Below are positions 1 through 27,807 of a stretch of 27,807 nucleotides of DNA, in pieces. The translations under genes and the position numbers were made by a program. Source of the DNA: a virus. Under the pieces are notes generated by a model that did not search any database, was not told the DNA's origin, and saw only the letters and a program-made list of their open reading frames with translations. Where the stretch lies: positions 1-27,807 of the IMG/VR virus record IMGVR_UViG_3300021090_000089, one strand, 5' to 3'. Numbering within the stretch: the first letter of the stretch is position 1; each line of letters opens with the position of its first letter.

Positions 1-1
1 T

Positions 2-463
2 GAGACGCCAGTAGTTGTCTTTACGTGGTTCCGAGAGGCTGCATCCTTGCTGTGTCTCGAACTCATTCGAGCTGGCCTGAAGGCCGCCGTCATCTCAGGC
101 GACAACTCACCTGCTCAGTCGTCGGAACGCCAACAGCAGTTTCAGAACGGCGAACTACGTGTCTTAGTAGGCACAATTGACACGATGTCAGAAGGCATCG
201 ACCTCTGGAAAGCAGACACAGTTGTGTTCCTCGAGCAAGCTTGGGTGCCGTACAAGAACGACCAAGCACAGGCACGCATTCAATTACCCGAACTCATTCA
301 TGCGAAGACTGTGTACACACTGGTGGCAGAAGACACAGTCGACGACTCGCTCCAACAAGTGCTCGTCGTCAAGCGCATGTTCTCCGACGAGGCTATGATC
401 ACACGTGACGTGCTCTTAGAACGTGGAAGAATCTCTAATCTGACTCTAATCGAAAACCCTTGA
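2..463 (+). CDS. SF2/SNF2-family helicase, C-terminal part (5' truncated)
   Basis: The frame is open from the first bases of the window, so this is the 3' end of a longer gene and the ATG at 47 is internal. The visible part is the second RecA-like lobe of a superfamily 2 helicase. A motif IV-like strand VVVFTWFREA is followed by the motif Ia/V-type segment VGTIDTMSEGIDLWKADTVV and a motif VI-like QAQARIQL, then the TVDDSL stretch common in SNF2 proteins. Phage enzymes of this type remodel or unwind DNA at replication or recombination. Motif VI is unusual: family members usually read QAxxRxHR, and here the last arginine is replaced by leucine. The stop codon overlaps the -35 box of the next promoter. 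Family assignment is good; the role is inferred from the replication genes that follow. Confidence 0.8.
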   Translation, partial: ETPVVVFTWFREAASLLCLELIRAGLKAAVISGDNSPAQSSERQQQFQNGELRVLVGTIDTMSEGIDLWKADTVVFLEQAWVPYKNDQAQARIQLPELIHAKTVYTLVAEDTVDDSLQQVLVVKRMFSDEAMITRDVLLERGRISNLTLIENP

Positions 464-488
464 AATAGCGACTGAAGTATCCTATAAT
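460..488 (+). promoter_or_regulatory. sigma70-like promoter, probably giving a leaderless mRNA
   Basis: TTGAAA at 460-465 and TATAAT at 483-488 are separated by exactly 17 bp, a near-consensus sigma70 promoter. The expected start point, 6-7 nt after the -10 box, is the ATG at 495, and no Shine-Dalgarno is present upstream of that ATG. Two CTAATC hexamers at 435 and 446, 11 bp apart, lie just upstream and match the hexamers at the 10.6 kb and 11.4 kb promoters. The -10 context GTATCCTATAATT also resembles the one at 11431-11442. Prediction from sequence only. Confidence 0.65.
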
Positions 489-494
489 TGAGCT

Positions 495-1553
495 ATGAAG
501 AACAACTATTCACCTACGTCCCTTCAAATCCTCCACCGGTGCTCACGTCAGTGGGTTCTGTCTGAGGTGAAGTACCTACAGCCTACGGAGAAGTCTCCGT
601 ACCTGGAATCCGGAACTCTGGTACATGCAGCCCTCGAACGTATCTATCGTGGACAACCGTGGCAGGAGCCCTTCGATCAGGCGACGCGAACTCTGTTAGC
701 GTCTGATGCGAGTGGTGGTATCCTTGAAAAGCGTCTGACCATTGGACGCCAGTTACTGATGGAGTACCCTGACTTCTATCGGGGGGAGTTCATTGTTCCG
801 CTCGCAGTTGAGTGTCCAGTGAAGGTACCGTTGCCTGGAGTGCCTGACGCGTTCATTACGGGGAAGATTGACTTGATCGCGCGTAATTGCTCCAACGGTC
901 ACCTGTTGGTCATGGACCACAAGACTGCATCCGACTTTTCCAGTTACGAAGACGAAAGTATGGCACGTGACTTACAGTTCGCGACCTATTCGTGGCTCGC
1001 AAGTGTGCTCTGGCCGTTCGAACAAGTCGACTTCGCAGTGAACGTGCTGCGAATGAAGGAAGTGAAGGACCCAGTCATCACTACTACAGGCCAAGTGTCG
1101 CGCGACCGTCAAGTCGCGACGACGCCACGACGTGTTCGTGAAACGCTGCGAGCGCGTGGAGTTGACCCTGCAGGGTTCCAGAGTTACTTGCAGCAGCTGA
1201 AGTCGGAGTCGCAGTTCTTCCGACGCTGCGCAGTTGCAGTCACTCGCAAGGCGAACGACATCGTACCAACACTGCAGCGTACCGTGTGGCTCGCACGACA
1301 GGTCGAAGAAGGACGAATGGGACCTGTAGGCGTTGCACACGCAGACCAGTCATGCAAGTGGGGATGCGATTTCCACGACGTCTGCTTCCTGATGGAAGCG
1401 ACAGGACTGCAAGATCTCGATCGCTACAAGACGATGCTCGCTCCTTCGACTTGGTACACTAGCGGTTCGAAGGACTACACTACACCAGATACTGCCGCTG
1501 ATCGCTTACGAGAGTGGACTGCGAACCCACTGCCAGGACTCGGGACACTATGA
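495..1553 (+). CDS. PD-(D/E)XK nuclease, Cas4/RecB-like, probable 4Fe-4S
   Basis: 352 residues. The N-terminal GTLVHAALE segment (about 40-48) is typical of this family, with His44 as likely metal ligand. The nuclease core is GKIDLIAR (Asp126) followed by VMDHKTA (Asp141, Lys143), the D...DxK signature. Cys16 and the C-terminal group Cys287, Cys291 and Cys297 match the split cysteine arrangement that binds an iron-sulfur cluster in AddB/Cas4-type nucleases. Such phage exonucleases process DNA ends for recombination, and the next two genes (Sak4-like ATPase and DUF669 protein) fit that role. The ATG at 495 lacks an RBS and lies at the predicted transcription start. The stop overlaps the next start (ATGA). 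Confidence 0.85.
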   Translation: MKNNYSPTSLQILHRCSRQWVLSEVKYLQPTEKSPYLESGTLVHAALERIYRGQPWQEPFDQATRTLLASDASGGILEKRLTIGRQLLMEYPDFYRGEFIVPLAVECPVKVPLPGVPDAFITGKIDLIARNCSNGHLLVMDHKTASDFSSYEDESMARDLQFATYSWLASVLWPFEQVDFAVNVLRMKEVKDPVITTTGQVSRDRQVATTPRRVRETLRARGVDPAGFQSYLQQLKSESQFFRRCAVAVTRKANDIVPTLQRTVWLARQVEEGRMGPVGVAHADQSCKWGCDFHDVCFLMEATGLQDLDRYKTMLAPSTWYTSGSKDYTTPDTAADRLREWTANPLPGLGTL

Positions 1554-2341
1554 CAGACGCAAAGCCATGCCCACTCACACCCACTATGTCGGAGGATGAA
1601 GTGTCTACTGCATTACGAATGCTACTCTGGGGACCTCCTGGAAGCGGCAAGACGTGGCTCGCGGCATCCGCTGTCGAAGTTGAAGAGCTGTGTCCGATCG
1701 CGTTCCTGAACCTGGACCGCGGAACGAAGACGATTCGAGACCGTCGAGGCATTCGTGTGTTCACGATTCCGAGCGCAGCGGGTAAGGACGGCTGGGAACA
1801 GTTTCGTGCGATGACGGACTGGTTGCTAACGCAGCCACACGAGTTTCGTACAGTGATCCTTGACTCATTCGACGGCCTGTTCCAGATGATTCAGGAGCGC
1901 ATCATCAAGGACGACACTCTCAAGAAGCCGGACCGTGACCAAGACATCGCAACTCAGAACGACTGGTACAAGGGAATGAACCGTCTGATAAAGGTGGTCG
2001 ACTTGTACAAGCGGTTCGCGAAGTTCAACCTAATCGCAACCTGTGCGTCACAGCTCAAGACCGACGAGCAGACGACACTGAAGTACTACAAGTTCGCACT
2101 CCCAGCAGGACTGGCTGAACCAGTCGCAGGAGCGTTCGACGTGGTTGCGTTTATGCACGCACAGTACGATGGAACGAACACTACTCGGACCTTTCAGACA
2201 GTGGAGACGTCGAAGGTGACGGTCGCAAAGGACCGGAACATTATCGGCAAGCCACTACTCGAGAACACCACTATGGCACAGATTTGGTCCGCAACGAAGG
2301 AGGTGAATGCTGCCACTGCTGCGCTTGCAACGCTGTCGTAA
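1550..2341 (+). CDS. Sak4-like RecA-fold ATPase (putative single-strand annealing recombinase)
   Basis: 263 residues from the ATG at 1550, which overlaps the previous stop as ATGA; the in-frame GTG at 1514 lies inside the upstream gene and is not needed. Walker A is GPPGSGKT (28-35), and the hydrophobic Walker B strand ends in TVILDS (101-106). NLDRGTKTI (54-62) follows the second strand, as in the phage AAA_24/Sak4 family. These proteins assist annealing recombination and are usually encoded next to a DUF669 single-stranded-DNA-binding protein and a PD-(D/E)XK nuclease, exactly the neighbours seen here. The family call rests on the P-loop and context. Sak4 versus another RecA-like phage ATPase cannot be separated without a profile search. 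Confidence 0.82.
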   Translation: MTDAKPCPLTPTMSEDEVSTALRMLLWGPPGSGKTWLAASAVEVEELCPIAFLNLDRGTKTIRDRRGIRVFTIPSAAGKDGWEQFRAMTDWLLTQPHEFRTVILDSFDGLFQMIQERIIKDDTLKKPDRDQDIATQNDWYKGMNRLIKVVDLYKRFAKFNLIATCASQLKTDEQTTLKYYKFALPAGLAEPVAGAFDVVAFMHAQYDGTNTTRTFQTVETSKVTVAKDRNIIGKPLLENTTMAQIWSATKEVNAATAALATLS

Positions 2342-2381
2342 CTAACCGCACGTAAACTAACCCTCAATAGGAGAAACCGCA

Positions 2382-2861
2382 ATGACTGAACCGATTATTT
2401 TCAACTGGGACGAGATCGAAGATGGATCCGGGTTTGACTTGATTCCGCCTGGTCCGTATCCCGTCGCGATCACCAAGGTCGAGCTGAAGGACAGCAAGCA
2501 GATGATCGACAGTGGTGGCAAAGAAGGCTACCCGTACATCAACGTCGAGCTCACCGTGCAGGAAGGCGAGTTCAAGGGACGTAAGGTTTGGGACATCTGG
2601 TCGCTGCATCCGAAAGCGATCAAGATCGGTCTCGGACGCGCTCTGCCAGTGTTCGGCGTCAAGATGGAAGGTGAAGGCAAGTATGGCACGTACGCTGAGA
2701 TGTGCGGAATGCTGTTCCCCAAGCTCAACGGTGCTACCGCGATCGCTGTCATCAAGCACCAGGCCGCGAACGACGACTATCCGGCTTCCGAACGCGTCAA
2801 TGCGTACAAGAAGAACGGCGCCATGGCAACCGACGCTGCTGGTCCGACGTCACTCATCTAG
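2382..2861 (+). CDS. DUF669-like phage single-stranded-DNA-binding protein
   Basis: 159 residues preceded by the RBS TAGGAGAAA at a normal distance. The N-terminal NWDEIEDGSGFDLIPPGPYP pattern (a W/D-rich start, then a PxGxY turn opening a beta barrel), the central ELTVQEGEFKGRKVWDIWSL strands and the late acidic/polar tail match the DUF669 family. That family is found directly after Sak4-type ATPases and is thought to coat ssDNA. A 40-bp gap precedes the gene. Function is taken from family and neighbours. A generic OB-fold SSB is the alternative. Confidence 0.75.
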   Translation: MTEPIIFNWDEIEDGSGFDLIPPGPYPVAITKVELKDSKQMIDSGGKEGYPYINVELTVQEGEFKGRKVWDIWSLHPKAIKIGLGRALPVFGVKMEGEGKYGTYAEMCGMLFPKLNGATAIAVIKHQAANDDYPASERVNAYKKNGAMATDAAGPTSLI

Positions 2862-2868
2862 AGACGCC

Positions 2869-3102
2869 ATGAAGAAGATTTGCCAGACGTGTCACTGGGC
2901 GCGTAGTAGCCCTAGGATTATGGCATCCGTCGAAGGTTCAACCTACGTAATGCCTGGTCCGTGGTGCTCGAATTCAAAGTCCACACGCTTCGGGAGTCAA
3001 ATTCATGCTCTCGACAGCTGTCCTGAATGGATGCAACGCGACAAGAAAGGGCCCTGGTGGATACGTCTGGCAACTTGGATTCTGCGGAGACTACGCACAT
3101 GA
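2869..3102 (+). CDS. small Cys-containing (zinc-ribbon-like) protein
   Basis: 77 residues starting at the ATG at 2869, 7 nt after the previous stop. The frame is open far upstream, but that part overlaps the DUF669 gene in another frame and is not coding. The pattern is CQTCHW near the N terminus, then PGPWCSN and DSCPEW, i.e. CxxC...C...C. This spacing is common in small phage proteins that bind zinc, and the C terminus is basic. The stop overlaps the dpdA start as ATGA, so the two are translationally coupled, which hints at (but does not prove) a link to DNA modification. Function unknown. Confidence 0.7.
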   Translation: MKKICQTCHWARSSPRIMASVEGSTYVMPGPWCSNSKSTRFGSQIHALDSCPEWMQRDKKGPWWIRLATWILRRLRT

Positions 3103-3959
3103 TTCAATTGATGCATTTGGCACCTGCGCATACACATGCGCAGGTGCGCAACCAAACACTGGACGGTCGTGCAGTGATGGTGATCGGTGAGCAAGCAGAG
3201 GACGAAACGTTCCTCGCACTCCTCCGGAAGGTGAACCCGTCGTTCGTGATGCTGGACTATCCAGCGTTCGAAGGCGAAGAGGTACCGATGGAAAAGTACG
3301 CGGAGTGGATCAACAAGCTGCACCCGAACGTCATCACTGTGCCAGACGTCCGTTTCAACGGAGCCAAGACACTCGAACGAGCGCGTCAGTTCTACGAGTA
3401 CTTCTTCGGCAGTGATCTGCTACCGAACTGGCCTTGTGAACTGTTGGTCGTTCCTCAAGGCAAATCGCAAGCAGAGTGGTACGAGTGTCTTGATGGCCTG
3501 ATGGAGTTGAGACCAGACCGTGTAGCGCTAGTCGAAGAGGTCGAAGAGCTTTTCCTCGTGCCGAATGCGGACACGACCAAACTCGACGACTACGCGCCTG
3601 GACGAGTTGGCGCATTGATGGCGCTTGAGTACACGCGTCCCGAAGTGCGGCGCACACCCATACATTTCCTCGGACTCAGTGAGGAGATGGAGGAGCTGTA
3701 CTTTGCGGAGTACCTATTCCCAGGCTGGGTGCAGACGTGTGACACAGCGAAGTGTGTTGCACTGTCGAACCTTGGCATTCGGATCAATCCGATGCCCGGC
3801 ACGAAGCAGCAGAAGTACCCAGGCCGAGGCAAGCGCTACTTCCAGAAGATGATGAACTGGGACTTGTCGCGGCGTGCCTTACTTGCGCAGAACATCGGCG
3901 TCCTTGACGCTTGGTGCAAAGCGAAGGAAGGCCCACTGACGGAGGTGGAAAGTGTGTAG
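3099..3959 (+). CDS. dpdA: DpdA-like 7-deazaguanine DNA transglycosylase (TGT-like)
   Basis: 286 residues from the ATG at 3099, chosen because it overlaps the preceding stop (ATGA) with GGAG upstream; the upstream in-frame ATG at 3027 lies inside the previous gene. The protein shows a TGT-like TIM-barrel order: PSFVMLDYPAF (about 47-57), VPDVRFN (81-87), VVPQGKS (117-123), HFLGLS (189-194) and CDTAKCV (214-220). In the family these provide base-binding and catalytic aspartates (here Asp83 and Asp215). DpdA swaps guanine in DNA for a 7-deazaguanine base. The gene is followed, with overlap, by Gat-QueC, and the other pathway genes lie within 6 kb, which strongly supports the call. The sequence is divergent from tRNA TGT, so residue roles are inferred. 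Confidence 0.85.
   Translation: MIQLMHLAPAHTHAQVRNQTLDGRAVMVIGEQAEDETFLALLRKVNPSFVMLDYPAFEGEEVPMEKYAEWINKLHPNVITVPDVRFNGAKTLERARQFYEYFFGSDLLPNWPCELLVVPQGKSQAEWYECLDGLMELRPDRVALVEEVEELFLVPNADTTKLDDYAPGRVGALMALEYTRPEVRRTPIHFLGLSEEMEELYFAEYLFPGWVQTCDTAKCVALSNLGIRINPMPGTKQQKYPGRGKRYFQKMMNWDLSRRALLAQNIGVLDAWCKAKEGPLTEVESV
3120..3147 (+). promoter_or_regulatory. 12-bp hairpin within the first codons of dpdA
   Basis: GCACCTGCGCAT at 3120-3131 and its exact complement ATGCGCAGGTGC at 3136-3147 enclose the loop ACAC. A TTG/CAA extension with one bulged G could lengthen the stem. It begins 21 nt after the dpdA start codon. No U-tract follows, so a role in translation or RNA stability is more likely than classical termination. 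It codes for part of LAPAHTHAQV. Confidence 0.5.
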
Positions 3960-5502
3960 CGTTACTGGAATGTTACGAACAAAAGAGTGGTCCCCAGAGG
4001 AGTTTCAACGTGCTCTCGCCACTCTAGGACAGATTCTTGGTCGCTCCACTACACGTGGACGCGACAGTTGGGGTATTACTGCCATCTACGATAGCAAGCG
4101 AACTGAGGAGATGCGTATCACGGCGTGTTACGACTCCTCCGACTTTGACAGGTTCTGCAAGCATCTCGTCACGTTGTGGGAACTGACAAGCGACATGCCA
4201 CGTCAGTTCATCGAGAACCATCGTGCAGAGCCGACGACTGAGGCGGTGATCGACAAGTCGCGTTATGACGTGCAGCCATTCCGACGTGGAGGGTGGTTCG
4301 TCGTGCACAATGGCACGATCGCTAACGACGTTGAGATACTCGCCTCCCTCGCACCCTTGAGTACGGCTATCGGCAGTACGAAGATCGACACGTACGCTAT
4401 CGCACGGTTGCTGGAGGAGAAGATGCTCGCCAGCGCGACGATTACAGAGATGGTCGACTTGCTGCATTCGAGCGTCAAGGGCAGCTACGCATTCCTCTTC
4501 GTCAACATGGAGTTGCCGGGAACTGCGTGGCTCATTGCGAATTACAAGCCGCTACACATTCTGCACGACGAAGAGCTCGGCGCGTACTTCTACACCAGTC
4601 TAGAGGACAGTTTCGTGGATGGTGTCCTTCCTGGGCTGACAAGTTACGTACAGCAAGTGCCTCCGTACTCCATCGTCAAGTTATCCGCTGCCATCGGTGG
4701 CAAGCCGAAGTCGTGCAAGGTCACGATCGAGACGTCGTCTCTACGTGCCAATCCGAAGCAGAAGGCGTTAGTCGTCTGCAGTGGTGGACTAGACTCAACC
4801 GTGGCTGCGATGTACCTGTATAAGCGCGGCTACGAAGTTGGACTGTTGCACTTCCGTTACGGGTGTGTGGCAGAGTCACGTGAGGTGTCTGCTGTGAGTG
4901 CACTAGCTGCACTACTGCATGCGCCACTATTCTACATCAGTGTACCCGACTTCAAGGAAACTATTGGTGGCAGCACACTGTTTCAGGACCAAGCGACGTA
5001 TACGTCGGAGAAGGCGGGAATGTCGGGTGCAGAGTTCGCGTATGAGTGGGTGCCTGCACGAAACCTTGTGTTCCTATCACTCGCTGTAGCGCTAGCGGAA
5101 GCGAAGGGCTACGACTTTGTGGCGAGTGGTGTGAACCTTGAGGAGGCTGGTGCGTATCCAGACAACGAGATGATATTCATTCAGAAGCTCAACGCTGTAC
5201 TGCCTTACGCTACGCACCCAGATCGACAGGTGCACCTGCTCATGCCGACCGGCAACCTAATGAAGCGTGAGATCGTGCAGATGGGCTTGGAGTACGGCGC
5301 ACCCATCCAGCACAGCTGGAGCTGCTACTCGGAAGGCAAAGATGGTCACCACTGCGGTACATGCGGTCCGTGCTACATGCGCAAGACTGCGTTCAAGCTC
5401 GCAGGTGTGAAGGACCCCGCATTCATTCATGAGTGGGAAGACTCATTCTGGGACGGCTGCACGCCATACGTGTATCCCGTCAGCACGGAGTTGATCGCAT
5501 GA
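3952..5502 (+). CDS. gat-queC: Gat-QueC: class II glutamine amidotransferase fused to 7-cyano-7-deazaguanine synthase
   Basis: 516 residues. Translation starts at the GTG at 3952 after GGAGGTGGAA, which puts the nucleophile Cys2 (MCSVTG) at the mature N terminus, as class II amidotransferases require. The Gat domain (about 1-250) shows RGRDSWG (35-41), HNGTIAN (119-125, oxyanion and substrate site) and GSYAFLF. The QueC domain (about 270-516) has the PP-loop SGGLDST (277-283), ARN (369-371), GAYPDNE and the zinc site C458, C468, C471, C474. QueC turns CDG into the amide ADG and then preQ0 with ATP and ammonia. Ammonia from glutamine and partial stopping at an amide or amidine product explain the fusion known from archaea and from phage 9g. 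No residue loss is seen. It overlaps dpdA upstream and the polymerase downstream. Confidence 0.92.
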   Translation: MCSVTGMLRTKEWSPEEFQRALATLGQILGRSTTRGRDSWGITAIYDSKRTEEMRITACYDSSDFDRFCKHLVTLWELTSDMPRQFIENHRAEPTTEAVIDKSRYDVQPFRRGGWFVVHNGTIANDVEILASLAPLSTAIGSTKIDTYAIARLLEEKMLASATITEMVDLLHSSVKGSYAFLFVNMELPGTAWLIANYKPLHILHDEELGAYFYTSLEDSFVDGVLPGLTSYVQQVPPYSIVKLSAAIGGKPKSCKVTIETSSLRANPKQKALVVCSGGLDSTVAAMYLYKRGYEVGLLHFRYGCVAESREVSAVSALAALLHAPLFYISVPDFKETIGGSTLFQDQATYTSEKAGMSGAEFAYEWVPARNLVFLSLAVALAEAKGYDFVASGVNLEEAGAYPDNEMIFIQKLNAVLPYATHPDRQVHLLMPTGNLMKREIVQMGLEYGAPIQHSWSCYSEGKDGHHCGTCGPCYMRKTAFKLAGVKDPAFIHEWEDSFWDGCTPYVYPVSTELIA

Positions 5503-8021
5503 CAACTCCCACAGTCGATGTCGCAGCACTAAAGCGAGAGCAAGCTGAACTGATCGCTATACGCGACTCGCTGTTGAAGCTCCCGGAGCGTAGAGTGCCA
5601 GGTGAAGGTCCTAGTAGTCATACTGACATGGTGCTCGTTGGAGAAGCTCCAGGAGCGAGTGAGGTGCTGCAGCATCGGCCGTTCGTTGGTCCTAGCGGAG
5701 AGCTACTAGACCTGATGCTGCAGCTGGTAGGAATTGCACGTGGTACTGTCTGGATCACGAACGCTGTGAACTGGCGTACCATGGACAAGGACCGCAAGAA
5801 TCGTGCACCTACGCAGGCTGAGATCAACGCCGATGCGGAACGTCTTGAGTCGGAGATTCGCTCCCACAGCCCCCGGCTGATCTACTGCCTAGGTGCGACT
5901 GCAACCAAAGCAGTACTTGGGAAGTCGTTGTCGGTGGAAGAGATTCGTGGGTTCCCTATCTGGTCCATGAAGTACGAGTGTTACTGCGTCACCACCTACC
6001 ATCCGAGCGCTGTGCTACGCGACTACATGAGGTTCCCAGAGTTTCACAAGGACCTGCGAGACCACCCACGCTACCTAGAGATGGAGCTTGGTGGAGTCCA
6101 ACCGCCAGTAGTCGACTACTCAGTGTACGAAGACGCTGCGCAAGCAAACATACTCATGCAGCAGCTGATGGACTCACCCATCGGCGATATTGCGTTCGAC
6201 ATTGAGACCGACGGGTTCAACTACCAGACGGATCGCATCCTGGAGTTAGGCCTGGCCTGGTTCCGACCTAGCACGGGTGAGATACGTGCAGCGATACTTC
6301 CGATGGAAGTGGCCTGGAGCAGACCACTGCTCTCGCAGCTGATGCTCAAGAAGAACGCGGTCTGGCACAACGGTAAGTTCGACGTACGCTTCCTGCGCTA
6401 CCAGCAGGAAGTAGATGCAGCCCTCGACGACGACACCATGCTCATGCACTACGCATTAGATGAACGTCAGGGTGTGCACAGCTTGAAGATACTCGCACGC
6501 GAACGTTACAACTCGCCATGGTACGAGGGCGAGATCAAGCAGTACCTGCCTAATTCGAAGACGCCGTATAGCCGCATCCCGAATCCCATCCGCTGGAAGT
6601 ACCTTGCGTTCGACGTTTACTACACACTGATGCTAGCACGTGACCTTCGCAAGGAGATGGTAGCGGATGAAGTGCAGCACCTGTACAAGACTGTGCTGAT
6701 CGAAGGTGCACAGTCGTTCTCGAAAGCGGAGATGTACGGTATCTGCGTCGACATGCCTCACCGGGAGTACTTGCATAACGTGCTGTCGGAGGAGCTTGCG
6801 CAGAGGCAGGCAGTCATCGTTGTAGACGCCGCTAAGGTCGGCATTACTGTCACAAATGGGAAAGCGAATGCGCAGATCAATAGCTGGCTGTACGACGGTC
6901 ATAAGTGGCCTCTGTACGAAGGCAAGCGCACTAGTGTGAAGGAGTCCTTGGAGCGTTTCCCTGACAGACCGGAGACGTTCATGCTGCAGCAGTTTCGCCA
7001 GACCGCGTACCTGATAGGTACGTTCGTGAATGGGCTACCACAGCATATGGACGCGCAGGGCCTCATCCATCCGGACGTACTCATGCATGGCACAGTCACA
7101 GGTAGGCCTGTGATCCACGACCCTCCACTGCAGACCGCACCACGCAAGCACAAAGACATCAAGCGAGTGGTGTGCAAGGCTAGGCCTGGACATGTAATCG
7201 TCGCTGCAGACTACGATCAGCTGGAAATCCGGGTTATGGCGTGGTATAGCCGGGATCAGAACATGATAGACGGGTTCACCAAGCCCCTCACCATAGTCCG
7301 CAGCCCACATGAGGGGCCTCCCGCCATAGCCATGGCAGACCGGTTCGCGGAGCCCACCTACACCTGGCAGGACGTAGGAGACACGGTGTATGAGTACCAA
7401 CCTGACTTCCATACACGCGGTGCTGCACTGGCGTTCGAGAAGCCGTGGTGGGAGATTACCGAGGACGAGCGGTACGACTACAAGTTCGTCATCTTTGGTG
7501 TCCTGTATGGTCGCGGTGCACGCTCGCTAGCCCTAGACCCACAGGGGCTGCATGGCAAGACCGTCAAGCAAGCTCAGCGGTACATCGATGGTCTGTGGGC
7601 AGCGTTCCCTGACCTAAAGGCGTACTATGCTGACGTGACCAAGTACGTACTCAAGCATGGTGAGATCGTCACTGCGTTCGGACGCAAGAGGCGCTTCCCC
7701 TTCATCGGGAAGGACTTCTGGTACAAGATCGAGAAGCAGATAAAGAACTTCCCAGCGCAGAGCACTGCCAGCGATATCTGTGTGTCGGGGTTCAACGTCC
7801 TCAGTAAGGAGCTGCCGAGTCAAGTACGCGGCCAGCCTCTGTTCACAGTGTACGACAGTATCGAGTCAGAGGTGCCTGAAGACCGCGTGTCGGAGGCAGT
7901 AGCACTCGTAAAGGAAGCAATGCAAAACCCTCCACTGGAGTGGAGGAACATACCCTGGACGGTGGACGTAGAGGTAGGTCCGTCGTGGGGACAAGTCAAA
8001 CGTTATAAGGAGACTACATGA
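5499..8021 (+). CDS. polA: uracil-DNA glycosylase-like / 3'-5' exonuclease / family A DNA polymerase fusion
   Basis: 840 residues from the ATG at 5499 (ATGA overlap with queC). A family 4/5-like UDG domain (about 40-190) has GEAPG (48-52), PFVGPSG and YHPSAVLR (His168), but lacks the N-terminal CxxC of iron-sulfur UDGs. The proofreading domain has DIET (234-237), HNGKFD (290-295) and YLAFD (368-372). The polymerase domain has TVTGR, motif A DYDQLEIR (571-578), and motif B R658...K662...Y670-G671 with Phe at the ddNTP-discriminating site. Motif C is VYDS (784-787) where E. coli Pol I has VHDE. About 40 residues between motifs A and B look like an insertion. This is the likely replicative polymerase. 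N-terminal UDG fusions are known in phages such as SPO1. Confidence 0.93.
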   Translation: MTTPTVDVAALKREQAELIAIRDSLLKLPERRVPGEGPSSHTDMVLVGEAPGASEVLQHRPFVGPSGELLDLMLQLVGIARGTVWITNAVNWRTMDKDRKNRAPTQAEINADAERLESEIRSHSPRLIYCLGATATKAVLGKSLSVEEIRGFPIWSMKYECYCVTTYHPSAVLRDYMRFPEFHKDLRDHPRYLEMELGGVQPPVVDYSVYEDAAQANILMQQLMDSPIGDIAFDIETDGFNYQTDRILELGLAWFRPSTGEIRAAILPMEVAWSRPLLSQLMLKKNAVWHNGKFDVRFLRYQQEVDAALDDDTMLMHYALDERQGVHSLKILARERYNSPWYEGEIKQYLPNSKTPYSRIPNPIRWKYLAFDVYYTLMLARDLRKEMVADEVQHLYKTVLIEGAQSFSKAEMYGICVDMPHREYLHNVLSEELAQRQAVIVVDAAKVGITVTNGKANAQINSWLYDGHKWPLYEGKRTSVKESLERFPDRPETFMLQQFRQTAYLIGTFVNGLPQHMDAQGLIHPDVLMHGTVTGRPVIHDPPLQTAPRKHKDIKRVVCKARPGHVIVAADYDQLEIRVMAWYSRDQNMIDGFTKPLTIVRSPHEGPPAIAMADRFAEPTYTWQDVGDTVYEYQPDFHTRGAALAFEKPWWEITEDERYDYKFVIFGVLYGRGARSLALDPQGLHGKTVKQAQRYIDGLWAAFPDLKAYYADVTKYVLKHGEIVTAFGRKRRFPFIGKDFWYKIEKQIKNFPAQSTASDICVSGFNVLSKELPSQVRGQPLFTVYDSIESEVPEDRVSEAVALVKEAMQNPPLEWRNIPWTVDVEVGPSWGQVKRYKETT

Positions 8022-8476
8022 AGCACGCATTCCACATTTCGCGCGCGTACTGGTTCAGTGCTGCGCACCGCATTGAGAATCATCCGAAGTGCGGCAGACT
8101 ACATGGTCACAACTACAAAGTTGTGGTCACGCTGGGTGGCGATACGCTACCCTCCGATGGCATGTTACTGGACTTTGGTGCCGTCGATAAGATCGTCAAA
8201 CCCATCATTGATGGGTTGCTAGATCACCGCTACTTGGTGTCAGCGAGCAACGTTGCAGCCCACGACCCCTACTTGAAGGCCTCAGAGGAGTCACCTGACC
8301 ACGAAGCCGACATCTGCATGCTGCACACGCCTACGAGTACAGCAGAAGACATTGCATATCGTCTCTGCGCCATGATCACGGCAGCAATAGTCGCCCTGAA
8401 CCACAAGCCGTACATCGTTGTCGAGCGTGTAGCGGTTTGGGAGACTCACAGAAGTGAGGCCGTCTATGAACCCTGA
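8018..8476 (+). CDS. queD: 6-carboxy-5,6,7,8-tetrahydropterin synthase
   Basis: 152 residues; the ATG overlaps the polymerase stop (ATGA) after AAGGAG. The family motifs are all present: FSAAHRI (zinc His17), CGRLHGHNY (catalytic Cys25, zinc His29 and His31), GMLLDFGAV, LDHRYL (His70), PTSTAEDIA and the late WETHRSEA with the conserved Glu142. The length is slightly above the usual 120-140 residues, because of an insert around 75-100 rich in Asp, Glu and Pro. It converts dihydroneopterin triphosphate to carboxy-tetrahydropterin, the second step of 7-deazaguanine synthesis, using the product of FolE (9582). Its last codons overlap the queE start. Confidence 0.95.
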   Translation: MKHAFHISRAYWFSAAHRIENHPKCGRLHGHNYKVVVTLGGDTLPSDGMLLDFGAVDKIVKPIIDGLLDHRYLVSASNVAAHDPYLKASEESPDHEADICMLHTPTSTAEDIAYRLCAMITAAIVALNHKPYIVVERVAVWETHRSEAVYEP

Positions 8477-9227
8477 ACCGATAGGTCTCGATGCCAGACT
8501 CGCAGTGAGTGAAGTCTTCGGACCCACGATTCAGGGCGAGGGAAAGAACCTTGGCAGGCCAGTCATGTTCCTTCGTCTGATGGGTTGCAACCAACACTGT
8601 GTGTGGTGCGACACTCCGTGGACGTGGAGATTCTCTGAGCAGTGGCCACACGAGGGTGGCAAGGTGTTCTCAGCGAAGGAAGAGACGAAGATACGCACTG
8701 CGAGCGAGCTTTTGGACGCGTTGGAATTCTGGCCCAACCGCGGCCTAACTCGCTCACTCGTCCTCAGCGGTGGTGAGCCGATGTTGCAGCAGGATCAACT
8801 CCAACCCCTCACGGAAGCACTTCGCATCCGTGGCTGGTGGGTCGAGATGGAAACCGCTGGTACAGTAGTCCCTATGCATGAGAGTCTTGTCGCGCAGTAT
8901 ACAGTCTCGCCGAAACTGTCCAACTCCGGCAACGCAGAAGCACTTCGTCACAACAAAGCTGCTCTTCGGAAGTTCGCAGCGCTGTCAGAAGAAGGCAAGG
9001 CGGTGTTCAAGTTCGTCTGCGCAGATATGCGCGATATGCAGGAGGCCGATGCTATCGTCCGCGAGTACGAAATCAACGAACTCAACGTGTACGTCATGCC
9101 CTTAGGAATCACGCAGGACGCACTCAACATTCACACGCACGAGATTGTCGAAGCCGCGATGCGGCGTGGGTACAACATTACTACTCGGCTGCACATCACA
9201 CTGTACGGGAATCGGAGAGGTGTGTGA
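8466..9227 (+). CDS. queE: 7-carboxy-7-deazaguanine synthase (radical SAM)
   Basis: 253 residues. The ATG at 8466 is preferred over the in-frame GTG at 8454 because GTGAGG forms the RBS 6 nt before it. TIQGEG (21-26) is the QueE substrate-side signature. CNQHCVWC (C41, C45, C48) is the CxxxCxxC site for the 4Fe-4S/SAM cluster, followed by DTPWTW; LSGGEPM (100-106) is the SAM-binding GGE motif. It rearranges carboxy-tetrahydropterin to CDG, the substrate of QueC. It overlaps queD by 11 nt and shares one base with the HNH gene, so it lies in the same operon. Confidence 0.94.
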   Translation: MNPEPIGLDARLAVSEVFGPTIQGEGKNLGRPVMFLRLMGCNQHCVWCDTPWTWRFSEQWPHEGGKVFSAKEETKIRTASELLDALEFWPNRGLTRSLVLSGGEPMLQQDQLQPLTEALRIRGWWVEMETAGTVVPMHESLVAQYTVSPKLSNSGNAEALRHNKAALRKFAALSEEGKAVFKFVCADMRDMQEADAIVREYEINELNVYVMPLGITQDALNIHTHEIVEAAMRRGYNITTRLHITLYGNRRGV

Positions 9228-9592
9228 TGTCGAAGTCGAAGCACTACGTCGGGGCTTGCTCACGCTGCGGAGTACATCGGGATACACTGCATCGTGATCA
9301 TGTGATACCCAAATGGGCTAGTGGCTCAGACGACGAGTCGAACATCCAATATCTATGTGCAAACTGTCACGAAGATAAGACGCGTGAGGAGCGTGCTCAG
9401 TATGGGTGGGCAGAGAAGTGTCAGGACCCACAACGTATCGCAAAGCTAAAAGCTGTGAAGCGGTCTCCTACGTGGGTGGCTGCAGTAACCTCAGCTGCAA
9501 AAGAGTGGTGGCGTACGCTACCAGAAGCCAAGAAGCGCGAACACGCAGAAGCGCGTCGCGAAGAATCAAAGAGGAGGAACCATGCCAGTTGA
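9227..9592 (+). CDS. HNH endonuclease
   Basis: 121 residues from the ATG at 9227, with GGAGAGG upstream; it shares one base with the queE stop. The nuclease core has CSRCG (C11, C14), HRDHVIP (Asp24, His25), SNIQYLC (Asn39) and CANCHEDK (C44, C47, His48). This is a complete HNH fold with a structural zinc site. The remaining 65 residues are a basic, Glu/Lys/Arg-rich helix. It overlaps the folE start by 11 nt, so it is part of the modification operon. It may be a free-standing homing-type nuclease or a nuclease acting on unmodified DNA; the sequence does not decide. Confidence 0.88.
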   Translation: MSKSKHYVGACSRCGVHRDTLHRDHVIPKWASGSDDESNIQYLCANCHEDKTREERAQYGWAEKCQDPQRIAKLKAVKRSPTWVAAVTSAAKEWWRTLPEAKKREHAEARREESKRRNHAS

Positions 9593-10148
9593 CGTTGAAC
9601 GTATCGAATTCTTGACTACCGAACTCCTACGTGCCATCGGTGAGGACCCTGGAACTCCTGAACTGAAGGACACACCGCGTCGAGTTGCACACGCGTGGAG
9701 AGAGTTCATTGACTACGACCCCGGCAACCACGAAACCACTTTCGAATCAGTAACTGCCAATCAGATGGTAGTAGTAAGTGGTATGCGTGTTTGGTCGTAT
9801 TGTGCGCACCACCTAATTCCATTCTGGACTGACATCTCGATCGGGTACCTGACTGGCCACAAAGTGCTGGGGTTGTCTAAGTTCGGGCGGATCTCACAGC
9901 TCTGTGCACACCGCCTGCAGCTGCAGGAACGTCTTGTGGAGCAGATTAGCGACGAGGTGGAGCGTCTCACGGAGACTCCACACGTAGCAGTACTTGCGGT
10001 TGGAGAACATCTCTGTATGGTGTCACGCGGGATCAAACTCCCATCACGCATGGTATCTAGTTCTCTCAAGGGTGCCTTTCGTGAGGAGCCTGATGCACGT
10101 GCCGAGTTCTACAAGCTGGTGGAGATGTCCACTCGGAGGACGGGATGA
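9582..10148 (+). CDS. folE: GTP cyclohydrolase I
   Basis: 188 residues, start ATG after GAGGAGGAACC. Family motifs: DTPRRVAHAW (30-39), SYCAHHLIPF (Cys74 and His77 as zinc ligands), GLSKFGRI (97-104), QLQERL, and GEHLCM (Cys145, third zinc ligand). The common E of the SMCEHHLLPF motif is Ala here, which is not catalytic. It converts GTP to dihydroneopterin triphosphate, supplying QueD. The stop overlaps the next start (ATGA). Its presence means the phage encodes every step from GTP to the base and does not depend on host folate enzymes for this supply. Confidence 0.95.
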   Translation: MPVDVERIEFLTTELLRAIGEDPGTPELKDTPRRVAHAWREFIDYDPGNHETTFESVTANQMVVVSGMRVWSYCAHHLIPFWTDISIGYLTGHKVLGLSKFGRISQLCAHRLQLQERLVEQISDEVERLTETPHVAVLAVGEHLCMVSRGIKLPSRMVSSSLKGAFREEPDARAEFYKLVEMSTRRTG

Positions 10149-10537
10149 CCATTCCTATTACGAGTGAGACTATCGTTACTGCAGTCATCTGTGGACTGCT
10201 CGGATTGCTCGCCGCCTACGCGCTCGTTATCAAACCGCGCAGACCAGACCCTTGGGAACGACATCGAGCTGCAGACGAACGTACGAAGGTGCAAATCATG
10301 GCGTACACTATCTCACTCCGTACACTCTACGAAGCTGCACAGCACTCGTCTAGCGCTGAGTTCATCGCGTACGTGATATATAGAATCAGTCTCGAGTGGG
10401 GTGACAACGACGCCTACCGCGAGATTCGGCGTCGGTACTATACAGTCACTAATACGCAGTTCGACTTCTCGTCTCCACAGCCCATCTTGACGGCAGAGCA
10501 GTTGAAGCAGGAGATTCAGAAGACCAGGTACAGGTAG
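10145..10537 (+). CDS. small membrane protein of unknown function
   Basis: 130 residues, ATGA overlap with folE. One N-terminal membrane segment (about 8-27, VTAVICGLLGLLAAYALV) is followed by a positively charged KPRR, so the rest (about 100 residues, helical, with several Arg and Tyr) should face the cytoplasm. I do not recognise the family. It is the last gene of the modification operon; a hairpin follows at 10549-10575. Confidence 0.75.
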   Translation: MTIPITSETIVTAVICGLLGLLAAYALVIKPRRPDPWERHRAADERTKVQIMAYTISLRTLYEAAQHSSSAEFIAYVIYRISLEWGDNDAYREIRRRYYTVTNTQFDFSSPQPILTAEQLKQEIQKTRYR

Positions 10538-10548
10538 TGGGGAACACG

Positions 10549-10575
10549 GAGGGCAGTTCGGAAGGAACTGCCCTC
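10549..10575 (+). terminator. probable terminator hairpin of the replication/modification operon
   Basis: GAGGGCAGTTC (10549-10559) pairs perfectly with GAACTGCCCTC (10565-10575) around the loop GGAAG. It starts 11 nt after the stop of the 10145 gene. No U-run follows, so termination may need Rho or rely on the stem alone. Confidence 0.7.
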
Positions 10576-10579
10576 TCAC

Positions 10580-10670
10580 GATATAGGCACTCTCTAATCT
10601 ATTGCTAATCAAAATGGGGGAATCGCTAATCCTAGGCTAATCCGCATACCGTATAATTAGATATAGGCAC
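10580..10670 (+). repeat. 11-bp direct repeat flanking the CTAATC array
   Basis: GATATAGGCAC occurs at 10580-10590 and again at 10660-10670, exactly 80 bp apart, bracketing the four CTAATC hexamers and the TATAAT box. The second array at 11378 lacks the upstream copy. Confidence 0.6.
10594..10657 (+). promoter_or_regulatory. phased CTAATC array (four copies) plus -10 box
   Basis: CTAATC starts at 10594, 10605, 10626 and 10637 (steps 11, 21, 11 bp), so all four lie on about the same face of the helix. TATAAT at 10652-10657 starts 15 bp after the last copy. No TTGACA-like -35 exists at the proper distance (10629-10634 reads ATCCTA), which suggests an activator- or repressor-controlled promoter. 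The expected transcript starts near 10664 and leads into the SD and ATG of the gene at 10724. The same geometry recurs at 11378-11441. The whole 10538-10723 gap is taken up by the terminator, this array and the leader. Confidence 0.7.
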
Positions 10671-10723
10671 ACACATAACACCAAGTGAAGTAGTCAGTGC
10701 CGATCTTATTCAGGAGGTGCCAC

Positions 10724-11038
10724 ATGGCAGATTGGATTTGTGTCAAGCCGGGTTGCGGTCACACTGTAATTGCAGCAGACCGACCCCAACCGATCAATTG
10801 GTCGGATGGTCACACGTGTTACTTTCGCAAGGTGCACACAGGTGAGAAGTTCGGTGACCTGAAGGGCCGTCTGGAGAGCGAAGACGAAATGGTCTTCGTC
10901 GATATGGGACCGGGCAAGGAGTGCTTGCTGGTGAGCAATCACTTAGCGGAGAACCGATACGAAGTGGTCGACACTTACGGTGGCTTCGGAATCGAAACGA
11001 TCACGGACGACACTCATGCATGGACGGAGCCGACATAA
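10724..11038 (+). CDS. hypothetical Cys/His-containing protein
   Basis: 104 residues from the ATG at 10724 behind CAGGAGGTG; the in-frame GTG at 10697 has no RBS and is passed over. The N-terminal half holds Cys6, Cys11, His13 and Cys32 (a possible metal site), and the C-terminal half is acidic. I do not recognise it. It is the first gene behind the CTAATC promoter. Its stop TAA is part of the TAAGGAGGTATC that serves as RBS for the next, amber-split ORF. Confidence 0.75.
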   Translation: MADWICVKPGCGHTVIAADRPQPINWSDGHTCYFRKVHTGEKFGDLKGRLESEDEMVFVDMGPGKECLLVSNHLAENRYEVVDTYGGFGIETITDDTHAWTEPT

Positions 11039-11047
11039 GGAGGTATC

Positions 11048-11227
11048 ATGCGCAACTTTATCGCAGTCTTCGTCAACAACATTTCGCAGAACGAATTTTC
11101 CACGCCCATCCAGGCGTACACCTAGGACCAGGCTGTCGCGATTGCCGAAAAGATCGCCCGCGACGAAACGATGGATTACACTAACGGTGTGATGCTCAAG
11201 AGCGTCACTGCGCTGGAAACTAAATAG
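11048..11227 (+). pseudogene. small ORF interrupted by an in-frame amber codon
   Basis: ATG at 11048 follows a near-perfect SD (AAGGAGGTATC). The frame reads 25 codons (MRNFIAVFVNN...PIQAYT), meets TAG at 11123-11125, then continues for 33 sensible codons beginning DQAVAIAEKIARDETMDYTN and ends at TAG 11225-11227. Codon usage and amphipathic character are the same on both sides, so one substitution (for example from GAG, CAG or AAG) would restore a 59-residue protein. The second half has no RBS of its own. Options are a recent point mutation, readthrough or suppression, or a sequencing error. Neighbouring genes use TAG as a true stop, so genome-wide recoding is unlikely. Confidence 0.6.
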
Positions 11228-11258
11228 GCAACAACCGGCTTGACCTACGAGGAATGAA

Positions 11259-11357
11259 ATGCCCCACGACGCGACTTCAGCTGCAGGGCAGCTATCGGCG
11301 GTAGGTTCGGTCGGATCTTGCGAACGTCGTACGTGGAAGAACAATCGTCGCCCGTAG
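11259..11357 (+). CDS. possible 32-residue peptide
   Basis: ATG at 11259 with CGAGGAA six bases upstream opens a 32-codon frame (MPHDATSAAG... ending NNRRP) that stops at TAG 11355-11357. An alternative ATG at 11254 in another frame gives only 16 codons. The support is the RBS and the lack of any other use for the stretch between 11228 and the next promoter. No family is recognised. Confidence 0.3.
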   Translation: MPHDATSAAGQLSAVGSVGSCERRTWKNNRRP

Positions 11358-11377
11358 AAGGAGGCTCACTAGACTCT

Positions 11378-11441
11378 CTAATCTATCTCTAATCTAACTC
11401 AAGTGTTTGCTAAGCCTACGCTAATCAATGTATCCTAAAAT
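11378..11441 (+). promoter_or_regulatory. second phased CTAATC array plus -10 box
   Basis: Hexamers start at 11378, 11389, 11410 (CTAAGC, one mismatch) and 11421, with the same 11-21-11 steps as at 10594. TAAAAT at 11436-11441 again lies 15 bp after the start of the last copy. No -35 consensus is present. The first transcribed bases are also alike at both sites (an ATAT then ACACACA stretch). It drives the gene at 11500, whose RBS is AGGAGG in the leader. Confidence 0.7.
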
Positions 11442-11499
11442 TATTATATGAACACACACAAGGTTCACACACTTTTTCACAGGCAACAGGAGGCCTAAA

Positions 11500-11889
11500 A
11501 TGACTACTACTCTGTCCGCTCACGTCCCAGGCACAAAGGTGTATCTCACCTGTAACGACACGTGCCACAATGCCACAGGTGAGGAATGCGATTGCATCTG
11601 TGGCGGTGCCAATCACGGTTGTAATCATATTGGTGTACAACCCCAGGCAGTGGCGATGACGATCCCGGCGCGCTTCAAAGAGCACTTTCCGGAAGATGCG
11701 CAAGCGTCACTGACGTTCCATGACACGCCCGCGAAGGTAGCGGTTGCTCACACTGAGTCGGCAGACGCTGCAGTACGCGATGAAGCTCAGACGGAAGTGG
11801 AAACGACACCGGAGCCAATCGATGTCGAGGCAGTACTCGCAGAAATCGCGCGCAACGAAGAGAATGCGCAGGACGTACTCAATGACTGA
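11500..11889 (+). CDS. Cys-rich phage protein with CxCGGxNHG motif
   Basis: 129 residues, start ATG after ACAGGAGGCC. The N-terminal 45 residues hold CNDTCHNATGEECDCICGG followed by ANHGC (C18, C22, C30, C32, C34, C41, with H39 and H43). This resembles a zinc-binding CxCGGxNHG element that I associate with small phage proteins of unknown function. The C-terminal half is acidic and Ala/Glu-rich, probably helical or disordered. It overlaps the next gene by 8 nt. Role unknown; it is probably one unit with the coiled-coil protein that follows. Confidence 0.75.
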   Translation: MTTTLSAHVPGTKVYLTCNDTCHNATGEECDCICGGANHGCNHIGVQPQAVAMTIPARFKEHFPEDAQASLTFHDTPAKVAVAHTESADAAVRDEAQTEVETTPEPIDVEAVLAEIARNEENAQDVLND

Positions 11890-12772
11890 CACGCATACGA
11901 ACCAAGGGAGCGCTGGCGACAGCACTCCTCTCGGCTTACAACAACGTCAGCAGTTCGCAAACCTGGTGGGTGAGAAGGCGAAGAACGTCATCGCTGCTCT
12001 CCAAAAGGAAGTGACTGCCGACGCCGACGCGATCGAAACTCGGTTGCTCGCACGCAACGGTTTGTCGATGTCCTACGACGACTTGGAGCGAGAGATCCGC
12101 AAGTTGCAGCGTCAGCTGGACGAAGTTGACTTCGACGATGACGCGACTTGGTCGAACCTGAAGGAGCAGCGCGACGATCTCGACGAGACTGTCGAGAGTG
12201 AGCAGCAGTTGATTCGTCAGCGTTACGAGGCAGAGATTCAGAGCGTACGCTCGAAGATGAATCAGGAACTACACCAAGCCACAACTGGTAAGTCCGAGCG
12301 CGAAGCAGTACTCACACAGCAGATGGAAGTGCGTGAAGAGGAACTATTGAAGGTGCTCGTTCCAGGTGTGCAAGAGCAGATCGATACGTTGCGTACACAG
12401 GTTCCAACTGCACGTGCATTGTCTCGCTCGTTGCGCACTGAAGTAGAGCACACGCAGCAAGCGATTGAGCAGAGCCGCGGACGTCTCGTAGCACTCGTTG
12501 GTGACGCTGCAGTACGCGCGAAGACCAACCTGTTGATGGCGACCACGATGGGAGAGGCACGCAAGTGGCTCGACTCCATCCCGAGTGTTGCTGAGATGAT
12601 CGCAATCGCTGAGAATCCCGAGCAAGGTCTCAAGGGCATGGTGGAGCGTCTCACGCCAGAGTTCCGGTTGTCCTTACCTCAGCCCAAATCTGAGGACACC
12701 ACGGAAACTGACGAATCTGAAGTGGAAATTTCACGCTCTAACCAAGCTATCGAAGTGCAGTTCGTCGACTAG
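11882..12772 (+). CDS. coiled-coil protein of unknown function
   Basis: 296 residues from the ATG at 11882; the open frame extends back to 11744, but that part overlaps the Cys-rich gene. Residues about 35-205 are almost continuous heptad-rich helix (REIRKLQRQL, LKEQRDDLDE, QQMEVREEELLKVL), predicted to form long coiled coils, with few Gly or Pro. The C-terminal 40 residues are acidic. I see no enzymatic motif. The stop is 9 nt before the next start, so the two genes are co-transcribed. Confidence 0.75.
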   Translation: MTDTHTNQGSAGDSTPLGLQQRQQFANLVGEKAKNVIAALQKEVTADADAIETRLLARNGLSMSYDDLEREIRKLQRQLDEVDFDDDATWSNLKEQRDDLDETVESEQQLIRQRYEAEIQSVRSKMNQELHQATTGKSEREAVLTQQMEVREEELLKVLVPGVQEQIDTLRTQVPTARALSRSLRTEVEHTQQAIEQSRGRLVALVGDAAVRAKTNLLMATTMGEARKWLDSIPSVAEMIAIAENPEQGLKGMVERLTPEFRLSLPQPKSEDTTETDESEVEISRSNQAIEVQFVD

Positions 12773-12781
12773 AAGGTAATA

Positions 12782-13588
12782 ATGGACTCCGGGTACAACG
12801 TTCGAATTTTGAACTATCTAGACCCGATGTGGGTTGAGAGGAAGGTGACGGCTGTCACCTTCCCTGCACCACCATTTCCGGTCCTAGGAACCATCTATGC
12901 GGAGGACAGTTGGCGCTCGGATGTACTGGAGCGCGGGGAGGAAATCTTCCGCAACAAAGGGCACAGAGTTCGCGGTAGCACATTCACTGGACGTGGACCC
13001 GCATTCATTATCGAGTACCGTCTAGGGCAGCTGTTCGACCTAAACCTAGTGAGGCTCGACTCACGTGATATCGCGGTTGTACCGAAGTCGATCTACTGTG
13101 CCTCGACGTCGTATGCTACAATACTAGAGACACCGAAGCTGAGGTATGCGACAGACGCGATACTTGAGAGTGTCCAACTTATCGCGAAGTCGTGTCATCC
13201 CGCATCCCACACAGCCATACCGATGGCACCTTGGCTTACGCTGCTACTGCAGCTAGAGCGAGCCGAACGAAAGGAGGCGAACGGATTCATCTTCGCGGAC
13301 GACGTCACCGCAGGCTTATACTTCACTGACGTCGACTTCAGTGCCAACGCAGCGGTGGATCAACTGTTCCAGTACGCGACAGTATCCGACTGCTTCGATC
13401 ATGAAGCACGTCTCGACGTACGAGACACGGTAGTTCTTTATCCGACACTGTCCGAACACCTGCGCTACCAAATGCTGCCGCTGCTGCAGAGCAACGAGCG
13501 CCTGGCTGTGAAGGCGACGGACGCTATTGACCGAGTGCTGAGGATTCAGCGCCGGAATGCTAATGCTATGGAGGCTCAGAATGGGTAA
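12782..13588 (+). CDS. hypothetical protein
   Basis: 268 residues, ATG at 12782 with AGAAGGT eight bases upstream. Mixed alpha/beta composition with no Walker, metal or membrane motif that I recognise. There are several aromatic-rich beta segments in the first 130 residues and a helical C-terminal part. A perfect 10-bp inverted repeat lies 58 nt into the gene (12840-12863). The last codons overlap the next gene by 8 nt. Confidence 0.7.
   Translation: MDSGYNVRILNYLDPMWVERKVTAVTFPAPPFPVLGTIYAEDSWRSDVLERGEEIFRNKGHRVRGSTFTGRGPAFIIEYRLGQLFDLNLVRLDSRDIAVVPKSIYCASTSYATILETPKLRYATDAILESVQLIAKSCHPASHTAIPMAPWLTLLLQLERAERKEANGFIFADDVTAGLYFTDVDFSANAAVDQLFQYATVSDCFDHEARLDVRDTVVLYPTLSEHLRYQMLPLLQSNERLAVKATDAIDRVLRIQRRNANAMEAQNG
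12840..12863 (+). promoter_or_regulatory. 10-bp intragenic hairpin near a gene start
   Basis: GGAAGGTGAC (12840-12849) and GTCACCTTCC (12854-12863) pair perfectly around GGCT. It lies 58 nt after the ATG at 12782. It may act as an attenuator or stability element, or be chance. Confidence 0.35.
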
Positions 13589-13850
13589 CGAAACCAAGAC
13601 CAAGAAAGTCAACCCCTTGCTCACGTTCGTGCTGCAGGGCTTCGCAAAAGCGCTTCGCCCGCCTACGCCAGGACAAGTTCGTGCTTACCTGAAGGAAGAG
13701 CAGGGCAAGCTCGTCGACTACTCGACTGCACGCTCACTCGCTGGGATGGCGAAACGTCGCCTCGGCAAAGGTGAGACGATCGACACGATGCCGGTGGAGG
13801 AAGAACTCTCAAGTGGACGTATGCGACGTACAGCGACGTACGGTCGCTAG
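13581..13850 (+). CDS. small basic hypothetical protein
   Basis: 89 residues, start ATG at 13581 behind GGAGG. Rich in Lys and Arg, with the motif PTPGQVRAYLKEEQGK followed by TARSLAGMAKRRLGKGE, which looks like two helices and could bind nucleic acid. No family recognised. It is the last rightward gene; the bidirectional hairpin follows 20 nt after its stop. Confidence 0.7.
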   Translation: MGNETKTKKVNPLLTFVLQGFAKALRPPTPGQVRAYLKEEQGKLVDYSTARSLAGMAKRRLGKGETIDTMPVEEELSSGRMRRTATYGR

Positions 13851-13870
13851 TAGCAGAACGTCGTGAACAA

Positions 13871-13906
13871 GATTACAGCCCTGGAGAGGTGTCCAGGGCT
13901 GTAATC
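13871..13906. terminator. bidirectional terminator between convergent blocks
   Basis: GATTACAGCCCTGGA (13871-13885) and its exact complement (13892-13906) enclose GAGGTG: a 15-bp perfect stem between the end of the plus-strand genes (13850) and the end of the minus-strand genes (13939). The flanking T-runs are short on both sides. Confidence 0.85.
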
Positions 13907-13938
13907 GTCTTACAGGGCAGGTAGGAGGCCCGTTGCCC

Positions 13939-14172
13939 TTACAGGATGTCGAGGTGGTCAGTCTGCGGAGGGGCAGATATCTGCGAGCGCGGCAGACGCA
14001 TGTACTTCACACCGCGAGCAATCTGAACACCAAGTAGCAACGAAACGATAGCCACCGCCAACGCATTCAAGCTTGCGTCATCGATGGGGAAGTGCGCAAG
14101 TACGGCGAGTGCCTTCAAGGCGAAGAACACAATCGTCACGAGCGCTGCAAGTAAAGTAGGATCCCAGCTCAT
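13939..14172 (-). CDS. putative holin (two membrane segments)
   Basis: 77 residues with two hydrophobic helices (about 7-28, LLAALVTIVFFALKALAVLA, and about 36-54, NALAVAIVSLLLGVQIA) and a short polar C-terminal tail. This is the size and shape of a class II-like holin. It is the last late gene, and the ATG overlaps the stop of the preceding membrane protein. The RBS AAGGAG sits directly after a 7-bp hairpin (14187-14203), which could tune translation. No endolysin lies beside it, so the lysis role rests on topology and position only. Confidence 0.6.
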   Translation of the reverse strand: MSWDPTLLAALVTIVFFALKALAVLAHFPIDDASLNALAVAIVSLLLGVQIARGVKYMRLPRSQISAPPQTDHLDIL

Positions 14173-14636
14173 TTAGTTATCTCCTTCTGACGCGTCGCGT
14201 CAGTGATTTGATCCTTCGTGATCGCACGAAGTTTTTGTGAGTCGAACACTTCCTCGCGTCCTTGGACGCGAACGTTATCCACCCTCACCTCTGGGTGGGT
14301 CGTCAACGTGAAACTGATATCGTACCGCACCAGCACCTTCTCGAGTGTGCGTATGCGCTCTGCCAAGGCGTCGCGTTCGCGCTTGTGCTTGTGAATTAGG
14401 TCCTGAATCTCGGTTTCGTGCTTTGTATCCATCAGTCGCATGTCATCGTCCATCGACGCGATCTCGCCGCGAGCATCACGAAGTGCGGCTGTCGTCTTGT
14501 TCATAGCCTCGAGTAGGTTGTCACCGTACGTAACAGTGCCCTTTCTCTTCCGCCACCAGTCACGCAGTATAAACGCGATGGTAGGCACCACTAATGTCGC
14601 GAGTCCTAAAATCAAGTTGACTTCGGTTTGCTCCAT
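14169..14636 (-). CDS. membrane-anchored coiled-coil protein (possible spanin-like or holin-associated)
   Basis: 155 residues from the ATG at 14634-14636, preceded on the minus strand by GAGAGG; the longer open frame to 14732 runs back into the fibre gene and is ignored. One N-terminal membrane segment (about 7-26) is followed by WWRKRKG, then a charged coiled-coil (about 45-115) and a beta-like tail. N-in single-pass proteins with a coiled-coil outside the membrane resemble inner-membrane spanins, but the basic stop-transfer residues favour a cytoplasmic C terminus, so the role remains open. Confidence 0.65.
   Translation of the reverse strand: MEQTEVNLILGLATLVVPTIAFILRDWWRKRKGTVTYGDNLLEAMNKTTAALRDARGEIASMDDDMRLMDTKHETEIQDLIHKHKRERDALAERIRTLEKVLVRYDISFTLTTHPEVRVDNVRVQGREEVFDSQKLRAITKDQITDATRQKEITK
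14187..14203 (-). promoter_or_regulatory. hairpin abutting the holin RBS
   Basis: CTGACGC and GCGTCAG form a 7-bp stem with a 3-nt loop immediately before AAGGAG on the minus strand, so folding could affect ribosome access to the 14172 gene. It lies inside the upstream coding region. Confidence 0.35.
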
Positions 14637-14646
14637 ACACGCCTCT

Positions 14647-15873
14647 CTACTTGATGCGATACGACCCGTGAGTAGATCGCACACGTTTGGTTCCTGAGCC
14701 TGTCCACGCACCCGCTGCGAAGTCCTTCGCAATAGACACAGTGCTCCAGTTCGGAGTCAGGATCGAGCCGTACGACGGTGTCGTCAGTGCGGCACTATTG
14801 TCGTCACAAGCACACACTACTTCATGCACCTGGTTCGTAACTGTGAAGGCAGCGAAGGGAAGCGTGAAGGCATGTGTCGTCGTATTGCTTGTGCCTGCGG
14901 TTCCATCGGCTCCAGTAAAGTCGAGCGTATCGCCAATGATCCGATACTGATAGGTGATGTTCGTTGGGACTGCGGAGTAGCCGGTACGAGTTGGCACCCA
15001 CGATAGCCAGCGTGTCTCGTATACTGAGACGTGCTTCAGATTCGTGTTCGTGTATGTAGGCACACTCCAGTTGAAGGCTGCGGTGCCACTGTTCGTTGCG
15101 GCGAAGCGTCCGATAGGAGTGACAGCGTCCGTTGACGCAGGCGCCGCTCCTGACGCAGCAATGTACTTCTCATTCGTAGCTGTATTCGAGAAGTCTCCAT
15201 CTACGTGAGCGTTTGGTAAGCGAGCGAAGCCTAGGAACACGGAGGTGTCGGAGACGCGCCAACCCACGTACGCGAAGAGATCGATCTCTTGTGTGGCTAG
15301 TTCCACGGCACCCGCATTGAACGTTGATACGCCTGCGTTTACTGTGACTGCGAGCGCACTTGTAACAGCACGCCAAGTGTCCGCGATCTTGAACCACAGA
15401 GGTCGTGTCGCAGACGGTGTTGTCCCATCCGCATGTGTCACAGTGAGGGTGAGGTTGTTTGCAGCAACTGTAGGAGCGAGTTTATAGTCGGTCTCGCGGA
15501 AGAGTCCAGTGTTCAGATACGCACCATTCCCATCCGGAACGACGTATACGTACTCTCCAGGGTTTAGCACACGGTAAGTAACAGTGCCCGCGTTATTCTG
15601 TACTGTTAGCGTCCATGCCCCGGAGCTCGTCGAGTTGATGAGCAAGAAGGGATGGTTGCCATCCGCTCCCGGAGGTAACTTCACGATTCGATTCGCTCCG
15701 TTACAGTCGAGACGTTGAATTAGGTAGTCGCCGTCGGTGAGAGTGAGTGTGACCGACATTACGACTGCATTCGAGAAGTCCTTGCGGATGATCGTCCCGA
15801 GGAGCAGGTTGTAGTACGTGGCCAGTACGAACTGGTTGCCATCAGTGACTGTGCGATCGTTTAGTGTACCCAT
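14647..15873 (-). CDS. tail fibre/appendage protein, paralogue of the 15883 gene
   Basis: 408 residues, Thr/Ala/Asn-rich and almost without charge, as in beta-structured fibres. The N-terminal part (MGTLNDRTVTDGNQFVLATY) probably attaches to the tail or to its neighbour. From about residue 150 it can be aligned with the next gene: SDTSVFLGFARLP, SGAAPASTD, IGRFAAT, then WVPTRTGYSAVP and YRIIGDTLDF. This suggests a duplicated domain. It is preceded by AAAGGAG. It is probably part of the host-recognition apparatus, a role inferred from position after the tail tip gene and from composition. Confidence 0.75.
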   Translation of the reverse strand: MGTLNDRTVTDGNQFVLATYYNLLLGTIIRKDFSNAVVMSVTLTLTDGDYLIQRLDCNGANRIVKLPPGADGNHPFLLINSTSSGAWTLTVQNNAGTVTYRVLNPGEYVYVVPDGNGAYLNTGLFRETDYKLAPTVAANNLTLTVTHADGTTPSATRPLWFKIADTWRAVTSALAVTVNAGVSTFNAGAVELATQEIDLFAYVGWRVSDTSVFLGFARLPNAHVDGDFSNTATNEKYIAASGAAPASTDAVTPIGRFAATNSGTAAFNWSVPTYTNTNLKHVSVYETRWLSWVPTRTGYSAVPTNITYQYRIIGDTLDFTGADGTAGTSNTTTHAFTLPFAAFTVTNQVHEVVCACDDNSAALTTPSYGSILTPNWSTVSIAKDFAAGAWTGSGTKRVRSTHGSYRIK

Positions 15874-15882
15874 GCGTCTCCT

Positions 15883-16998
15883 TTACGCGCCTGGCAGCCA
15901 GGCTTGGAAGACACCCATGCGAGAACCACCAGAAGCAGTCCATGATGCAGAGTGACTTGGGAAGGGCTGTATCGTTGTCGAGCCAATTGTGACATACGCG
16001 CTCTCGACGGGGACAGCGTTGTCTTGAGCATCTGGCAGCCGTACGACTCCACCACCGTTGAGTGTGAGGGGGAGTGTATACGTATGAGTAGTCGCGTTGC
16101 TCGTTCCGTTGAGAGGCTCCGCCACGTGTATGTGGAACACGCCGGCTGTACTGTTGAGACCACCCGCGAGACCATCACCGGAGACCTTGTAGCTGTACGA
16201 GGCTGACCCTGGCACTGCACTGTAGCCCGTGATCGTCGGGACCCACTTCATCCAGCGTGTGGACATTACAGGCCAGTTGATGACGATCGAAGTCGCGGGA
16301 ATTGACCACAGATACGTCGCAGAGACACCCAGAGTGGCGTTGAAGCGTCCAATGAGTGCGACTTCATCTGTCCCTGCGGGAGCAGCTCCAGAGAACATCG
16401 CATACCGTGTTAGTGTAACCGTTGTGCTGAAGTGCGAGTATAGGAAGGCCCACGGGATACGTGCAGCAGCGATGAATACGCTACTGTCGCTAGCACGCCA
16501 TCCCAGATACACGAACAGGTCAACGTCTTGCGTCGAGTTCTCAGCACCTCCTAAGTTTGCGTAGTTCTGTCCTGCGTTCGCAGTAAAGCTGAGTGCGGCG
16601 GTGATCGTACGCATCGTGTTGCCGATACGTATCGTCACTGGACTCGCAGGCGTCGGATCGTTGCCGTTTTTGTCCTTGAGAGCGATGACGAGGTTGTTGC
16701 TCACGACAGTGCGTGAGATTTGGTAGTTCAACCCGAAGCCCTGAGGCCCAACCACCTGGTTGAGGAAGTGGTCCCACCTGACTCCGAGCGACTGAGCAGC
16801 CTCCGTAATAAGCACGGATCCGTCTGTTCCTGGGTTTAGCACACCCATCGTATCGACTCCAGACGCTATCGCTAACTGCCCCTTCGCACTGAAGACGTCG
16901 GGTACACCAGCCGCCATGTTATCGCGCCAGTACGTGTTCAGGAATGGTTCGTCGATCGTGTCGCCAGTCAAGAACGTCGGGACTGGTGTGTACGTCAT
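15883..16998 (-). CDS. tail fibre/appendage protein, paralogue of the 14647 gene
   Basis: 371 residues. The N terminus (TPVPTFLTGDTIDEPFLNTYWRDN broken here: TPVPTFLTGD, then NTYWRDNMA) is the short collagen-free attachment peptide seen at the start of many phage tail proteins. From about 110 on it parallels the neighbouring fibre: DLFVYLGWRASDSSVFIAAAR, SGAAPAGTD, IGRFNAT, WVPTITGYSAVP. The start ATG overlaps the stop of the upstream gene and has GGAGGTG before it. It is a structural, extracellular tail component by context; the receptor is unknown. Confidence 0.75.
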   Translation of the reverse strand: MTYTPVPTFLTGDTIDEPFLNTYWRDNMAAGVPDVFSAKGQLAIASGVDTMGVLNPGTDGSVLITEAAQSLGVRWDHFLNQVVGPQGFGLNYQISRTVVSNNLVIALKDKNGNDPTPASPVTIRIGNTMRTITAALSFTANAGQNYANLGGAENSTQDVDLFVYLGWRASDSSVFIAAARIPWAFLYSHFSTTVTLTRYAMFSGAAPAGTDEVALIGRFNATLGVSATYLWSIPATSIVINWPVMSTRWMKWVPTITGYSAVPGSASYSYKVSGDGLAGGLNSTAGVFHIHVAEPLNGTSNATTHTYTLPLTLNGGGVVRLPDAQDNAVPVESAYVTIGSTTIQPFPSHSASWTASGGSRMGVFQAWLPGA

Positions 16999-17477
16999 TG
17001 GTCACCTCCGTAGGTAGTATTCATCTCGCGTAAGTCCGCAGGCGACTGTCCAGGGTACCAGTTCCTTGGCAGCACTGCGATCTTCGGTCGTGCAAGGCGA
17101 GCGCTCTCGATCAGGTCTCGAGCGCTCGAGTTCTCAGTTACCGGGCGTTCCATCAATGCTTGCTCAATCGCAAGTCGTGTCATCAGTGGTGGGAACAGCA
17201 CCTGCCGTGCTAGTCCCGAGTTGCCGTTACCACAGCGTGCACAGTACAAGAAGGGCTCATCAGGATCCGCATAGCTGTGCTGTCCGCAAGGACATGCGAC
17301 TGCCCAGCGTCCGAAGTCAACGAACGCCGAGAGTGGTGAACCACCAACTCGCTGCCCATCCCAGGCAGCTGTAAACTTGCCGAGAGCGATCGACTGGTGA
17401 GAGAGTACGAGCATCCACTCCGCAACCGAAGGGAAGCCGGCTCTCATGGCAACGTCGCGTGCAGTGATTAGTCGCAT
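16995..17477 (-). CDS. zinc-ribbon-containing tail-module protein
   Basis: 160 residues. The start is the ATG at 17475-17477 with TAGGAG eight bases upstream; the open frame reaching 17603 lies in the tail tip gene. The centre has a CPCG...CARCGNG pair (CxC...CxxC) resembling a rubredoxin-like zinc knuckle. The C-terminal segment LPRNWYPGQSPADLREMN resembles a motif I know from small proteins in phage tail regions. The N-terminal helices (ITARDVAMRAGFPS) look like a small DNA- or protein-binding unit. Function unknown; it sits between the tail tip and the fibres. Confidence 0.7.
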   Translation of the reverse strand: MRLITARDVAMRAGFPSVAEWMLVLSHQSIALGKFTAAWDGQRVGGSPLSAFVDFGRWAVACPCGQHSYADPDEPFLYCARCGNGNSGLARQVLFPPLMTRLAIEQALMERPVTENSSARDLIESARLARPKIAVLPRNWYPGQSPADLREMNTTYGGDQ

Positions 17478-17488
17478 AGCATTCACTC

Positions 17489-19000
17489 CTAAGCTACCAC
17501 CATCGGAATGGTGTGTGGCACGGTCCAAAGATTGGCTGCGGGCGTAGTGACAGGCTCGAGCTGCACTTCGAGGAGTGTGTTTGAGCCAGCCGCGTTTGTC
17601 CACTGACCACGTACGTAGTAGACACGATAAGTTCCTGTGATACCGACAGTCGTGAGGTTGACGTCGACCTGCGTACCTAAGTCGAGCGCGAACTGCTTAT
17701 CCGGAGTCGTCTTCATCGCGAACGCCAAGTGCTTCTGTGTGGGTGCGTATTGCGAGCGAAGCCTGCGTGCGAAGTAGGACGCGTAGTTGGTGTTGTCGAC
17801 CCAGGGATAGTCAACGCGAAGTGTGCGTACATTGAAGAGCGCTATGCTTGCAGTATCGTCTGCAGTCCCACCATCTGCCTCCGTAACTCCGAGTAGGCGT
17901 GTGCCACGAACCACAAGGGGCACTGTTACGTATCCTGCGGTGAGTCCGTTGTTCGTGACGAGCAAGCGGCCGCTGGATGCGAACTGATCCACGGACACCG
18001 AGAAGTCGGCAGTAAGGTCGAGACCTGTGCCATCGTCTGCTGTGTTCGCGAAGTAGTCGACTCCAGACACGGGCTGTGTCACACTCACTACTGCCGCTAA
18101 CGGGTCACCGTACGTGAAGTCGATGATACGTTCGAAAGACTCTCCCGCCACTAACCTGATCGGACTTGACGACTGCCACATAACACCAAATGTCTGCGTA
18201 CGTATCGTAGTGCTAACGCGTATCGAGTTTCGGATGGAGTCCCACGGCTCGATGATTTGTAGTGAGCCTAGGAACACGTCAGCGTCCGTGATTGTGAAGG
18301 CACTCACTTCCGTGAAGTGTCGGTTGCGGAACGTCAAGCTCCCATCCCCAGCGAGCCAGAGACGCCCGAGCTCACTGAAGGCGAGATCGTAGAGTGCGCT
18401 CGAAGCACTAATGCCTGCAGCGTACCAGTTGGGATGTGCATCAACGCCGTGTTGGAGGTCTCTACCCCAGACCGTAGGCCAGCCGATCTTATCGAGCACA
18501 AGGTTCATAGACACGTCACAGCGTAGTGTCGACTGCAGTGGGATATCGATGAGGCTCTTCTGATCACGTAGTGTACCCCAGCCGTCCTCACCACTGAGTT
18601 GAATACGTCGTATGCCACGACCAATGCGTGTCGTTGGCACACCTGTCTTGCCTGACATCAAATCGTAGCGCAGTCCGGATGGCGATTGCACCCAGAGTCG
18701 GAACAGACGCCCGACATTCGCATTAGGGTTCGAGAAGGGATCGTATACTGCGTTCGGGTCTTGTAACACGCAGTTGAGTCTTCCGACGGTATCAGTTTCG
18801 AAGCCCTCTCCACTTGCTGACACGATGTAACGCTTCCCGCGTTCCCAGTTCAGACTGCTCATCGCGAGGGCGTCGTTGTGACCGTCGAAGAGTCCGTCCC
18901 CGTCCCAGTCGATCTCGAGTGCGAAGCGATCTTGGATGTCCGTCTCGGACCCGAACTGGAACTCACCGAACTTACCCTTACCAAAGCGTGCGAAAGTCAT
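17489..19000 (-). CDS. tail tip / baseplate hub-like protein
   Basis: 503 residues, directly downstream of the tape measure gene and overlapping its stop (TAATG). The N-terminal part has the phage tail pattern FALEIDWDGDGLFDGHND with a calcium-like DxDxDGxxD motif, followed by SLNWERGK...GFETDTVGRLNCVLQDPNAVYDPFS, typical of tail proteins that carry a distal-tail-like domain. The C-terminal half is beta-rich (TGTYRVYYVRGQW, LLEVQLEPV). By position it forms the tail tip complex. No hydrolase motif is visible. Confidence 0.8.
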   Translation of the reverse strand: MTFARFGKGKFGEFQFGSETDIQDRFALEIDWDGDGLFDGHNDALAMSSLNWERGKRYIVSASGEGFETDTVGRLNCVLQDPNAVYDPFSNPNANVGRLFRLWVQSPSGLRYDLMSGKTGVPTTRIGRGIRRIQLSGEDGWGTLRDQKSLIDIPLQSTLRCDVSMNLVLDKIGWPTVWGRDLQHGVDAHPNWYAAGISASSALYDLAFSELGRLWLAGDGSLTFRNRHFTEVSAFTITDADVFLGSLQIIEPWDSIRNSIRVSTTIRTQTFGVMWQSSSPIRLVAGESFERIIDFTYGDPLAAVVSVTQPVSGVDYFANTADDGTGLDLTADFSVSVDQFASSGRLLVTNNGLTAGYVTVPLVVRGTRLLGVTEADGGTADDTASIALFNVRTLRVDYPWVDNTNYASYFARRLRSQYAPTQKHLAFAMKTTPDKQFALDLGTQVDVNLTTVGITGTYRVYYVRGQWTNAAGSNTLLEVQLEPVTTPAANLWTVPHTIPMVVA

Positions 19001-20829
19001 TAGCCACCTCGCTCCCGTCGACGGATCTCGTCTTCAATCATGGGCGCGAGAACGAACTTGGCCTCGTCGGCGTCCGCAGTACTAATCAACGGATGGTAAT
19101 CTACCACGACTGTCGTAGCAGGTTTGGCACTCGACGCAAGTGCAGATGCTCCTGCAGTCGCAGGCATCGCAAAGTTACCTGTCACACCACCGATGGTCGG
19201 CATCTGCAAGCCACGCACACCTGTCATGAAGCCTTGGATAACACCTTCTCCTAGAGGCTCACCGATCTCAGCAGCCATGACAGCGGATGGGCTGTGGATG
19301 CTGAAGAAGCCGGCGAGCGTATCCTTGATGCCTTGCCCGATCTTGCGCAGTGCGTTGTCCAGCTGGATAATCTTCGAGAACAGCCCATTGATGATCCCCT
19401 GGATCAGATTCCGACCGAGCTCCGCCCAGTCGATGTTCTTGAACTTCTCCCACAGCTTCTTGATCGCGTTGTCGAACAACAGCTTCAAGTTCTCCCAGCC
19501 GTTCGAAATGATTGTGCCGAGCGAACGCATGAGGATGTCCCAAATCTTGCGAAGTTCGACCCCAAACATGTACCAGCTGCCGTTCTGAATATTCTTCCAA
19601 GCCTGCTGTATGTGGTCCCAGATCGCAAGCGCGTTCGTAATGAGTGTAGTAATAGTGTCGAAGGTGTTCTTGAAAATCATCGACATCCACCCCAACTGAC
19701 CCGTCGAAAATTGAGTCCAGAAAGTTAGGCCACGCTGAATCAACCCGGATATATAGGTAATGACGGAATCCACAATGTCGCGGATCCCCCACCAATTGTT
19801 CTTCCAGGCGAAATAGAGCAGCGCCAGTGCGGCGATGATAAGTGCAATGACAGCGACCACGATCAGGATGGGTGCAGTGATGGCACCGATGATCGTAATG
19901 ACTGTACCGAGAGCACCAATGAACGTTCCGAGAATCACGAGCAGCGGACCCATAACAGCGATTACGAGTGCAATCCCAACCGCCCATTTCTGTTGCTCAG
20001 GCGTAAGTTGACGCACCCACTCAAGGAATCGTCCCAACGCTGCGACGAACTGTAGTGCGTAGGGAAGGAGAATCGTACCAAGCATGCCCCACGTATCAGC
20101 GAGTTGCGCCTTCAGGATACGCTGCTGGTTCGCAAGACCACTCGACGTACGTTCGAAGTCACCTTGTGAGGTCGTAGTCTGCTCGAGGATGAGTGCGTAG
20201 CGAGCTTGCAGCTTTGCAGCTTCTGTTAGCTCACCGTTCGCACCTGCTAACCCCATCTCCATCGCTTTCGCCTTCACAGCAGCCTCAGACAGGTTCACAC
20301 CGTACTTACGCATCGGCTCTACTTGCCCGACTAGTCCGGACTGCATCGCACCGAGCACTTCCTCTGGAGAGGCGTTGTTGAACGATGCCAAGTCTGCAGC
20401 CAGGTTCACAAGACTCATGGACATATCGGCTGCCGGCTTCTGTCCAAGCCCCATCGTCAAGAACAAGTTCCCGTACGTGCCAGCTGCCTCTTCGGCTTGC
20501 TGACGCGACATGCCGATTGATTCTGCGGAGGTCAGTCCCCAGTTGTTGATCGCGTCTGCAGAATCACCAAACACGACGTCGACCTTGTTGATAGTTTCGC
20601 TCAAGTCAGATGCAGCGTCAATCGCTTTCAGTGAACCTGCCACAATGGGCAGAGATACACCAATCGTCCACTTCGTGCCGAGACTGGTCATTCCCTGTCC
20701 AATGCTAGTCATCTGCTTGCCCATTGAAGTGGCAAACGTACTCACGGTGTTGTCGGCAGACTGAGTCGCCTTGCCGAGGCTCGTGGCATCGCCTAACAGT
20801 TCAACGAGTAGCGAGTATACAGTCGTCAT
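19000..20829 (-). CDS. tail tape measure protein (TP901 type)
   Basis: 609 residues. The N-terminal 20 residues are followed by the TP901-type core (about 60-260: GVSLPIVAGSLKAIDAASDL, SRQQAEEAAGTYGNLF, GAMQSGLVGQVEPMRKYGVNL). Next come very hydrophobic helices (about 285-345, LVIAVMGPLLVILGTFIGAL and more) and amphipathic Trp-rich helices; it ends with FSIHSPSAVMA, a common tape-measure motif. If tail length scales as usual (about 0.15 nm per residue), the tail would be near 90 nm. It follows the chaperone pair, with the start overlapping the previous stop. Confidence 0.92.
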   Translation of the reverse strand: MTTVYSLLVELLGDATSLGKATQSADNTVSTFATSMGKQMTSIGQGMTSLGTKWTIGVSLPIVAGSLKAIDAASDLSETINKVDVVFGDSADAINNWGLTSAESIGMSRQQAEEAAGTYGNLFLTMGLGQKPAADMSMSLVNLAADLASFNNASPEEVLGAMQSGLVGQVEPMRKYGVNLSEAAVKAKAMEMGLAGANGELTEAAKLQARYALILEQTTTSQGDFERTSSGLANQQRILKAQLADTWGMLGTILLPYALQFVAALGRFLEWVRQLTPEQQKWAVGIALVIAVMGPLLVILGTFIGALGTVITIIGAITAPILIVVAVIALIIAALALLYFAWKNNWWGIRDIVDSVITYISGLIQRGLTFWTQFSTGQLGWMSMIFKNTFDTITTLITNALAIWDHIQQAWKNIQNGSWYMFGVELRKIWDILMRSLGTIISNGWENLKLLFDNAIKKLWEKFKNIDWAELGRNLIQGIINGLFSKIIQLDNALRKIGQGIKDTLAGFFSIHSPSAVMAAEIGEPLGEGVIQGFMTGVRGLQMPTIGGVTGNFAMPATAGASALASSAKPATTVVVDYHPLISTADADEAKFVLAPMIEDEIRRRERGG

Positions 20830-21188
20830 GGTTTCTTGGCCTGCGAGAACTGGCGGAATATCGCCAGCACCTTCTCCGCAAGGCGCTCTCGTAACGTCTG
20901 GCGCCCTTCGGGTGTTTGCTGCAGTACCTGCTTCTCAAACTGCTCAAGGTAGTCGGGCAGAAAGTCCTCCGGCTTGAACTTCTTCTTGCTGCCGGATGCA
21001 TTCGCGATCACTGAAGCGAGAAGTGCCATTCTAGCATCCGCGCGGTCTTCACCGATCGGATAGATGCGACTGTACGCGATCCACTCAGAGAATTCGTGGC
21101 TCGACATGCGGCCTTGGAGTTCGTAGACGGTACAGTGCATCATCTGCGCTAGCTGGAACCAGAATCGTCGCTCTCCTCGCCCAAGGAG
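20826..21188 (-). CDS. tail assembly chaperone, T extension reached by -1 frameshift
   Basis: In minus-strand order this frame is open from the slippery site (21188) through to 20826, 120 codons without a stop. Its N-terminal residues after the shift are LLGRGERRFWFQLAQMMHCT. An ATG pair at 21143/21140 could also start it, but it has no good SD. The sequence MSSHEFSEWIAY with the following RADARMALLASVIANASGSKKKFKPEDFLPDY is the usual phage T-like motif seen before a tape measure. The fused G-T protein would be 248 residues. It scaffolds tape-measure/tail-tube assembly and is absent from virions. Confidence 0.85.
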   Translation of the reverse strand, partial: LLGRGERRFWFQLAQMMHCTVYELQGRMSSHEFSEWIAYSRIYPIGEDRADARMALLASVIANASGSKKKFKPEDFLPDYLEQFEKQVLQQTPEGRQTLRERLAEKVLAIFRQFSQAKKP

Positions 21189-21571
21189 TTTTTTGCTAAC
21201 TCCTCCACGTCCTCATCCGTGATGCCGGACAAGCGTTGCGCGACTTCGAATATGCGCTGAAGAGCGCGTGAGCTCTTTCCGGTGAGCCAGTCCTTATCGC
21301 CGAGCGAGAACACCTTCTCTTTGCCGTCCGGCGTCCAGGTCGTCTCGATCACGAGCTTAGCTCGAATGTCTGTCATCTCGATCTCAGGCTTCCCCTTCGA
21401 ACCTGTCTTCTTGAGCATCGAACTCTCGAATCGGTCACGTTCGTGTCCAGACAGTCCACGAACGAGGAACTCGGCACTCTTCCACTCGGGGATAGTGACG
21501 AGTTCCTCTTGGATGTCGGACGTACCTTTGATTAGCTCGCGTAGAGCTGCAGCAGTAGTCGGGTTAGTCAT
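21149..21571 (-). CDS. tail assembly chaperone G
   Basis: 140 residues located between the tail tube and tape measure genes. The sequence (EELVTIPEWKSAEFLVRGLS, RDRFESSMLKK, VFSLGDKDWLTGKSSRALQR) matches the GP24/25-like chaperone family of siphophages, with the E-WK and KD...L segments typical of it. The C-terminal tail is acidic and Ser-rich. The slippery heptamer lies 13 codons before its stop. Normal translation gives G; a minority of ribosomes give the G-T fusion. Confidence 0.85.
   Translation of the reverse strand: MTNPTTAAALRELIKGTSDIQEELVTIPEWKSAEFLVRGLSGHERDRFESSMLKKTGSKGKPEIEMTDIRAKLVIETTWTPDGKEKVFSLGDKDWLTGKSSRALQRIFEVAQRLSGITDEDVEELAKNSLGEESDDSGSS
21188..21194 (-). promoter_or_regulatory. 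-1 programmed ribosomal frameshift site A AAA AAC
   Basis: Reading the minus strand in the G frame, the codons are GCA-AAA-AAC, so the heptamer A AAA AAC is in the exact phase needed for -1 slippage. After slipping, the frame (CTC CTT GGG CGA ...) is open into the downstream T ORF. The location between tail tube and tape measure genes is where this signal is expected. Confidence 0.88.
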
Positions 21572-21595
21572 GTTGGGCCTCCAAAGCTCACATCG

Positions 21596-22033
21596 TTACG
21601 AAATCGTCACAGGGCCACTGACTTGCAGTGTGCACTCTGTGGTAAGAGCACCAGCCTTCGGCGCGTTCGGTTTCCACTTTTTCAGGATCGCGCCGAAGTG
21701 AATGGTGGTTGTGCCAGTGTCTGGCAAGACGATCTGCCAGTTGCGGCGGGGCATAGCAGGGTCGAGAGCGAGTGAGGCAATGCCTGTCGACTCGTCCTGC
21801 GTAGCACTGTCCATACGTGTGTTGCACTCAAAGGAGACCTCTCCACCTTTGCGCAATACGCCGATGAACTCTTGCCACTTGTTGCTATCGTGATTCGTCA
21901 CGTCCTCGGTCTCGACTTCGACCTCAGGACCTTCGATATCCAGTACCTCAGCGACTGTCGCAAAGGTTTCCGGTCCACTACCGTCACCCAGTTGCAACAG
22001 TGTGCCGTTTGAGGGTTCAGCTTGTGTGGTCAT
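21596..22033 (-). CDS. major tail (tube) protein
   Basis: 145 residues. The first half, with LLQLGDGSGPETFATVAEV, then DIEGPEVEVETEDVTNHDS and EFIGVLRKGGEVSFECN, is the phage tail tube protein fold of the TP901/lambda type. A short C-terminal strand (TECTLQVSGPVTI) closes the barrel. No tail sheath gene neighbours it, which supports a non-contractile tail. RBS AAGGAG precedes the start. It is small compared with the 170-250 residues of many tube proteins and has no Ig-like add-on domain. Confidence 0.88.
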   Translation of the reverse strand: MTTQAEPSNGTLLQLGDGSGPETFATVAEVLDIEGPEVEVETEDVTNHDSNKWQEFIGVLRKGGEVSFECNTRMDSATQDESTGIASLALDPAMPRRNWQIVLPDTGTTTIHFGAILKKWKPNAPKAGALTTECTLQVSGPVTIS

Positions 22034-22042
22034 GCGTTCTCC

Positions 22043-22408
22043 TTATTGCGGGAGCTGAATCACGCTGAACTTGATCTCGGCGTGGTTAGCTTCCAGATAG
22101 ATGAACCCGTCCGTCTGCTTCCAGCCAGAGCTCTTGAAGGGCCCGAGCTGATGGATCTCGCCAGCGGGTATCGAGTAAGCCGGAATGTCGCCTGTTCGAT
22201 TGTGAGCATCCGCCTTACTAGTAACGGTCACAGTGTGCGGTGTCGCACCTGTGTTGTGAGCAAGAACCAAGTCTCGTTCCGAGCACTTGAACTGGTTCTT
22301 GTTTGCGACGTCGGCGGCTGTCTCAGTAACGAGTAGCGCGCCAGGCGTGATCGGGAGTGTCGGATAACTACCCGATGCGTTAGTCTTCGTGAGAGTCGTT
22401 CTCGCCAT
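22043..22408 (-). CDS. hypothetical structural-region protein
   Basis: 121 residues, nearly all beta, Thr-rich, with one Cys. The segment VLAHNTGATPHTVTVTSK followed by IPAGEIHQLGPF is the kind of sequence seen in small head or tail decoration proteins. RBS AAGGAG precedes the ATG. It lies between the zinc finger gene and the tail tube gene, overlapping the zinc finger gene by 29 nt. A virion component is inferred from position. Confidence 0.7.
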   Translation of the reverse strand: MARTTLTKTNASGSYPTLPITPGALLVTETAADVANKNQFKCSERDLVLAHNTGATPHTVTVTSKADAHNRTGDIPAYSIPAGEIHQLGPFKSSGWKQTDGFIYLEANHAEIKFSVIQLPQ

Positions 22409-22640
22409 TGGTCGCTCCTTCTGTGGGCTGCGCAGTCCCCTTCACTGTGCGTTTATGCACAGCGTCGTGGATCTGCGAGTGGATCTGCATATCACGCAAC
22501 TCGAACGTCGTGAAGTCGCAGTACTTGCACTGATGCAAGCTATACCCGGACCAGTTGCCAGTCGTGAAGTGCTCGGACACTTCTGTTGTGACAGCGGGTT
22601 CGGTTAGTACACGTGTTTGTACCTTCGGTTTGTTAGACAT
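22380..22640 (-). CDS. small C2H2 zinc-finger protein
   Basis: 86 residues from the ATG at 22638-22640, with GAGGAGATA upstream on the minus strand (the longer frame to 22721 overlaps the tail terminator gene). QCKYCDFTTFELRDMQIH followed by SQIH gives CxxC-x12-HxxxH at Cys38, Cys41, His54 and His58, a canonical C2H2 finger. The C-terminal tail is polar and acidic. Such fingers occur in some actinobacterial phages within structural modules; the partner is unknown. Confidence 0.75.
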   Translation of the reverse strand: MSNKPKVQTRVLTEPAVTTEVSEHFTTGNWSGYSLHQCKYCDFTTFELRDMQIHSQIHDAVHKRTVKGTAQPTEGATNGENDSHED

Positions 22641-23013
22641 CGTATCTCCTCGGCCATCGGAAGTCCATAATCCACGCGAATGCGTTCTCCGCGGGCTCGT
22701 TATCCAGTCGACCATAGTCAATCACTTCTAAGTCACGCTCACCGACGTGCGTCTTGAGTGCAGTAACGACCAGCTTCGATAGTTGCTCACACACAAGAAT
22801 GTCGCGTGCCCAGCACGTAACTTGTACTCGAGGTTTCTCAGTTGAGTCTGCACCGTCATGCGAACTTGATAGCGGTGGTGCATCAATCACGTTGTATACG
22901 AGAGCTGGATACGACCCAGGTTTCGGAAGCTCCAACGGATACACACGGGTGTCTACAATGGCTTGAATCGGTGCGTCGGATAGGAACGTTTTTACGTCGG
23001 TTAGCAATGTCAT
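22633..23013 (-). CDS. tail terminator protein
   Basis: 126 residues of the DUF3168/tail completion type: an N-terminal helix (LLTDVKTFLSD), then VYPLELPKPGSYPALVYNVI, PRVQVTCWARDILVCEQLSK and VTALKTHVG, closing with a beta strand. This is the standard layout of the protein that caps the tail tube and docks on the head. It overlaps the gp10-like gene by 4 nt, the typical order connector, stopper, gp10-like, terminator, tube. Confidence 0.8.
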   Translation of the reverse strand: MTLLTDVKTFLSDAPIQAIVDTRVYPLELPKPGSYPALVYNVIDAPPLSSSHDGADSTEKPRVQVTCWARDILVCEQLSKLVVTALKTHVGERDLEVIDYGRLDNEPAENAFAWIMDFRWPRRYDV

Positions 23014-23393
23014 AACTTGTTCCCAGGCAGCATCTTCTCGAGCTGTTGGCGTACTGCCTTACGTGTGTTGGCCTTCACCGTCTCCTCGGTCTGATCGATC
23101 GCAGGTCGTGCTGAAGGCTTGCCCTTCGGCATTCTCTTCGTGCCGAACTCAAGCCAAAACGGGTACGGTGGTTTGACGATGTCGGTTCCGATCACTATGC
23201 GATGCTGCTCACGAACGATCTGAATGCTGCGTCGATACATGCCTGTCTTGTAGGGAGCGAGTTGTCGCCAACGATTACGCGTTGGCATCGCTCCGACCTC
23301 TAGACCGTTCAGCAGAATCTCTTCCGCAACTGCGGGAGTCAGCTTACGCAAGTCACGTAGTAGGATACCGGCTCCCTTCACAGATTTAGCCAA
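23010..23393 (-). CDS. HK97 gp10-like head-tail protein
   Basis: 127 residues. The core motif YKTGMYRRSI, then YPFWLEFGTKRMP, then PSARPAIDQT is characteristic of the HK97 gp10-like family (usually KTG.LR...VEFGT...PARPFL). It acts in head-tail joining or tail completion. The start overlaps the preceding gene by 8 nt. Confidence 0.85.
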   Translation of the reverse strand: MAKSVKGAGILLRDLRKLTPAVAEEILLNGLEVGAMPTRNRWRQLAPYKTGMYRRSIQIVREQHRIVIGTDIVKPPYPFWLEFGTKRMPKGKPSARPAIDQTEETVKANTRKAVRQQLEKMLPGNKL

Positions 23394-23784
23394 GGCGCAT
23401 CTCCTGGCAGATGAACATCTGCCCTACCGACTGACTGTCTTGCACAGTCGCTTCTCGCACGTACAAACGAGAGCCGTCGGACAGTTGCACAGCAAGCTGT
23501 GGAGCCACCTGAGGATTCCCGATGAGCGGGATCTCGAAGGACGCGAACGTCAGTACAATGGCAACAACACCGATCCAAGTTCGCTCGGCCGTAAACTGGC
23601 CTGGGTTCTGCTTCGTATAGTGGAAGCAAGGAATAACGACTGCGTTTGGCACGGGCAGTAGATTCTCTACCGGCTGTCCGGCGGCATTAGTCGTCGGGTC
23701 GTCGTATAGGAGTGTGAAGGTGTCAGGACACAGCTTGCTGAGCATCGTCTTCAACCTCATCGAGTTCACTAACTTACGCGCCAC
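23386..23784 (-). CDS. head closure/stopper-like protein
   Basis: 132 residues, beta-rich, between the connector and the gp10-like gene. The sequence (DTFTLLYDDPTTNAAGQPV, IPCFHYTKQNPGQF, VQLSDGSRLYVREATVQD) resembles the phage head-tail adaptor/stopper group (gp16 of SPP1 type, DUF3599-like), a family that is poorly conserved. The assignment leans on gene order. It overlaps the preceding connector gene by 11 nt. Confidence 0.65.
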   Translation of the reverse strand: MARKLVNSMRLKTMLSKLCPDTFTLLYDDPTTNAAGQPVENLLPVPNAVVIPCFHYTKQNPGQFTAERTWIGVVAIVLTFASFEIPLIGNPQVAPQLAVQLSDGSRLYVREATVQDSQSVGQMFICQEMRLG

Positions 23785-24160
23785 TGATATCCCTCCCCAA
23801 CCAGCGTCGCCACGTGAATTCGTCGACGACGTTCGTTGTCTCTAGCACGCCAGGCACGATCTCCTCGGCTGTGGCGTCGATCACTTCAGCGTTCTCTCGA
23901 AGCACATTCGCGCGTGCGTATAGTGTTTCTGCGTCGCGTGCGCCATCGAACTGCAGGTCTGCAATCCTACGCGCCTTCAGCAGCATCACAGTGTCCGATG
24001 CGATCGTCTCGAGTGCGAGCGCAGTGGCGTAGGCAACGCTGTCTTGCGACATGGCGAGGAACGCATCAATCTCGCCGTCAATGAAGATCGGATCCGTCTC
24101 GTCCTTGTCAGGGATGAGCAATCGTACGCGTCCTGCAGTAGTTGTGTAGTCGATGGGCAT
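23774..24160 (-). CDS. head-tail connector protein (gp6/gp15-like)
   Basis: 128 residues, mainly helical. It opens with TTAGRVRLLIPDKDE and IDGEIDAFLAMSQDSV, then ATALALETIASD and MLLKARRIADLQFDGARDA, the typical pattern of the phage adaptor (gp6-like, DUF4054-like) that binds under the portal. Gene order is consistent: after the capsid gene and before the stopper. Confidence 0.8.
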   Translation of the reverse strand: MPIDYTTTAGRVRLLIPDKDETDPIFIDGEIDAFLAMSQDSVAYATALALETIASDTVMLLKARRIADLQFDGARDAETLYARANVLRENAEVIDATAEEIVPGVLETTNVVDEFTWRRWLGRDISGA

Positions 24161-24169
24161 TGGACCCTC

Positions 24170-24361
24170 TTAGCTTACAGAAGGTGTCGTCTTGAGGGGC
24201 TCACTTGAGCGCTTCGGTTCCACGAGGGAACCTTGCAAGCGACCAGCTTCGATCGCTACGATCTCACGCTTCTGCGCCTTCAGCGTCAGAATGTCTTGAT
24301 CGATTGCGTCTTTCGCTTTTGCCAACTCCTGGTTGGTCAGTTCACTGAATTTCTTAGTCAT
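24170..24361 (-). CDS. small helical hypothetical protein
   Basis: 63 residues, first gene after the terminator hairpin that follows the capsid gene. The first 38 residues are a charged helix (LTNQELAKAKDAIDQDILTL) likely to be coiled-coil; the rest is polar. Many siphophages have such a short ORF between capsid and connector. The ATG has GAGG upstream. Function unknown. Confidence 0.65.
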   Translation of the reverse strand: MTKKFSELTNQELAKAKDAIDQDILTLKAQKREIVAIEAGRLQGSLVEPKRSSEPLKTTPSVS

Positions 24362-24377
24362 GGGACCTCACTAGAAC

Positions 24378-24403
24378 GTGGAGCGGTCTTGCGACCGCTC
24401 CAC
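24378..24403 (-). terminator. hairpin between capsid and connector genes (terminator or attenuator)
   Basis: On the minus strand GTGGAGCGGTC pairs with GACCGCTCCAC over 11 bp, with the GNRA-type tetraloop GCAA. It lies 21 nt after the capsid stop and 17 nt before the next start. Phages often use such a partial terminator to make capsid mRNA exceed downstream mRNA. Confidence 0.75.
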
Positions 24404-24424
24404 CTGTTGAATCGTCACGTACTA

Positions 24425-25618
24425 CTAAGGAGCCGCTGTGCCCTTGCTGGCGACAGTCATCTTCGGATCCATCCGCTGTCCGCCAAAGATATGACGGACC
24501 TTGTACTCGAGTGTCTCGGTATCGAAGTCCATTGGCATGGCATCGGCACCGGAGAGTACGACAGTGTTTGGCGCCTTCATCGAGATCGTAGGCGCTTCGT
24601 AACCGCGCAGGAAGCCTACTTCCAACGCAGGCATGGAACCATTCGGGTCCGCAAACAAGTACCACGACGTGTTACCGTTCGTGGTCGAGATCACAGGCAG
24701 GTAGGGTTCCACGTGCAGTTGGACGCGGTTCTTCATCCAGTTGTTAGTGACTAAGCGCTCTGCAGCAGAGTCTGCACCAACGATCAACTGGATCGCGTTC
24801 AAGATGTTCTGCGCTGTGATTTCCAACGCAGGCGGTACCACCAAGTGGACCATGTCAATGGCGATCGGTTCACCATCCGCATCACGCTGCTTCGACAGCA
24901 AAGTGATTGCGGCTTGCAGACCAGGGATACCAAGGACAGGGTTGTCCAAAGGTGCACCGTTGGCGATCGTGATGAGGTTCTTGCTGCCTGCGGTGTAGAA
25001 GGAAGCGTGCGGTCCATTCGTGTCTGCGTATAAGGCCGTCACGAACTTGCGTTCACTGCGGTTCGCAGCACGCGCATGACGCCGAGGGATATCCGTCAGG
25101 ATATCAAGGTCGTCGTTGATCCACGACTCAAAGTCGAAGCCGAGCTTGCGCCCGTACTTCAATACGGCGTACTCGTACTTGCCTTCCGTCAGTGTAGCGA
25201 GCTTGTACTCGCCCTGAGGCAGTACACGCGGCAACACACCTTCAGCGCCGTCAACGCGGAAGCGCTTGACAGTACGGAAGTCACGCACACGTGCTACACG
25301 AGCGAACTGTCGCCACGTGGAGGGTGCGTCGTTGTAGAAGCCCAAAAGCATGCGGTCGAGCACGTCTCCGAAGAGCAGCGGGAAGTCCGCAGAGCCCATG
25401 GCTTCGTACAGTTTCGTGCTTGGCAGAGATCCCGCAACAACTGCTGTCACGGTTTCTGTGAGCGCAACGAGGCGCTCTTGATATACGGGCTGAGAGCGGT
25501 AGCGACGAATCGCATGTGCTCCTAATCCCAATAAGCGATCAGGTGACGCCTGACTGGCATCCATCTGCGCTTCGAGTTGCAGTTCGACCCCGGGGGTCGT
25601 TTCATCAGGTGCGGGCAT
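24425..25618 (-). CDS. major capsid protein
   Basis: 397 residues. Sequence pieces LYEAMGSADFPLLFGDVLDR, STWRQFARVARVRDFRTVKR, EYAVLKYGRKLGFDFES and the late DTETLEYKVRHIFGGQRMDP fit the HK97-fold major capsid family of siphophages (a Mu gpT-like relative). RBS AAGGAGAACAC precedes the ATG. It lies between the decoration protein and the terminator hairpin, i.e. the normal site for the most highly expressed late gene. The N-terminal 30 residues are loosely conserved and may be processed by the protease encoded at 26051. Confidence 0.88.
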   Translation of the reverse strand: MPAPDETTPGVELQLEAQMDASQASPDRLLGLGAHAIRRYRSQPVYQERLVALTETVTAVVAGSLPSTKLYEAMGSADFPLLFGDVLDRMLLGFYNDAPSTWRQFARVARVRDFRTVKRFRVDGAEGVLPRVLPQGEYKLATLTEGKYEYAVLKYGRKLGFDFESWINDDLDILTDIPRRHARAANRSERKFVTALYADTNGPHASFYTAGSKNLITIANGAPLDNPVLGIPGLQAAITLLSKQRDADGEPIAIDMVHLVVPPALEITAQNILNAIQLIVGADSAAERLVTNNWMKNRVQLHVEPYLPVISTTNGNTSWYLFADPNGSMPALEVGFLRGYEAPTISMKAPNTVVLSGADAMPMDFDTETLEYKVRHIFGGQRMDPKMTVASKGTAAP

Positions 25619-25657
25619 AGTTAGTGTTCTCCTTCACAGTTGAGATAGTGCTACTGC

Positions 25658-26029
25658 CTAGTAGCCGATCTTGACGTCGATGGTACCGGTTGAGCCAGCA
25701 CCGACGGTTCCGAGGGCGTATCCGTAGCGCACACCGGTTGCTTTCTTGGAAAGCTTCGGAGTGTCTGCGGTCACGTAGTAGATGATATCGCCGACAGCAA
25801 CAGCGGAGTTCCCACCGCCATCGATGCCTTTGACGCTCAATGCGGCGCCGCCGTTGAGCTTGACAGAAGTGTAACCGTTGAGTGGATCAGTTGCGTCCGC
25901 GATCTCGTTCGTGAGTGCGACGCCTGGCAGCTGACCAACCAACACCGGATCACCTTCAGCAGGTGTCGCAGGATCCGTACAAACTAACGGAAGCTGGTCT
26001 GCCTTATCGTAAGTAACAGTTGAGGGCAT
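25658..26029 (-). CDS. DUF2190-like capsid decoration protein
   Basis: 123 residues, beta-rich, with GDPVLVGQLPGVALTNEI near the N terminus and AVAVGDIIYY then GYALGTVGAGSTGTIDVKI at the C terminus, the features of DUF2190 proteins that sit between protease and capsid genes and stabilise heads. RBS AAGGAGAACTG precedes the start. Confidence 0.82.
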   Translation of the reverse strand: MPSTVTYDKADQLPLVCTDPATPAEGDPVLVGQLPGVALTNEIADATDPLNGYTSVKLNGGAALSVKGIDGGGNSAVAVGDIIYYVTADTPKLSKKATGVRYGYALGTVGAGSTGTIDVKIGY

Positions 26030-26050
26030 GGTTCAGTTCTCCTTTGAGTA

Positions 26051-27487
26051 TTAGTTTCGTCCTCGGGCAGCGTTTGATGCAGCAGCCTTCGAAAGCCCGA
26101 GTTTTTCGAAGCTTGCGTTCAAGCGTTCAGTCACCTGAGTCGCTTGCTCTGGAGTCACCAGGTCCACGTCGGTAACGTCACGTTCACCCAGTCCACGGAC
26201 AGTTGACTTTGAAGTCGTCACTGCAGCCTTGACAGCAGTAGCAACGAGTCCCAGATACTTCTCCTGGAACTGCTCAATGGTCTGACACTCTGTCATGAGT
26301 GCGTCGCCACGTTTGCGAAGCTCCGGAAGCATAGGAGCGAGCGAAGGCGCAACGATCGTGCTGAGCACAACGTTGACAGCTTCTCCCATCTTCACACGCA
26401 GTAGTGCAGGAGCCATCGCATCTCGTACAACCTGTGCAGCGCGTTCAGCAAACGTCGGTTGCTCTGCAACTGGCGCTTCCTCTGCTGCAACGGGTTCAGT
26501 AACGGGAGTCTCGCTTGACGCGGACTCTTCGCTAACTTGTGACACCTCTGGATCGCTCCACGGCATCCGGATGAACAGGTCGGGAGCGCTCTTCATAACG
26601 GCTTTGTGGAACGCGTCCATCGACGCTTCCAAAGCTTCCATGATCACTTTTCGTTCTGCGTCCGTGATCGTCGAGGAACCGAACATCTCGTCAACCCACG
26701 CAGTAAGGTTCGCATGCATCTTCGAACTCAAGTACTGCGCAGTATTAGCGCGTTCGACGACCTCGATCGGATCTGACTCGTGGAGTAGCACACTGATGGG
26801 TGAGGCACTTTCGATCGCCGCTACTACTGCTCCACCAGCGCCGGCCTTCGTCACAAAGTCGACACTGTTGTAGGGAGATGGAATCAGCTTCTCGATGATC
26901 ATGCCGTTCTTGCCTTCAACCTCACCAGCCTTACCTGTACCGAGGGCGTGAATGCTTACGCCGATGAAGGGTGCGGCTTCCTTCAGGAAAGGTCGGAACG
27001 CTTCGAAGACTTTTGCCTTCGAGTACAATCCTGGGCCTCGTGGGCCATCTCCCATCCAGTGAGCGTCTTCCATCAAGACCGCTCCGAGATCTCGCAGGCT
27101 TCGTTCTGGTCGGTCGGTTTCCTCTGAGAGTGACGGATGGTTTACGTACATATGCGTTCCACGTGGGAATGCACTGTTACCGTCACGCTTGAGCATCGAC
27201 TCTGCGTAGTAGCCGGATGAACCCCAGCCTGGCTTGATCACCTTCATGAGGTACTGCGAAGGCACCTGTCCGTTCGCTTCTGCCTCCATCGTGATGATCT
27301 CACCCGCGAATGGTTCGTCAAACAGAATCCCCTCACGAAGCATCTGCTTCGCATCCTTATTCGCTACACGTTCCTTCTCGAGCGCCGACTTCAAGGCTGT
27401 GGTGTGAGTGACCACCGCTTCTCGCGTGTCGACGTCCAGACTATCTAGGAACGCTTGGAACTGTTCCATTGCACCTGGCATCTCCAT
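26051..27487 (-). CDS. capsid maturation protease with C-terminal scaffold-like region
   Basis: 478 residues from the ATG at 27485-27487, chosen for AAAGGAGTA directly upstream (the longer frame starts at 27535 without an RBS). The protease domain (about 60-220) has MYVNHPSLSEETDRPERSL (His117), IGVSIHALG (Ser178) and NSVDFVTKAGAGG (Asp210), the His/Ser pattern of phage prohead proteases. Residues 240-400 are helical, with a Glu/Ala/Pro/Val-rich linker, and could serve as scaffold. The C-terminal tail is basic and could bind the capsid. It cleaves the head proteins after assembly, and separate scaffold protein is not seen, which supports the fusion. Confidence 0.85.
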   Translation of the reverse strand: MEMPGAMEQFQAFLDSLDVDTREAVVTHTTALKSALEKERVANKDAKQMLREGILFDEPFAGEIITMEAEANGQVPSQYLMKVIKPGWGSSGYYAESMLKRDGNSAFPRGTHMYVNHPSLSEETDRPERSLRDLGAVLMEDAHWMGDGPRGPGLYSKAKVFEAFRPFLKEAAPFIGVSIHALGTGKAGEVEGKNGMIIEKLIPSPYNSVDFVTKAGAGGAVVAAIESASPISVLLHESDPIEVVERANTAQYLSSKMHANLTAWVDEMFGSSTITDAERKVIMEALEASMDAFHKAVMKSAPDLFIRMPWSDPEVSQVSEESASSETPVTEPVAAEEAPVAEQPTFAERAAQVVRDAMAPALLRVKMGEAVNVVLSTIVAPSLAPMLPELRKRGDALMTECQTIEQFQEKYLGLVATAVKAAVTTSKSTVRGLGERDVTDVDLVTPEQATQVTERLNASFEKLGLSKAAASNAARGRN

Positions 27488-27501
27488 TACTCCTTTCGCC
27501 G

Positions 27502-27807
27502 TCAGTCGGCGTACGTTTGTAGTGAACACCTGCAACCTGGGAAACGCAGCGGTCGCATGTGGCCACTCGGGAATTGAGACTCGAGTGCGATCGCTTCTGC
27601 ACTCGCGTTCTCGTTACATCCGGCAGAGACACGATCGTCTCCGACGGTCAACCACGACTTCGTCATCTTGAACCCTGCAGCCGCTAGATCACGTCCAGCG
27701 AGCAGAGGTCCTTCGCAGTACGCGTCACCAACCTCCGTAACTGCAATGAGTTCAGCGCGTGTACGTAGGTGAGCCTGTGGTGTACCCACCCGAAACTCTT
27801 CGAAACG
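27502..27807 (-). CDS. Mu F/SPP1 gp7-like minor head protein, C-terminal part (truncated by window)
   Basis: At least 101 residues, the frame being open to the window edge; the GTG at 27789 is an internal valine, not a start. The sequence AHLRTRAELIAVTEVGDAYC, then KSWLTVGDDRVS, CNENA, and FPSGHMRPLRFPGCRCSLQT is the conserved C-terminal part of the Mu F-like head morphogenesis family. The R-x-E-x-x-x-x-x-T-E pattern and GCRC are present. It is probably injected or bound near the portal. The portal gene should lie beyond the right edge. Confidence 0.85.
   Translation of the reverse strand, partial: RFEEFRVGTPQAHLRTRAELIAVTEVGDAYCEGPLLAGRDLAAAGFKMTKSWLTVGDDRVSAGCNENASAEAIALESQFPSGHMRPLRFPGCRCSLQTYAD

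What the first reader, a model, noticed from the sequence alone, without database searches (positions are those of the whole stretch)
3099..10148. Complete phage-encoded pathway predicted to put an archaeosine-type base (dG+) into DNA
Seen: intact FolE, QueD, QueE and QueC motifs and a TGT/DpdA-like protein in one overlapping operon, with QueC fused to a class II amidotransferase whose Cys2 nucleophile is preserved by a GTG start. Known: Gat-QueC occurs in archaeal archaeosine synthesis, and in Enterobacteria phage 9g it goes with dG+ in DNA. No QueF or ArcS is visible in the window. Inference: the phage DNA carries dG+ (or dADG/dPreQ0) and resists restriction enzymes. The system type has precedent; the exact base, in this lineage, is open.
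Basis: partly seen in the sequence, partly recalled or inferred. Interest (0 to 1): 0.75.

Follow-up and report, generated by a model that had tools for sequence, protein, structure and literature searches.

The report
Phage pathway for archaeosine-type DNA base
This uncultured phage carries the full gene set to make a modified guanine (most likely archaeosine) and swap it into its own DNA, using the same finishing enzyme as phage 9g but a very different, distantly related swapping enzyme.

Summary
FolE, QueD, QueE and a Gat-QueC fusion are all present, with intact active sites, in one tightly overlapping operon. Gat-QueC starts at a GTG that places Cys at position 2. QueF and ArcS are absent from the window. 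The weak point was the "TGT/DpdA-like" protein at 3099: Pfam and NCBIfam give nothing, and the 9g DpdA profile does not match it. A 25-member family found here settles it. The family profile picks the crystallised DNA preQ0 insertase DpdA (7UI4, E 1e-6, next hit 0.21). The AlphaFold models match only TGT and DpdA among the 50 structures listed. The protein is therefore a DpdA, but of the subfamily in Campylobacter phage CP220 and Flavobacterium phage immuto, not the 9g type. Eleven other virus contigs pair this transglycosylase with Gat-QueC. Where a relative has plain QueC, ArcS or QueF can stand in for the Gat domain. Best reading: preQ0 is made, inserted in DNA and amidated to dG+, as measured in Gat-QueC phages 9g and Vid5. 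The kind of system is known; the pairing is a variant. Whether all guanines are replaced, as in CP220, is untested. Unexpectedly, the window has no TTAA site.

The parts
2869..3102 (+). Small ORF (77 aa, unknown) translationally coupled to dpdA by an ATGA overlap
   Evidence: read directly
3099..3959 (+). DpdA-type DNA guanine transglycosylase, CP220/immuto ('DpdA3-like') subfamily; predicted to exchange guanine in DNA for a 7-deazaguanine
   Evidence: family HMM; PDB profile hit 7UI4 E 1e-6; hhalign vs 9g-type DpdA E 1.7e-5; AF2 + Foldseek to TGT/DpdA; invariant D53, D83, H189, G192, D215
3952..5502 (+). Gat-QueC: class II amidotransferase (Cys2) fused to 7-cyano-7-deazaguanine synthase; predicted preQ0 synthesis and amidation to G+
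   Evidence: phrog_10428 E 4e-121, Pfam QueC E 3e-55; 38.6% identical to 9g Gat-QueC; key residues intact
5499..8021 (+). UDG (family 4-like) - 3'-5' exonuclease - DNA polymerase I fusion, inside the operon; replicase, not a pathway enzyme
   Evidence: Pfam UDG E 7e-28, DNA_pol_A E 7e-53, DNA_pol_A_exo1 E 1e-12; recurrent neighbour of this DpdA subfamily
8018..8476 (+). QueD, 6-carboxy-tetrahydropterin synthase
   Evidence: Pfam PTPS E 7e-27; phrog_2389 E 8e-24; CxxxHGH motif read directly
8466..9227 (+). QueE, radical-SAM 7-carboxy-7-deazaguanine synthase (likely ATG 8466; GTG 8454 possible)
   Evidence: phrog_2076 E 8e-55, TIGR03365 E 2e-29; CxxxCxxC read directly
9224..9592 (+). HNH endonuclease gene lodged between queE and folE; probable homing insertion
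   Evidence: Pfam HNH E 6e-11; no HNH match between queE and folE in the relatives
9582..10148 (+). FolE, GTP cyclohydrolase I, first step of the pathway
   Evidence: Pfam E 1e-48; NF006826 165 bits over a 162-bit cut-off

Best explanation
The operon makes a 7-deazaguanine and puts it into the phage's own DNA. FolE, QueD and QueE turn GTP into 7-carboxy-7-deazaguanine. The QueC half of Gat-QueC makes preQ0. The DpdA-type transglycosylase (3099-3959) cuts guanine out of finished DNA through a covalent Asp intermediate and joins in preQ0. The Gat half takes ammonia from glutamine so that the cyano group becomes the amidine of archaeosine. The final base is most likely dG+, and its most likely use is to block host nucleases that read guanine. 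Shown here: gene identities, active-site residues, TGT fold, operon structure, and repeated pairing of this DpdA subfamily with Gat-QueC. Inferred: the chemistry, the order of the last two steps, the base, the extent of replacement, and the protective role.
For: Gat-QueC is full length and keeps every Gat and QueC motif residue checked. 9g Gat-QueC plus DpdA are enough to put dG+ in E. coli DNA (PMC6884629), and Vid5, also a Gat-QueC phage, has dG+ in about 7.6% of its guanines (PMC8306585). The 3099 protein is a TGT-fold DpdA. It sits in the DpdA slot: among Gat-QueC virus loci the 9g-type DpdA and this type never occur together. Finishing enzymes substitute for one another within this DpdA family: Gat-QueC in the window group, plain QueC + ArcS in L095, plain QueC + QueF in L102. 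CP220, whose DNA has all dG as dADG, has this DpdA type, no 9g type and no Gat domain.
Against: No base has been measured in this lineage. The window DpdA is the most diverged of its family (end branch 4.33, at most 28% identity), and the conserved GI-x-EE stretch reads VALVEE here. Its substrate could therefore be ADG, preQ0 or G+ base. The window is a fragment, so a further modifying gene elsewhere in the genome is not excluded. TM-scores to TGT are moderate (0.44-0.61).
Confidence: 0.78

Rival explanations
1. Same pathway, but the base in DNA is dPreQ0 or dADG: this divergent DpdA inserts an intermediate and the Gat half is idle or works only on the QueC step.
For: This DpdA subfamily goes with 100% dADG in CP220 (PMC8306585). 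DpdA can be promiscuous: Vibrio phage nt-1, which has ArcS, carries mostly dPreQ0 with a little dADG and dG+ (PMC6884629).
Against: CP220 has plain QueC with no Gat domain, so its dADG does not predict the Gat-QueC outcome. Gat catalytic residues are conserved across the DpdA3-like/Gat-QueC group, which argues that Gat is used. Both measured Gat-QueC phages named in the papers read have dG+.
Confidence: 0.15
2. The genes serve RNA, not DNA: the phage raises queuosine or archaeosine in host tRNA and the 3099 protein is a tRNA transglycosylase.
For: The fold is shared with tRNA-guanine transglycosylases, and some phages with preQ0 genes and no recognised DpdA were suggested to boost tRNA Q (PMC6884629).
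Against: The best sequence hit in the PDB is the DNA enzyme DpdA, not a TGT. The family includes CP220 and immuto, and CP220 DNA is fully modified with no other DpdA found. Pfam TGT has no match in any of the related records.
Confidence: 0.04
3. The operon is decaying and inactive: the very long DpdA branch reflects loss of function.
For: End branch 4.33 in the DpdA tree; an HNH gene has entered the operon.
Against: Every reading frame is open, gene overlaps are intact, and all invariant family residues and all checked Gat, QueC, QueD, QueE and FolE motifs are kept.
Confidence: 0.03

Closest known systems
Enterobacteria phage 9g dG+ pathway (FolE, QueD, QueE, Gat-QueC, DpdA1; KJ419279)
   Same: Same five functions; Gat-QueC 38.6% identical over 95% of its length, same Gat and QueC motif residues, amidation by Gat-QueC rather than ArcS or QueF.
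   Different: 9g DpdA profile does not match the window. Gene order differs, and the replicase in the operon is a UDG-PolA fusion.
Campylobacter phage CP220 / Flavobacterium phage immuto DpdA (the subfamily I recall as DpdA3, Cui et al. 2023, paper not held)
   Same: The window transglycosylase falls in this HMM family with shared invariant D53, D83, H189, G192 and D215; CP220 and immuto have no 9g-type DpdA.
   Different: CP220 has plain QueC and immuto QueF, not Gat-QueC; only about 20% identity. Measured base in CP220 is dADG at 100%.
Archaeal Gat-QueC plus arcTGT (tRNA archaeosine, Thermoproteales/Sulfolobales)
   Same: Gat-QueC 40-44% identical, with the same catalytic residues.
   Different: Archaeal partner is a tRNA TGT; here the partner is a DNA-type transglycosylase and the genes are in a phage operon.
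Uncultured phages L011, L012, L013, L037, L086, L087, L088, L092, L093 (IMG/VR)
   Same: Same module: AAA/SSB genes, QueD-QueE-FolE, same DpdA subfamily, Gat-QueC, UDG-PolA.
   Different: In these the que genes and folE lie upstream of dpdA and no HNH is seen between queE and folE; in the window they lie downstream of polA.

Membership tests
Phage dG+ (9g-type) DNA modification pathway | FolE, QueD and QueE present and intact | tested here: met
   motifs read
Phage dG+ (9g-type) DNA modification pathway | An amidotransferase for the last step: Gat-QueC, ArcS or QueF-L | tested here: met
   Gat-QueC; no QueF or ArcS in the window
Phage dG+ (9g-type) DNA modification pathway | 9g-type DpdA (DpdA1) | tested here: not met
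   A2 profile finds 9g (E 9e-131) but nothing in the window record; another DpdA subfamily fills the slot
Phage dG+ (9g-type) DNA modification pathway | dG+ in virion DNA | not testable with these tools
   needs LC-MS
Gat-QueC | N-terminal class II Gat with Cys2 fused to QueC with SGGxDS, VPxRN, YPD and four zinc Cys | tested here: met
   C2, S277-S282, V367-N371, Y402-D404, C458, C468, C471, C474; signature residues from PMC13329287
TGT/DpdA superfamily | TGT fold | tested here: met
   AF2 pLDDT 76.7 and 81.8, pTM 0.78 and 0.83; Foldseek E about 1e-7, the 50 listed hits all TGT or DpdA
TGT/DpdA superfamily | Sequence homology with catalytic Asp residues | tested here: met
   7UI4 E 1e-6; hhalign E 1.7e-5 aligning D53 with DSGAF and D215 with TDSS
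TGT/DpdA superfamily | Cys3-His zinc site of tRNA TGT | tested here: not met
   no invariant Cys in the 25-member alignment; the 9g-type DpdA alignment has none either, so it does not define phage DpdA
CP220/immuto DpdA subfamily ('DpdA3') | Falls in the same HMM family and carries its invariant residues | tested here: met
   E 1e-64 in the iterated family (window sequence included in the model); single-sequence phmmer before that: L012 E 8e-17, immuto E 1e-6
CP220/immuto DpdA subfamily ('DpdA3') | Replacement of all guanines | not testable with these tools
   documented in the papers read for CP220 and CPt10 only

The most novel reading that the evidence does not exclude
The phage, like CP220, replaces essentially all of its guanines, but with archaeosine, a positively charged base: a genome in which every G is cationic. 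The DpdA subfamily allows full replacement in CP220, and Gat-QueC gives dG+ in 9g and Vid5; this pairing would combine both.
Probability: 0.2. Interest if true: 0.75.

Novelty: new variant of a known kind. Interest (0 to 1): 0.45.

Why it matters
Phage 7-deazaguanine DNA is an established anti-restriction strategy, so the system type is not new. The variant matters for three reasons. It shows that the insertion enzyme and the finishing enzyme are separately swappable: the same DpdA subfamily is found with Gat-QueC, ArcS, QueF or plain QueC. It gives a sequence-level reason to look at a DpdA that standard family libraries (Pfam, NCBIfam) do not recognise; many such genes are annotated hypothetical (CP220 gp056, Youna2, BSP7). 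And it makes a testable question concrete: whether complete replacement is a property of the transglycosylase, in which case Gat-QueC partners should give fully dG+ genomes.

Tried and rejected
Single-sequence searches for the 3099 protein failed (Pfam, NCBIfam, PDB phmmer). I did not take that as evidence against DpdA, because Pfam TGT also misses 9g DpdA. An 8-sequence alignment gave no useful profile hit; more relatives were needed. Direct scans of IMG/VR with the DpdA or the window Gat-QueC alone found nothing; the Gat-QueC alignment route worked. Weak QueF matches in relatives lie below cut-off and, where I compared coordinates, within folE, so they read as homologous T-fold FolE, not QueF. 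I tested whether the missing TTAA sites show that a guanine modification shields G-containing sites. Across Gat-QueC phages this fails as a rule: 15 strongly avoided palindromes contain G and one does not. The DpdA3-like/Gat-QueC group itself avoids no G-containing palindrome (0 of 12 loci, against 13 of 59 with 9g-type DpdA, p 0.11; against 7 of 16 non-Gat relatives, p 0.01), but loci are not independent, so I treat this as a hint only. The Gat-QueC tree does not place the window firmly.

Full report
WHAT IS THERE. The window is a 27.8-kb linear virus record with no megablast match (first 14 kb searched) in 50,697 phage records. The plus strand from about 0.5 to 14 kb carries replication and modification genes; the minus strand carries virion genes (head protease, major head, tail tape measure). 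The region 3099-10148 is a chain of genes that overlap by a few bases: dpdA, gat-queC, a UDG-exonuclease-PolA fusion, queD, queE, an HNH gene and folE. The identities of FolE, QueD, QueE and Gat-QueC are beyond doubt. All 39 Gat and QueC residues checked are the same as in 9g and archaeal Gat-QueC, except T122, which is Ile in one archaeal reference; the QueC signature comes from PMC13329287.

THE TRANSGLYCOSYLASE. This was the uncertain part. Standard libraries say nothing about the 3099 protein, but Pfam TGT also says nothing about the proven 9g DpdA. The only phage hit was a 21%-identical protein of Flavobacterium phage immuto annotated DpdA, which in turn matched proteins of Campylobacter CP220-group phages, Weizmannia Youna2, Chryseobacterium MA9V-3, Aeromonas Ahp1 and Bacillus BSP7. 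Most of these lie among QueD, QueE, FolE or QueC genes. A scan of IMG/VR with a Gat-QueC alignment then gave loci in which relatives of the window protein sit just upstream of gat-queC, and two more scans enlarged the family. The 25-member profile finds the crystallised DNA preQ0 insertase DpdA (7UI4) at E 1e-6, next hit 0.21. It aligns with the 9g-type profile at E 1.7e-5 with the catalytic Asp positions in register. Two AlphaFold models (pLDDT 77 and 82) match TGT and DpdA structures throughout the 50 listed hits. Invariant residues are D53, D83, H189, G192 and D215.

PAIRING. Among Gat-QueC virus loci, the 9g-type DpdA and this type never occur together. Two Gat-QueC loci with no DpdA nearby turned out to have this type elsewhere in the record, and the window, CP220, immuto and the other records of this type tested have no 9g-type DpdA. 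Within this DpdA family the finishing step varies: Gat-QueC in the window and eleven other contigs, ArcS with plain QueC in L095, QueF with plain QueC in L102. That pattern of substitution supports Gat-QueC as the finishing enzyme here.

WHICH BASE. 9g Gat-QueC and DpdA together put dG+ into E. coli DNA, and DpdA alone gives dPreQ0 (PMC6884629). Phage Vid5, whose Gat-QueC is 38% identical to the window's, has dG+ in about 7.6% of guanines (PMC8306585). CP220, with this DpdA type but no Gat domain, has every dG replaced by dADG. The best prediction is therefore dG+. From memory only (Cui et al. 2023, not held), the CP220 type is called DpdA3 and allows complete replacement. If so, complete replacement by dG+ is possible here; I give it 0.2.

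TREES. The window DpdA has a very long branch (4.33) and its place in the family is unsure. The window Gat-QueC falls in the part of the tree that holds archaeal forms and the other phages of this DpdA type, away from the large 9g-type phage group, but without firm support.

MISSING TTAA. The window has no TTAA in 27.8 kb: 19.7 expected from trinucleotides and 34.8 from synonymous-codon shuffles, lowest of 300 being 22. It is the most depleted of all 256 tetramers and not depleted in the relatives. TTAA has no guanine, so guanine modification could not protect it; a TTAA-cutting host enzyme would explain the loss. But G-free avoidance is not a rule among Gat-QueC phages, so I do not use it as proof of protection.

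VERDICT. Observation confirmed and interpretation supported, with one change: the transglycosylase is of the CP220/immuto subfamily rather than the 9g one. Known kind of system, variant pairing. Whether anyone has already described a Gat-QueC phage with this DpdA subfamily I could not establish, because the 2023 paper on DpdA subfamilies is not held.

Noticed in passing
window 1-27807: No TTAA site at all: 19.7 expected by Markov model, 34.8 by synonymous-codon shuffling. Most depleted tetramer; relatives do not show it. Suggests selection by a TTAA-cutting host enzyme.
   Followed up: partly
window 5499-8021; L011, L012, L013, L037, L086, L087, L088, L092, L093, L095-L098, L102, L007, L010: A UDG domain fused to a family A polymerase is a recurrent neighbour of this DpdA subfamily, while nearly all 9g-type DpdA loci lack it. 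The window UDG keeps GEAPG and HPS motifs. Reason unknown.
   Followed up: partly
window 9224-9592: HNH endonuclease gene inserted between queE and folE with tiny overlaps on both sides; not matched at that place in relatives. Probable homing element.
   Followed up: partly
L006 11995-12771 (CP220 gp056, YP_009169190.1): The Campylobacter phages with 100% dADG were grouped in 2019 with those lacking DpdA; this hypothetical protein belongs to the DpdA family found here and is the likely transglycosylase. From memory, Cui et al. 2023 may already report this.
   Followed up: yes
L102 record (G012:C1:41745-41963) and L095 record (G010:C1:10296-10634): Relatives with plain QueC carry QueF (L102) or an ArcS-type DUF5591 protein (L095), predicting dPreQ1 and dG+ respectively.
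   Followed up: partly
L004, L005, L080, L016, L026, L082, L099, L007: Several phages with 7-deazaguanine genes still avoid one G-containing palindrome almost completely (AGCT, GTAC or GATC), suggesting incomplete or motif-limited protection.
   Followed up: no
window 15883-19000 and 10145-13588: Large tail-region and early-region ORFs without a match or with only a weak one in PHROGs: a poorly sampled phage lineage.
   Followed up: no
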